Assembly: GCF_014644295.1 (NCBI RefSeq)
Contig: NZ_BMKK01000020.1
Span: forward strand, 1-54,203
From: Emticicia aquatilis
Lineage (GTDB): Bacteria; Bacteroidota; Bacteroidia; Cytophagales; Spirosomataceae
Direction of reading: 5' to 3'
Length of the DNA stretch: 54,203 nucleotides
The position numbers and the translations under genes are program-made. The notes beneath the pieces are model-generated. The model worked only from the letters and a program-made list of their open reading frames with translations. It ran no database searches and was not told where the DNA came from. Below are positions 1 to 54,203 of this stretch, piece after piece; position 1 is the first letter of the stretch; each line of letters begins with the position of its first letter.

Positions 1-206
1 AAAGGACAACTCCATTTCGCCTTAATAGGGTTCAACCCTACTTCGCTCGGCACATGCAACGTCTCTACGTCGTTTAAATTTGATTTACAAACACTATTAA
101 GTTGACACAAAATGCGTTGAAATTTCTGATACAAATTTCTTGACTTTAATTGGAATTAATAGGAAACTATTTTTACTTTTATGGATAAAAATAAAACATT
201 GACTCA
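1..206. other. Upstream flank with short palindrome and possible dispersed-repeat fragment
   Basis: No gene is supported here. A 15-nt palindrome (TAGGGTTCAACCCTA, 26-40) is visible, and CATGCAACGTCTCTACG (around 54-70) resembles half of an inverted intergenic repeat I recall from several bacterial genomes; that resemblance is from memory and unchecked. The remaining AT-rich part up to the AraC start presumably carries its promoter, but I see no perfect TAnnTTTG box. Confidence 0.35.
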
Positions 207-1085
207 ATGAATCAAGAAAAGAATATCCTCAACTTTGATGGGCTTTATGGCGATGATTATGGACGTTATTCATCAGAATACATATTCTTGGAATTGATAG
301 CCACTCGTAGCCAAACATTCGATTGGAGCATCAAACCACACATCCACACGCAGCTTTTTCAAGTATTTGTTGTACAAAAAGGTTCACTTTTGTTTAAAGA
401 AGCTACGAAAGAGCAAGAACTTCATGCTCCGTGTATTATGCTGATACCTCCTACAAAACTGCATGGTTTGGTATATACGCCTAATGTTGAAGGATATATA
501 CTGACGCTTTCGGAAAGCATAATGGAGGATATTTTTAAAACATCAAATCCGATTTGGCAAACTTATGAAGACATCAGGATTTTGAATAGTTTTGAAGAAG
601 AAATTTCTTTTGAACAGCTTCTGCAAATCTTAGTAAACATCGAAACAGAGTTATTTAGAGAAAACCCCGAACGCTTTTTGATGTTACGTTCATATCTTAC
701 GCAGTTTTTTATTTTTCTGCATCGGCTCAATAAGCAAGTGGAAGCTCAAAAAGGAGATTCGTTGATGATGATACATTTCCGCAAATTTCAGCAAAACATT
801 AAGCACTCTGAATATCCGAAGAGTATCCCTGACTTTGCCGATGAACTCAATATTACACCAGTGCATCTGAATCGGATTTGCAAGGCAGTATCTGGAAAAT
901 CGGCCATCGAATTAGTTCACCAAAACCTCATTAACGAAGCTCAAAAATACCTACTACATACTTCGTATTCGATTTCAGAAATTGCATTTTTGCTTAAATT
1001 TGAATACCCCAATTATTTTGCGAAATTGTTTAAAAAATACGTTGGAATGTCGCCCACTGAGTTTAGGCTTCAAGATAGAAAATGA
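207..1085 (+). CDS. AraC family transcriptional regulator
   Basis: 292-aa cytoplasmic DNA-binding regulator. The N-terminal half (about residues 25-110) has the look of an AraC-type cupin effector-binding domain (KPHIHTQLFQVFVVQKGSL), and the C-terminal ~100 residues carry the double helix-turn-helix of the AraC/XylS family, including ADELNITPVHLNRICKAVSG and the second helix region ending IAFLLKFEYPNYFAKLFKKY, followed by the usual GMSPTEFR. Length is typical for the family. It stands alone and converges with the kinase gene downstream, with only 24 bp between their stops. The effector and target genes cannot be read from the sequence. Confidence 0.9.
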   Translation: MNQEKNILNFDGLYGDDYGRYSSEYIFLELIATRSQTFDWSIKPHIHTQLFQVFVVQKGSLLFKEATKEQELHAPCIMLIPPTKLHGLVYTPNVEGYILTLSESIMEDIFKTSNPIWQTYEDIRILNSFEEEISFEQLLQILVNIETELFRENPERFLMLRSYLTQFFIFLHRLNKQVEAQKGDSLMMIHFRKFQQNIKHSEYPKSIPDFADELNITPVHLNRICKAVSGKSAIELVHQNLINEAQKYLLHTSYSISEIAFLLKFEYPNYFAKLFKKYVGMSPTEFRLQDRK

Positions 1086-1109
1086 GGAAATGTAGAGGTT
1101 TTATCTATC

Positions 1110-4100
1110 CTATTTTGTTTGAAATATTGAATTTATGGCTAATTCAACCATAAAACCGTCATCATAAAAAACATTTAAAATTGCACCAAGGTTTTTGGCT
1201 CGCATTTGCATGTTACTTAGTCCTAAGCCATCGTCATTGATTATTTCTTTCTTTGAACCATCATCATGAATCAATAAATACAAAGTATTTTTTTCTTGTT
1301 TAAAAACAATATTCACATTTTTTGCGTCAGAATGTTTACAAATATTAGTGATAGCTTCTTTGAAAATCAAGTAAATATTTTGTCGTTTTTCGGGGTCAAT
1401 AAATTTCTTTGAATCTTCAACCTCAACCTTAAAAGTATGTTTGATGTGCTTCATATTGAGATTTTTCTCAGCGAAAGCCCTCATTCGGTCAATTAGATTT
1501 TCGTATTTATCTTTTCGTGAGTCTATCGCCCAAACGGTGTCTCGCATACGTTCCATGGCATCGTGGCTCATATCACTGAGTTGGAGCAACGATTCTTTTT
1601 CTTTCCCTTTTGTCGTCAATGCCATCATTTGAGACTGCATTGCCAAACCCGACAAAATCGTGCCGACATCATCATGTAAATTGCTCGAAATCCGCACCCT
1701 TACTGCTTCCAAATCCTTGATTTTCTGCAAGCGACTTTGTACCCTAAAACGAATAAAATAGTAAATAATAGCAGAAATTGCTGCTAAATAAAATAAATAC
1801 GCTATCCATGTTTGCCAGATAGGTGGGTGGATTTCGATATTCAGTTTAGCACTTTCTTTGTTCCATTCACCGTTACAATTGGCTGATTTTACCCGAAAAA
1901 CATACTTTTTGGGTGATAAATTGGTGTAAATCGCTTCTTGTTCGTCGTTTGCTTCAATCCAATCGGTATCGTAGCCATCTAACTTGTAGGTGTATTTGGT
2001 TTGGTCGGCGTTATCGAAATGCAAGCCTGCATATTTTAATGTAATTTTATTTTGATAATAGTCCAATTCCAGATTTTTTAAATCATAGAGTAATTGTGTG
2101 GTGTCAGTCTTTCGACGCATTTTGTTAGTGGTAAAAGTAGCCGATTCGATAAGTATTTGAGGTTCGATACTATTTTCTTTGACTTTGGCAGGCTCAATAA
2201 TAGTCAGGCCTTTGAAGCCTCCAAAAAAAATCTTGTTGTTGAGTTCGGTGACAGGGCTTGGTGAGTCAAAAGTATAATCAGCGACATTTTGCGAATAATA
2301 AATCGAAGAGTTTTTTTGAGCAATGTCATACTTCACAATTCCTCGAAAACAGCTTAACCAAAGCGTACCTTTGGGAGATTCAACTATCCATTTGAAGCTA
2401 TCAACATTGTATTTTTTGGCTAATTTTGATTCTACTAACTCAAAATTCTCAAGATTTAAACTATATGGTTTTCCTGCAATAATGAGCCAAGCATTGCCGC
2501 CAGACTTACTTTTATAAATATATGAGATGTTTTCTTTCGACAAATCTAAACCATTGACTATCAATTTTTTATGCAATATTTTATTAGTAAAATAATCAAC
2601 TGTAGCCAAGCCATAATCGCTACAAACGATGATGCGTTGATGATTGGGGTCGTCTATCATACCGAGCGAATTGACAAACTTTTGTTTGGTTTCGTCTTGA
2701 GATAATTCTGTTATTTGAATGACCTCATCTGTCTTTTCGTCAATCTTGTTTAGCCTCCCCCAATGATTAATTGTCCACACTACCCCTCTGCTGTCTTGCA
2801 TCATTCGGCAGGCTCTTTTCAGAAAATTAGCCTTACTGCTATCAACTGGTAATTTTGCATCATACTCTTTGATGATTTTTTGTGTATTTGATTCAAAATG
2901 TACGATTTTATCTTTAAAGCTCAACCAATATGTACCATCTTGAGCTGCCAAAACGCCATAAGTTTGAAGGTTTTTTGTGCCAAAATCTATCGAATTGTCA
3001 AATGTTTGAGTACTGTCATCATACAAACTCAAACCGTTTGCTGTCGAAACCAGCAATTTATTTTTTGGAGCATTCGCCAAACTATAAATATTATCATTTC
3101 TTAGGCTGTTGGGAGTCGCTGAAGCAAAAAAATCTGCGAAGTGATAAAATTTGGGTGAAGCATTTTCAAGCGTTCCCGAACTCACCCAAAATGTACCTTG
3201 ACGGTCTTTGCTAATGTGCCTAACGGTATTCCCTGATATCCCTTTTTGGGCGATTGAATTTTTTTTATATTGAGCAATCACTTTATTTTGGCTCAAATCA
3301 AATACAATCAAACCATCGTTATCGGTGCCTAACCACAGCGTATTCTTATCTTCGAGAAACATATCTCGGATATTAATTACTTGATTTTGCTGTAAAACCT
3401 CGTTGATTTTGATGATTTTGATTATTTTTTCAGTGACAGGATTCCAATGAATGATGCCTACATCCCACTCCGAAAGTAACAATGTACCATCGGGTAATGG
3501 AACGATGTCGGTAATCCAATCTGATAAAATTTTGTAATAATATTCTTTATCGAAACGATAAGTATGGTAGGTTTTTGAGGCGATGTTGAATTTTACAAAA
3601 CCGAATTTCCGAGTGCCAATCCAGATATTCCCTCGCTTGTCAAGGTGCATGGCTCCAAACCTTAGTTTTTCTTCGTGAAGCCATGTCGTATCTCGAATTC
3701 TCGAAATCGGATAAGTAATAAATGTATCTTTTTTTCGGTCGAAATACTGCAAGCCCCCATATGCACCAATCCAAAAGTTTTTGAGTGAATCTTCGATAAT
3801 CGTATGCGTACTTTGCTCCGACCAGCCATTTTCAAAGGGGGTTTTAATATGAATAAATTTGTCCGAATTTCTATCAAATCTATTTAAATAGCCGCTTCCA
3901 CTAAGCAACCAAAGCGTGCCGTCGCTATCTTCAAAAAAACGGCTCGCCATTTTAAGATGAACATTTCTTTTGGTATCGTCATAATAAGGATAAAAATGAT
4001 AACCATCGAAACGAGCTACACCCTCATTGGTAGCTGCCCAAATATAGCCAAAACGGTCTTGGTAAACATTCCAAACTTGGGTTGAAGGTAGTCCGTTTTT

Positions 4101-4280
4101 TGAGGTGAATTGATTGAAATAAAGTTTTTCGGTGGAAGATGAAGTATTTTGAACAGAAGCGTTGGTAAGTTTTGGGGCTGATTGCGTTTTTTCGGAGCTA
4201 CTTTTACAAGACCAACAAAAAATTAGGGCAAAAATGACAATGCCGTAATTTAATTGTCTGAATTTTATATTTCTTTTCAA
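1110..4280 (-). CDS. Beta-propeller (Reg_prop/Y_Y_Y) sensor histidine kinase
   Basis: 1056-aa membrane sensor kinase. The N-terminus is a hydrophobic segment ending in a Cys (FALIFCWSC), possibly a lipobox or a signal anchor. Residues about 50-730 carry repeated Reg_prop-like blades (for example GYIWAATNEGVARFDG and GTLWLLSGSGYLNRFD), then a Y_Y_Y-type domain (YTYKLDGYDTDWIEA), one transmembrane helix near residues 825-845 (IAYLFYLAAISAIIYYFI), a HisKA_3 dimerisation box with His869 in NLHDDVGTILSGLA, and a HATPase domain ending DDGLGLSNMQMRAKNLGA. The cytoplasmic part is the NarL-partner type and there is no receiver domain. It lies 34 bp downstream of the response regulator gene on the same strand, so the two probably form one two-component operon. 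In Bacteroidota such sensors often read carbohydrates; the ligand here is unknown. Confidence 0.9.
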   Translation of the reverse strand: MKRNIKFRQLNYGIVIFALIFCWSCKSSSEKTQSAPKLTNASVQNTSSSTEKLYFNQFTSKNGLPSTQVWNVYQDRFGYIWAATNEGVARFDGYHFYPYYDDTKRNVHLKMASRFFEDSDGTLWLLSGSGYLNRFDRNSDKFIHIKTPFENGWSEQSTHTIIEDSLKNFWIGAYGGLQYFDRKKDTFITYPISRIRDTTWLHEEKLRFGAMHLDKRGNIWIGTRKFGFVKFNIASKTYHTYRFDKEYYYKILSDWITDIVPLPDGTLLLSEWDVGIIHWNPVTEKIIKIIKINEVLQQNQVINIRDMFLEDKNTLWLGTDNDGLIVFDLSQNKVIAQYKKNSIAQKGISGNTVRHISKDRQGTFWVSSGTLENASPKFYHFADFFASATPNSLRNDNIYSLANAPKNKLLVSTANGLSLYDDSTQTFDNSIDFGTKNLQTYGVLAAQDGTYWLSFKDKIVHFESNTQKIIKEYDAKLPVDSSKANFLKRACRMMQDSRGVVWTINHWGRLNKIDEKTDEVIQITELSQDETKQKFVNSLGMIDDPNHQRIIVCSDYGLATVDYFTNKILHKKLIVNGLDLSKENISYIYKSKSGGNAWLIIAGKPYSLNLENFELVESKLAKKYNVDSFKWIVESPKGTLWLSCFRGIVKYDIAQKNSSIYYSQNVADYTFDSPSPVTELNNKIFFGGFKGLTIIEPAKVKENSIEPQILIESATFTTNKMRRKTDTTQLLYDLKNLELDYYQNKITLKYAGLHFDNADQTKYTYKLDGYDTDWIEANDEQEAIYTNLSPKKYVFRVKSANCNGEWNKESAKLNIEIHPPIWQTWIAYLFYLAAISAIIYYFIRFRVQSRLQKIKDLEAVRVRISSNLHDDVGTILSGLAMQSQMMALTTKGKEKESLLQLSDMSHDAMERMRDTVWAIDSRKDKYENLIDRMRAFAEKNLNMKHIKHTFKVEVEDSKKFIDPEKRQNIYLIFKEAITNICKHSDAKNVNIVFKQEKNTLYLLIHDDGSKKEIINDDGLGLSNMQMRAKNLGAILNVFYDDGFMVELAINSIFQTK

Positions 4281-4314
4281 GAATAGGTTGTTTTAAGCAA
4301 ATATATTAAAAATA

Positions 4315-4962
4315 TCACCCAATTTGTCCTTTCATGTATTTATTTATTGCTTCTGTTTTATTATTGACATGCAGGATTTTATACATCTTTTTGATATGCG
4401 AACGTACGGTTTCGACCGAAATAAAAAGTTCTTCGGAAATAATTTGGTAGCTTTTTCCATCAACCAATTTTTCTAAAATCTCTTTTTGTCGGTCTGAGAG
4501 AATAGTGGCTTTGCTCACACGCCCACCCATAAAGTGATTGATGATTTCACGAGCGATACTCGGCGACATATACGAGCCACCATTGACTACGATTCTGATG
4601 GCATCGACGATTTCGGAAAGGCTGGCTTTTTTTGAAATATAAGAACACGCTCCAGAACACAAAGCCTTCAAAATCATGTATTCTTCTTCGTAGGTACTTA
4701 AAATAATGATATTTACATCGGGCATCAAATCAAGCAAAATAGGCAAAGCATCCAAGCCCGACATTCCAGGTAAGCCAATGTCGAGCAGTAAAATATCGGT
4801 TTGTTTGCTGGGATTGAAGTTTTTTTCCTGCAAAAATGCTTCTACTGAGCCTTCAATTATTGATAACTCAAACTCTTCGTGAAACCCAATAAACTTTGAT
4901 ACATTATCTCTGATTATTCTATTGTCTTCTATGATGCTGATTTTCGTCTTTTTCATAATCAA
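4315..4962 (-). CDS. NarL/LuxR-type response regulator
   Basis: 215-aa cytoplasmic response regulator. Receiver domain with phosphoacceptor Asp61 in LLLDIGLPGMSGLDA, a conserved Lys in SYISKKAS, and a C-terminal LuxR-type helix-turn-helix (SDRQKEILEKLVDGKSYQII, then SVETVRSHIKKMYKILHV). It is the first gene of the operon with the beta-propeller kinase, its cognate partner by position. The start could also be the Met two codons in (4956), giving MKKTKISIIEDN, the more usual N-terminus. Two 18-bp dyads lie just upstream (5002-5062) and are candidate binding sites for this protein. A TATTTTTG box on the minus strand (4980-4973) fits the -7 consensus but sits in AT-rich sequence. Confidence 0.9.
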   Translation of the reverse strand: MIMKKTKISIIEDNRIIRDNVSKFIGFHEEFELSIIEGSVEAFLQEKNFNPSKQTDILLLDIGLPGMSGLDALPILLDLMPDVNIIILSTYEEEYMILKALCSGACSYISKKASLSEIVDAIRIVVNGGSYMSPSIAREIINHFMGGRVSKATILSDRQKEILEKLVDGKSYQIISEELFISVETVRSHIKKMYKILHVNNKTEAINKYMKGQIG

Positions 4963-5001
4963 AAAATTTGTACAAAAATATTTTTTTTAAAACGAAATTC
5001 C

Positions 5002-5062
5002 TATCACCCTAACGGGTGATAATTAGCAGTAAAAACGTTAAAAAATCACATTTCAGGGTGAT
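5002..5062. promoter_or_regulatory. Two ATCAC-N8-GTGAT dyads 42 bp apart
   Basis: ATCACCCTAACGGGTGAT at 5003-5020 (perfect 7-bp arms, 8 with the flanking T/A) and ATCACATTTCAGGGTGAT at 5045-5062 share the outer five bases of each arm and the same 18-bp length. Their starts are 42 bp apart, about four helical turns. They lie between the divergent response regulator gene and the LytTR pseudogene, so they could control either. Binding by the NarL-type regulator is an inference. Confidence 0.55.
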
Positions 5063-5118
5063 TTCTTGCTATCCTATTTTATAGCAATTTTGTAAAAGCA
5101 ACTCTTGAAATTATAAGC

Positions 5119-5435
5119 ATGAAAACTCCTAAAATTTTAAATTCAATCAATGAAGATACAATCTGCTATTTTCAATCTTCCATCAATTATACAATACTGC
5201 TCTTGGAGAATGGCAAGACTATGATATCGGGTTATAATATCAAAGTCTTTGAAACACTGTATGAAAACAGCAACTTTATCAAAGTCAATCGCTCTAATTT
5301 AGTCAATGTTTCATTCATCCAAAAAGCATTTGTTGAAAAAATGCTTGCTCTATCCTGCTCTTCAATGGCGATGCAATGAATGTTTCTCGCAGAAGATTAA
5401 ACAAACTTAAAGCAAATTATCCTCTATTATTCTAA
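5119..5435 (+). pseudogene. Stand-alone LytTR DNA-binding protein, frameshifted
   Basis: The first frame gives 86 residues of a LytTR domain (INYTILLLENGKTMISGYNI, then FIKVNRSNLVNVSFIQKAF) and then loses homology at LALSCSSMAMQ. The missing C-terminus is present in another frame from 5358: LFNGDAMNVSRRRLNKLK, stop at 5433-5435. Paralogues in this window read KMSNGDSIETSKRRKKRL and KLSNGEKFTASRRRVKN at this point. Removing eight bases (TGCTCTTC) restores an S-N-G-D reading and a protein of about 103 aa, matching the 108- and 114-aa paralogues. The hexamer TGCTCT occurs twice, 10 bp apart, at the break, which suggests slippage or duplication. A sequencing error would look the same. It lies directly upstream of the S74 fibre-like gene. 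Confidence 0.8.
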
Positions 5436-5470
5436 AATTATTGAGTTAAACCTAAAATTTACCAAAACAA

Positions 5471-8400
5471 ATGAAAACTAAATTACTTTTTCCAATATTG
5501 CTTGTTTTTGTTTCAGCGAGTAGCTTTGCACAGATGTTTGTAACTGACCCGAATGATGGTTCTTTGACGATAACACCTAAAGGAGTTACCTCTGGACGAA
5601 CAGCAGCACCTGGAGGTTCGGTAAGTAAAGACCCAAGTAATACGGCTTTTGGCTATTATCCATTTGCACTTATGACTTCGGGCTTGTATAATTCAGCATT
5701 CGGTATGTCATCGTCTTATTTTATTACAACAGGTAATGCCAACGCTTCATTCGGAATAGCCTCTCTAAGAAGTAATACGATTGGGAATTATAATACTGCA
5801 TTGGGTTCGTATGCTCTTTTTAATAGTGTCGGGAAGTCGAAAAATACAGCCATTGGATATTATTCTATGTATTATGCTAACGACAATGCTGGTGCAGCTG
5901 ATGGCAATAACACCGCAATCGGTAATGAATCATTACGTGGAAGTACAACCCCTGCTAATAATACTGGCACTCAAAATACCGCCATAGGTAATCAGACTTT
6001 GTTTAGTATTACTTCAGGGACAAATAATAATGCAATAGGTAATCAAGCATTATATAGCAACACGACAGGTGATAAGAATACAGCCATTGGAGCGGCTTCA
6101 TTAGTATCTAATACAACAGGTAATTATAACATCGCTCTGGGGCAAGAAGCTATGTACTTGAATACGACCGGTTGGAGCAATACGGCATTAGGGTTTAAGT
6201 CTTTATACAATAATTTAGCTAATGATAGAAGTACTGCTATCGGTTTTGAGGCCATGTTTAATGCCAATAATACTGCTACTAAAATTAGCACCTACAACAC
6301 CGCAATAGGTACTTCGGCTTTGAGGGGAAGTGCCACTCCTGCCAACAATACGGGTGTCAGAAATACTGCAATTGGCGATGAAGCACTTTACTCTATATCT
6401 TCAGGCACAAATAACAATGCCATAGGTAATCAAGCATTATATAGTAATACGACAGGTGATAAGAATACAGCTATTGGTGCTACTTCATTGGTATCAAACA
6501 CAACAGGTAACTATAATATTGCTCTTGGGCAAGAAGCTATGTACTTGAATACGACAGGCTGGAGCAATACTGCATTAGGGTTTAAATCTCTTTATAACAA
6601 TGTAGCTAATGACAGAAGCACTGCTATTGGTTTTGAGGCCATGTTTAATGCCAATAATACTGCTACTAAAATTAGCACTTACAACACCGCAATAGGCACT
6701 TCGGCTTTGAGGGGAAGTGCTACTCCTGCCAACAATACGGGTATAAGAAATACTGCAATTGGTGATGAAGCAATGCTAAGCAATACGACTGGTTCGGAAA
6801 ATAGTGCTATTGGCAATCAAACTTTATATTCAAATACCACAGGAAACTTTAACTCTGCGAATGGCACAAGGTCAATGACATTTAATACTACCGGCTCTCA
6901 AAATACAGCCGTTGGTTATAAAAGTTTACATACTAATGTTGATGGGGCTAAAAACACAGCAGTTGGAGAAAGTGCTTTATTTTTTAATACTTCTGGAGAA
7001 AGAAATACGGCCATTGGGCAAAATGTTTTGCCAAATAATAATTTAGGGAATTATAATGTGGGCTTAGGAGCTGAAGCTCTATATTCAAATACAACAGGCT
7101 GGAGCAATACTGCATTAGGGTTTAAATCTCTGTATAATAATGTTGCCAACGATAGAAGCACTGCTATCGGTTTTGAGGCCATGTTTAATGCCAATAATAC
7201 TACTACTAAAATTAGCACCTACAACACCGCAATAGGCACTTCAGCTTTGAGAGGAAGTTCAACCCCTGCCAACAATACGGGTGTCAGAAATACTGCTATT
7301 GGCGATGAAGCCCTCTACTCTATTTCTTCAGGCACAAATAACAATGCCATAGGTAACCAAGCATTATATAGCAATACTACAGGTGATAAGAATACAGCTA
7401 TTGGTGCTGCTTCACTGGTATCAAACACAACGGGTAATTATAATATAGCTTTGGGACAAGAGTCTATGTATTCAAATACAACAGGTTGGAGCAATACTGC
7501 ATTAGGGTTTAAATCTTTATACAATAATGTAGCTAATGACAGAAGCACAGCCATTGGTTTTGAAGCCATGTTTAATGCTAATAATACTGCTACTAAAATT
7601 AGCACTTACAACACCGCAATAGGGACTTCGGCTTTGAGGGGAAGTGTCACACCTGCCAGTAACACAGGACAATTTAATACAGCAATTGGAGATGAAGCAT
7701 TGATGGGAAATTCATCAGGTAATTCAAATACAGCAGTTGGTAGAACAGCCTTAACAGCCAATACATCAGGACAATATAACGTAGCTATGGGGCATGATGC
7801 GTTGGCTTTAAATACGGTAGGAATTGACAATACTGCTATTGGTTATCAAGCTCTAAACGGCAATGTTGGAGGTTATAGAAGTACTGCTATTGGTAGATTA
7901 GCTATGCAATTAATGAATGCTGGTTCTACAACCATAACCGGAAATACAGCCTTAGGTAACGAAGCATTAAGAGGTAGTGTAACTTATGCCAATAATACAG
8001 GTCTGAACAATACTGCTATTGGCCATCAAGCATTGATGGTGGTTTCGACAGGTGGAAATAATACTTCGCTTGGGTCATTAGCGGGTAGTACCTTAACCAC
8101 AGGAAGTGATAATATCATTATCGGGGCTAATGCTCAGCCAGCTTCAATAACGGGTTCTGGTCAAATACAAATGGGTATTGATGCTGCTACTATAACATCT
8201 GCAAGAGTGCGTGTTGCTTGGACTGTAACTTCTGATAGAAGATACAAAGAAAACATTCAGAATATACCACTTGGTTTAGATTTTATCAAGCAACTTCACC
8301 CTGTTACCTACCATCGAATCGGTAATCAAAATAAAGATATTGAATTAGGTTTAATTGCTCAAGAATTAGAAGAAACGTTAATCAAATCAGGTGTAAAGGA

Positions 8401-8632
8401 TTTGGGAATAATTCATAAAGATGACAAAGGTTTTTATTCAGTTCGCTACAATGACCTCTTGGCTCCAATGATAAAAGCCATGCAGGAACAACAAGTTATG
8501 ATTGAAAAATTACAAAGTGAAAACTCAGCTTTGAAGTCAGAAAACAAATCGTTTGAAAGCCGTTTGGCTTCCATTGAAAGTCTGATTTTGAAAAATGATA
8601 CAAAAAAAGCATTAGTTGGAGAAGATAAATGA
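5471..8632 (+). CDS. Secreted Hep/Hag-repeat fibre protein with S74 chaperone domain
   Basis: 1053-aa exported protein. Signal peptide ends at about SSFAQ (residue 21). Most of the protein is YadA-head-like (Hep_Hag) motifs of the NTAIGNQAL / NTALGFKSL kind, expected to form a trimeric beta-roll. The C-terminus is a Peptidase_S74 intramolecular chaperone: SDRRYKENIQNIPLGLDF contains the Ser921/Lys926 dyad used for self-cleavage in phage endosialidase tailspikes, followed by GLIAQELEE and a terminal coiled coil (QEQQVMIEKLQSENSALK). Long internal duplications are present (6173-7873). No membrane anchor or T9SS sorting domain is obvious, so the export route and final location are open. It follows the broken LytTR gene, and a strong terminator follows the stop. 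Confidence 0.88.
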   Translation: MKTKLLFPILLVFVSASSFAQMFVTDPNDGSLTITPKGVTSGRTAAPGGSVSKDPSNTAFGYYPFALMTSGLYNSAFGMSSSYFITTGNANASFGIASLRSNTIGNYNTALGSYALFNSVGKSKNTAIGYYSMYYANDNAGAADGNNTAIGNESLRGSTTPANNTGTQNTAIGNQTLFSITSGTNNNAIGNQALYSNTTGDKNTAIGAASLVSNTTGNYNIALGQEAMYLNTTGWSNTALGFKSLYNNLANDRSTAIGFEAMFNANNTATKISTYNTAIGTSALRGSATPANNTGVRNTAIGDEALYSISSGTNNNAIGNQALYSNTTGDKNTAIGATSLVSNTTGNYNIALGQEAMYLNTTGWSNTALGFKSLYNNVANDRSTAIGFEAMFNANNTATKISTYNTAIGTSALRGSATPANNTGIRNTAIGDEAMLSNTTGSENSAIGNQTLYSNTTGNFNSANGTRSMTFNTTGSQNTAVGYKSLHTNVDGAKNTAVGESALFFNTSGERNTAIGQNVLPNNNLGNYNVGLGAEALYSNTTGWSNTALGFKSLYNNVANDRSTAIGFEAMFNANNTTTKISTYNTAIGTSALRGSSTPANNTGVRNTAIGDEALYSISSGTNNNAIGNQALYSNTTGDKNTAIGAASLVSNTTGNYNIALGQESMYSNTTGWSNTALGFKSLYNNVANDRSTAIGFEAMFNANNTATKISTYNTAIGTSALRGSVTPASNTGQFNTAIGDEALMGNSSGNSNTAVGRTALTANTSGQYNVAMGHDALALNTVGIDNTAIGYQALNGNVGGYRSTAIGRLAMQLMNAGSTTITGNTALGNEALRGSVTYANNTGLNNTAIGHQALMVVSTGGNNTSLGSLAGSTLTTGSDNIIIGANAQPASITGSGQIQMGIDAATITSARVRVAWTVTSDRRYKENIQNIPLGLDFIKQLHPVTYHRIGNQNKDIELGLIAQELEETLIKSGVKDLGIIHKDDKGFYSVRYNDLLAPMIKAMQEQQVMIEKLQSENSALKSENKSFESRLASIESLILKNDTKKALVGEDK
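6173..7873 (+). repeat. Long intragenic repeats, 387-bp unit
   Basis: The block beginning TGGAGCAATAC recurs at 6173, 6560, 7100 and 7487. Successive offsets are 387, 540 and 387 bp, that is a 129-residue unit, with the middle copy enlarged by 153 bp (51 residues). Copies are close to identical at DNA level, with mostly silent differences, pointing to recent duplication or gene conversion within the fibre gene. The end given for the last copy is approximate. Confidence 0.75.
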
Positions 8633-8653
8633 TTTTTTGTAACACAAAATCAC

Positions 8654-8690
8654 AATGCCCTCATTTTGAAAAAAGTGGGGGCATTTTTAT
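8654..8690 (+). terminator. Rho-independent terminator
   Basis: Stem AATGCCCTCATTTT pairs with AAAGTGGGGGCATT, with G-U pairs, around a short A-rich loop and followed by TTTT. It lies 22 bp after the stop of the S74 fibre gene and ends that transcription unit. Confidence 0.8.
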
Positions 8691-8759
8691 GTAATTTTAT
8701 TATAAAAGCTTAGTTTTCTTGTAAATATTAGTAATTAATATAATCTTTAAAGTTGATAA

Positions 8760-9650
8760 ATGTTCAAACAAAAAATGAATAAAATCTTCTTTTTTAATCT
8801 CTTTTTGGGAATTAGTATCTCTTACGGGCAAAGTCCAAACCCCCAACTCCCCGATTTCAGCGAAGCTAAACCAATTGCGGGTATGAAGCTCGTTTGGCAG
8901 GATGAATTTAATAATAATGGCAAGCCAAATCCAAAATTTTGGAAGTCTGAAAAAGGTTTTGTCAGAAACGAAGAATTGCAGTGGTATCAAGAAGAAAATG
9001 CTACCTGCAAAAATGGTGTCTTGCTGATTGAAGGCAAAAGAGTCCTAATTCCAAACCCAAACTATGAGGAAGGAAATACAAGTTGGCGAAAAAATAGAAA
9101 AGAAATCAATTTTACGTCGGCCAGTATTCAGACCAAAGGCTTGCAAGAATGGCAATTTGGCACTTTCCTCATCAGAGCTAAAATCGACACTACACTTGGT
9201 TCATGGCCAGCAATCTGGACGTTAGGAAATTCGGGAGAATGGCCATCTAATGGCGAAATTGATTTGATGGAGTTTTATCGGGTAAAATCTGAGCCAACAA
9301 TCTTGGCAAATGTGGCCCACGGAACTGGTAAACAATATGTAGCTAAATGGGACGACTCAAAAACGAGGCTGAAACATTTTACTGAAAAAAATAAAGATTG
9401 GGTAAAACAATTTCATATTTGGCGAATGGATTGGACACCCGAAAGTATTAATCTATACTTAGACGATGAATTGCTCAACTCTACTTTGCTTTCAGAAACC
9501 ATCAATCCTGATGGAAAAAATCCTTTTCTACAACCACATTTTCTGTTGCTAAATTTAGCAATTGGTGGAAAAAATGGCGGTGAACCAAGAACCGACACTA
9601 AGTTAATTAAGTATGAAGTTGATTATGTGAGAGTTTATCAGAAACAGTAA
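8760..9650 (+). CDS. Secreted glycoside hydrolase family 16 (laminarinase-like)
   Basis: 296-aa exported beta-glucanase. A signal peptide (NKIFFFNLFLGISISYG) precedes the GH16 jelly-roll domain, recognised by KLVWQDEF near residue 42, the WPAIWTLG strand and the catalytic signature GEIDLMEFY, in which Glu166 is the expected nucleophile, Glu171 the acid/base and Asp168 the assisting residue. The C-terminal strand VDYVRVYQK is typical of the family. The likely substrates are beta-1,3 or mixed-linkage glucans; exact specificity cannot be read. Met6 (8775) is an equally good start. No SusC/SusD genes flank it, so it is not in a classical polysaccharide utilisation locus. It ends convergently with the FG-GAP gene, 24 bp apart. 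Confidence 0.9.
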   Translation: MFKQKMNKIFFFNLFLGISISYGQSPNPQLPDFSEAKPIAGMKLVWQDEFNNNGKPNPKFWKSEKGFVRNEELQWYQEENATCKNGVLLIEGKRVLIPNPNYEEGNTSWRKNRKEINFTSASIQTKGLQEWQFGTFLIRAKIDTTLGSWPAIWTLGNSGEWPSNGEIDLMEFYRVKSEPTILANVAHGTGKQYVAKWDDSKTRLKHFTEKNKDWVKQFHIWRMDWTPESINLYLDDELLNSTLLSETINPDGKNPFLQPHFLLLNLAIGGKNGGEPRTDTKLIKYEVDYVRVYQKQ

Positions 9651-9672
9651 ATGTTATTGTTTCTGATAAACT
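9632..9672. terminator. Bidirectional terminator between convergent genes
   Basis: A perfect 15-bp inverted repeat (AGTTTATCAGAAACA, 9632-9646, and its complement 9658-9672) with an 11-nt loop. The left arm lies within the last codons of the GH16 gene and the right arm ends just before the FG-GAP gene stop, so it can serve both converging transcripts. Confidence 0.7.
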
Positions 9673-9674
9673 AT

Positions 9675-12600
9675 TTAAAAGTTCTTCTTAAAAACTCGTA
9701 CTTTTTGACTATTTATCGAACTAATCAACTGATTACCAACCACTTTCAAATCTTTCACATCACCTTTTAGGCCGAGACTTGAATGATACTTAAAATTTCC
9801 TTTTCGGTCATTCAAGAAAATTTGCCCAAAATTGGCATCAATATTTCCTCGCACTCGTCCGTGTGATTGATTTCCTGCCAAAATTAAATCTTTGAATCCA
9901 TCATTGTTTATATCATCGGAAGTAATGGCAAAAACTGGAGCAAATTGGGCTTCAATCGGTAACTTTTTTAGTTCAAATTTGCCATTTTTGTTTTCTAAAT
10001 ACACTGTTTCCAAAATATTAGCTTCTAATTTTTTGGCTTGTTTACCCTTAAATTCAGCCAAAATTTCTTCGGTCGTGGCGGTAGAATATAATTCGTGTGA
10101 AGTATATTTTTTCTTTAGTGCCACCAACTGCTCCGAAATTTCATCTCGACTAAAAATCGGGTAGTTTTTCCCTTGAATGTAATAAGACAAAATCGGGTCA
10201 AGGCGACTGTTATCGTCAAAATCTTCGTAGAGTAAAGTCATCGGTTCTTTTTCTGATGCACGAAGCTGTGAGTTAAGTCCATAGTTACCGACAACAAAAT
10301 CCAAATCGCCATCTTTATCGAAATCATCGGCATAGATTCTTTGCCAAAAACCTTTCATAAGACTCAGATTATCAGCATTTTTCGTAAAAACTCCATTGTT
10401 ATTCTGTAAGCACACAATTCCTGTAAATTCGCCAACAGCAATCAAATCTTGCCAACCGTCTTTGTTGAAATCGACTGCTAAAACATCGGTTAAAAGGCCT
10501 AATTCATTAAAAATTGGGTCTTCAACTTTCACAAATTTACCTTTATCATTGCGATACAATCGGCTTGGATTACTCAGAGGATAATTGAGCGGAATCAACG
10601 AGCCACCAACAAATAAATCAAGGTCGCCGTCGTGGTCAAAATCTATCGTTTCTACGGCACAATCCGAGTACGGAGTATCTTCAAAAGCATCAAAAGTTTT
10701 GGTAAAATTTCCTTTACCGTCATTCAAATATAGTCGATTTTGTAGCACCAAATCATTAGGCAAATATTCGTAACCACCACTTGTTACAAATAAATCCAAA
10801 TCACCATCACCTTCTGCATCAAAGAAAACCGCATCAGTATCGGTACAAAGTTCGTCTTGTTTGAAAGGATTCTCTGCTTTTTTCACAAAGTTTCCTGTAC
10901 TATTTTGAATAAATAACTCGCCAGGTTGACCTTTTCCTCCGCCAATAAAAATATCTTCTAATCCATCATTATTTACATCACCTTTGGCCATTCTTGGGCC
11001 TTGATAAGAATACATTTGTGGCAATAAAACCTGACGATTGAAATCGTTTAGAGGCATTTGCTTATGCACAAAATCAAGTGTATTGGTTTCAACAAAAAGC
11101 GGTTTTTCGGAAGGTAAAATAAATGAAGTCGCATTCGGAGCATAAGCCACTTTCAGCATTTGATTTGACTTAATATTCGTCTGTTTCTGAATCTTGCCAT
11201 CATTCCAAACGATTACTAAACTATCAATTTTTTCGTTTTTACCCAAACCAAAATGGAGTGGAGCCATGATGCTACTTTGATAACCATGCGTAGGCGTAAA
11301 TTGCTGATATTGAGAATTTTGCCCAACAAACAGATAACACTTCGCTCCTATTTTTTTATAAGAATTGAGTTGAATATTGATGTAATTTCCAATCTTTTTC
11401 TCAGTACTAAGATTCTTATAAACCGAAGCAGGTTCGTTGATATTGTTCGTAACAATTTCTAAATCTCCATCATTATCTAAATCGGCATAAACCGCTCCGT
11501 TTGAAATAATTGGCGTTTCAAAACCCCAGTCTTTTTGCTTGTTTGAAAACTGTAAATTATGTTCGTTTCTAAAAATATAATTAGGTGTTTTGGTCGAAGG
11601 CATTTTCTTGATAACATCCATGATATTTACGCCCGCTTGCTGGCCTTCATCGGCATAATACTTCTGAAAATCCATGTTGGTGTAATCTCGTAAATATCCA
11701 TTGGTCACAAACAAATCTTTGTAGCCATCATTATCATAATCGGCCAACAAAACCGACCACGACCAGTCTGTGTTTGAAATTCCTGCCAGTTGTCCGATTT
11801 CCGAAAAAGTTGAATTGTTGCCATTATTGATTTGCAACATATTTCGCATAAAAGATGGATGAATTCCATTTTGTAACATCGACAAATAAGCACCATATTT
11901 ATCAGGGCCAAAAAGCAACTTCTGACGCTTATTATCTTCGGGAAGCATATCGGTTGAAATAATATCTGGCAGTAAATCATTGTTGACATCGCCAATATCA
12001 TTTCCCATCGAAAAATAACTCACATGGTTAGTTCTCGACTTGATTTCATCGCTAAATGTGCCGTTCTGGTTATTTATGTACAAATAATCTTCTTCCAAAT
12101 AATCGTTTGATACATAAATATCCATCCAACCATCGCCATTGACATCAGCCGTATGAACACCCAAACCAAAACCAATTGGGTTTCCTTTGATGCCCGCTTT
12201 TACACTCACATCCGTAAACTTTCCGTTGATATTCTCTAATAATCTGTCGCCAGCCAACGAATCTCGCATGAAATGAATGGCCTCCACATCAAAACGTTTG
12301 AAATCTTTTACGTTATGATTCAGCACATAGGCATCTAAATCACCATCTTTGTCGTAGTCAAAAAAGGCAGTTTGTGTAGTGTAGGTGTTTAGGTCAAGAT
12401 TATATTCGGCAGCTTTTTCTGAAAATGAATTATTTTTATTATTGATGTAAAGTTTATTTTTTCTTAGTTCGGGATGCTCAATATTTGCCGAAACCGACAC
12501 GTAAATATCTTGCCAACCATCGTTATTAATATCCACGACCGTTACGCCAGTTTTCCATTCTCCATTCCATTTGATACCCGATTTTTCGGTAATATCTTCA

Positions 12601-12878
12601 AACTCCAAACCACCTTTATTGATATACAATTTATCTTCTCCCTGATTAGCCGTAAAGTACAAATCAGTCAATCCATCGTTATTAAAGTCGGCGGCAGCTA
12701 CGCCTCCACCATTATAAAAATACTCGTAGTTAAGTACATTATCTTTTTCTGTCTCTTCGATTTTATTGACAAATTTGATATTGGTATCATCGGCATCCAG
12801 TTTTTCAAAAATAGAATCCGAATTACTTTTGCAACCGATAAAAAAGAGCAGAATAAACGATAAATTTATAAATTTCAT
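9675..12878 (-). CDS. FG-GAP/VCBS-repeat lipoprotein with ASPIC/UnbV domain (CRTAC1-like)
   Basis: 1067-aa predicted lipoprotein: the N-terminus SFILLFFIGCKSNSDS has a good lipobox with Cys16. The body carries many FG-GAP/VCBS blades with calcium-loop motifs such as DFNNDGLTDLYF, DINNDGWQDIYV and DYDNDGYKDLFV, arranged as two beta-propeller-like halves. An ASPIC/UnbV-like segment (MAPLHFGLGKNEKIDSLVIV, then WNDGKIQ) lies near residue 540 between them. Bacteroidota encode many such surface proteins, often beside SusC/SusD pairs, but none is present here. The probable role is an outer-membrane or surface-exposed binding protein; the ligand is unknown. It lies 85 bp downstream of ygiQ with a terminator between, so it probably has its own promoter. 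Confidence 0.88.
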   Translation of the reverse strand: MKFINLSFILLFFIGCKSNSDSIFEKLDADDTNIKFVNKIEETEKDNVLNYEYFYNGGGVAAADFNNDGLTDLYFTANQGEDKLYINKGGLEFEDITEKSGIKWNGEWKTGVTVVDINNDGWQDIYVSVSANIEHPELRKNKLYINNKNNSFSEKAAEYNLDLNTYTTQTAFFDYDKDGDLDAYVLNHNVKDFKRFDVEAIHFMRDSLAGDRLLENINGKFTDVSVKAGIKGNPIGFGLGVHTADVNGDGWMDIYVSNDYLEEDYLYINNQNGTFSDEIKSRTNHVSYFSMGNDIGDVNNDLLPDIISTDMLPEDNKRQKLLFGPDKYGAYLSMLQNGIHPSFMRNMLQINNGNNSTFSEIGQLAGISNTDWSWSVLLADYDNDGYKDLFVTNGYLRDYTNMDFQKYYADEGQQAGVNIMDVIKKMPSTKTPNYIFRNEHNLQFSNKQKDWGFETPIISNGAVYADLDNDGDLEIVTNNINEPASVYKNLSTEKKIGNYINIQLNSYKKIGAKCYLFVGQNSQYQQFTPTHGYQSSIMAPLHFGLGKNEKIDSLVIVWNDGKIQKQTNIKSNQMLKVAYAPNATSFILPSEKPLFVETNTLDFVHKQMPLNDFNRQVLLPQMYSYQGPRMAKGDVNNDGLEDIFIGGGKGQPGELFIQNSTGNFVKKAENPFKQDELCTDTDAVFFDAEGDGDLDLFVTSGGYEYLPNDLVLQNRLYLNDGKGNFTKTFDAFEDTPYSDCAVETIDFDHDGDLDLFVGGSLIPLNYPLSNPSRLYRNDKGKFVKVEDPIFNELGLLTDVLAVDFNKDGWQDLIAVGEFTGIVCLQNNNGVFTKNADNLSLMKGFWQRIYADDFDKDGDLDFVVGNYGLNSQLRASEKEPMTLLYEDFDDNSRLDPILSYYIQGKNYPIFSRDEISEQLVALKKKYTSHELYSTATTEEILAEFKGKQAKKLEANILETVYLENKNGKFELKKLPIEAQFAPVFAITSDDINNDGFKDLILAGNQSHGRVRGNIDANFGQIFLNDRKGNFKYHSSLGLKGDVKDLKVVGNQLISSINSQKVRVFKKNF

Positions 12879-12913
12879 TGAAAATAATATGTGATTTGTG
12901 GGTACGAAATTAG

Positions 12914-12945
12914 AAAAATGCCTTCATATTTTCATACGAAGGCAT
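12914..12945 (-). terminator. Terminator after YgiQ gene
   Basis: On the minus strand ATGCCTTC and GAAGGCAT form a perfect 8-bp stem with a 12-nt loop, followed by TTTTT. It is positioned just past the ygiQ stop and before the FG-GAP gene. Confidence 0.6.
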
Positions 12946-12963
12946 CAAATCATTTCTTAAATC

Positions 12964-14859
12964 CTACCATTTCTTCTTTTTCTTCTTCTTATCTCCTACC
13001 GCCACAGTTTGCTGTTCTTTTTTCTTTGGACTTGCCAGCAATCTATCGGCTAAGTCTGGGCGATTCAATTTGTGTAGTCGGCTGCGAATCCAGCTTCTAA
13101 ATTCGGGTTTATACCAAAAAAAGAATCGGTTTTGAGCCAATTTTTCTTCACGAGTTTTGGCCGTTTTGATAGGTTGAAGCGTGTAAGGATGTACCCCCGT
13201 ATAATATATCACCTCAGCCACTGTCATTGGGGTTGGTGTGAAATCTTGTACTTGCTCCAACTGAAAACCTAAATCTTTGGTTTCGGCGGCCAAATTTGCC
13301 ATATCGGCCTCCTCACAACCTGGGTGTGAAGAAATAAAATATGGAATTAACGGCTGCTTCAGATTATGCTTATCTTGAATCTTGTCGTATTTTTCCTTAA
13401 ATTTTCTGAAATACTTAAACGAAGGCTTACGCATTACACGCAGCGTATCATCTGATGTATGCTCTGGTGCAACTTTCAAACGCCCCGATACGTGGCGAGT
13501 AACGAGCTGCTCCATGTATTCGTCGTGGTTGCCGTCTTTGTTATTTTTATTAAAATCATCAACCAACAAATCATATCGAACACCCGAACCCACAAAGGCT
13601 TTTTTGATTTCGGGATGAGCATCTACTTTTCGGTAAATTTCGGTGATTGGCTTGTGCGAAGTATCAAGATTCGAGCAAATAACTGGGTGAATACAACTCG
13701 GAGCTTGGCAACGATTACAGATTGACTCATCTTTGCCTTTCATTTTATACATATTGGCCGATGGCCCACCCAAATCTGAGATATAACCTTTAAATTCAGG
13801 GTGTTTTACCAACTCTTCCACTTCTTTCATAATCGAAGTTTCGGAACGAGAAGCAATAAACTTGCCTTGGTGAGCCGAAATCGTACAGAAACTACAACCA
13901 CCAAAACACCCACGGTGCATATTTATCGAAAACTTAATCATTTCGTAGGCAGGAATCGGTCCACGGTTTTTGTATTTCGGGTGTGGCAAACGAGTATAAG
14001 GTAAATCAAAAGATTGGTCGATTTCCTTTTCTTCCATTGTCTTGAATGGCGGATTTATCACCAACGTTTTATCTCCTACCTTCTGCAAAATTCGGTTCGC
14101 TTGCCATTTATTCGATTCTACTTCTACAACTTTAAAGTTTGAAGCATACTTGATTTTATCTTGTAAACAAACCTCATGGCTCGCAATTTCTACCGAACTC
14201 CAACCTTTATGCTCGGGAACGTCGTCATGCGATTCGTGCAAATACGCAATCTGGTTAATATCTCTTACTTGCTCAAAAGTTTCACCATTTTTCAAACGAC
14301 TCAATAGCTCACGTAGTGGCTGCTCTCCCATACCATAAACCAACATATCAGCCTCAGAGTCGGCCAAGATTGTTGGCATCAATTCATCTTTCCAATAATC
14401 GTAGTGCGTTACACGGCGAAGCGAAGCCTCAATTCCACCAATCAAAACTGGTACATCGGGATAAAGCTGCTTTAAAATTTTGGAATAAACTGTGGTAGCA
14501 TAATCAGGTCTAAAACCCGCTTCGCCACCTGGGGTGTAGGAGTCGTTGGAGCGTAAACGCTTGTTGGCAGTATAATGATTCACCATCGAATCCATGCAGC
14601 CGGCCGTTACGCCAAAGAAGTATTTGGGTTTACCAAATTTCTTGAAATCACGCAAATCATCTTGCCAGTTTGGCTGTGCCACGATTGCAATTCTGAAGCC
14701 TTCGCTTTCTATAATCCTGCCGATTACGGCTGTTCCAAAAGCGGGGTGGTCAACGTAGGCATCGCCCGAAATCAATACTACATCTACATCGGTCCAGCCT
14801 CTTTTCTCAACCTCTTTTTTGGTAAGCGGCAACCAGTCAGTTATTGGTCTTTCTATCAT
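12964..14859 (-). CDS. ygiQ: YgiQ family radical SAM protein
   Basis: About 631-aa cytosolic protein of the YgiQ family (UPF0313), radical SAM enzymes of unknown reaction. The N-terminus IERPITDWLPLTKKEVEKRG and VLISGDAYVDHPAFG are hallmark sequences. The [4Fe-4S]-binding CxxxCxxC motif is MHRGCFGGCSFC; a second Cys-rich stretch, CNRCQAPSCIHPVICSN, follows. The protein ends in a run of lysines (KKKKKKW). I take the Met at 14859 as the start because family members begin at this point; an in-frame Met at 14886 adds nine residues. It is a single gene, divergent from the gene region to its right. Confidence 0.92.
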   Translation of the reverse strand: MIERPITDWLPLTKKEVEKRGWTDVDVVLISGDAYVDHPAFGTAVIGRIIESEGFRIAIVAQPNWQDDLRDFKKFGKPKYFFGVTAGCMDSMVNHYTANKRLRSNDSYTPGGEAGFRPDYATTVYSKILKQLYPDVPVLIGGIEASLRRVTHYDYWKDELMPTILADSEADMLVYGMGEQPLRELLSRLKNGETFEQVRDINQIAYLHESHDDVPEHKGWSSVEIASHEVCLQDKIKYASNFKVVEVESNKWQANRILQKVGDKTLVINPPFKTMEEKEIDQSFDLPYTRLPHPKYKNRGPIPAYEMIKFSINMHRGCFGGCSFCTISAHQGKFIASRSETSIMKEVEELVKHPEFKGYISDLGGPSANMYKMKGKDESICNRCQAPSCIHPVICSNLDTSHKPITEIYRKVDAHPEIKKAFVGSGVRYDLLVDDFNKNNKDGNHDEYMEQLVTRHVSGRLKVAPEHTSDDTLRVMRKPSFKYFRKFKEKYDKIQDKHNLKQPLIPYFISSHPGCEEADMANLAAETKDLGFQLEQVQDFTPTPMTVAEVIYYTGVHPYTLQPIKTAKTREEKLAQNRFFFWYKPEFRSWIRSRLHKLNRPDLADRLLASPKKKEQQTVAVGDKKKKKKKW

Positions 14860-15224
14860 ATAAATAGTCTGTAATTTTTGGTTCACCGTCGGCAGTTATT
14901 GCCAAATGCTCCCCAAAAGCTATTTAGTTGTTTGATTGACTATACAATCTTATCAACTTTCTGCAAAATTACGCAAATTCTACTTAGGTTAACTAAAATT
15001 ACTCGGATTTGGTTTGAGGTTTATGCTAAATGGGAAGGTTTTGAGAAAATAAAAGAAGAATACAACCTCACTTAATCGAAGCATCATAAAGAGAACCTCA
15101 AATTGAGTAATATTTTCCCCAATTACATCTAAATCAGAGCATAAAACACGGTGGTACAGAAGTTTTAGTTGTTAATGCAAATTGATTCAGTAATCAATTA
15201 TCTAACACGAAAATATATACTATC
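14860..15224. other. Intergenic region between ygiQ and the glycine-zipper lipoprotein
   Basis: No convincing gene. A 65-codon frame on the plus strand (14878-15075) lacks family resemblance and overlaps the ygiQ promoter side. The region should hold divergent promoters; the only clear structure is the inverted repeat at 15180-15199. Confidence 0.5.
15180..15199. promoter_or_regulatory. Perfect inverted repeat, candidate operator
   Basis: AATTGATT-CAGT-AATCAATT is a perfect 8-bp dyad 25 bp upstream of the glycine-zipper lipoprotein start. No T-run follows, so it is more likely a protein site than a terminator. The regulator is unknown. Confidence 0.4.
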
Positions 15225-15716
15225 ATGAAAAAAGTAATTTTGATTTTAATGACGCTCACAGGAATATATGGTTGTAATACAAAATCGACTAACTTAGATG
15301 CAGAAATTGCAAAAGCAAAACAAGCAGCCGTCGATTCGATGAAACAAGTAAATTTGATAAGTCAACAACAAAGACAAATAGATTCGTTGAAAAACGTAGC
15401 TGAAGTTAAACCAGATAAGGCGAATACTGCGGTAGCAGCCTCTTCGGCAAATGCTTATACTTCAAGTCCAAGAACTACAACTCCTTCAACACCAGTGAGT
15501 TATGCAAGCACAAAAAAGAAGAAAAAAATGGGTAATGTAGCGAAAGGTGCTATCATCGGAGCGGGCGTTGGAGCGATAACTGGTGCGGTTGTTTCTAAAA
15601 AGAAAGGTCAAGGGGCTATTGTTGGTGGCGTTTTGGGAGCTGGTGCGGGTGCTGGCGTTGGAGCGGTCATTGATAAAAAACAGAAACAAAAAGATAATGT
15701 TATTTATTTTAGATAA
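15225..15716 (+). CDS. Glycine-zipper lipoprotein
   Basis: 163-aa predicted lipoprotein. The signal peptide ends in a lipobox (LTGIYGC, Cys17). A coiled-coil-prone, Gln/Lys-rich segment follows (AEIAKAKQAAVDSMKQ), then a Ser/Thr-rich linker, and residues about 105-150 form a glycine zipper (AIIGAGVGAITGAVV, then GAIVGGVLGAGAGAGVGAVI) of the YMGG/Gly-zipper type, which can insert into or pack on membranes. It is an envelope protein of unknown role, transcribed alone: a very strong terminator follows. Confidence 0.8.
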   Translation: MKKVILILMTLTGIYGCNTKSTNLDAEIAKAKQAAVDSMKQVNLISQQQRQIDSLKNVAEVKPDKANTAVAASSANAYTSSPRTTTPSTPVSYASTKKKKKMGNVAKGAIIGAGVGAITGAVVSKKKGQGAIVGGVLGAGAGAGVGAVIDKKQKQKDNVIYFR

Positions 15717-15730
15717 TTCTGAGTTTTGTA

Positions 15731-15775
15731 AAAAAGCTTAGTCTAATACAGTTTGTATTAGACTAAGCTTTTTTC
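15731..15775 (+). terminator. Strong terminator, 20-bp perfect stem
   Basis: AAAAAGCTTAGTCTAATACA (15731-15750) pairs perfectly with 15754-15773 around a 3-nt loop, and the right arm ends in T6. It separates the glycine-zipper lipoprotein from the STM4015-4011 operon and could work in both directions. Confidence 0.9.
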
Positions 15776-15833
15776 GTTATGGACATAACAGCAAAAAAAT
15801 ATAAGTAAAGTTAAAGAATAGATGAAATGGCTC

Positions 15834-15841
15834 TATATTTG
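15834..15841 (+). promoter_or_regulatory. -7 box of the STM4015-4011 operon
   Basis: TATATTTG matches the Bacteroidota -7 consensus TAnnTTTG exactly, 46 bp before the chosen STM4015 start. It lies inside the longest possible reading frame (Met at 15822), which argues for the later start. The -33 element is not clear. Confidence 0.55.
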
Positions 15842-15887
15842 CCAAAAAAATCTATTTAACTTAAAAACTCTAAAATCTTTAGTTACT

Positions 15888-16802
15888 ATGGTACACGACA
15901 ACTTAGAAATCTTTAATGGAAAATTTGTTTCTGACTTCATTCCTAATGAGACCCAAGTCGACTTTACTAATCACACTTACCGTTTAAGATTAGATTTTGA
16001 TTCCATTGAAAATGGTTCTACAATTGATGAACTTATTCATTCGTTTGCTCAATTACCCAATATCCATCAGTGCCAAGAGTTGATTATAGGCCAGTGGAGT
16101 TTTGATAGTGGTTCTGAAGGTGTTGTAAACGCTTTAGTTAATTTAAAAGAGGGATTTAAAAATTTAAAAACTCTTTTTATTGGAGATATTACTTATGAAG
16201 AACAAGAAATATCATGGATACAACAAAGTGATTTGAGTCCAATTTTAGCAGCATACCCTAATCTTGAACTACTTCAGATTAGAGGAGGTACAAGTTTGAG
16301 TTTTAGTAATCTGAAACATGATAACCTAAAATCATTAATCATTCAAACTGGAGGACTCCCCCCAAATGTCATTGAAGAAATTAATAATTCTCATTTACCA
16401 AACCTTGAAAAACTTGAACTTTGGCTCGGAGATGAAAACTATGGTTTTGAATCTAAAATAGAAGATTTAGACATAATTATTAATGCTGGAAAATTCCCTA
16501 AATTAACTTACTTAGGTCTTAAAAATAGCTTCCTTCAAGATGAAATAGCTATAAAAATTAGCCAATCTCGAATTTTAGGTCAATTACATACTTTAGATTT
16601 ATCAATGGGGACTTTAACTGATTTAGGAGCAAATGCTTTATTGAGAAATCCTGCAATTAGTAATCTACATTTTTTAAATTTAGACCATCACTACATGTCT
16701 GATGAGATGATGGAACAAATAAAGTCCTTAGGGATACCTGTTTCGATGAATGACAGAGAGGTTGAAGATGATGGTTATCGATATATTGAAGTTAGTGAAT
16801 AA
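15888..16802 (+). CDS. STM4015 family leucine-rich-repeat protein
   Basis: About 304-aa cytosolic protein of the STM4015 family, first gene of the five-gene STM4015-4011 set. It contains LRR-like repeats: NLELLQIRGGTSLSFSNL, HDNLKSLIIQTGGLP, LPNLEKLELWLGDENYG, FPKLTYLGLKNSFL and LHTLDLSMGTLTDLGANALL. The ending DDGYRYIEVSE is characteristic of the family. No signal peptide. The frame stays open back to a Met at 15822, but a -7 box falls within that extension, so Met at 15888 is preferred. Its stop overlaps the next start (TAATG). As the only non-enzyme of the set it is a candidate scaffold, target-recognition subunit or modification substrate; that is inference, and the family has no assigned function that I know of. 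Confidence 0.85.
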   Translation: MVHDNLEIFNGKFVSDFIPNETQVDFTNHTYRLRLDFDSIENGSTIDELIHSFAQLPNIHQCQELIIGQWSFDSGSEGVVNALVNLKEGFKNLKTLFIGDITYEEQEISWIQQSDLSPILAAYPNLELLQIRGGTSLSFSNLKHDNLKSLIIQTGGLPPNVIEEINNSHLPNLEKLELWLGDENYGFESKIEDLDIIINAGKFPKLTYLGLKNSFLQDEIAIKISQSRILGQLHTLDLSMGTLTDLGANALLRNPAISNLHFLNLDHHYMSDEMMEQIKSLGIPVSMNDREVEDDGYRYIEVSE

Positions 16803-17926
16803 TGCATTTTTTAGTTATTGGTAATCCAGAAAACAGACGACTACATTCTTTTATAGTAGAAGTTGATGCACTAAAAGAATGTAGTCATTCGGTTATATCA
16901 TATATTGACCTATTAGATGATAAAGTCAAACTTGACAATTATATTCGGCCCAATACTGTAGTAAAAATTGATTCACCTGGCGAAAACCAGACTGTTAGAA
17001 AAAAGTTAATCGAATATGGAAAGATTAATATCCAACATATAAACAACGCTTTTTTATCTGAATTTGGGAGAATTTGCTATCAAGACGAATGGTATCGAGG
17101 CTTTTTTAGTTTTTTGTTGGATTTAAAAGATAAGTTCTCGCCTTTTAAGTTACATTTTATGAATAGCATTGACTCTATTCTTATCATGTTTGACAAAGTA
17201 GAAACAAAAAAACTGTTAAACCAAAATAAAATCCTTACACCGATTGCCTTAGATAATATCTATAATTATACCGAGTTAAGAAATCAAATGTTTAATAAAA
17301 AAATTCATAATGTTTTTATTAAACCTGCACATAGTTCGTCAGCTTCTGGTGTAATTGCTTTTCGAACTCAAGGTTCATTTGTTAAGGCAATTTCTTCAGT
17401 AGAACTAATTAGTGACCAAGGAGATGTACGCTTTTACAATTCTTTGAAAGTTCGTACCTATACTGACGAAAAATCAATCATTACGCTAATTAATAATTTT
17501 TTATTAGGTAAGGTTAGTCTCGAACAATGGATTCCTAAAGCAAGTTTCAAGGGTTTGTCATTTGATTTTCGAGTGGTAGTTATAAATGGTAAAGCTCGGC
17601 ATATTGTCGCACGAACGAGTAAATCACCCATCACCAATCTACATTTGGGCAATGCCCGTGGAAATCTATCAGAAATTGTTACCCATATTAGTAATGAAAG
17701 GTTTGAGTCGATAAAAGCCGTAGCAGAAAATGTGGCTAAATGTTTTCCTGACTGTCTCTACTTAGGTATTGACGTATTAATTTCGGCAAATTTAAGGCAT
17801 ATAATGGTATTAGAAGTAAATGCTTTTGGAGATTTGCTACCCAACTTAATTGATGATGGCGAAACTGTATATGAAGCTCAAATTAAAGCAAGTATTCAAA
17901 AATGGTCAAAACATGAAACAATATAA
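16802..17926 (+). CDS. STM4014 family ATP-grasp-like protein
   Basis: 374-aa cytosolic protein of the STM4014 family; the N-terminus FLVIGNPENRRLHSFIVEVD is typical. An ATP-grasp-like fold is suggested by the nucleotide-binding strand and loop HNVFIKPAHSSSASGVIAFR, the segment FDFRVVVINGKARHIVAR and the C-terminal metal-binding-like VLEVNAFGDLLPN. ATP-grasp enzymes join a carboxylate to an amine or thiol through an acyl phosphate, so a ligation step is expected; the substrate is unknown. Its ATG overlaps the STM4015 stop by one base, so the two are translationally coupled. Confidence 0.85.
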   Translation: MHFLVIGNPENRRLHSFIVEVDALKECSHSVISYIDLLDDKVKLDNYIRPNTVVKIDSPGENQTVRKKLIEYGKINIQHINNAFLSEFGRICYQDEWYRGFFSFLLDLKDKFSPFKLHFMNSIDSILIMFDKVETKKLLNQNKILTPIALDNIYNYTELRNQMFNKKIHNVFIKPAHSSSASGVIAFRTQGSFVKAISSVELISDQGDVRFYNSLKVRTYTDEKSIITLINNFLLGKVSLEQWIPKASFKGLSFDFRVVVINGKARHIVARTSKSPITNLHLGNARGNLSEIVTHISNERFESIKAVAENVAKCFPDCLYLGIDVLISANLRHIMVLEVNAFGDLLPNLIDDGETVYEAQIKASIQKWSKHETI

Positions 17927-17927
17927 T

Positions 17928-18722
17928 ATGAATGAGGTCGTCGAACAGATGGATATTCTGTTTCTGACCTTAGACACTTTACGATTTGATGTAGCTGATA
18001 AACTCTTTCATACTGACCAAACCCCTAACTTTAAACACTATTTTCCAGAAGGTTGGGAAAAGTGTCATGCTCCTGGAAGTTTTACCTTTGCCTCTCATCA
18101 AGCTTTTTTTGCTGGTTTTTTACCAACACCAGCTTATCCAGGTCGGCATACGAGATTATTTGCAGCAAACTTTGCAGGAAGCGAAACCACATCCTCACAA
18201 ACATTAATTTTTGAAACCCCAGATATAGTTTCAGGCTTTAGGCAAAAAGGTTTCAAAACAGTTTGTATAGGTGGAGTTGGATTTTTCAATAAAAAAACTG
18301 CTTTAGGAAACGTTCTTCCTGCTCTTTTTGAAGAAAGTTATTGGACTGAAAAATATGGTGTAACTGAAAAACTATCAACAACTTATCAATTTGAAAAAGC
18401 AATAGAAATCATACATTCTACACAAAAACAACCATTGTTTCTATTTATCAATGTATCGGCCTTACATCAACCCAATTGGTTTTATGCTGATTCACCTAAT
18501 GAAAATAAAGAAGATACAATTGAAACCCATGAAGCAGCTTTAAAATACGTAGATAGCCAAATGCCTCTACTTCTTTCGGCACTCAAGCTTAAAAGAGATA
18601 CATTTTGTATTATTTGCTCCGACCACGGCACAGCCTATGGAGAAGATGGTTTTTTCGGGCATCGTTTAGGCCATCCAACAGTTTGGGAAGTGCCAATGGC
18701 AACATTTATACTAAAAAAATGA
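17928..18722 (+). CDS. STM4013/SEN3800 family hydrolase (alkaline phosphatase superfamily)
   Basis: About 264-aa cytosolic protein of the STM4013/SEN3800 family, an alkaline-phosphatase/sulfatase-superfamily fold. Family landmarks: DILFLTLDTLRFDVADKLF with a metal-ligand Asp, HAPGSFTFASHQAFFAGFLP with the probable Thr/Ser nucleophile region, SETTSSQTLIFETPDIVSGF, and the C-terminal metal site CIICSDHGTAYGEDGFFGH. It lacks the CxPSR motif, so it is not a formylglycine sulfatase; a phosphoryl or similar ester is the likelier substrate. Met at 17928 sits one base after the STM4014 stop and matches the family N-terminus; Met at 17913 is possible, and the frame is open to 17850 within STM4014. Confidence 0.85.
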   Translation: MNEVVEQMDILFLTLDTLRFDVADKLFHTDQTPNFKHYFPEGWEKCHAPGSFTFASHQAFFAGFLPTPAYPGRHTRLFAANFAGSETTSSQTLIFETPDIVSGFRQKGFKTVCIGGVGFFNKKTALGNVLPALFEESYWTEKYGVTEKLSTTYQFEKAIEIIHSTQKQPLFLFINVSALHQPNWFYADSPNENKEDTIETHEAALKYVDSQMPLLLSALKLKRDTFCIICSDHGTAYGEDGFFGHRLGHPTVWEVPMATFILKK

Positions 18723-18723
18723 T

Positions 18724-20046
18724 ATGAATATACAAAATACTTTATTTAACAATCCATTTGAAGGGTATGCTTACTCTTATCCACATAAACACGCTTATCG
18801 CCCATTTGAAACAGCAATACCCTTAGAATCTTTGTGGAAGGAAGAGTCAAAAGATGGCTTATTCTTATACTTACACATTCCATTTTGTGAAATGCGTTGT
18901 GGATTTTGTAATTTATTTACAGTGGCAAATCCCAAAGGGAATCTTGAAGAACAGTACATGAAAGCCCTTCAAACCGAAGCAAATGTTGTAAGTAAGGCTA
19001 TCGGAGAAAGCCAATTCTCTCGAATTGCTGTTGGTGGTGGAACACCAACATTTTTAAATTTGCCATTATTAGAATCTTTATTTTCAATAATCCAAGAAAC
19101 AATGAAGGTGGATACCTCAAAAACACCATTTTCTTTTGAGATGTCTCCTAAAACTGTTTCCCTCGAAAAACTCCATTTTCTATATCAAAATGGAGTAGAT
19201 AGAGTGAGTATTGGTATTCAAAGTTTTATAGAAAATGAACAAAAAACGCTGGGAAGACCACAAAAAAACAAAGAGGTTTTCGATGCTCTTTCTATGATGC
19301 GTTCGGTTAATTTTAAAACTCTTAATATTGATTTAATATATGGTGCTTTTGGGCAAACAGCTAATTCTTGGTTATTTTCTTTAGAATCAGCATTAATGTA
19401 TGACCCAGAGGAAATTTTTATTTATCCTCTTTATACACGCCCACTTACAGGAATTATGTCGATGAATAAAAGTGAGACAGATAATCGTTTTAATTTGTAT
19501 TTGCTGGCCAAAGAATTCCTTCTCAGTCAAAGTTACGAACAAATATCAATGAGATTGTTCCGTAAAAAGGCTATTTCTCAAACAATGAATGGTTTACAGT
19601 ATTGTTGTCAAGAAGATGGAATGGTTGGGTTAGGGTCTGGAGCTCGCTCCTATACAAAAAGAGTTCACTATTCCTCAGAATATGCAGTTGGAAGTAAAAA
19701 TGTTAAAAATATTATTCAAAATTATATTTCCAAATCAACCTCTGATTTTGCCAGTATAGATTATGGTATCAGACTAAACGATAGCGAATTAAAAAGGCGT
19801 TATCTAATAAAATCCATTTTACAAGTATCTGGTTTAGATATAAATCAATATAATACTTTTTTCAACTCAGACCTCATTAAAGACCATCCAAAACTACTTT
19901 CATTATTAGACTCAGGTTTGGGTTTTATAGAAAATGAGACTCTATTTAAACTAACTACAGATGGGATTGACTGGTCTGATGCAATTGGTCCTTGGTTGTA
20001 TTCAGATGAAATAAAAACAAAAATGGAAGGATTTAATTTGAAATAA
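18724..20046 (+). CDS. STM4012 family radical SAM protein
   Basis: 440-aa radical SAM enzyme related to HemN-type proteins. The family N-terminus is EGYAYSYPHKHAYRPFE. The cluster motif CxxxCxxC (Cys55, Cys59, Cys62) lies in HIPFCEMRCGFCNLFTVANP, followed by the SAM-binding AVGGGTPTFL and the VDRVSIGIQSF strand. The C-terminal part (residues ~340-440) resembles the winged region of HemN relatives. One base separates its ATG from the STM4013 stop. Despite HemN likeness, the operon context argues against coproporphyrinogen oxidation. The reaction is unknown. Confidence 0.88.
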   Translation: MNIQNTLFNNPFEGYAYSYPHKHAYRPFETAIPLESLWKEESKDGLFLYLHIPFCEMRCGFCNLFTVANPKGNLEEQYMKALQTEANVVSKAIGESQFSRIAVGGGTPTFLNLPLLESLFSIIQETMKVDTSKTPFSFEMSPKTVSLEKLHFLYQNGVDRVSIGIQSFIENEQKTLGRPQKNKEVFDALSMMRSVNFKTLNIDLIYGAFGQTANSWLFSLESALMYDPEEIFIYPLYTRPLTGIMSMNKSETDNRFNLYLLAKEFLLSQSYEQISMRLFRKKAISQTMNGLQYCCQEDGMVGLGSGARSYTKRVHYSSEYAVGSKNVKNIIQNYISKSTSDFASIDYGIRLNDSELKRRYLIKSILQVSGLDINQYNTFFNSDLIKDHPKLLSLLDSGLGFIENETLFKLTTDGIDWSDAIGPWLYSDEIKTKMEGFNLK

Positions 20047-20091
20047 TTTGCCGTACTAAAAAAGTAATTTTCAACCAATAGTGTCTAATTT

Positions 20092-20943
20092 ATGATTTGG
20101 TCAATTTTATATCGAGGTCCACTTTCTGGCTGTAACTACAGTTGTACATACTGCCCTTTTGCAAAGAAAAAAGATAGTAAAAAGGTACTTGAAATGGACT
20201 CCCAACAATTGCACAAATTTGTAAATTGGGTATCTATTCAATCAGATAAAACAATTAATATTCTCTTTACTCCTTGGGGTGAAGGCTTAATTAGAAAGCA
20301 TTATCAAGATGCAATCATACAATTAAGTCAAATGCCAAATGTTGGAAAGGTGTCTATACAAACCAATCTTTCGTGTAAACTGAAATGGCTTGAAAGTAGT
20401 AATAAAGAAAAAGTAGCATTATGGACAACTTATCATCCTACCCAGACTACTTTAACACAGTTTTTGAACAAATGTCAACAATTAGACATACTAAAGATAA
20501 AATATAGTGTTGGTGTTGTTGGTTTCCGAGAAGCCTTACCAGAAATTGAAATGATGCGTCAAAAACTTTCTAAAAGCACCTACTTATGGATAAATGCACT
20601 AAAAAAGAACCCTGACTACTACTCAACTGATGATATTAGACGCATGTCAGTAGTTGACCCTCATATCCACTATAACCTTCAGAACCATGAAAGTAAAGGG
20701 TTTTATTGTCGAGCAGGTCATACTACTTTCAGTGTTAATGGGGATGGAGATGTTAGTCGTTGTCATTTCATAAAAGAAATTATTGGCAATATCTATGATG
20801 TTGATTTTGAGCAAAGACTTTTTCCAAAACTTTGTATAAACGATACTTGTGGTTGCCATATTGGCTATGTACACTTAGAAAAACTAAATATAGAAAAAGA
20901 CTTTGGGGATGGAATATTAGAACGAATAGCTACTAACTTTTGA
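20092..20943 (+). CDS. STM4011 family radical SAM protein with SPASM-like C-terminus
   Basis: 283-aa radical SAM enzyme, last gene of the five-gene set. The N-terminus ILYRGPLSGCNYSCTYCPFA carries CxxxCxxC (Cys14, Cys18, Cys21). The C-terminus is Cys-rich in the SPASM manner: GFYCRAGHTTFSVNGDGDVS, RCHFIKEIIGN, then LCINDTCGCHIGYVH, so auxiliary Fe-S clusters are likely. SPASM enzymes commonly modify peptides or proteins, which hints at a macromolecular substrate. It lies 45 bp after STM4012, the largest gap in the operon. No terminator is evident before the next lipoprotein gene. Confidence 0.88.
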   Translation: MIWSILYRGPLSGCNYSCTYCPFAKKKDSKKVLEMDSQQLHKFVNWVSIQSDKTINILFTPWGEGLIRKHYQDAIIQLSQMPNVGKVSIQTNLSCKLKWLESSNKEKVALWTTYHPTQTTLTQFLNKCQQLDILKIKYSVGVVGFREALPEIEMMRQKLSKSTYLWINALKKNPDYYSTDDIRRMSVVDPHIHYNLQNHESKGFYCRAGHTTFSVNGDGDVSRCHFIKEIIGNIYDVDFEQRLFPKLCINDTCGCHIGYVHLEKLNIEKDFGDGILERIATNF

Positions 20944-21030
20944 ATTAGATAATAATCTTTCAACCTTAGCAACAAATCAGAAGAAACAACGTTTTGTAAG
21001 TCTAAAAATAGATTTTCTCTGATAAAATTA

Positions 21031-21582
21031 ATGAAAAAACTAACGTTTTTACTTCTTGCTTTTACACTCCTTGTATCGTGCCGAAAAGAATTTGCCAGCT
21101 TTCAGAAGTCTCCAAACATCAACTATGCTGCCAAGAAAAAGCCAATAGAAATTCCTCTCGAAATCATTAAACCCGAACAACCTAATCTGATTGTTTCTAC
21201 CCAAAATTCGTTTGCCTTTACTGAATCAAAAGAAGCTTTTCAGTCAGAAAATAATGAAATAAGTACTCAAAATACACAAATCAATGATGATGGAGGAAGA
21301 AAAAAACGAAAAAATGTCAGCAAAAAACAAGAAACGTTTTTTGAGAAAATATTTCCGAATCAGCATTCAAAAGAAAAACAATCGGTAAAAAAGCGTAGAA
21401 AACCTGTTCCACTTAATTCTACGATTTATACTGGCTTTATCATCTTAGGCATTGCTATCTTGCTTGCTTTGATTTCGCTCAATTCGCTTTCATTGCTTTT
21501 TGGCTTGGCCGCAATTTTCTTCCTTTACTTGGGTTTCAAAAAGTATTTCCGAAAGAAACGCCGACGTGATATTTTCAGATAA
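21031..21582 (+). CDS. Small lipoprotein with C-terminal membrane helices
   Basis: 183-aa protein of unknown function. A lipobox (TLLVSC, Cys17) follows a hydrophobic leader. Residues about 25-130 are polar and low-complexity with a basic stretch (RKKRKNVSKKQETF). Two closely spaced hydrophobic helices follow (TGFIILGIAILLALISL and LLFGLAAIFFLYLGF), and the protein ends in a basic tail (KKYFRKKRRRDIFR). It is 87 bp downstream of STM4011 on the same strand; co-transcription is possible but it is not part of the conserved five-gene set. I do not recognise a family. Confidence 0.7.
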   Translation: MKKLTFLLLAFTLLVSCRKEFASFQKSPNINYAAKKKPIEIPLEIIKPEQPNLIVSTQNSFAFTESKEAFQSENNEISTQNTQINDDGGRKKRKNVSKKQETFFEKIFPNQHSKEKQSVKKRRKPVPLNSTIYTGFIILGIAILLALISLNSLSLLFGLAAIFFLYLGFKKYFRKKRRRDIFR

Positions 21583-21641
21583 ACCACTCATTTTCAGACA
21601 AAAAATAAATTTTCAAGAAATATTTGCATAAATAATTTATT

Positions 21642-21661
21642 TTAAACAATTTTGTCGAACA
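21642..21661 (+). promoter_or_regulatory. TetR operator, copy 1
   Basis: TTAAACAATTTTGTCGAACA, ending 10 nt before the TetR start, is identical over 20 bp to 22341-22360. The core TTGTCGAACAA is a near-palindrome of the kind TetR proteins bind. CAATTTTG within it approximates the -7 box, so binding would block the promoter: autorepression is inferred. Confidence 0.75.
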
Positions 21662-21671
21662 AAAATATTTT

Positions 21672-22283
21672 ATGCCTAAAATCGACCACAATACTAAAGA
21701 AAAGATACTTATTGCTGCTGAAAAAGTATTTCATCGAAGCGGATTTAAAGGAACTCGGACAACTGCTATTGCTGAAGAAGCGGGAATTAGTCGCACCATG
21801 TTGCACTATTATTACAGCACCAAAGAAGACCTTTTTCAAGAAGTTTTGAACAAAACTCTTGGTGCTGTAATACCGCATTTAAGTCGCCTTTTGGGGCAGG
21901 AAATGGATTTAGAGCATTGGATATGCCATATTATTGACACAATGTGCGGTTTGTTTGAAGAAAAACCAACTTTTCCGAATTTCGTTGCCAATATTATTAA
22001 CGAGTCGCCCGATGTGGTCATGATGCTCGCCACTAATGTTCAAGATGATATTCCGTCAAAATTAGATGCACTATTGGCAGTAGAAAAACAAAAAGGCACA
22101 GTTATCGAAAACATCACTGGTGAAGATTTGATATTGAATATTTATTCGCTCTGTGCAGTTCCGTATCTCGGTATTCCTTACATCAAAGCAAAAGAAAACC
22201 GAAATGATGAGCAAATGCTTGAGTTTTTGAAACAACGACGCGAGAAAATCAAAGTATTTGTACTTCATGGTATCAGAAAATAG
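21672..22283 (+). CDS. TetR family transcriptional regulator
   Basis: 203-aa repressor. An N-terminal TetR helix-turn-helix spans residues about 8-55: KILIAAEKVFHRSGFKGTRT, then AIAEEAGISRTMLHYYYSTK EDLF. The C-terminal part is the variable ligand-binding domain. It precedes a PhlG-type hydrolase gene, and the same 20-bp operator lies before both genes, so it likely represses itself and the hydrolase/flavoprotein pair. In Pseudomonas the TetR-type PhlH represses phlG, a parallel arrangement. A terminator follows, so the downstream genes are transcribed from their own operator-promoter. Confidence 0.9.
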   Translation: MPKIDHNTKEKILIAAEKVFHRSGFKGTRTTAIAEEAGISRTMLHYYYSTKEDLFQEVLNKTLGAVIPHLSRLLGQEMDLEHWICHIIDTMCGLFEEKPTFPNFVANIINESPDVVMMLATNVQDDIPSKLDALLAVEKQKGTVIENITGEDLILNIYSLCAVPYLGIPYIKAKENRNDEQMLEFLKQRREKIKVFVLHGIRK

Positions 22284-22305
22284 ACATTTCTAAATACTTT
22301 TTCAT

Positions 22306-22332
22306 TATGACTGGATTCAGTCATATTTTTTT
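22306..22332 (+). terminator. Rho-independent terminator after tetR
   Basis: TATGACTG-GATT-CAGTCATA (22306-22325) is a perfect 8-bp hairpin followed by a T-run. It separates tetR from the hydrolase gene and precedes the second operator by 9 bp. Confidence 0.8.
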
Positions 22333-22340
22333 AAATTATA

Positions 22341-22360
22341 TTAAACAATTTTGTCGAACA
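22341..22360 (+). promoter_or_regulatory. TetR operator, copy 2
   Basis: Exact second copy of the 20-bp sequence before tetR, ending 11 nt before the hydrolase ATG, at nearly the same distance as copy 1. Placement after a terminator supports an independent, TetR-controlled promoter for the two enzyme genes. Confidence 0.78.
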
Positions 22361-22371
22361 TATTTGTTTAT

Positions 22372-23172
22372 ATGAAAAATACTAAGAAATACATCGGCTA
22401 TCAATCGACAGATTTTGCATTGCCGTATGCCAAATTCTATGATGAAATCATAAGGCCAATCCCTACACTGGTTGAAAAAGCTATTAAAAAATCATCAAAA
22501 AACGGGCTTCAACTCGAAAATGTGCGTGATATGCACAACAAAGGTTATCTTGACTTAGAGAACGGTTATCTACTAAACAACGACGGCTCAATACATGTGG
22601 CGGTGCTTACGCCAATGCCAAATGTAAGCCCCGAAATATGGGATTGGTGGTTTGGCTGGCATAGCTGCGAAGACAGTCGCTACAAATTGTGGCACCCGAA
22701 AGCCCATCAATCGGTGGTTTGGGCAGATGGACGTGATGAAGTAGCATACGTTAATCGTACTTCTATTATCGAAGAATACATTGGCAAAAAACTCGAAAAA
22801 GCTGCTATTCAATTCAAATCTCCACTCGAATTCGGGTTTTCTGATTCACAGATTGCTGATAAAGCCAAAGTAGTTTATGTCTGTGCCAGAGTTGGGTATG
22901 TGGACTATCCACTTGACTTTGGCTGGTTGGTTCATCAAATCCGAAAAACTGACGGTGGTGCCGAAATGCGTTCGAGGTTTTGGATGGGTGGCAAGTTTAT
23001 AGCCATTCGTTCCGATAATTTTCTTGGAAAGATAGTCTCAAAAGTTCTACAAAAAATAGTCAAACTTCCCGAACAACAAGCCAAAGATTTGATGACTCAT
23101 TGCTCGGAAGAAATGAATCATTTGGCGGCTATTCTACCCGATTTGTACAATGAATTTAACCAAAACAACTAA
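22372..23172 (+). CDS. DAPG hydrolase (PhlG) family protein
   Basis: About 266-aa cytosolic hydrolase resembling PhlG, the zinc enzyme that cleaves a C-C bond in 2,4-diacetylphloroglucinol to release acetate. Landmarks: VAVLTPMPNVSPEIWDWWFG, WHSCEDSRYKLWHPKAH (candidate metal-ligand and substrate-pocket residues) and a C-terminal HxxxE in LMTHCSEEMNHLA, matching the spacing of the PhlG zinc ligands. The ATG at 22372 is chosen; the frame is open from a TTG at 22351, but that lies inside the operator. It lies 12 bp before the flavoprotein gene. True substrate may be another acylated phenol or beta-diketone. Confidence 0.82.
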   Translation: MKNTKKYIGYQSTDFALPYAKFYDEIIRPIPTLVEKAIKKSSKNGLQLENVRDMHNKGYLDLENGYLLNNDGSIHVAVLTPMPNVSPEIWDWWFGWHSCEDSRYKLWHPKAHQSVVWADGRDEVAYVNRTSIIEEYIGKKLEKAAIQFKSPLEFGFSDSQIADKAKVVYVCARVGYVDYPLDFGWLVHQIRKTDGGAEMRSRFWMGGKFIAIRSDNFLGKIVSKVLQKIVKLPEQQAKDLMTHCSEEMNHLAAILPDLYNEFNQNN

Positions 23173-23184
23173 TGCTTTAAAATT

Positions 23185-24558
23185 ATGGAAAACCTAAAAA
23201 TTTCTGGAGATATAATCATACGAGGCGAAAAAGGCTTCGATGAGTTAGTAATGGGTACACTTTTTAATAAAATTGACCCAAAACAACGCCCTTCAATGGT
23301 GGTGATTCCGAATGACATTCACGATATAATCAATATAGTTCGCTACGCAAAATCGGTTGGAAAAAGAATTACCATCAGTTCGGGCGGACATAGTTTCAGT
23401 GCGAATTTCATCAGAGAAGGTGCGGTTTTGATTCTGATGAAAAACTTCAATCAATACTCCGTCAATAAAGATGCTATGACCGCCGAGGCTGGCCCAGGTG
23501 TAGGTGGAAGTGTATTAATGAAAGCACTTTACAAAGAGAATTTGTTCTTTCCTGCGGGACATTGCAAGGGTGTTTGCATTGGTGGTTATCTGCTTCAAGG
23601 CGGCTACGGTTGGAATGGTCGTAAATTGGGTATTGCTTGTCAGAGTGTTTTGGCGATGGACATCATCACGGCCAATGGCGAGTTGGTTCATGCCAGTCCG
23701 ACCCAAAATGCTGATTTGTTTTGGGCGGCTCGTGGTTCGGGGCCGGGGTTCTTTGGCATTGTCGTTAAATTCTATCTCAAAATCTACCCTTTGCCTAAAT
23801 ACCGAGCTATTATGGCTCATGATTTCAGCATCAAACACCTCGATGATGTCTATCGTTGGGCGTATGAAGCAGGCTCTTCGATTCCGAAAGCTATTGAATT
23901 TCAGATGATTATGATTCAGAAAATGCTCAATATCTTAGGGCCGGGCATTGAGGCTTTTGCACCGATTTTTGCCGATACCGAAGACGAATTTGAAGAAGCG
24001 AAGACTTTCATGCACAACAGTCCGATAAAGAAAAAGGCCATAATTGCCACACCAGCCTTCAACCCTGGTATTGAGCTGCTCTACAAAGGCACGATGTCTC
24101 ATTACCCCGAAGACCACCATTGGGGCGTAGATAATATGTGGACACACGCTTCGATTGATGATTTGTTGCCGCATATCAAGCAAATTGCCGAGACATTACC
24201 GCCTGCACCCTCGCATTTTTTGTGGTTGAATTGGCACCCAGGTAACCTGAAAACTGACATGGCTTACAGCAAAGAAGATAATATTTATATGGCTTTGTAC
24301 AGTTGCTGGAAAGATGCTAAAGACACCGAAAAATACAATAATTGGGCGTTTGACACGATGCGGAAAATGGAGCATCTGGCGGTAGGAATTCAGTTAGCCG
24401 ATGAAGGTTTGCACCGCCGTATCGCTGCATTTATGAGTGATGAAAACCTACAAAAAGTACAAGAAATTAGAGCCAAAAGAGACCCCGATGGGCTTTTTTA
24501 TGAGTGGCACAGCAAGCCTATTTTCAATGAGCGAATGAAAGAATTAGTGAATGATTGA
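23185..24558 (+). CDS. BBE-type FAD-linked oxidoreductase
   Basis: 457-aa flavoprotein of the PCMH/FAD_binding_4 superfamily with a BBE-like C-terminus. ITISSGGHSFSANFIREG contains the His that can hold FAD through an 8-alpha bond, and FPAGHCKGVCIGGYLLQGGY contains Cys residues at the position of the second, 6-S-cysteinyl link, so FAD may be bicovalently bound. ARGSGPGFFGIVVKFYLKIY is the second FAD-binding region; the C-terminal RDPDGLFYEWHSKP replaces the usual DPxxxF tail. No signal peptide. Paired with the PhlG-type gene under the same TetR operator, it probably oxidises a related phenolic or its product; the direct substrate is unknown. Confidence 0.85.
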   Translation: MENLKISGDIIIRGEKGFDELVMGTLFNKIDPKQRPSMVVIPNDIHDIINIVRYAKSVGKRITISSGGHSFSANFIREGAVLILMKNFNQYSVNKDAMTAEAGPGVGGSVLMKALYKENLFFPAGHCKGVCIGGYLLQGGYGWNGRKLGIACQSVLAMDIITANGELVHASPTQNADLFWAARGSGPGFFGIVVKFYLKIYPLPKYRAIMAHDFSIKHLDDVYRWAYEAGSSIPKAIEFQMIMIQKMLNILGPGIEAFAPIFADTEDEFEEAKTFMHNSPIKKKAIIATPAFNPGIELLYKGTMSHYPEDHHWGVDNMWTHASIDDLLPHIKQIAETLPPAPSHFLWLNWHPGNLKTDMAYSKEDNIYMALYSCWKDAKDTEKYNNWAFDTMRKMEHLAVGIQLADEGLHRRIAAFMSDENLQKVQEIRAKRDPDGLFYEWHSKPIFNERMKELVND

Positions 24559-24646
24559 ATAAACCAACTCGCTCACAAGCTCCTGTAAATCAAATAATTA
24601 TGTATATAGCGAATTTATTTTATTCTTCAAAATCAGTCATTTTAAA

Positions 24647-25858
24647 ATGAAAACTTTAGAAAAAATAGCCATTTTTTTACATTTAATTTTAGTAGTAAAT
24701 ATTACGAATGCCCAAAGTGTGCTGATTACGCCACAGAAATCGAAGATTTCTGACACTTTGAATGTAAATAGTTTCTTGTATATCGGTGGGGGCTTTCCTA
24801 TCGAATCGGGTTCTATTTTTCAGGTAAAACCCGACGAAAATGCTATTTTTTATATCCCAAATTGGGGTTTATCGGGAACAGAAATTATCACTGGTAATTT
24901 TTACTCTCCAACGGGAAATGCTCCACAGGTTCGATTTGAAAGTGAGGGACACAGTTTTTTTGATATTGGCAGAAAAGGAACGTTAGATTTTGTCATAGAA
25001 TATGATGACGACCCAATGTTGACAATAACAAATGCTGGACAGCTTAATGTAAGAAAAAGATTAACTTTTACAGATGCTGGGCGTTCGGTTTTTATTGGTG
25101 AAGATGCAGGAAAATATGATGATTTGACCGAGAACAATAATGTTTACTTAGGTCATTGGGCTGGTAACGCCAATGTCGAAGGCGAAAACAATGTGGCTAT
25201 CGGAACGGAAGCTTTTTCGGGCAGTTTGGGGTCTTATAATTTTGCTTTGGATACACACGCTTTGCAGAATAACATTAATGGAAACGATAATATTGCCATC
25301 GGGAATTTTGCAGGTTATGCCTCAGATGGTAGCAATAATATTTTGATAGGTTCGGGTGCTGGTGAGTCATTAATTGGCACACGAAATATCATTATTGGTA
25401 GAGAACTTGGCTCTAATAAAACTTTAGACAATACACTTTGGATTGATGTAGAAAATACAGAAGCCCCTCTCATACATGGAGATTTTGCAGCTAATTCATT
25501 GAAAATCAATGGCAAATTCTCGACTACAAACAGTGTAGGAGTAAAAATCCAAACACCTATGTCAACTTTAGATGTAAATGGCTCAATGGGATTGAAAGTA
25601 AAATCGGGTTTAGAAAGTGGCACAACTGACCCCGACGATTCGGCAGGGATTTGGATTTATACCACTGCTTTTGGCCCCATAACTCTCCCACCTGCATCTT
25701 CCTGCCCAAATCGTACTTATACAATAGTAAATAAGACTACTTCAAGCCTGACAATTTCAGAATTTCAAAATATGTTGAATACTACACAAACCACAATAAC
25801 CTCATCAACTTCAGTTTGGATTGTGAGCGATGGCTTGGTCTGGCAACAAATTAAATAA
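24647..25858 (+). CDS. Secreted Hep/Hag-like fibre protein without S74 domain
   Basis: 403-aa exported protein. Signal peptide ends at about NITNAQ (residue 23). The mature N-terminus SVLITPQKSKISDTLNV is nearly shared with the next gene, so the two are paralogous at that end. Residues ~145-270 have YadA-head-like motifs (ENNVAIGTEAF, NDNIAIGNFAGYA, SNNILIGSGAGES). It ends in a small beta-rich module (SCPNRTYTIVNKTTSSLTIS) instead of an S74 chaperone. First of three genes with gaps of 20 and 3 bp. Probably a surface or secreted fibre subunit; the partner at 25879 could provide the chaperoned component. Confidence 0.75.
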   Translation: MKTLEKIAIFLHLILVVNITNAQSVLITPQKSKISDTLNVNSFLYIGGGFPIESGSIFQVKPDENAIFYIPNWGLSGTEIITGNFYSPTGNAPQVRFESEGHSFFDIGRKGTLDFVIEYDDDPMLTITNAGQLNVRKRLTFTDAGRSVFIGEDAGKYDDLTENNNVYLGHWAGNANVEGENNVAIGTEAFSGSLGSYNFALDTHALQNNINGNDNIAIGNFAGYASDGSNNILIGSGAGESLIGTRNIIIGRELGSNKTLDNTLWIDVENTEAPLIHGDFAANSLKINGKFSTTNSVGVKIQTPMSTLDVNGSMGLKVKSGLESGTTDPDDSAGIWIYTTAFGPITLPPASSCPNRTYTIVNKTTSSLTISEFQNMLNTTQTTITSSTSVWIVSDGLVWQQIK

Positions 25859-25878
25859 CAATATTTTTTCAAATAAGC

Positions 25879-27663
25879 ATGAAAACACTCATACAAATCT
25901 CGGCTAAGATATTCATTTTGTACATTTTTTTTAGTTTTAATCAAAATTCATTTGCTCAAAGCGTATTGATTACCCCGAGCAAATCAACGGTTTCGGATAC
26001 ACTTAGTATTCAGAAAAAATTGGTAGTGGGAGCCAAATATGCCTTAAAAGGCAGTAATAAATTTGAAGTCCACGCCAATAATAAAGTAAGATTGTTGGTA
26101 GATGATGCTGGAAAAGTGGGCATTGGAACGAGCACTCCTCAAAATATACTTCATGTAGAAGGCCGTACCCAACTAAAAGGTAAATTATTTATCAATACCA
26201 AAAATGGTTTACCTAACACACCTAATTCAAATCTTAGTTTTGCTCAAATCACTTCGGTTTCAGAGTCGCAAGATAGCTCAGATATTGCCTTGGTTTTATA
26301 CGAAAATTCTGGTTTTTCGCCGTGGCTTCAATTCGGAAAAGCTCGTGGCACAGTTGCTAACCCAGCCAATATACAGCAAGACGATTATTTATTTAAAATA
26401 ATTGGCTCGGCATATAGTAACAATGACTTCTACGAATCTGGTGGAGTTGAGCTATTTGTAGATGGTGTACCGACAAGCACGAGTATCCCAACCGCCATGC
26501 GATTTAGCACAGCACGAGAAGGGACAACGGGTGGACAAGGAAGCATGATTATTCGTAATTCTGGCAATGTGGGCATCGGTACTTCAGACCCTACTCAAAA
26601 ATTAGATGTAAACGGAAATACAAACATCAATGGCGATTTGTATTTGAAATCCTTCAAAGTGCTTAGCAACGGCGGTGTTAATAACACATTGACCGTCAAC
26701 GGAATTTTAAACCTTGATAATAATCTTAAAGCCAACGCCAAATGGATTTCCTCGGATGGTGATAATGAAGGAATAAGAATAGATGGCGATGGAAATGTGG
26801 GAATTAATCAGATAAATTCCAACGTCGTTTTTACGGTAAAGGGCACTCAAAGTTCATTGTTTGGAATAAAAAACGCTTCTGATAATTTCCAGTTTTTAGT
26901 AAATCAAAAGGGTAATGTCGGAATCGGAACAACCGATTTAACAAAGGCCAAATTGACGATTACGGGGTCAGAACTGAACACTCTCAACTATGGATATTTA
27001 AATAGCCAAGGTAATTCGGGTACTGCAAGCGGCACAAACTATTATTCTATTTATGCCTCCGACCGCATCGCAGCCACCGAATTTAATGCTTTTTCGGATG
27101 CCCGAATCAAAGACATTAAAGGTATCTCAAACAACGAAAAAGACCTCGAAACACTTTCAAAAATCCAAATCACTGATTATCAATTCATAGATAAAATCGG
27201 TAAAGGAAATGGACAGTACAAAAAGGTTATTGCTCAGCAAATAGAATCGGTGTATCCGCAAGCGGTAAGCAATCTAACCGACTGTATTCCAGATATTTAT
27301 CAGTTAACAAAAATTGAAAACAACTTCATTTATCTGCCCAACCATAATCTCAAAGTAGGCGAAAAAGTAAAGTTAATTTTTGATAAAAATCAAGAATTAG
27401 TGGAGGTAAAAGAAGTAAATGAAAAAGGTTTTCAAATCATAAATCCCCAATCGTCAATCTTCAATCAAAGTGTTTTCGTTTATGGTCGTGAAATATCAGA
27501 CTTCCGTTCGGTCGATTATGAGGCCCTTTCTACGCTTAATATTTCGGCTACGCAAGCATTGTTGAAAAGATTGAATGAGGCAGAGAGTAGAATTAGTAAA
27601 TTAGAAAAAATACAAAAAGAAATTTTACAACAAATAGGTCAAATGTCGGCCTTGAATAAATAA
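25879..27663 (+). CDS. Secreted tail-fibre-like protein with S74 chaperone domain
   Basis: 594-aa exported protein. Signal peptide ends near NSFAQ; the mature start SVLITPSKSTVSDTLSI matches the preceding gene. The body has repeated GKVGIGTSTPQNILHVEG-type motifs (also GNVGIGTSDPTQKLDVNGN), common in bacterial tail-fibre-like proteins. The C-terminal Peptidase_S74 domain has FSDARIKDIKG with the Ser406/Lys411 dyad, then KVIAQQIESVYPQAV, and ends in a coiled coil (LKRLNEAESRISKLEKIQKE). The stop is 3 bp before a LytTR regulator gene, so they are co-translated. Its location (surface or released) cannot be told. Confidence 0.85.
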   Translation: MKTLIQISAKIFILYIFFSFNQNSFAQSVLITPSKSTVSDTLSIQKKLVVGAKYALKGSNKFEVHANNKVRLLVDDAGKVGIGTSTPQNILHVEGRTQLKGKLFINTKNGLPNTPNSNLSFAQITSVSESQDSSDIALVLYENSGFSPWLQFGKARGTVANPANIQQDDYLFKIIGSAYSNNDFYESGGVELFVDGVPTSTSIPTAMRFSTAREGTTGGQGSMIIRNSGNVGIGTSDPTQKLDVNGNTNINGDLYLKSFKVLSNGGVNNTLTVNGILNLDNNLKANAKWISSDGDNEGIRIDGDGNVGINQINSNVVFTVKGTQSSLFGIKNASDNFQFLVNQKGNVGIGTTDLTKAKLTITGSELNTLNYGYLNSQGNSGTASGTNYYSIYASDRIAATEFNAFSDARIKDIKGISNNEKDLETLSKIQITDYQFIDKIGKGNGQYKKVIAQQIESVYPQAVSNLTDCIPDIYQLTKIENNFIYLPNHNLKVGEKVKLIFDKNQELVEVKEVNEKGFQIINPQSSIFNQSVFVYGREISDFRSVDYEALSTLNISATQALLKRLNEAESRISKLEKIQKEILQQIGQMSALNK

Positions 27664-27666
27664 GCC

Positions 27667-27993
27667 ATGGCACGCAACCCATACCCCGAACGCAACAAGA
27701 TAGTTTATCTAAAAGCTGATAACAATTACACCGTTTTTCATTTAGCATCAGGCAAAAAAATGATGTCTTCGTTTACACTAAAACATCACGAACATAAAGC
27801 ATTTCTCAGTGGTTTTATTCGCCCGAATAGGTCGTTTCTTATTAACCCCAAATACATTGAGCAAGTTGTTGAAAATAATTCGTTGTTTTTTATCAAAATG
27901 TCGAATGGCGATAGCATCGAAACCTCGAAAAGAAGAAAAAAACGACTAAGAGTCGAATTCATGGCCGTTTTAGAAAAAGTACAACCAATCTAA
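27667..27993 (+). CDS. Stand-alone LytTR DNA-binding protein
   Basis: 108-aa protein consisting of a LytTR domain only: KIVYLKADNNYTVFHLASGK, then FIRPNRSFLINPKYIEQVV and KMSNGDSIETSKRRKKRL. There is no receiver domain, so activity is not set by phosphorylation within this protein; abundance or a partner must control it. It is the last gene of the fibre operon (24647-27993), 3 bp behind the S74 protein. One of three such genes in the window (also 5119, broken, and 29748). Its targets are not evident. Confidence 0.88.
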   Translation: MARNPYPERNKIVYLKADNNYTVFHLASGKKMMSSFTLKHHEHKAFLSGFIRPNRSFLINPKYIEQVVENNSLFFIKMSNGDSIETSKRRKKRLRVEFMAVLEKVQPI

Positions 27994-28020
27994 TCAATCT
28001 AAGGCAATATGTATATTTAT

Positions 28021-28055
28021 AAAATGAAGCCTCCGTTTGTAGGCTTCATTTTTTT
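28021..28055. terminator. Bidirectional terminator
   Basis: AAAATGAAGCCT (28021-28032) pairs perfectly with AGGCTTCATTTT (28041-28052); T-runs follow on the plus strand and, more weakly, on the minus strand. It serves the fibre/LytTR operon and the convergent DUF2254 gene. Confidence 0.85.
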
Positions 28056-29415
28056 ATCCTCTATTTCTCTCCATGAAGGTTAGATTTCTTTCATACGATT
28101 TTTTTAGGGTTAATAGTTTTCTATCATCAAGCCCAAGTTGCTCGATTTTGCTAATTGCCATTTCGTATAAGTCGGCGAGATGGTCTCGCAAACTATTGCG
28201 GTGTTCTGCTTTCTTAAATGGGCAATCGGCCTCTACTTTTCCATAATCTTCTTTTAAAAATGACAATTCCATGTCTTCAACTTCAGCAAGAAGTAAAAAA
28301 AGTTTATCGGGGTCGTTTACAAATGGTAGAATGTTCGTAATCGTTTTGATAAGATGACGAACGATAATGTAGTCTTCTTTTCCCCAATGATAAATTTGGT
28401 CGAAGGCCATATCGACCAACTGCTCGAAATTAAACTCTCGAATGTAGATATTCTTCTTTTGTAATAAAGTAGCTTCTTTTGAGATTGTATTGCTCAATGC
28501 AGCTTTCTTAATAATATTTCCCAAATAATCAATGCAGTTAAGGGCTGTGGTTGGGTCATTCACAGCGGGCGAAATCGCCTTGATGGCAATATCTACTAAT
28601 TGTCTAATACCAAAAGGAATATCTTGCTCATAACTACGGAATTTACTGATAATAAACTGATTAGAAATTTTTGCAAGGTTTTGTTGATAAAAATCTCGTT
28701 CGGTTTCTGAGCATTCGATTTCAACTAATGGCATTCCTACCAGCACAAAACTTCCAACATGTGGCTTTACCAGTACTTTTGATTGATTGTTATCTGGGAT
28801 AATCTGAAAAAGTTTTTTATATAAAATCGAATCTAAGTAGCCACTTTCTTTATTTAGAATCAGTAGTCGTTTTGGTTTTGATAAATCAAATTCTGCTACT
28901 TCATAAAGTTCGTCAATTTCCTTGATTGTACGTTTGGCAATATTTTGCGTAATGCTCGACGCATTGATATTATCAACTACATGATGAATGAATAGCGGAA
29001 ACACCAACAAAATCAGATAAAACGACCCAACTATTCCGAATTTTGGGTAAATCAACGAAGCATCAGAAAAACCGAAGTATTGTAGGCCCATCAGATACCC
29101 AACACAAGCCAAAAACGACCATAGAAAGAAGCGACTGAAATGGTCGTATTCAAAAAACGAACGAAGAATTCGTGGAGAAAACTGTACCGAAGCTAACTGC
29201 AAAGCCACAAAAACAAAAGAGAATGTAGTTACAACCAAAGTGGCAACGATACTGGCCAAAGTAGAAAGATACCCGTCGAGTAGTACGCCTTCTTGCCCTG
29301 GACGAAGTATGTGTAAAATGATAGTTAGCGTAGCTACTATTACATAAGCTACTACCGATAGGTATCGCCAATCTTGTTTGATATGCTCGTGGAGTAAGAA
29401 AAATTTACGTTTCAA
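28054..29415 (-). CDS. DUF2254 family membrane protein
   Basis: 453-aa inner-membrane protein of the DUF2254 family, function unknown. About four transmembrane helices in the first 150 residues: YLSVVAYVIVATLTIILHIL, ASIVATLVVTTFSFVFVALQ (followed by the family-typical LASVQFSPRILRSF), FLWSFLACVGYLMGLQYFG and FGIVGSFYLILLVFPLFIHH. The C-terminal ~300 residues are cytosolic and include the conserved RQLVDIAIKAISPAVNDPTT. Monocistronic, convergent with the LytTR gene. Nothing in the neighbourhood suggests a specific role. Confidence 0.85.
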   Translation of the reverse strand: MKRKFFLLHEHIKQDWRYLSVVAYVIVATLTIILHILRPGQEGVLLDGYLSTLASIVATLVVTTFSFVFVALQLASVQFSPRILRSFFEYDHFSRFFLWSFLACVGYLMGLQYFGFSDASLIYPKFGIVGSFYLILLVFPLFIHHVVDNINASSITQNIAKRTIKEIDELYEVAEFDLSKPKRLLILNKESGYLDSILYKKLFQIIPDNNQSKVLVKPHVGSFVLVGMPLVEIECSETERDFYQQNLAKISNQFIISKFRSYEQDIPFGIRQLVDIAIKAISPAVNDPTTALNCIDYLGNIIKKAALSNTISKEATLLQKKNIYIREFNFEQLVDMAFDQIYHWGKEDYIIVRHLIKTITNILPFVNDPDKLFLLLAEVEDMELSFLKEDYGKVEADCPFKKAEHRNSLRDHLADLYEMAISKIEQLGLDDRKLLTLKKSYERNLTFMERNRG

Positions 29416-29747
29416 TTTTTATGTGTTTTTGATTTTGAAGCATAAAAATACAGAAAAGACCAAGCAGAATGTACATGCCTCTGATAAATTCTTAAAGCCG
29501 ATGAAATAACCCATCACTTAAAAACAGGTATTTTTACGCATATATCTGTTCTCGATGTCACCTAAATTTGCAAACGTTCGATAACCCAAAACATAATGGA
29601 GTAATTATGATGAATTGCTTCAAAAACTACTAAAAGCCGCAATTTTTTAGCACTTTGTAAGAAATGAGTTAAAGAATGTCGTTTTTGAGTTAATAATCAG
29701 CTCATTATAGTCAGTAATTTTGCTGTCATTACAACCAATTTTATACC
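29416..29747. other. Divergent intergenic region
   Basis: No gene is seen. It carries the promoter side of the DUF2254 gene and, from 29665 on, the direct-repeat and -7 box array of the LytTR gene described separately. The middle part (29480-29650) holds nothing I can name. Confidence 0.6.
29665..29722 (+). promoter_or_regulatory. Direct-repeat operator and -7 box, site A (LytTR gene)
   Basis: TGAGTTAA occurs at 29665-29672 and 29686-29693, starts 21 bp apart. After exactly 21 bp comes TAATTTTG (29715-29722), an exact TAnnTTTG box, 25 nt before the LytTR ATG. The second repeat occupies the -33 region. The same layout recurs at sites B and C. Candidate activator site for the LytTR protein encoded here (autoregulation) or for the AraC-output hybrid regulator next door. 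Confidence 0.75.
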
Positions 29748-30092
29748 ATGAAAACTCTTTACTTAACACGCCGCCAACAAATAGAGGTAAATGATATAAT
29801 GTATTTGCAAAGTGAAAGCAATTACACCTTAATCCACACCATCAACCAAGCAAAAACAGTTGCATCGCAGACACTTCACATCATCCATTCATCTATCAAC
29901 TACGATAATTTTGTGCGTATTAGTCGCAGTTATATCTTAAATATTGAGCATATCTCAGCTTATAGCCTTGAAAACAATAAACTTACTTTGAAATTATCGA
30001 ATGGCGAAAAATTCACAGCTTCAAGAAGACGAGTGAAGAACTGTTTAGACCAAATTGAAATCGCACAAAAACGTAATAGCTTAGATTCTTGA
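29748..30092 (+). CDS. Stand-alone LytTR DNA-binding protein
   Basis: 114-aa LytTR-only regulator: VNDIMYLQSESNYTLIHTIN, NFVRISRSYILNIEHISAYS and LKLSNGEKFTASRRRVKN. No receiver or membrane part. It is preceded by site A, one of three copies of a 21-bp direct-repeat promoter array; LytTR proteins are known to bind paired direct repeats about two helical turns apart, so self-regulation plus control of the sulfatase and the 3363-aa protein is a reasonable hypothesis. The next gene, the hybrid sensor, starts 161 bp later and has its own -7 box. Confidence 0.9.
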   Translation: MKTLYLTRRQQIEVNDIMYLQSESNYTLIHTINQAKTVASQTLHIIHSSINYDNFVRISRSYILNIEHISAYSLENNKLTLKLSNGEKFTASRRRVKNCLDQIEIAQKRNSLDS

Positions 30093-30226
30093 TTATATTC
30101 CATTTATTAGTCAATAACAGGCAAATTCTATTCATTCTAAAACAAACAATCCTTGTTTTTATCTCTAATCAAGTTAAATGATAGTTTTTTAACATTGATT
30201 TCATTGTACATTATCAATTTCTAAAT

Positions 30227-30234
30227 TAGATTTG
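30227..30234 (+). promoter_or_regulatory. -7 box of the hybrid sensor gene
   Basis: TAGATTTG matches TAnnTTTG, with a TTG at 30204-30206 about 20 bp upstream as a possible -33 element, 19 nt before the ATG at 30254. The TGAGTTAA repeats of sites A-C are absent here, so this gene seems to be outside that regulon. Confidence 0.5.
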
Positions 30235-30253
30235 TTGGTACAGAGATGAACCC

Positions 30254-33061
30254 ATGACCATGAAAACTAACAAACTTTGCTTTAAGCTTATCTTATTTTT
30301 GCTTTGCCAAATCGGATATGTAGTTTATGCACAAGAAATAAACCTACAATCTACTCAAAAATTTCCTATTAATATAAGCACTTCGGTTGAGGTCTTTAGG
30401 GATAGTTCGGCCAAATTAACTTTAGAACAAGTAAAGCAGAAACCATTTCTAAAATCGCCCAAAGACCATTTTATTTTTCCGTATTCAGATGATGTATTTT
30501 GGGTACGTTTTACCCTAAAAAATAATTTGCCTACTAACAAAAACTGGTTTTTTGTTTGGAGTAACCCCTTAGTTGAGCAACTTGATTTTTATATTTCAGA
30601 TAGTACTCAGAAAAACTTTTCTCATACCCAACAAAAACTCATTACCTCAAAGCGAGATAAAGCCCTCATTGACCAAGACCCCAGATTCCCGTTTGAGCTA
30701 AATCCCCACCAAACCAAAATTGTTTATGTCAAATTAAGTTCTAAACGAGGACATTACTGCTCGCTCTATATCCACACCAATGATTCATTCTACCAAACAA
30801 GAATCAATGATTATTCTCGACAGAGTTTCAGTAATGGCTTGGTTTTCTTTCGCCTTTTCTTGGTTTTGATTCTCAGTATTTTCATTATCAGAGACATTGC
30901 TTTTAAACTATACTCTTTTCATACGGTACTTAAAACCCTTGCATATTGGGGTTTAATGAATATTTTGGGGCCAATTATATCTGATAATCCAGATATTGCT
31001 AAGAAGATTGACTTCATCTGCTACAACTCTATCACGATGGGGTCAGCATTGTTTATTTTGTTTACGCTGGCTCGTAAAAAGCTTCCTATTTGGCATACTT
31101 ACATCATTTATTCGGTAATTTTCTTCACTCTTTTTGTCGATACGATGGTATGTATTACTTATCAGTGGTATTGGTTGAAAGCTGGTCTTTATACTATTAT
31201 TTTATCGAGTCTGTATTTTATTGGCTTGTATGCTTATTGTATCATCAAACAAATTCCGATTAGTAAATATTACGCCATTCCATTCATTTTGGGTTTAATT
31301 AGTTATTTCCTCATCAATGTCAGGCTACTTGGTTGGATTGAATTTAAGCCATTATTCGATATCGCTACTCTCTTATTCGTGGCCGAAATCTTTGTTTTTG
31401 TGTTCTTTTTGGGTAGGATTTTTAAAGTAGAAGAAAGAAACAAACTCATTGCCGAACAAAAACTTACTTTCAATATCGAACAAAATAATCGACTGAAAGA
31501 ACTTGATAATCTCAAAACAACATTTTTTACTAATATTTCGCACGAATTACGCACGCCCTTAACGCTCATAACTGGGCCGTTTCAGCAATTAGCTGAAAAA
31601 TATCCAAGCGAGCGACTGATTCCACTCATTCAGCGAAATACCGATAGATTACTGACGCTTATCAATCAACTCTTAGACATTAGTAAGCTCGAAGCTGGTC
31701 AAATGCGGCCCGAAATAAGCGAACAGAATATTACTAAGTATTTTCGTACACTTACGAGTTCGTTTACTTCACTTGCCGAAAGTAGAGGTATCAAGTTTGA
31801 AATTGAGTTTGATAAAAAAGATACTTACGGCTATATCGACAAAGATAAAACCGACAAAATCATTACAAATTTGCTTTCAAATGCCTTTAAGTTTACGCCC
31901 ATAGATGGTAGTGTAAAGATTTCGACCAAATTTGATACATCTGAACAGTTAATGATTGTTGAAGTTAGCGATACGGGTATTGGAATCGAACCCGAAAAAC
32001 TGAGTAAAATCTTTGACCGCTTTTTCCAAGTAGATGACTCTCACAATCGAAGATTTGAAGGAACAGGTATTGGCTTGGCTTTGGTTAAAGAATTAGTAGA
32101 GGTTCTGAAGGGGCAAATTACAGTAAAAAGTCAGAAAAATATCGGCACAACCTTTACCACAAAACTACCCATAGATTTTGCAACATGGAAAGAATATATC
32201 ATTGAAAATGCTGATAATCTGATTTCTGAAAAGACCAATTTTACCAACAACAATTCAGAAAAAATCAATTCAGCAGGTGGAACTTGCATCGAAAATGATA
32301 ATATCTTATTAGTTGTCGATGACAATGAAGATATACGGACATATATCCGCAGTATTTTTGAAAAAGAATACAAAATCGTTGAAGCCGTCAATGGAAAGGA
32401 CGGCGTAGAGAAAGCCCGCACCCAAATACCTGATATTATTATTAGCGATTTGATGATGCCAGAAATGGATGGTTTTGAATTTTGTAAAATCTTGAAAGCT
32501 GACGAAAAAACCAGTCATATTCCGATTGTAATGCTTACTGCCAAAGCCAATGTTGAGAGCAGAATAGAGGGATTCCAACTTGGAGCCGATGATTATCTAA
32601 CTAAACCTTTCAATAGCCATGAAATGCAGGCTCGTGTGAAAAATTTATTAGTGATTCGAGAAAAACTAAAGAAATATTATCAACAAAGCGAAAAAACTGA
32701 GGTAATTGAAGCCGAGATAAAAATCAATCTAATCGACGAGCGTTTTATTCAAAAAGTGAGAGAAACAATAGATGCCAATCTGGCAAATTCTCAATTTAGT
32801 ATCGAGCAACTGGCCGACGAAGTATCGTTGAGCACCACCCAACTTCGCCGCAAAATAAAGGCATTAAGCAACCTCACTATTGTTGAATTTATCAGACTTT
32901 ATCGTTTAGAAAAGGCAGCACATCTGCTTTCACAAAATGCAGGAAATGTTTCGGAAATTGCCTTCAATGTTGGCTTCGATAGCCTCAGTTATTTTGCCAA
33001 AGTTTTCCAAGAAACTTACGGAGTACTACCTTCTGATTATAGAAGTGTTACAGTAAAATAG
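30254..33061 (+). CDS. Hybrid two-component regulator: 7TM-DISM sensor, kinase, receiver, AraC output
   Basis: 935-aa single-chain two-component system. Signal peptide ends near VVYAQ; residues ~30-185 look like the periplasmic 7TMR-DISM extracellular domain (DDVFWVRFTLKNNLPTNKNW), then about seven transmembrane helices (residues ~195-390). HisKA with His430 in TNISHELRTPLTLITGP, HATPase (NLLSNAFKFTP, DTGIGIEPEKL, GTGIGLALVKELV), a receiver with Asp732 in ISDLMMPEMDG and Lys in YLTKPF, and an AraC-type double HTH at the C-terminus (AFNVGFDSLSYFAKVFQETYG). The output domain binds DNA, so phosphorylation within the protein switches transcription directly. Met at 30260 is an alternative start. 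It lies between a LytTR gene and a sulfatase gene, both with the same operator array. Confidence 0.92.
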   Translation: MTMKTNKLCFKLILFLLCQIGYVVYAQEINLQSTQKFPINISTSVEVFRDSSAKLTLEQVKQKPFLKSPKDHFIFPYSDDVFWVRFTLKNNLPTNKNWFFVWSNPLVEQLDFYISDSTQKNFSHTQQKLITSKRDKALIDQDPRFPFELNPHQTKIVYVKLSSKRGHYCSLYIHTNDSFYQTRINDYSRQSFSNGLVFFRLFLVLILSIFIIRDIAFKLYSFHTVLKTLAYWGLMNILGPIISDNPDIAKKIDFICYNSITMGSALFILFTLARKKLPIWHTYIIYSVIFFTLFVDTMVCITYQWYWLKAGLYTIILSSLYFIGLYAYCIIKQIPISKYYAIPFILGLISYFLINVRLLGWIEFKPLFDIATLLFVAEIFVFVFFLGRIFKVEERNKLIAEQKLTFNIEQNNRLKELDNLKTTFFTNISHELRTPLTLITGPFQQLAEKYPSERLIPLIQRNTDRLLTLINQLLDISKLEAGQMRPEISEQNITKYFRTLTSSFTSLAESRGIKFEIEFDKKDTYGYIDKDKTDKIITNLLSNAFKFTPIDGSVKISTKFDTSEQLMIVEVSDTGIGIEPEKLSKIFDRFFQVDDSHNRRFEGTGIGLALVKELVEVLKGQITVKSQKNIGTTFTTKLPIDFATWKEYIIENADNLISEKTNFTNNNSEKINSAGGTCIENDNILLVVDDNEDIRTYIRSIFEKEYKIVEAVNGKDGVEKARTQIPDIIISDLMMPEMDGFEFCKILKADEKTSHIPIVMLTAKANVESRIEGFQLGADDYLTKPFNSHEMQARVKNLLVIREKLKKYYQQSEKTEVIEAEIKINLIDERFIQKVRETIDANLANSQFSIEQLADEVSLSTTQLRRKIKALSNLTIVEFIRLYRLEKAAHLLSQNAGNVSEIAFNVGFDSLSYFAKVFQETYGVLPSDYRSVTVK

Positions 33062-33098
33062 CCTCAATTTATTCGTTTTTAAAACTAAACGTTAAAAA

Positions 33099-33156
33099 TG
33101 AGCGAAAGAATGTCATTTTTGAGCTAACACCCAATGGTATTATCAGCATAGATTTG
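33099..33156 (+). promoter_or_regulatory. Direct-repeat operator and -7 box, site B (sulfatase gene)
   Basis: TGAGCGAA (33099-33106) and TGAGCTAA (33120-33127) are 21 bp apart, joined by AGAATGTCATTTT as in site A (AGAATGTCGTTTT). Exactly 21 bp later is TAGATTTG (33149-33156). The leader to the sulfatase ATG is about 83 nt. The repeats are variant forms of TGAGTTAA, but the spacing is unchanged. Confidence 0.75.
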
Positions 33157-33239
33157 TTTACTATTTATTTATAAACTTCAACCGTTATAAATCTTATAGC
33201 CATCGAAATTATTTCTAAATCTTAAACAATTCTAATGCC

Positions 33240-34748
33240 ATGGGAAAACTACCCGACAAGCCAAACCTACTCCTAATTATGACCGACCAAGACAGGGGAA
33301 TAATGCACTTCCCTGAAGGTTGGGAAGAACAAAATTTAGTAGCGATGCCCCGATTGCGAAAGAAAGGCATCACTTTTACAAATGCCTTTTGTAGCACCTG
33401 TATGTGTTCGCCAAGTAGAGCAACAACCTTCACTGGCGTTTATCCGCCACAGCACGGAGTAATTCTGACACTCACCGAAGATATGAAATACTCAGACCAA
33501 GAGCCAACTCTACTGACAAAAACACAAAACATGGCTCGAATGCTAAAAGCAGGGGGATATTCGGTGAATTATATCGGAAAATGGCATTTGAGCAAAGACC
33601 GAGATGGCGACTACGAACATTTAACTACCGAACGAATTGCTTCTTATGGTTTTGATGGATGGATTCCGCCTGATGCGGGCGAAGATACACTTCCAGAGCA
33701 TTTTGGTGGTGGAATCGCCAATAATGACCTTCGTTATATCAATGAAGCCGTTGATTTTTTGCATCACAAACAAATGCACCCAACCGACCAACCTTTTGCA
33801 TTGATTTTATCACTCGTAAATCCGCATGATGTACTGGCCTACCCTACTGACTGGGTAAATGGAGTAAGTCCGAATTATAGTAATAAATATTTGGTGGGTG
33901 ATATTGGCTTACCTGCAACTGTCAATGAAGACCTAAAGGCCAACCATAAGCCTACGGTTCAGCAGTTGTTTTTGCCTTATAGTAACGCAGCTCTTCAACC
34001 GCTGTCGTCGGAAGAAATGAAGCTAAATTATCTTAATTTCTACGGTAATCTCATTCGTCAATCAGATTCCCTCATCAATACTGTATTAGATACGCTTTAT
34101 CAAGTTTATGATACAATCGAAGGGAAATCATTGGCACATGATACGATTGTGATTCGTACAGCCGACCACGGAGAGATGGGCCTAACGCACGGAGGAATGC
34201 GTCAGAAAGCTTATAACGCTTACGAAGAGACAATCCACGTGCCGATGGTGATTTCAAATCCTGTTTTGTTTCCAGAAGGTAAAGTGACCGACCAGCTCAT
34301 GACATTAGTTGATATTATGCCAACGATTTCGACACTCTTGAATGTCAATAATCCATTGAATTATGTACTGAAAGGTACTGATATGACACCTGCAATTTTG
34401 GGGACTACTACAGAGCCGTTGCAAGAAGAAATCTTATTTACGTTTGATGATTTTAGAGCAGGTAACGCTAACGAACTTGACCCAATGCCTGTAGCAAATC
34501 GTATCAGATGTATCCGTGAAAAGAACTGGAAATACTCTGAATACTTTTACATTGCTCCACCTGGTAAAACCCAACGAATGGCTCACCCGAATGAATATGA
34601 AATGTATGATTTATTCGATGACCCATTGGAGCTAAATAATTTGGCAAATCCTGAAAATCCGATGTATAACGACCCTGTAATAGTAGCAGAACGCAATCGT
34701 TTAGCGGCCAAACTGGCCCAACAAAAAGACCAAAAATTAAACTGGTAA
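33240..34748 (+). CDS. Type I sulfatase, no signal peptide
   Basis: 502-aa arylsulfatase-family enzyme. The N-terminal metal site is NLLLIMTDQDRG; the formylglycine signature is STCMCSPSRATTFTGVYPPQ with Cys56 in C-x-P-S-R, the residue converted to formylglycine by anSME (Cys/Ser type) or FGE. Further landmarks: GKWHLSKDRDGDYE and the second metal site RTADHGEMGLTHGGMRQKAY. The C-terminus is typical (EMYDLFDDPLELNNLANP). The start MGKLPDKPNLLLIM leaves no room for a signal peptide, so it would act in the cytosol, unusual for the family. No maturase is in the window. Site B upstream places it in the putative 21-bp-repeat regulon. Confidence 0.9.
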   Translation: MGKLPDKPNLLLIMTDQDRGIMHFPEGWEEQNLVAMPRLRKKGITFTNAFCSTCMCSPSRATTFTGVYPPQHGVILTLTEDMKYSDQEPTLLTKTQNMARMLKAGGYSVNYIGKWHLSKDRDGDYEHLTTERIASYGFDGWIPPDAGEDTLPEHFGGGIANNDLRYINEAVDFLHHKQMHPTDQPFALILSLVNPHDVLAYPTDWVNGVSPNYSNKYLVGDIGLPATVNEDLKANHKPTVQQLFLPYSNAALQPLSSEEMKLNYLNFYGNLIRQSDSLINTVLDTLYQVYDTIEGKSLAHDTIVIRTADHGEMGLTHGGMRQKAYNAYEETIHVPMVISNPVLFPEGKVTDQLMTLVDIMPTISTLLNVNNPLNYVLKGTDMTPAILGTTTEPLQEEILFTFDDFRAGNANELDPMPVANRIRCIREKNWKYSEYFYIAPPGKTQRMAHPNEYEMYDLFDDPLELNNLANPENPMYNDPVIVAERNRLAAKLAQQKDQKLNW

Positions 34749-34764
34749 TAATGTAAAGTTTTCT

Positions 34765-34810
34765 AAAACCCACAAAAAGATGTGCTAAAACTTCTTTTTG
34801 TGGGTTTTGG
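34765..34810 (+). terminator. Terminator after the sulfatase gene
   Basis: AAAACCCACAAAAAGA (34765-34780) pairs perfectly over 16 bp with 34793-34808, with a 12-nt loop; the right arm ends in TTTT. Confidence 0.8.
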
Positions 34811-35128
34811 TTGGATAGTTGAGCATTCAATAAATATTTGGCTTTTTGAAAGGCTTTTTTACAAATTATTCAAATATCAAGACATAGCTATTCTGTATTC
34901 AAATTTAAAAGCTTTTGGTTTGGCAAGATTAATGGCTATTTATTCTTGACTTACTAAAAAATTGACAGTTCAATAGTTTTGATGAAATTATTCGTCTTGC
35001 ATTTTAATCAAATCCCATCATACATTTAAAAACATAACCCTTTCATTTTAACAATATATAAAAAATCAAGAACTCTTACCTAAACAGTTTTTATATCACT
35101 TTGGTAAAAAACCATCAAATATTAAAAA

Positions 35129-35207
35129 TGAGAAAGAGAATGTCAAAAATGAGTTAAAGAATGTCAAAAATGAGTTAACACTTTCACCCTTTATTGATAT
35201 ATGTTTG
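35129..35207 (+). promoter_or_regulatory. Triple direct-repeat operator and -7 box, site C
   Basis: TGAGAAAG (35129-35136), TGAGTTAA (35150-35157) and TGAGTTAA (35171-35178) are each 21 bp apart, embedded in tandem AATGTCAAAAATGAGTTAA. TATGTTTG (35200-35207) follows the last repeat by exactly 21 bp, as in sites A and B. The third repeat may allow stronger or cooperative binding. Confidence 0.75.
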
Positions 35208-35231
35208 CACATCTTTTTACTACTCAATTAA

Positions 35232-35318
35232 ATGCCCATGAAAACTAAAAAATTATTCCCAAATATTGGCAGCCCTTGCCCACACCACAAATACTCTATT
35301 GCTTTAAAACGATTATAA
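35232..35318 (+). CDS. Small ORF (28 aa) in the leader of the 3363-aa gene
   Basis: ATG at 35232 (or 35238) begins 24 nt after the site C -7 box, almost the same distance as the LytTR ATG has from its box at site A (25 nt). The product would be MPMKTKKLFPNIG followed by a His/Cys-containing tail. The first codons resemble the starts of secreted genes here (MKTKLLFPI at 5471), so it may be a decayed gene start, a leader peptide, or chance. No homology is recognised. Confidence 0.3.
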   Translation: MPMKTKKLFPNIGSPCPHHKYSIALKRL

Positions 35319-35557
35319 ATCATGTTTAAACCCATTCTATTAATGACAATATCTTTTCAATAGAATCAAGCTCAATATAGAAGAGATTGTAAGCATATCT
35401 TATAGATGAGTAAAGCAATTTATTATTTCGATAATCAAAAACAAAAGTCCAAGATAAACCTAACTTTCATGGTAGAAAGATTGAAGGGGATTTATAGAAT
35501 ACCTCTCCTATTTTTTAACAAATACCATAGCAAAAAATCAATTTCACTTATACTCTT

Positions 35558-38500
35558 ATGAAAAAACTGTTATACTTCATTTTATTATTTATCGGGATTA
35601 ATGATTTGGTAAAAGCCCAAGCTCCCTCCCTTCTAAAGGATATTAATACTACTCTGACCAATGGTTCGAGTTCACCAAACTCCTTTGCTACACTCGGTAC
35701 TACTTTGTATTTTTCGGCAGTGAACAATTTAGGTGGCGAATTATGGAAAACAGATGGTACTGCCGCTGGTACGGTCTTAGTAAAAGATATAAACCCAGGG
35801 ACAGCATGGGGTGGTGTATCCGATTTGATAACTTACAATGGTGCTATTTATTTCAGTGCTAATAATGGTATAAACGGACAAGAACTCTGGAAAACCGATG
35901 GTACTACCGAAGGAACTGTCATGGTGAAAGATATTAAACCAGGCAGCGGTAACTCTAATCCAGGTTGGTTTTGTATTGTAAACAATGTGCTATTCTTTGT
36001 GGCAACCGAAGGGGCCGATGCAAAGCTTTGGAAGACCGATGGCACAGCCGCTGGTACTGTTATGATAGGTGGTAATTCTGGATTTGCTCCGAGAGGACTC
36101 AAGGCATTTGGCAATATTTTGCTTTATTCGGCCAATACAGTTGATAGCAGTCAACCATATCAGAATACAGAATTTTATAAAAGTGATGCCAATACAGCCA
36201 GTTTCGTCAAAGAAATAAACGGAGGGCTTGGGTCATCAAATCCAGGAGGCTTTTTTGATACAGGAAATGGCTATGCTTTATTTAGTGCTTATGATGGTAG
36301 TAAAGGTGCAGAACCTATCAAAACTGATGGTACAAGTGGTGGTACAGTCGTACTAAAAGATATAAACGTTCTGACTTATACTTTAGGGGGACAAACCTTA
36401 ACTCGTGATAGTGGCCCAGCTTTCTTTACTAATTTTAATGGATATACTTATTTTTCTGCCACCAATCAACGATATAATGGTAGAGAATTATGGAGAACGA
36501 ATGGTACAGAAGCCGGAACTACTTTGTTTAAAGACCTCAATGTAGTGGATACACTTGCCAGTTCGAATCCGGGTTATTTGACTGTGCTGGGTAGTTATTT
36601 GTATTTTACTGCAACGGATGGAGGCTCAAATAATGGTCTTTGGCGAACCGATGGAACTACTAATGGAACGGTATTTATAACTACACTTTCACCTTCATCA
36701 ACATTTTTCTTATTCAATAACAATCTCTATTTTACCCAAAGTGATGCTACCAACGGAAACGAACTTTGGAAAACCAACGGTACAGCGGGCGGAACGGTTC
36801 TGGTAAAAGATATAAACCCAGGTACGGCATCATCAAGTATTGATAAATTTTTTATACATAATGGTGTGCTTTACTTTAGAGCAACTGATGGCGTAAACGG
36901 TATTGAACTCTGGAAAACCGATGGTACAGCAGGCGGAACAGTCATGGTAAAAGATATTTATAATGATTCCAATAGTTCTTATCCAGCAAGTTTCACTACT
37001 GTAGGGGGGCAATCTTTTTTTGTAGCAGATGATGGCGTAAATGGACAAGAACTTTGGAAAACAGACGGTACAAATGCAGGTACAGCTTTGGTAAAAGATA
37101 TTAGAGCAGGAATAAATCCATCGTCTGTAAGCAACTTATATAACTTTAATAATACATTAGTTTTTTCGGCCAATGATAATATTAATGGTACTGAAATTTG
37201 GAAAAGCGACGGTACGGCAACTGGTACAACCATGCTTAAAGACTTTAATCTAAGTGGAAATGCCTCTCCTTCTCAATTTAAACTATATAATTCAAAATTA
37301 TACTTTTCTGCTAATGATGGTGTCAATGGTACCGAACTCGGCCAAAGTGACGGTACAGCTAACGGTACTATTACATTGAAAGATATTAATACTGGAAATT
37401 CGGGGTCTTTTCCTCAAAACTTTACGATTTCAAATAATATTCTATTCTTTACGGCATCCAATAGCACCAATGGTAGTGAACTCTGGAAAACCGATGGTAC
37501 GAGTACCGGAACGGAAATGGTCAAAGATATAAATACCAATACGGGGGTCGGTTCACAAATAAGTAACTTGATAGATTTAAATGGTACACTTTTTTTCCAA
37601 GCTACTGATAATACTAACGGTTCTGAGTTATGGAAGTCGAATGGTACAAGTCAGGGTACAGTTATGGTTAAAAATATAAATCCAGTAAGTTCATCAACAC
37701 CCAGTGGATTAACCTTATTGAATAACGTCATTTACTTCTCGGCTTTTGATAATGTAAATGGTACAGAGCTATGGAGAAGCGATGGAACTGAAACGGGTAC
37801 TTTTATGCTGAAAGACATAAATACTACTACATCTACGGCAAGTTCATCGCCAAGTAGCTTTGTAGTTTGTAATAATACTCTATTTTTTATAGCTAACGAC
37901 GGTGTAAGCGGGCAAGAACTTTGGAAAACAGACGGCTCACCCAATGGAACAGTTTTAGTCAAAGATTTAAACGCAGCCACAACCAGTTCAACTATTTCAA
38001 ATCTCACAGCTGTTGGAAATACTTTATACTTCATCGCCAAAAACTCATCGGGTATCGTAAAACTTTGGAAGTCTGATGGTACAACCAGCGGTACAGTAGA
38101 AGTTTCTAATCCAAGCAGTATTACGGAGTTATTACCTACAAGTTTGACAGCATTCGGCACAAAACTATTGATAGTTGGTAATGATGCAGTTTCTGGTACA
38201 GAACCCTTTATTCTTTCAACAAGTGCCGTTAGTTTACCTACAATTACGAGCCACCCAACAAGTGTTACAACTTGTCCGTCAAGTGCAACTTCTTTCTCTG
38301 TTACAGCAACCGATGCAACTTCGTATCAATGGCAAGTAAGTGTCAATAATGGAAGTTTTACAAATCTCACCAATACAAGTCCATATTCGGGTATAACATC
38401 GCCTACGCTTAATATTAGCAACACAACGGGCCTTAATGGTAATCAATATCGTTGTGTAGCCACCAACACACAAGGAAGTGTAAACTCAAATCCTGCTACC

Positions 38501-41500
38501 CTAACAGTCTCAAGTCCACCAAATGCAACATCGGTTTCGGTTAATAACACAAGTATTTGTAATGGTACAAGTGTCACACTATCTGCTTCTTGTACTACTG
38601 GTACAATTACTTGGTATAATCTACTCACAGGAGGAGTTGCAATAGGAACAGGCACTGGGTTTGTACAAACACCTTCTACTAATATTACCTATTATGCTGC
38701 TTGTAGCTCAAATGGCTGTGAATCTGCCACTCGACAAGCTACGAACCAAGTTACAGTCACACAAGGACCCAATAACCCAACAGCAGTTTCAGTAAGCATT
38801 ACAAGTGTTTGTTCAGGTACCAGTGTTATATTATCTGCCACCTGTGCCACAGGTACTGTCACTTGGTATGGACAATTAACTGGAGGAAGTATTCTTGGCA
38901 CTGGAACAGGCCTAAGCCAAACACCAACTTCAAATACTACGTATTATGCGGCTTGTCGTTTAAATAATTGTGAAAATACTACCCGACAAGCAACAAACCA
39001 AGTGACGGTTACACAAGCTCCGAATAATCCAACGGCTGTTTCGGTCAATAATACCAATATTTGTACAGGCACAAGTGTTACACTTTCGGCCACTTGTGCT
39101 TCGGGTACAGTTACTTGGTACAATCAACTTGTGGGAGGTGTAGCACTCGGTACAGGAACAGGATTTAGCCAAACACCAACTTCGAACACTACGTATTATG
39201 CGGCTTGTCGTTTGAATAATTGTGAAAACGCCACTCGTCAAGCTACCAGTCCAATAATTGTAACCCTAATCCCTGCTAATCCTACCGCTGTTTCGGTTAA
39301 TAATACCAATATCTGTAATGGTTCAAGTGTCACACTTTCGGCCACCTGTAACATTGGTACAGTTACTTGGTACAATCAGCTTACTGGTGGGGGTATCTTG
39401 GGTACAGGTACTGGTTTAAGCCAGTCTCCTACTACAACAGCTACTTACTATGCTGCTTGTCGTTCGAATAATTGTGAAAGTCCTACTCGCCAAGCTACCA
39501 ATCAAGTAGTGGTAACTCAAGTTCCAGCAAATCCTACTGCAGTTTCGGTCAATAATAGCAATATCTGCAATGGTTCAAGTATTTCGCTTTTCGCTACTTG
39601 TGCCACCGGTACGGTTACATGGTACAATCAACTTACTGGAGGAGTAGCACTCGGTACAGGAAGCGGATTGAGCCAAACGCCAACAACAACTACAACATTC
39701 TATGCCGCTTGCCGCTTAAATAACTGTGAGAACGCTACTCGTCAAGCAACCAGTCAAGTTGTTGTTACGCAAATTCCTACCAACCCAACGGCTGTTTCGG
39801 TAAGTAGTACAGCAGTTTGTCGAGGTGCAAGTGTTACATTGTCGGCTACCTGTGCTACAGGTACGGTCACTTGGTATAGTCAATTAACTGGAGGAAGTAT
39901 CCTTGGTACAGGAACAGGGTTAAGTCAAACACCTCTTTCAAATACAACATATTATGCTACTTGCCGATTAAATAATTGCGAAAGCCCTACTCGCCAAAAT
40001 ACCAGTCAGGTAGTTGTTACACTAATTCCTGCAAACCCTACTGCGGTTTCGGTGAGTAGTACAAGTATTTGTAGTGGTACAAATGTTACGTTATCAGCCA
40101 CTTGTGCCACGGGTACAGTCACTTGGTACAATCAATCAACTGGAGGAACTATTCTTGGGACAAGTTCAGGGTTTACTCAAGCTCCATCTGCCAACACCAC
40201 CTACTATGCCGCTTGTCGTCTGAATAACTGTGAGAATACATCTCGTCAAACAACTGGTTTAATTACAGTTACGCAAACTCCGAGTAACCCTACTGGGGTT
40301 TCGGTCAATAATTCAAATATTTGTAATGGTACGAGTGTAACTTTATCAGCCACTTGTGCTACGGGTACAGTAACTTGGTATAATCAACTAACTGGAGGTA
40401 CAGCTATCGGAACAGGTACGAATCTTTCGCAATCTCCAACCGTCAATACTACCTATTATGCGGCCTGTCGTTTGAATAGTTGCGAAAATACGATTCGTCA
40501 AAGTACTGGGCAAGTTGTTGTCACATCAAGACCTAATAACCCAACGGCAGTATCGGTCAATAATACCAGTGTTTGTAATGGCACAAGTGTAATTTTATCA
40601 GCTACTTGTGCTACGGGTACGGTAACTTGGTATAATCAATTAACGGGTGGTTCAATTCTTGGGACAGGCACTGGATTAAGCCAATCTCCAACATCAAATA
40701 CTATCTATTATGCTGCTTGTAACTTAAATAACTGCGAAAACCTTACTCGACAGGCTACTAATCAGGTTACAGTTACTCAAGTTCCGAGTAATCCAACGGC
40801 GGTTTCGGTCAATAATACTACTATTTGCAGTGGAACGAGTGTGACACTTTCGGCTACTTGTGCTACGGGTACGGTAACTTGGTACAATCAATTAACGGGT
40901 GGTTCAATTCTTGGGACAGGCACTGGCTTAACTCAATCACCTACTTCAAACGTTACGTATTATGCCGCTTGTCGTTTGAATAATTGCGAAAATGCCACTC
41001 GTCAAGCTACTACCCAAGTTTCAGTTACTCAAGTACCAAATGTTCCAACCGCTTTGGCTGCAAACCCTACTACTTTAAGTTTAGGAAATAATACAATCTT
41101 ATCGGCAACGTGTGCTAATGGAACTGTAAAATGGTACGGTCAACTCTCTGGTGGAACGCTTTTAGGAACTGGTAGTTCATTCGATTACACTCCTCCTATC
41201 CAAGGTGGATTCAATTACTACGCAACCTGCGATAATGGCACTTGTGCCAGCACTCGTGTGGCGAGTCCTTTGGTTACAGTCAACGGAGCCGTTGCTAATC
41301 CAACCTCTGTATCGGTCAATAATACCAATATTTGTGTCGGAACCCAACTCTCTCTTACCGCCAATTGTGCAACAGGAACCGTCCAATGGTATAATCAAGC
41401 TACGGGCGGAAGCTCAATCGGTAATGGTAGCCCATTTAATACCACGCCTTCGGCCGGAAATATAACGTATTATGCTTCTTGTTTAGATGATGTTGTAGAA

Positions 41501-44500
41501 AGTGGACGTGTTCCTACAAGTTCGGTTCAAGTCACTCCTACTCCGTCAAGTCCTACTTCTGTCAATATTAGCCAAACAAGTATCTGTACAGGTACTGATG
41601 TAAACCTAACAGCCTCTTGTGCGACTGGAACAGTGGTTTGGTATAATCAACTTTCGGGTGGAAGTATGATTGGAACTGGAAGCTCTCTATTAATATCACC
41701 TACGGTTGGTACTTACACTTATTATGCAGCCTGTGAAAGCGGAATATGCGTAAGTTCGAGGGTTTCTACAACTACATTGACAGTCAATGAAACACCTACA
41801 AGTGCAACCAATATCAGTGTTAATGATTATTCTGTATGCTCAGGAACAAACGTAACTTTATCAGCAACTTGTACTTCAGGCGTAATAACTTGGTACAATA
41901 GCGAAACGGGTAGTGCAATCGGAACAGGCAACGGGCTTTCGGTTACTCCTCCAGTAGGAAATAATATCTATTATGTATCGTGTAAAACTCTTACTTGTGA
42001 AAGTTCAAAAACAGCAACATCACCCATAACAGTAAGCCCGACTCCATCAAATCCTACTGGAGTTTCGGTAAGTGCAACTGCTATCTGTGATGATGCAAAT
42101 ATTACTTTGAATGCGACTTGTTCATCGGGTAATGTCGTCTGGTACACGCAAGCTACTGGCGGAACAGCCATTGGCAATGGAGATGGACTAGTTCAATCGC
42201 CCAACGTAGGGACAACTACTTATTATGCCGCTTGTGAGACGCCAAACTGTAATAGTGCCAGAGTCGCTACCAATGCAGTGACAGTAACTGCTCTTCCGAA
42301 CATACCTACCACCGTGACAGTTAGCGAAACCGAAATTTGTAATGGAACAAACATTACTCTATCGGCCACCTGTAGTACTGGTACGCTCAAATGGTACAAT
42401 CAATCAAGTGGAGGAACAGCCATTGGTACTGGGAATAACCTTCAGCAGACACCTACGGTTTCTACAACTTACTATGCAAGTTGTGAAAACGGGCAATGTT
42501 TAAGTGCCAGAGTTGCAACCAATCAAGTGGTTGTAAACAATATCCCGAGTAACCCGACAAGTGTTAATGCGAATCCTACCTCGATTACATTAGGAAACTC
42601 CACAATCCTGAGTGCTAATTGTGCATCTGGTTCGTTAGTATGGTATAACGACCTCACAGGCGAAAATCAAATCGGTATAGGTAATAATTTGTCAATTACG
42701 CCTCAAATTCCAGGAGCATTTCAATATTATGCTGCGTGCGAATCTAATAATTGTGTGAGTAGTCGAATTGCCAGCCCTTCGGTTAATGTTATTGGCTTAG
42801 TTGATAATCCGACCAATGTATCGGTCAATAACACTAATATTTGTAATGGAGATAATATCTCATTATCAGCTACTTGTGTTTCGGGGAGTGTACGTTGGTA
42901 CAATCAAGCGACTGGAGGGGTTATTATCGGAACAAACAGTCCATTGAGTCAAACTCCTTCAGTTGGAACTACTATTTATTATGCTTCATGTTTTGATAAT
43001 AATATTGAAAGTGGTAGAGTTCCTACAAGTCCGGTTACTGTTACCTCACTACCTATTAACCCTGCAAATGTTTTGGTTTCTAACACATCCATTTGTGAAG
43101 GTTCAAGTGTTTCATTGACAGCAAATTGTAGTATCGGCACTCTAACTTGGTATAGCCAAGCTACGGGTGGCACTGCTCTTGGAAACGGCTCACCATTTGC
43201 TCATACCCCAGATGCCAACATCACCTATTATGCCTCTTGTGAAAACATTTGTGGTGTTAGCGGAAGAGTGGCAACAAGTGCCGTAAATGTGACACTAACA
43301 CCAGCAGTGCCGACCAATGTAGCCATCAACGATAATATCATTTGCGTGGGTACATCTGTCGATTTGACGGCAAATTGTTCATCAGGAGTCATTACATGGT
43401 ATAATCAATTAACTGGCGGAACGGCTATTGGAACAAGTTCTCCATTGGCTCAATCGCCAGCAGTGGGTAGCTATACTTATTATGTTTCTTGTGAAAACGG
43501 TTCTTGCAAAAGCGAGAGGGTTGCTACCAGTATTTTGACCGTTGAAGCACTTCCTTCTTCGCCAACCAATGTAGTATCGAACCTGAGCAATGTTAACGTC
43601 GGAACAAGTATTTCTCTATCAGCAAATTGTAATAGTGGTAGTATCGTTTGGTACAATCAGGCTACTGGAGGAACACAAATAGGCACTGGAAACTCACTGA
43701 GTTATTCGCCACAGTCGGCAGGAAGTTTCCAATATTATGCCGCTTGTGAGACAGCCAATTGTAAAAGCACACGTATTGCAACTGGCACGGTCAATGTCAA
43801 TGGTCAATTAGGTAATCCTACAAATGTTTTGGTTGATAATACTGTAATTTGCAGTGGTTCAAGTATTTCATTATCAGCCACTTGTAGTGTTGGCACGGTC
43901 ACTTGGTATAATCAGCAGGCAGGCGGAAGTACCATCGGAACGGGTAATCCATTGACCCTAATTCCTTCGGTTGGAAACATCACTTACTACGCTTCGTGTA
44001 TTGATAATAATATCGAAAGTGGACGAGTAGCAACAAGTCCGATTACAGTTAATGCTCAACCGATTTCACCAAGCAATGTATCTGCCAATAACACGGCGAT
44101 ATGTAATGGCGAAAGTGTTTCATTATCTGCCACTTGTAGTATCGGAACAATAACTTGGTATGATGTAGCAACTGGCGGAGTAGCCATTGGCAATGGTAAT
44201 TCATTAAGTCAAACACCATCAGTTTCTACAACTTATTATGCGGCTTGCGAAACTGAAAATTGCAATAGTGGACGAGTAGCAACAAGTCAGATAGTGGTTA
44301 CAAATATTCCAAACACGCCAAGCAACGTATCAGAAAACTTGGCGATTTGTAGCGGAACAAGCACTACTCTCTCGGCAACTTGCGAAGGTTCTACTGTTAT
44401 GTGGTACACAAGTCTTGAAGGAGGAATTGGAACGGCTAATAGCCCATTCAACACACCTACATTGACAAACAATACCAACTATTATGTTGCTTGTGAAAGT

Positions 44501-45649
44501 GGTTCGTGCAAAAGTACAAGAACACAAATAACCATAAGTATCAATACAAATCAGCCTATTACGGCCTCAAATGGTGGCCCCTACAATGGTGGACAGACAA
44601 TTGAATTGAGTGTAAGTGAAGGAGTTTCTTATTCTTGGGTAGGACCAAATAATTTTAGTAGTACCATAGCCAACCCAACGATTCCTAATGTTACGCTGAT
44701 TAATGGTGGTATTTACACTGTCACGGTCGTAACGGGTATCTGTAACTTTGTTGCGACAGCGACTACCAATGTAATTGTTAATGGAGTTGACCCATGTACT
44801 CAAATAGTAGATTTACAGTTCGTAAAAGCGGGTAATCCTCATCAACCCTTATTCTCTTTAATCGATGGAATGTCTATCCAACAGATTGCAGAACCAGTTT
44901 CAGTTCTTGCCATTCCTATTTGCCAAACAACGCCAATCGAAAGTGTTGAAATGACTATCGTTGGCCCTCAACAAAATTGGACAATCCTACAAAATGTCGA
45001 GCCGTTTGCCTTATTCGATAATTATGGTTCGGATATTTGGGGAAGAAACTTTTTGCCAGGTACTTATACTATTACAATAACTGGCTATGCCCAAGACAAT
45101 CGTCTGGGAGGGATTGTTTATGGACCTGTTGTTACGACTTTTACTATCGAAGGTAACTTGGCTACTATTTCTGCTCCTACCCTTTCAACCAACATACTTT
45201 GTGCCGGTAGTTCAGTTAATGTTAATTTTTCGACAACAGGTTCTTTCAACCCAAGTAATAATTTTCAAGTACAACTTTCTGATGCAAATGGTGGTTTCAA
45301 TAATCCAGTAACTATTGGCACGACGAATATCGCAGGTATGATTACTTGTCAAATTCCACAAACTACCAATGAAGGCACAAATTATCGTTTAAGAGTAATT
45401 TCAACAAACCAAGCTTTAGCAAGCAATCCAAGTTTAAATAGTTTTTCGATAAGTCCGGCCTCAAAAACAATCACAGGCAATCTTACAGGAACGCTGATAG
45501 AGCAAGCCTCACAGACAATTACAGCTTCAAATAAAATTATTTCTCCTGCTAATGTAAATTACCAAGCTGGAAAGGCTATCATTCTGAATGCAGGTTTTGA
45601 AGCAAATTCTGGTACTGTTTTCAAAGCGGAAATTAGAAGTTGTAATTAG
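35558..45649 (+). CDS. Giant secreted repeat protein: ELWxTDGT propeller, 24 Ig-like modules, GCX-like C-terminus
   Basis: 3363-aa exported protein. Signal peptide ends at about DLVKAQ. Residues ~40-880 hold 17 copies of an ELWKTDGTxxGTxxxKDI motif (one degenerate, TELGQSDGTANGT), probably a beta-propeller-like domain. One Ig-like segment (YQWQVSVNNGSFTNL) leads into 24 modules of ~84 residues (NPTAVSVNN..IC..TSVTLSATC.TGTVTWYNQL pattern), each with several Cys. After a PKD-like part, the C-terminus contains ASQTITASNKIISP, YQAGKAIILNAGFEANSG and VFKAEIRSCN, fitting the '3-coathanger stack'/GCX C-terminal domain of Bacteroidota secreted proteins; I name this from memory. A surface adhesin or matrix protein is likely. 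Site C is the only promoter candidate found. Confidence 0.88.
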   Translation: MKKLLYFILLFIGINDLVKAQAPSLLKDINTTLTNGSSSPNSFATLGTTLYFSAVNNLGGELWKTDGTAAGTVLVKDINPGTAWGGVSDLITYNGAIYFSANNGINGQELWKTDGTTEGTVMVKDIKPGSGNSNPGWFCIVNNVLFFVATEGADAKLWKTDGTAAGTVMIGGNSGFAPRGLKAFGNILLYSANTVDSSQPYQNTEFYKSDANTASFVKEINGGLGSSNPGGFFDTGNGYALFSAYDGSKGAEPIKTDGTSGGTVVLKDINVLTYTLGGQTLTRDSGPAFFTNFNGYTYFSATNQRYNGRELWRTNGTEAGTTLFKDLNVVDTLASSNPGYLTVLGSYLYFTATDGGSNNGLWRTDGTTNGTVFITTLSPSSTFFLFNNNLYFTQSDATNGNELWKTNGTAGGTVLVKDINPGTASSSIDKFFIHNGVLYFRATDGVNGIELWKTDGTAGGTVMVKDIYNDSNSSYPASFTTVGGQSFFVADDGVNGQELWKTDGTNAGTALVKDIRAGINPSSVSNLYNFNNTLVFSANDNINGTEIWKSDGTATGTTMLKDFNLSGNASPSQFKLYNSKLYFSANDGVNGTELGQSDGTANGTITLKDINTGNSGSFPQNFTISNNILFFTASNSTNGSELWKTDGTSTGTEMVKDINTNTGVGSQISNLIDLNGTLFFQATDNTNGSELWKSNGTSQGTVMVKNINPVSSSTPSGLTLLNNVIYFSAFDNVNGTELWRSDGTETGTFMLKDINTTTSTASSSPSSFVVCNNTLFFIANDGVSGQELWKTDGSPNGTVLVKDLNAATTSSTISNLTAVGNTLYFIAKNSSGIVKLWKSDGTTSGTVEVSNPSSITELLPTSLTAFGTKLLIVGNDAVSGTEPFILSTSAVSLPTITSHPTSVTTCPSSATSFSVTATDATSYQWQVSVNNGSFTNLTNTSPYSGITSPTLNISNTTGLNGNQYRCVATNTQGSVNSNPATLTVSSPPNATSVSVNNTSICNGTSVTLSASCTTGTITWYNLLTGGVAIGTGTGFVQTPSTNITYYAACSSNGCESATRQATNQVTVTQGPNNPTAVSVSITSVCSGTSVILSATCATGTVTWYGQLTGGSILGTGTGLSQTPTSNTTYYAACRLNNCENTTRQATNQVTVTQAPNNPTAVSVNNTNICTGTSVTLSATCASGTVTWYNQLVGGVALGTGTGFSQTPTSNTTYYAACRLNNCENATRQATSPIIVTLIPANPTAVSVNNTNICNGSSVTLSATCNIGTVTWYNQLTGGGILGTGTGLSQSPTTTATYYAACRSNNCESPTRQATNQVVVTQVPANPTAVSVNNSNICNGSSISLFATCATGTVTWYNQLTGGVALGTGSGLSQTPTTTTTFYAACRLNNCENATRQATSQVVVTQIPTNPTAVSVSSTAVCRGASVTLSATCATGTVTWYSQLTGGSILGTGTGLSQTPLSNTTYYATCRLNNCESPTRQNTSQVVVTLIPANPTAVSVSSTSICSGTNVTLSATCATGTVTWYNQSTGGTILGTSSGFTQAPSANTTYYAACRLNNCENTSRQTTGLITVTQTPSNPTGVSVNNSNICNGTSVTLSATCATGTVTWYNQLTGGTAIGTGTNLSQSPTVNTTYYAACRLNSCENTIRQSTGQVVVTSRPNNPTAVSVNNTSVCNGTSVILSATCATGTVTWYNQLTGGSILGTGTGLSQSPTSNTIYYAACNLNNCENLTRQATNQVTVTQVPSNPTAVSVNNTTICSGTSVTLSATCATGTVTWYNQLTGGSILGTGTGLTQSPTSNVTYYAACRLNNCENATRQATTQVSVTQVPNVPTALAANPTTLSLGNNTILSATCANGTVKWYGQLSGGTLLGTGSSFDYTPPIQGGFNYYATCDNGTCASTRVASPLVTVNGAVANPTSVSVNNTNICVGTQLSLTANCATGTVQWYNQATGGSSIGNGSPFNTTPSAGNITYYASCLDDVVESGRVPTSSVQVTPTPSSPTSVNISQTSICTGTDVNLTASCATGTVVWYNQLSGGSMIGTGSSLLISPTVGTYTYYAACESGICVSSRVSTTTLTVNETPTSATNISVNDYSVCSGTNVTLSATCTSGVITWYNSETGSAIGTGNGLSVTPPVGNNIYYVSCKTLTCESSKTATSPITVSPTPSNPTGVSVSATAICDDANITLNATCSSGNVVWYTQATGGTAIGNGDGLVQSPNVGTTTYYAACETPNCNSARVATNAVTVTALPNIPTTVTVSETEICNGTNITLSATCSTGTLKWYNQSSGGTAIGTGNNLQQTPTVSTTYYASCENGQCLSARVATNQVVVNNIPSNPTSVNANPTSITLGNSTILSANCASGSLVWYNDLTGENQIGIGNNLSITPQIPGAFQYYAACESNNCVSSRIASPSVNVIGLVDNPTNVSVNNTNICNGDNISLSATCVSGSVRWYNQATGGVIIGTNSPLSQTPSVGTTIYYASCFDNNIESGRVPTSPVTVTSLPINPANVLVSNTSICEGSSVSLTANCSIGTLTWYSQATGGTALGNGSPFAHTPDANITYYASCENICGVSGRVATSAVNVTLTPAVPTNVAINDNIICVGTSVDLTANCSSGVITWYNQLTGGTAIGTSSPLAQSPAVGSYTYYVSCENGSCKSERVATSILTVEALPSSPTNVVSNLSNVNVGTSISLSANCNSGSIVWYNQATGGTQIGTGNSLSYSPQSAGSFQYYAACETANCKSTRIATGTVNVNGQLGNPTNVLVDNTVICSGSSISLSATCSVGTVTWYNQQAGGSTIGTGNPLTLIPSVGNITYYASCIDNNIESGRVATSPITVNAQPISPSNVSANNTAICNGESVSLSATCSIGTITWYDVATGGVAIGNGNSLSQTPSVSTTYYAACETENCNSGRVATSQIVVTNIPNTPSNVSENLAICSGTSTTLSATCEGSTVMWYTSLEGGIGTANSPFNTPTLTNNTNYYVACESGSCKSTRTQITISINTNQPITASNGGPYNGGQTIELSVSEGVSYSWVGPNNFSSTIANPTIPNVTLINGGIYTVTVVTGICNFVATATTNVIVNGVDPCTQIVDLQFVKAGNPHQPLFSLIDGMSIQQIAEPVSVLAIPICQTTPIESVEMTIVGPQQNWTILQNVEPFALFDNYGSDIWGRNFLPGTYTITITGYAQDNRLGGIVYGPVVTTFTIEGNLATISAPTLSTNILCAGSSVNVNFSTTGSFNPSNNFQVQLSDANGGFNNPVTIGTTNIAGMITCQIPQTTNEGTNYRLRVISTNQALASNPSLNSFSISPASKTITGNLTGTLIEQASQTITASNKIISPANVNYQAGKAIILNAGFEANSGTVFKAEIRSCN
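38517..44540 (+). repeat. 24 Ig-like modules, ~252-bp unit
   Basis: Successive NPTxVSVNN starts (for example near 38772, 39024 and 39276) are 252 bp apart in the first half, which is highly homogeneous; later modules vary in length and sequence. Modules 11, 17 and 21 lack the first Cys (PTTLSLGNN, PTSITLGNS, LSNVNVGTS) and recur at six- and four-module steps, suggesting duplication of multi-module blocks. Confidence 0.75.
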
Positions 45650-45715
45650 GCCAAAAATTAGAGTCAGAGTAAATAATAGGTTACTACTCTATAAAATTTA
45701 ATTTCAATTATTGAA

Positions 45716-45753
45716 TAACTCAAAAGGCTCGACCAATCGAGCCTTTTGAGTTA
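45716..45753. terminator. Terminator after the 3363-aa gene
   Basis: A perfect 17-bp hairpin (TAACTCAAAAGGCTCGA, loop CCAA, and its complement), GC-rich at the top with TTTT in the right arm and AAAA in the left, so it could act in both directions. Confidence 0.8.
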
Positions 45754-45771
45754 TATAAACATTCGATTATC

Positions 45772-45955
45772 TATAATAACGTGAGTTCGGGATTAGAATA
45801 GTTTGTTTTTGCCCCAGAGGAGTTTTATATTGACGGTCGGCCCGCTGCCGTAGAAAACAAACTCAAAGACTTCTATGGAGTATTTTTAAGTACATAACTT
45901 ATTGACTATAATTGTTTTAAATTTCTTTTATTACCCCGAACTCACGTTATAATAA
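45772..45955. mobile_element. MITE-like element with 15-bp terminal inverted repeats
   Basis: TAACGTGAGTTCGGG (45777-45791) and its exact complement CCCGAACTCACGTTA (45935-45949) bound a ~170-bp stretch with no coding capacity. TATAATAA lies at both outer edges (45772-45779 and 45948-45955), a possible 8-bp target duplication, partly overlapping the inverted repeats. Internally AGTTTGTTTT and AAAACAAACT form a second inverted pair around a GC-rich core (ACGGTCGGCCCGCTGCCGT), unlike its AT-rich surroundings. Non-autonomous; the parent insertion sequence is not in the window and I cannot assign a family. Confidence 0.65.
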
Positions 45956-46116
45956 TCACGGTTATATGATAAATCTATTCGTTTGGAAGATATAATCATT
46001 GAGTGAAAGATATAACTTAAGTAAGAAAGATGATAAAATGTAATAACAAAATTAGCCAGTTATATTTAATATATTTGATTTAATCTCCTATGTTTGATGC
46101 TATTGAACAATTCGCA

Positions 46117-46755
46117 TTAGTGTATTCCTAATAATTCCTCTTTGTGCTGTAATGACCAAATTAGGAGCGAATTTTTGGTTTGAGACAATCCAAGTTTACG
46201 AATGATATTAGAACGATGTTTTTCGACGGTTTTTTCGGCAATAAATAATCGTTCAGCAATATCTTTGGTGCTTTTCTCCTGAGAAATAAAACGAAGAATT
46301 TTTATTTCTGATGGAGATAGTTTTGTAAGAATATTTTCTTCTTGACCCAATTCAGTTAAAACTGTTAAATCATTCCCAAAGTATGGTTTACCATTACAGA
46401 TAGATTGTATGCACTCTAATATTTGGTCTAAAGCGTATTCTTTTAATAGATAACCTTTTACACCTAATTCGTTAGCTCTTTGAATAATACTTTGCTCTCG
46501 ATGTACTGTATTAAAAATAATAAAAGTTTCATCGCTTTTACCAAAGAGTTTTTCAGCTATTTCAAGGCCCCCAAGGTCTGGCATTTCAATATCTAAAAGA
46601 GCAATCCGAGGTTTTAGGTTAATTATTTTATGAAAAGCACGTATGCCATTTGTTTCGGTCGCTACTATATTATATCCATGACTACTCAAAAAATCAGCAA
46701 GAGCCTTTACAATAAGCGGGTGGTCATCGGCAACTAATATTGTAATGGGTATCAT
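46117..46755 (-). CDS. NarL/LuxR-type response regulator
   Basis: 212-aa cytoplasmic regulator. Receiver with acidic pocket LVADDHPL, phosphoacceptor Asp55 in LLDIEMPDLGG and conserved Lys in YLLKEYA; the LuxR-type HTH follows (SPSEIKILRFISQEKSTKDI, then AEKTVEKHRSNIIRKLGL). Its ATG overlaps the kinase stop by 4 bp (46752-46755), so the pair is translationally coupled and surely cognate. Target genes are unknown; the giant gene at 49138, divergent from this operon, is a positional candidate. Confidence 0.92.
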   Translation of the reverse strand: MIPITILVADDHPLIVKALADFLSSHGYNIVATETNGIRAFHKIINLKPRIALLDIEMPDLGGLEIAEKLFGKSDETFIIFNTVHREQSIIQRANELGVKGYLLKEYALDQILECIQSICNGKPYFGNDLTVLTELGQEENILTKLSPSEIKILRFISQEKSTKDIAERLFIAEKTVEKHRSNIIRKLGLSQTKNSLLIWSLQHKEELLGIH

Positions 46756-48755
46756 AACACGGGAATTTTCAAATAAATCGTTGTGCCTTGACCAACGATA
46801 GAATCAATTATAAGCGATGCACCTATTACCCCAGCTCTATGCTGAATAGAGGCTAAGCCAAGAGTTTCGGTATGAATGCCTTCAGGAAAAGGCCATCTAA
46901 ACCCCTTTCCATTATCTTTGATAGTAAGGTTAACATACTCAAAATTACCTTCATAATTAGCACTTATTTCAATAAACGCTGCTTGTGCATTGGCATGTTT
47001 TAAGATGTTGGTAAGCCCTTCTTGAATAATCCGAAATACATACAATTGTTTTTCAGCAGAAAGAATATTATTGAGCGATTCATCTATTTCAGTAGAAAAA
47101 AACACATCGTGTTCCTTGTCAAGTTGGTTAATAAGGTCAATGGTTGCAGTACAAAGCCCTACTTTTTTAAGTTGAACAGGATAAAGTTTACGGGTAAGCA
47201 TCCTTATATCTTGAATGATTTCATCAATCTGCTTTTTTGTGTGTTGAAGCGGATTAGTAACCAAAGACGATTTTAAAACCAGCAATTCGGATGCCACTCC
47301 ATCATGAAGGTCCATTGCTATACGAGCTTGCTCGTTTTCGGTAGCAATCACTAAATCTTGATGATATTTTTGTTTTAGTTCGGCTTCTCTTATTTGCATT
47401 TGCTGCTTTCTTCTTGCATAAATGTAATAAATGCCTATTCCAGCGGTTAAGATTGCTAAAATCGTAATTGCTGTCCACATGTTTTTCTCTTTTTCAATCG
47501 ACTGAAGTTTTTGAGCTTGTAGTTTAAGTTGAAGGTCTTTTTCTTTGGTTTGGAACTCTTTTTCGAGTTTAATGATGTCAGTTGCTTGTTTTCTGACATC
47601 AATAGAATCTTTTATACGATAATAATTTGAGAAATTAGTCAGAGCATCTTTATAATTTTGGCTGGCATTCTCTACTCGAGCCAGTTGTCCATAGACATCC
47701 ATCAAATATGAGGGGTCCTCCTTGTAATTTTTGGCAAAAGACAATAGTTGTACCAGTATTTCTCGGGCTTTATCCCATTGTTTTAATGCCGCATAAACTT
47801 CAACTTTATAAAGCTGCAAACGATTAGCCAGAAAGATATTTTTTAATCTTCGTTGTGCTTCTATACTTTTCTCAAGCATTTCCAAAGACTCATCTAACTT
47901 ACCTATTTTCTTTAACAAATTAGCTCTACTATAATAAACCGTAAAAGCTGAATAATCATCTGGTTTTAGGCTATCGAGCAGAAATAATGCCCTGTTAGAG
48001 GCTTTAATACCCCTAACACTATCTTTTAGTTTCGAATAGGCATTGGTAAGACTACTGTAATTTACCAAGGCTCTTTCATAATGCTTTTCTTTGGTAAAAG
48101 CTTCGGCAGCGATTCTGTATTGTTCGGCAGCTTTTTCGTCTTCATTGAGGTCTAAATATACATTACCGATAGAGGCTTCAATTGTCCAGCGATTGCCATT
48201 TTGTGGAAGTTTTACTGAGTAATTTAGTGCTTTCTTATAAGCTAAAAGAGCATCCTTATACAAGGTTTTTTTGTATAGACTTCTTCCTTGATTAAGATAT
48301 GAACTCTCCATTAGCGAGTCACTACCTGACTTTTCATATATCTTGATTGCCTGCTCAAAAAAATGTATAGCACTATCAGCTTTACCTACGATATTCAGAT
48401 AGCCGCCTGCTATATTGAGTAGACTATGATGAAATTTATTGTGAGTGATGCTTGGTAAGTTTTTTATGAGTTTACCGAAAAATATCGAATCTACTTTGTT
48501 CTTTATCAATAAAGAATTCCCATACTTTTCTATCAATCGAAGTGTTGTAGAATCATTAACAGCACTTTGCTCCCATGACTTTAATAATTTTTCTTGATAA
48601 AGAGAGTCTTCTGGTTTGTGTTTAGTTAGCCATTTACTCAATTCTCCAGTTTGGGTAGTATTTAAACTACCTTTTTTTTGGTCTGAATCCCTACAAGCAA
48701 TAGCCGATATCAACAGACCCATTCCCACTATGATAAATATTCTATTTCGCATCAT
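46752..48755 (-). CDS. TPR-containing sensor histidine kinase (NarL-partner type)
   Basis: 667-aa kinase. The N-terminus GMGLLISAIACRDSDQKK suggests a lipobox or signal anchor at Cys21. Residues ~90-410 are tetratricopeptide repeats (SYLNQGRSLYKKTLYKDALL, AYKKALNYS; RALVNYSSLTNAYSKL), followed by a coiled coil (KLEKEFQTKEKDLQLKLQAQ), one transmembrane helix (WTAITILAILTAGIGIYYIY), a HisKA_3 box with His484 in MDLHDGVASELLVLKSSL, and HATPase motifs (DNGKGFRWPF, LGLASIQHRAGVIGA). The TPR sensor is periplasmic by topology; the signal is unknown. A second in-frame Met lies one codon in. Confidence 0.9.
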   Translation of the reverse strand: MMRNRIFIIVGMGLLISAIACRDSDQKKGSLNTTQTGELSKWLTKHKPEDSLYQEKLLKSWEQSAVNDSTTLRLIEKYGNSLLIKNKVDSIFFGKLIKNLPSITHNKFHHSLLNIAGGYLNIVGKADSAIHFFEQAIKIYEKSGSDSLMESSYLNQGRSLYKKTLYKDALLAYKKALNYSVKLPQNGNRWTIEASIGNVYLDLNEDEKAAEQYRIAAEAFTKEKHYERALVNYSSLTNAYSKLKDSVRGIKASNRALFLLDSLKPDDYSAFTVYYSRANLLKKIGKLDESLEMLEKSIEAQRRLKNIFLANRLQLYKVEVYAALKQWDKAREILVQLLSFAKNYKEDPSYLMDVYGQLARVENASQNYKDALTNFSNYYRIKDSIDVRKQATDIIKLEKEFQTKEKDLQLKLQAQKLQSIEKEKNMWTAITILAILTAGIGIYYIYARRKQQMQIREAELKQKYHQDLVIATENEQARIAMDLHDGVASELLVLKSSLVTNPLQHTKKQIDEIIQDIRMLTRKLYPVQLKKVGLCTATIDLINQLDKEHDVFFSTEIDESLNNILSAEKQLYVFRIIQEGLTNILKHANAQAAFIEISANYEGNFEYVNLTIKDNGKGFRWPFPEGIHTETLGLASIQHRAGVIGASLIIDSIVGQGTTIYLKIPVL

Positions 48756-49137
48756 AAAACAAAAGTAATGGACTTGTCTGCAAATTAAAATAAGGGTTAA
48801 CCATTATTTTTTGGGGATTGGTAAGGGGCTAATTTTGAGCAAATAATACATGCTCCAAAGGGCATAAGTTTAATTGAAAGACATAAGTAAATTAAAACCC
48901 GAAAAATACTATGAAATCCCCAAAAAGTATCTGCCCAACATTAAATACTCATAACCGAAATGGCCTTTTCGTATAACTAACAAGGACACAGCCACATATT
49001 TTAGCCACCTTTAGAACTTGATTTTTATTCTAAAACTCATCAATATATATCGAAAGCTTGAAGCTCAGATTCTTATGGCCGCAGTAGAGAAGTATCTCTA
49101 CAAAATGAAAATTAATGACATTTTATCTATACTTGTA
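48756..49137. other. Divergent intergenic region upstream of the kinase and the last giant gene
   Basis: No gene. TTTTTGGGGATT (48808-48819) and AATCCCCAAAAA (48915-48926) form a perfect 12-bp inverted pair around a 95-bp interior, which contains two AAAGnnCATAAGT-like direct repeats 19 bp apart (CATAAGT at 48863 and 48882). GTAGAGA-AGTA-TCTCTAC (49084-49101) is a small hairpin just before possible starts of the giant gene. No exact TAnnTTTG box was found for the plus-strand gene. Confidence 0.5.
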
Positions 49138-52100
49138 ATGCGAAAAATTTTATCATTTACCATCTTATTAATATTCCTATCACCTTTCATTTATGCCCAA
49201 ACCTTTACAAACGGCTTGGTGGCAACTGGATATGGAAGTGCTTTAATTTACGCTGATTCAGACATTGGCCCCGATGGCAAGTTTTATGTACTGAGAAATT
49301 ACGGGACAGTTGTTAATTCTTCAAACCCAAAAACTACTTTTTTTGATATTAGAAGGTGGGATAGTGCCACTTCAACTTGGACAGTAGTAGGTTCATTTGA
49401 CCAAACAGATATACCAAATCAATATATTGGTAGTAGTAGTATGTATGAACGTTTTGCTCTTGAAATTGATGCAAATGGCAATTATCATGTTGCATTGATT
49501 AATTATACCAGTACCGATAACGGTGTCACTATTTATGGAAATGTAACCTATGCAAAAAGTTCGGATGGGAATAACTGGACCTTTACTGTATTGGAAAACG
49601 TTAACACAAATGTATATAATAATTATACCTATTTTGAAGTACAATTAGAGTTAGACTCTAATAATAAACCCCATGTGGCTTATAGAATTAAAGATGGTAC
49701 TTCGGCTAATTTCATTGATAGACGACAGTATATTCGGTATCAGTATTATAATGGAACCAGTTGGACTATGCAAACTGCATTGACTGCACCAGTGAGTAGT
49801 ACAGCAAATGTTGATATTAATAGTTTTGCTTTTGCTCTTGATAAAAATAATAAAGCACACATTGCGGCTTCTTTAGAAACCAATGGTGGGGTCGATGCCA
49901 GTCTTGTATATCTGAATAATGTATCAGGTACATGGAGTTCGCCTACCACAATAATTGCAGGTAGTACTGGTAATAATGCTTCTTCTTCAATGGATATTGT
50001 GGTAGATAGTAATGTGAAAGCTCATATTTTAAATAGAGATGCTTCTTTTGCAATTAAATACGCCACCAATGAAAGTGGCTCTTGGAGTGTTTCGAACTTC
50101 GGCACTGGTAATAGTATTTGGCAATCATTAGCTATTAATTCCTCAAATAATATCTTTTTTATTTATAATGGTCAATCTTCAGGAACAAATACTGGAGATG
50201 TTAGGTATGCTTACAAAGCGGGAGGTGCCTCTACTTGGGACACAGGAAGTATCATGGCTGGAAATAATAGAACTGCTACCGTAACTATGGTAGCTGAACT
50301 AAACGATAGTAATGTTGCGATGACATGGTTTGACCATTTTGCTGGAAGTGGCTCGCCTTCATATTCCCCTGATAATCCTCGACAACTTCAATACGCAACT
50401 GCAAGTTTTGGGGTTTCCTGTATTTCACCAACAGTTTCTACAAACCCATCGAACCGTACTATATGTAATGGTAATAACACAACATTTTCCGTAACGGCTT
50501 CTAATGCTACGGCTTATCAATGGCAAGTAGATATAGGTTCTGGGTTTACGGATATATCAAACACAGGTGTCTATAGCAATGCAACTACAAGTACGCTTAC
50601 AATAACTGGTGCTACTTCGGCTATGAATGGTTATGTGTACAGATGCGTTGTAATAAACGGAACTTCTACCTGTAGTACAAATTCAAATACTGCTACACTT
50701 ACTGTTTCAACAATAATATTAAGCCAACTTAATAAAACCAATGTATCGTGTATCGGAGGTACTAATGGTACGGCATCAGTCAATGCAGCAACTGGTGGTT
50801 CTGCTCCATATACCTACAATTGGACTCCAGGAAACCCGACAGGTGACGGAACAACCTCGGTAACTGGTCTTTCGGCAGGAACTTGGACGTGTACTGTAAC
50901 GGATAATAATGGATGTGTGGCTACTCAAACTTTTAATGTAACACAGCCAGCATTGGCTGTGTCTGGGACTACCTCGGTTACAAATGTTTCTTGTAATGGA
51001 GGACTCAACGGAGCAATAAATTTAACCCCAACAGGTGGTACTGGTTCATATACATATAATTGGGGTGGAGGCGTCACAACAGAAGACCGCACTGGGCTCG
51101 CTGCTGGAAATTATTCGGTCATCATTACAGATGTAAATGGCTGTACAGGTACAGTGACTGCCACAATTACACAACCTTCTGCAATAACGATTAGTCCATC
51201 ACAAGTAAATGTAAGTTGCAATGGAGGTACTAATGGTTCAGCAAGTGTATCGGTTACTGGTGGCATAGTTGGTTATACTTATAGTTGGTCTCCAGGCGGT
51301 GGGAGTACTTCGAGTATCACAGGTCTTTCGGCAGGAACTTATACTTGTACAGTAACAGATGGTAATGGCTGTACGAAGGCTCAAAATTTTACAATTAATC
51401 AACCAGCAGCACTTTCTCTAACTACTAATATCCAAAACGTAACTTGTCTCGGGGGGGCAAATGGAGCTATTGATTTAACAGTATCAGGTGGCTCTCAACC
51501 CTACACTTATGCTTGGACTGGCGGGGTAACAACTCAAGACCTAAGTAATCTTTCTTCTGGTAATTACTCAGTTACGGTGACAGATATAAATTTATGTACT
51601 GCCACTACAAGTGTGACTTTAACTCAAGGAGCTACAACTTCTGTTAATATTACAGGTACAGAAAACCTTTCTTGTCTGAAGTCCTCGGTTACAAGAACAG
51701 TTTCTACAGGAATCTCTTATTCATGGACAGGGCCAAATAGTTATACAGCCTCAACGGCAACCGCTACAATAAATACACCTGGAACTTATATGGTTACAAT
51801 GACCGAGGCAGGAGGATGTTCGGCAACTGCAACAACTATGGTATCACAGGATATAACTCCACCTGTGGTGAATATCACTGGAACTGATAATATCACATGT
51901 GCTCAACAGACCGTAACAAGGAGTGTTGCTTCTGGTCAATCTTATGTATGGACAGGTCCAAATGGTTATACCTCTTCTAATGCTGTAGCTCAAATTAATA
52001 TTTCTGGTACATATACCGTTACTGTTACAGGAGAAAATGGTTGTACTACAACTGCCAGTACTGTTGTTACTCAAGAATTATCGTCTCCAAGTAATGTTAA

Positions 52101-54203
52101 CGTAAATACCTCAGCAGTATGTGAAGGGACTAACGTTACTTTGTCAGCTACTTGTGTATTAGGCACAGTAACTTGGTATAATTCATCTATTGGAGGAACA
52201 GCAATCGGAACAGGGAGTGCATTCAGTTATAATGCACCTGTGGGAAATAATCAAGTCTTTTATGCTTCATGTAAAACTACTTGTGAGAGTGGCTTGACGG
52301 CATCTTTAAATTCACTGACAGTAAAAGCCAAACCCAATGTGCCAACAATTACACCACCAACTAATACGGTAGTTTGTTCGCCAAATACGTTGACTTTAAC
52401 AGCCAATTGTACCACTGGAACTATTCTTTGGTCGAATAACTCAACCAGCACAAGTTTGACAATTTCGGCAGTCGGGACATATTCCATTTCAGCGAAATGT
52501 GTTTTGAACGGCTGTGAATCAGATGCCAGTTCGGCAACGAATTTGGAAATCAAAGCCAAACCCAATGTGCCAACAATTACACCACCAACTAATACGGTAG
52601 TTTGTTCGCCAAATTCGCTGACTTTAACGACCAATTGTACCACTGGAACTGTCCTTTGGTCGAATAATTCAACAAGCACGAGTTTGACAATTTCGACAGT
52701 CGGAACACATTCCATTTCAGCGAAATGTGTTTTGAACGGCTGTGAATCAGATGCCAGTTCGGCAACGAATTTGGAAATCAAAGCCAAACCCAATGTGCCA
52801 ACCATCACACCACCGAGTCAATTAGTGGTTTGTTCTCCAACAAGTTTAACTCTAACAGCTAACTGCACAACAGGCACAGTTTTGTGGTCGAATAATTCGA
52901 CTACTTCAAGTTTGTTTTTAAGTGCAGTCGGAACATACTCAATAACAGCCAAATGTGTATTGAATGGCTGTGAATCAGACCCAAGTTCTACAACGAATTT
53001 GGAAATCAAAGCCAAACCAAGTGTGCCGACCATTACGCCACCGACCAACACGGTAGTCTGTTCACCAAATACGTTAACCTTAACGGCAACTTGTGCAACA
53101 GGCACAGTATTATGGTCGGATAATTCGACTACTTCAAGTTTGTTTTTAAGTGCAGTCGGGACATATTCAATTTCAGCCAAATGTATCTTAAACGGTTGTG
53201 AATCAGATGCAAGTACAACAACGAGTTTAGAAATCAAAGCTAAACCAACCGTGCCGACTATTACACCACCAACTAATACGGTAGTTTGCTCGCCAAATAC
53301 GCTAACTTTGACAGCCAATTGCTCTACTGGAACTATTCTTTGGTCGAATAATTCAACCAGCACAAGTTTGACAATTTCGGCAGTCGGGACATATTCCATC
53401 TCAGCTAAATGTATTCTGAACGGCTGCGAATCTAACCCAAGTTCGGCTACGAGTTTAGAAATCAAAGATAAACCAACAGTGCCGACTATTACACCACCAA
53501 CTAATACAGTAGTCTGCTCGCCAAATACGCTAACTTTGACAGCCAATTGCTCTACTGGAACTATTCTTTGGTCGAATAATTCAACAAGCACAAGTTTGAC
53601 AATTTCGGCAGTCGGGACGTATTCAATTTCAGCTAAATGTGTTCTGAACGGCTGTGAATCTGACCTAAGTTCGGCTACGAGTTTAGAAATCAAAGATAAA
53701 CCAACAGTGCCGACTATTACACCACCAACTAATACAGTAGTCTGCTCGCCAAATACGCTGACTTTAACAGCCAATTGTACCACTGGAACTATTCTTTGGT
53801 CGAATAATTCAACCAGCACAAGTTTGACAATTTCGGCAGTCGGGACGTATTCAATTTCAGCTAAATGTGTTCTGAACGGCTGCGAATCTAACCCAAGTTC
53901 GGCTACCAGTTTAGAAATCAAAGATAAACCAACAGTGCCGACTGTTACACCACCAACTAATATGGTAGTTTGTTCGCCAAATTCGCTGACTTTAACAGCC
54001 AATTGTACTACTGGAACTATTCTTTGGTCGAATAATTCAACAAGCACAAGTTTGACGCTTTCGGCAGTCGGGACATATTCAATTTCAGCTAAATGTGTTC
54101 TGAACGGCTGTGAATCTGACCCAAGTTCGGCTACCAGTTTAGAAATCAAAGATAAACCAACAGTGCCGACTATTACACCACCAACTAATACGGTAGTTTG
54201 CTC
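49138..54203 (+). CDS. Giant secreted protein with SprB-type and 76-aa Cys-containing repeats (3' end beyond window)
   Basis: At least 1688 residues; the frame is open from 49138 to the last base and the stop is outside the window. Signal peptide RKILSFTILLIFLSPFIYAQ. Residues ~20-425 resemble a beta-propeller (FALEIDANGNYHVALINY, LDSNNKPHVAYRIKDG). An Ig-like domain follows (YQWQVDIGSGFTDISNTG), then about four SprB-type repeats (NVSCIGGTNGTASVNAATGG, TVTDNNGCVATQTFNVTQP), two PKD-like segments, one module like those of the 3363-aa protein (VCEGTNVTLSATCVLGTVTW), and then tandem 76-residue repeats. In-frame Mets at 49105 and 49075 are alternative starts. SprB repeats are known from the Flavobacterium gliding adhesin, so a T9SS-exported surface adhesin is plausible; the sorting domain would lie outside the window. 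Confidence 0.85.
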   Translation, partial: MRKILSFTILLIFLSPFIYAQTFTNGLVATGYGSALIYADSDIGPDGKFYVLRNYGTVVNSSNPKTTFFDIRRWDSATSTWTVVGSFDQTDIPNQYIGSSSMYERFALEIDANGNYHVALINYTSTDNGVTIYGNVTYAKSSDGNNWTFTVLENVNTNVYNNYTYFEVQLELDSNNKPHVAYRIKDGTSANFIDRRQYIRYQYYNGTSWTMQTALTAPVSSTANVDINSFAFALDKNNKAHIAASLETNGGVDASLVYLNNVSGTWSSPTTIIAGSTGNNASSSMDIVVDSNVKAHILNRDASFAIKYATNESGSWSVSNFGTGNSIWQSLAINSSNNIFFIYNGQSSGTNTGDVRYAYKAGGASTWDTGSIMAGNNRTATVTMVAELNDSNVAMTWFDHFAGSGSPSYSPDNPRQLQYATASFGVSCISPTVSTNPSNRTICNGNNTTFSVTASNATAYQWQVDIGSGFTDISNTGVYSNATTSTLTITGATSAMNGYVYRCVVINGTSTCSTNSNTATLTVSTIILSQLNKTNVSCIGGTNGTASVNAATGGSAPYTYNWTPGNPTGDGTTSVTGLSAGTWTCTVTDNNGCVATQTFNVTQPALAVSGTTSVTNVSCNGGLNGAINLTPTGGTGSYTYNWGGGVTTEDRTGLAAGNYSVIITDVNGCTGTVTATITQPSAITISPSQVNVSCNGGTNGSASVSVTGGIVGYTYSWSPGGGSTSSITGLSAGTYTCTVTDGNGCTKAQNFTINQPAALSLTTNIQNVTCLGGANGAIDLTVSGGSQPYTYAWTGGVTTQDLSNLSSGNYSVTVTDINLCTATTSVTLTQGATTSVNITGTENLSCLKSSVTRTVSTGISYSWTGPNSYTASTATATINTPGTYMVTMTEAGGCSATATTMVSQDITPPVVNITGTDNITCAQQTVTRSVASGQSYVWTGPNGYTSSNAVAQINISGTYTVTVTGENGCTTTASTVVTQELSSPSNVNVNTSAVCEGTNVTLSATCVLGTVTWYNSSIGGTAIGTGSAFSYNAPVGNNQVFYASCKTTCESGLTASLNSLTVKAKPNVPTITPPTNTVVCSPNTLTLTANCTTGTILWSNNSTSTSLTISAVGTYSISAKCVLNGCESDASSATNLEIKAKPNVPTITPPTNTVVCSPNSLTLTTNCTTGTVLWSNNSTSTSLTISTVGTHSISAKCVLNGCESDASSATNLEIKAKPNVPTITPPSQLVVCSPTSLTLTANCTTGTVLWSNNSTTSSLFLSAVGTYSITAKCVLNGCESDPSSTTNLEIKAKPSVPTITPPTNTVVCSPNTLTLTATCATGTVLWSDNSTTSSLFLSAVGTYSISAKCILNGCESDASTTTSLEIKAKPTVPTITPPTNTVVCSPNTLTLTANCSTGTILWSNNSTSTSLTISAVGTYSISAKCILNGCESNPSSATSLEIKDKPTVPTITPPTNTVVCSPNTLTLTANCSTGTILWSNNSTSTSLTISAVGTYSISAKCVLNGCESDLSSATSLEIKDKPTVPTITPPTNTVVCSPNTLTLTANCTTGTILWSNNSTSTSLTISAVGTYSISAKCVLNGCESNPSSATSLEIKDKPTVPTVTPPTNMVVCSPNSLTLTANCTTGTILWSNNSTSTSLTLSAVGTYSISAKCVLNGCESDPSSATSLEIKDKPTVPTITPPTNTVVC
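50716..51620 (+). repeat. SprB-type repeat array
   Basis: Four successive ~70-residue units with the pattern NVSCxGGxNGxxxxxxxGG..YTYxW......GLSAGxYxxTVTDxNGC, positions near 50740, 50980, 51210 and 51430. Boundaries are approximate. Confidence 0.7.
52339..54203 (+). repeat. Perfectly phased 228-bp tandem repeats (76 aa), at least eight copies
   Basis: The codon starting VPTITPP occurs at 52339, 52567, 52795, 53023, 53251, 53479, 53707, 53935 and 54163: every step is exactly 228 bp. Each unit carries CSPNTLTLTANCTTGTILWS, SAVGTYSISAKCVLNGCES and ends near LEIKAKP, with four Cys. Copies differ by scattered, mostly silent changes, and none has an indel. The array continues past the window edge, so total copy number is unknown. 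Confidence 0.92.

What the first reader, a model, noticed from the sequence alone, without database searches (positions are those of the whole stretch)
15888..20943. Complete STM4015-4014-4013-4012-4011 operon in a Bacteroidota genome
Five consecutive genes match, one by one and in order, the Salmonella-named STM4015 to STM4011 families: LRR protein, ATP-grasp-like protein, alkaline-phosphatase-fold hydrolase and two radical SAM enzymes. Junctions are 1-bp overlap, 1 bp, 1 bp and 45 bp, with a strong terminator before and an exact -7 box in front. Two radical SAM enzymes plus a ligase-like and a hydrolase-like enzyme look like a complete small biosynthetic or modification pathway. I know of no assigned function for it.
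Basis: partly seen in the sequence, partly recalled or inferred. Interest (0 to 1): 0.8.

Follow-up and report, generated by a model that had tools for sequence, protein, structure and literature searches.

The report
LRR protein with enzyme-targeted tail
Five neighbouring bacterial genes appear to form a widespread but unexplained protein-modification system, in which one repeat protein ends in a fixed short tail closing with glutamate, probably the place where the other four enzymes work.

Summary
The five genes at 15888-20943 (+) each exceed the NCBIfam cut-off for STM4015, STM4014, STM4013, STM4012 and STM4011, in that order, with the stated junctions. The promoter box is not above chance.

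In 125 of 128 STM4015 proteins from other loci, from about ten phyla, the last residue is Glu, in the tail R-[YF]-x-[AS]-V-x-E-COOH. The other four families end in Glu in 4 of 342. STM4015 is present in 2-4 copies in 23 of 72 complete named loci; none of these has two intact copies of an enzyme. The predicted STM4014 structure matches best the ArgX/LysX ligases, which load an amine onto the C-terminal Glu of LysW. STM4015 is very acidic and STM4014 mostly basic.

Best reading: the LRR protein carries a C-terminal Glu tail that STM4014 conjugates and the two radical SAM enzymes and STM4013 remodel. The chemistry and the product are inferred. No function was found in print.

The parts
15730..15775 (+). 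terminator-like palindrome between the upstream lipoprotein gene and the operon
   Evidence: RNA fold -27 kcal/mol, z -7.3 against 200 shuffles
15834..15841 (+). TATATTTG, match to a Bacteroidota -7 consensus (consensus recalled); weak
   Evidence: 88 matches in the window against 76.6 expected
15888..16802 (+). STM4015-family LRR protein, 304 aa, pI 4.6; proposed substrate or scaffold
   Evidence: NF038076 330.7 bits, cut-off 275; AF2 model pLDDT 95.9, best PDB match 2RA8
16701..16778 (+). codons 272-297 of STM4015: poorly conserved acidic linker of variable length
   Evidence: 1.61 bits per column over 283-296; 22-37 residues across 129 sequences, net charge mean -5.1 over the stretch aligned to window residues 285-297, negative in 118 of 129
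16779..16799 (+). codons 298-304 of STM4015: C-terminal tail RYIEVSE ending in Glu; proposed modification site
   Evidence: 125 of 128 homologues end in Glu; 3.02 bits per column
16802..17926 (+). STM4014-family ATP-grasp ligase, 374 aa, pI 8.8
   Evidence: NF038074 352.2 bits; fold nearest ArgX/LysX, several solved with LysW
17928..18722 (+). STM4013-family alkaline-phosphatase-superfamily enzyme with Thr53 in the nucleophile position
   Evidence: NF038075 386.5 bits; Thr53 in 92 of 92
18724..20046 (+). STM4012-family HemN-like radical SAM enzyme
   Evidence: NF006067 555.5 bits, cut-off 380; PDB relatives HemN 1olt and NocN 9p2u
20092..20943 (+). STM4011-family radical SAM enzyme with a twitch-type auxiliary cluster domain
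   Evidence: NF038073 388.6 bits; CX9-15GX4C in 84 of 84; PDB relative SkfB 6efn

Best explanation
The operon is a dedicated protein-modification system. STM4015 is not an enzyme but the ribosomally made substrate or scaffold: an acidic LRR body that the enzymes can recognise, a variable acidic linker, and a fixed tail R-[YF]-x-[AS]-V-x-E whose free C-terminal Glu is the reaction site. STM4014, a LysX/ArgX/RimK-like ATP-grasp ligase, activates a carboxylate of that Glu with ATP and joins an amine-bearing building block to it. The HemN-like (STM4012) and twitch-type (STM4011) radical SAM enzymes then change the loaded group or the tail. STM4013, a Thr-nucleophile enzyme of the alkaline phosphatase superfamily, adds or removes a phosphoryl group, a step perhaps helped by a HAD phosphatase in some relatives. 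Shown: families, gene order, tail conservation, LRR multiplicity, ligase fold (predicted), charge complementarity, conserved catalytic residues. Inferred: that the tail is modified, that STM4014 acts on the Glu, what is attached, the order of steps, and whether the modified LRR protein is the end product (which I favour, since no peptidase shared across phyla was noticed beside the genes and the LRR-tail unit is fused to WGR, HEAT or BRCT domains) or a small molecule is released.
For: (1) Tail: 125 of 128 STM4015 ORFs end in Glu, against 3/82, 1/90, 0/86 and 0/84 for STM4011, 4013, 4014 and 4012 (4 of 342 pooled). All 23 representatives below 45% identity to each other end in Glu. Tail 3.02 bits per column, LRR 2.53, linker 1.61. 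(2) STM4015 occurs in 2-4 copies in 23 of 72 complete named loci; the only extra enzyme there is a 4014 fragment in L056. (3) An STM4015 gene with no core enzyme within the 14 kb read, in a genome that has the cluster elsewhere, keeps the tail LYVSVAE. The genomes of L078 and L039, which lack STM4014 at the locus, have it elsewhere, beside an STM4015 with tail RYVQISE and RYVAVAE respectively. (4) STM4014 model (pLDDT 94.5): PDB ranks 1-5 and 7 are ArgX or LysX, several solved with LysW; rank 6 is PsnB; rank 17 is RimK with RpsF. By sequence, LysX is the best PDB match (E 5e-4) and MptN, CofF and RimK are NCBIfam neighbours. LysX joins an amine to the gamma-carboxyl of the C-terminal Glu of LysW (PMC10433800, passages). 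(5) Median pI: STM4015 4.5, STM4014 8.7; such electrostatics are reported for amino-group carrier proteins (PMC9303977, passages). (6) STM4011 has a SkfB-like twitch region; STM4012 resembles HemN and NocN.
Against: AF2 predicts the tail as ordered (pLDDT 95 for 291-300, 87 for 301-304), so it is not a free arm in the model. Three of 128 copies lack the Glu. The ATP-grasp match is at fold level only (11-16% identity, TM 0.51-0.58 by query length in the 50 rows shown), and inositol-phosphate kinases and D-Ala ligases also rank high. STM4014 has no LysX-type GSWGR motif, and STM4015 has neither EDWGE nor conserved zinc Cys. STM4013 and STM4012 are on average acidic and STM4011 near neutral, so charge complementarity holds mainly for STM4014. 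No dedicated search for a release peptidase was made: neighbour clustering and Pfam on ten cluster representatives gave one peptidase, an M23 family in 10 loci (nine Streptomyces and L070; representative on the opposite strand).
Confidence: 0.55

Rival explanations
1. Small-molecule pathway on a carrier: STM4015 is an LRR counterpart of LysW/AmCP or of pearlin carriers. STM4014 loads an amino acid or amine on the tail Glu, the other enzymes convert it, and a peptidase releases a small product.
For: Same ligase fold and C-terminal Glu as LysX-LysW; acidic carrier and mostly basic ligase; radical SAM chemistry on a C-terminally loaded carrier peptide is known in pearlins (PMC9303977, passages). 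Some Streptomyces loci have a class-III aminotransferase (7 loci), a GDSL hydrolase (12) or an M23 peptidase (9) nearby, though these look like shared chromosome neighbourhood of one genus.
Against: No peptidase, kinase or aminotransferase shared across phyla was noticed beside the five genes (naive clustering, not a dedicated search); several carriers per cluster are not needed; WGR, HEAT or BRCT fusions suggest that the protein itself acts.
Confidence: 0.22
2. RiPP: the tail is the core peptide, the LRR body an unusual leader; the modified heptapeptide is cut off and used as a signal or antimicrobial.
For: Several precursors per enzyme set; twitch-type radical SAM related to SkfB and PapB; HemN-like relative NocN; ATP-grasp close to the graspetide ligases PsnB and MdnC.
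Against: Core nearly unchanged over about ten phyla, unlike diversifying RiPP cores (expectation recalled); no protease or exporter shared across phyla was noticed apart from an ABC ATPase type in 14 loci; no RRE-type domain among the Pfam matches of the enzymes.
Confidence: 0.12
3. The tail is a structural cap of the LRR solenoid and STM4015 is an adaptor that holds the enzymes; the true substrate is an unrelated small molecule.
For: Tail confidently ordered in the model; 2RA8 has 351 of 362 residues in the structure library, so its tail may be ordered too (coordinates not inspected).
Against: A cap does not explain a Glu that is almost always exactly the last residue, extra gene copies, or a ligase whose best matches act on a C-terminal Glu.
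Confidence: 0.11

Closest known systems
LysW/ArgW amino-group carrier protein with LysX/ArgX (Thermus, archaea)
   Same: C-terminal Glu on an acidic protein, dedicated ATP-grasp ligase; top structural matches of STM4014 are ArgX/LysX, several crystallised with LysW.
   Different: Carrier is an LRR protein without conserved zinc Cys and without EDWGE; ligase lacks GSWGR; partners are radical SAM and alkaline-phosphatase-fold enzymes, not the LysZ/Y/J/K set.
RimK and ribosomal protein S6
   Same: ATP-grasp fold (RimK with RpsF at rank 17); TNLHxG stretch resembling the RimK-family motif (RimK motif recalled); acceptor is a protein C-terminal Glu (recalled).
   Different: RimK-family score 23.9 against cut-off 143.4; acceptor and gene context differ.
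Pearlins (3-thiaglutamate, 3-thiahomoleucine)
   Same: Carrier modified at its C terminus, with a radical SAM step in 3-thiahomoleucine (PMC9303977, passages).
   Different: There the loader is a tRNA-dependent PEARL and the carrier is a peptide; here an ATP-grasp ligase and an LRR protein.
Graspetides (PsnB, MdnC)
   Same: ATP-grasp ligase acting on a ribosomal precursor; PsnB rank 6, MdnC rank 22.
   Different: STM4015 is a folded ~300-aa LRR protein with a C-terminal Glu, not a short leader-core precursor.
Q64V53 of Bacteroides fragilis, PDB 2RA8
   Same: STM4015-family LRR whose match ends at residue 354 of 362 with SYPMITE (the last 8 residues are presumably a purification tag, inferred); TM 0.82 to the model.
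   Different: Longer N terminus; a WGR domain there is my inference from relatives (WGR in 8 of 52 longer members scanned), not tested on 2RA8. Whether B. fragilis has the enzymes was not tested.

Membership tests
NCBIfam STM4015/4014/4013/4012/4011 families | score over the curated cut-off for each protein | tested here: met
   330.7/275, 352.2/175, 386.5/250, 555.5/380, 388.6/200
NCBIfam STM4015/4014/4013/4012/4011 families | genes kept together | tested here: met
   72 of 80 named loci complete, 6 of the other 8 cut by contig ends
Amino-group carrier protein (LysW type) | C-terminal Glu | tested here: met
   125 of 128
Amino-group carrier protein (LysW type) | EDWGE end and zinc-binding Cys | tested here: not met
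   0 of 129 end in EDWGE; no column has Cys in more than 49 of 129
Amino-group carrier protein (LysW type) | ligase with GSWGR motif | tested here: not met
   G[ST]WG[RK] in 0 of 87 STM4014
Amino-group carrier protein (LysW type) | isopeptide bond on the Glu gamma-carboxyl | not testable with these tools
   needs mass spectrometry
RimK family | score over TIGR00768 cut-off | tested here: not met
   23.9 against 143.4 bits
Formylglycine sulfatases | Cys or Ser to be turned into formylglycine at the nucleophile position | tested here: not met
   Thr53 in 92 of 92 (sulfatase motif recalled)
HemW / HemN | score over TIGR00539 or TIGR00538 cut-off | tested here: not met
   151.7/205.4 and 150.9/324.95
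SPASM/twitch radical SAM | CX3CX2C plus CX9-15GX4C with further C-terminal Cys | tested here: met
   first three Cys and CX9-15GX4C 84 of 84; last three Cys 83 of 84 with 1 gap
SPASM/twitch radical SAM | Pfam SPASM gathering score | tested here: not met
   18.0 against 21.5 bits
Known anti-phage defence systems | specific PADLOC match | tested here: not met
   only weak matches, all to the two radical SAM proteins (best E 1.6e-6, 25.2 bits; viperin-like and PDC-M51A among them), none for the other three
Pearlin / graspetide RiPP | PEARL loader, or short leader-core precursor | not tested
   no search was made for PEARL genes or small precursors

The most novel reading that the evidence does not exclude
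An undescribed kind of post-translational system in about ten phyla: LRR proteins, alone or fused to WGR, HEAT or BRCT domains, carry a universal C-terminal tail on which an ATP-grasp ligase, two radical SAM enzymes and a Thr-nucleophile phosphatase-fold enzyme build one common prosthetic group, so that diverse LRR proteins are armed with the same chemical head.
Probability: 0.35. Interest if true: 0.93.

Novelty: new variant of a known kind. Interest (0 to 1): 0.8.

Why it matters
The five families are named only after Salmonella locus numbers, and no function turned up. If the LRR tail is the substrate, a widespread orphan operon becomes testable with one co-expression and mass-spectrometry experiment. 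It would also extend carrier-protein chemistry, known for LysW and pearlins, to leucine-rich repeat proteins and to radical SAM enzymes of unknown reaction, and would give a sequence tag (RYxAVxE at the very end) to find further targets.

Tried and rejected
Sulfatase role for STM4013: rejected because the nucleophile position is Thr in 92 of 92. HemW/HemN role for STM4012: below both cut-offs. Defence system: nothing specific in PADLOC. Phage carriage: one viral contig (L158) holds an STM4013 relative without the other four genes in the 14.7 kb read; two short phage records and one Salmonella Infantis record filed under phages matched STM4013 and were not opened. STM4013 outside the operon: S. 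albidoflavus L012, with a radical SAM protein weakly like MoaA, thymidylate-kinase-like and NUDIX genes, and Kitasatospora L016; set aside as another system. Ten Agrobacterium plasmids have a relative at about 25% identity; the one read (L014) lacks the other four genes. First genome-contig scan with a single sequence found nothing. Flexible-arm idea for the tail: not supported by the model. Synteny around the insertion in the genus: only the YgiQ-lipoprotein pair was found in G301, nothing in G298.

On checking, I mended one claim: neighbours do include a peptidase. Pfam on ten representatives of the neighbour clusters gave M23 peptidase, GDSL hydrolase, class-III aminotransferase, TetR, ABC ATPase and tyrosine phosphatase; four representatives had no match. 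All but the ABC ATPase type and one M23 (L070) are confined to Streptomyces loci. The two largest clusters there mix DUF6745 genes with overlapping frames and were not taken apart. I left the odds as they were.

Counts leave out L001-L003 (duplicates of the window or G088); no STM4015 hit in L007-L097 fell at or below the 60-bit line. Starts of relatives were chosen by script and may be off; ends are exact stops. WGR, HEAT and BRCT counts come from 52 of the 75 ORFs of 325 aa or more, out of 128.
Full report
Observation. Codon positions confirm a 1-bp overlap and gaps of 1, 1 and 45 bp. A long palindrome upstream folds far better than shuffles. The -7 box exists but is common in this AT-rich window. 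The operon has lower G+C (0.329) than the window (0.371).

Distribution. Among 296 Bacteroidota genomes, STM4011 over cut-off occurs in two, and full-length STM4015 in the same two. Among 28 near relatives, including 10 others of the same genus, only the window's genome has STM4013 over cut-off. In the tree of STM4012 the window copy groups with Niastella (support 0.994) and less firmly with other Bacteroidota (0.74). I infer horizontal gain from within the phylum. In relative G301 the YgiQ-lipoprotein neighbours are present without the operon in the 18 kb read. Relatives come from Bacteroidota, Actinomycetota, Cyanobacteriota, Chloroflexota, Myxococcota, Pseudomonadota, Verrucomicrobiota, Planctomycetota, Deinococcota and Bacillota (phyla are recalled from organism names).

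Gene set. Of 80 named loci found through STM4013, 72 have all five genes. In 46 of the 72 the order is exactly 4015-4014-4013-4012-4011 with one copy each; most others differ by extra 4015 copies, and four have a rearranged order. Six of the remaining 8 are cut by contig ends. L078 lacks STM4014 locally and L039 has only STM4013; both genomes have STM4014 elsewhere, beside a further STM4015. Salmonella has a different HAD (Cof type) overlapping STM4011. The window's genome has no DUF6745 match (the control genomes gave none either, so absence is not proven).

The tail. STM4015 consists of an LRR body, a poorly conserved acidic linker of 22-37 residues and a tail. Of 128 homologues with a stop codon, 125 end in Glu; the exceptions are L031:2195, L040:2687 and L056:11573. 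The commonest tails are RYVAVGE (18), RYVAVSE (10) and RYTAVSE (6) of 129. The four partner families end in Glu in 4 of 342. Sequences are related, so the Fisher value is not a true probability; but all 23 representatives below 45% identity to each other end in Glu. The solved structure 2RA8 from Bacteroides fragilis is a family member, aligned up to the profile's last position, ending ITE.

Substrate, not enzyme. STM4015 is the component that multiplies: 23 of 72 complete named loci have 2-4 copies, while the enzymes stay single apart from one STM4014 fragment. One genome holds an additional STM4015 away from the cluster, with no core enzyme within the 14 kb read, that keeps the tail. Among 52 longer members scanned, 8 have a WGR domain, 5 HEAT repeats and 1 BRCT. 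This speaks for a modular LRR-tail unit whose carriers have functions of their own.

The enzymes. STM4014: the confident model matches ArgX and LysX structures best, several solved with LysW, then PsnB and RimK, with inositol-phosphate kinases and D-Ala ligases also in the list. A TNLHxG stretch and an E-x-N pair are nearly invariant. STM4013: Asp16, Thr53, Asp232 and His233 in 92 of 92, a pattern that I compare, from memory, with Thr-nucleophile phosphotransferases such as LtaS and EptA; PDB relatives are nucleotide pyrophosphatases/phosphodiesterases and sulfatases. STM4012: HemN 1olt (E 7e-55) and the methyltransferase NocN (E 1e-33). STM4011: SkfB twitch region and five C-terminal Cys.

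Mechanism. In Thermus, LysX links the amino group of alpha-aminoadipate to the gamma-carboxyl of the C-terminal Glu of LysW (PMC10433800, passages). [quoted passage not shown] STM4015 and STM4014 show the same three features: C-terminal Glu, a related ligase fold, and opposite charge (median pI 4.5 and 8.7). They fail the motifs that define the LysW system, so I say it works like that system, not that it is one. What is loaded, and what the radical SAM enzymes and STM4013 do, remains inference. AF2 shows the tail ordered, so it would have to detach or be met in place. Whether a peptidase releases a product is open: an M23 peptidase lies near nine Streptomyces clusters and L070, but none shared across phyla was noticed, and no dedicated search was made.

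Literature. Full-text searches for the five locus names, the family names, LRR with radical SAM and ATP-grasp, LRR with RiPP, DUF6745, WGR with radical SAM, and radical SAM with ATP-grasp and alkaline phosphatase superfamily listed no paper whose listing deals with the system (open-licence PMC only; listings were not opened). Two papers mention single genes in tables: STM4013.S in a list of sigma-54 binding sites and STM4015 in a selection scan (passages).

Noticed in passing
52324-54200: Tandem array of about 8.2 copies of a 228-bp unit (87% matches) at the end of the contig; 228 is a multiple of three, so it may code for 76-residue repeats of a long protein (not translated).
   Followed up: partly
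21672-24558: TetR regulator, a PhlG-type 2,4-diacetylphloroglucinol hydrolase-domain protein (Pfam 205.7 bits) and an FAD-binding oxidoreductase in a row, just downstream of the operon.
   Followed up: no
L007:2725-4395, L010:9997-11324 and 50 other loci: DUF6745 protein (LRR-like N terminus in Deinococcus, by eye) paired with a ~100-aa protein (GDVLI...GEVTGHSHR...REYxPE), next to the five-gene cluster in 52 of 80 complete loci; role unknown.
   Followed up: partly
L046:5116-6315: An STM4015 protein with a BRCT domain (residues 240-309) placed inside the LRR region; others have N-terminal WGR or HEAT.
   Followed up: partly
L012:5866-9315: STM4013 relative outside the five-gene set, with a radical SAM protein weakly like MoaA, a thymidylate-kinase-like protein and a NUDIX hydrolase on a Streptomyces albidoflavus plasmid.
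   Followed up: partly
9675-12878: 1067-aa lipoprotein-like ORF on the minus strand that reads as an FG-GAP/ASPIC-type repeat protein (by eye, not searched).
   Followed up: no
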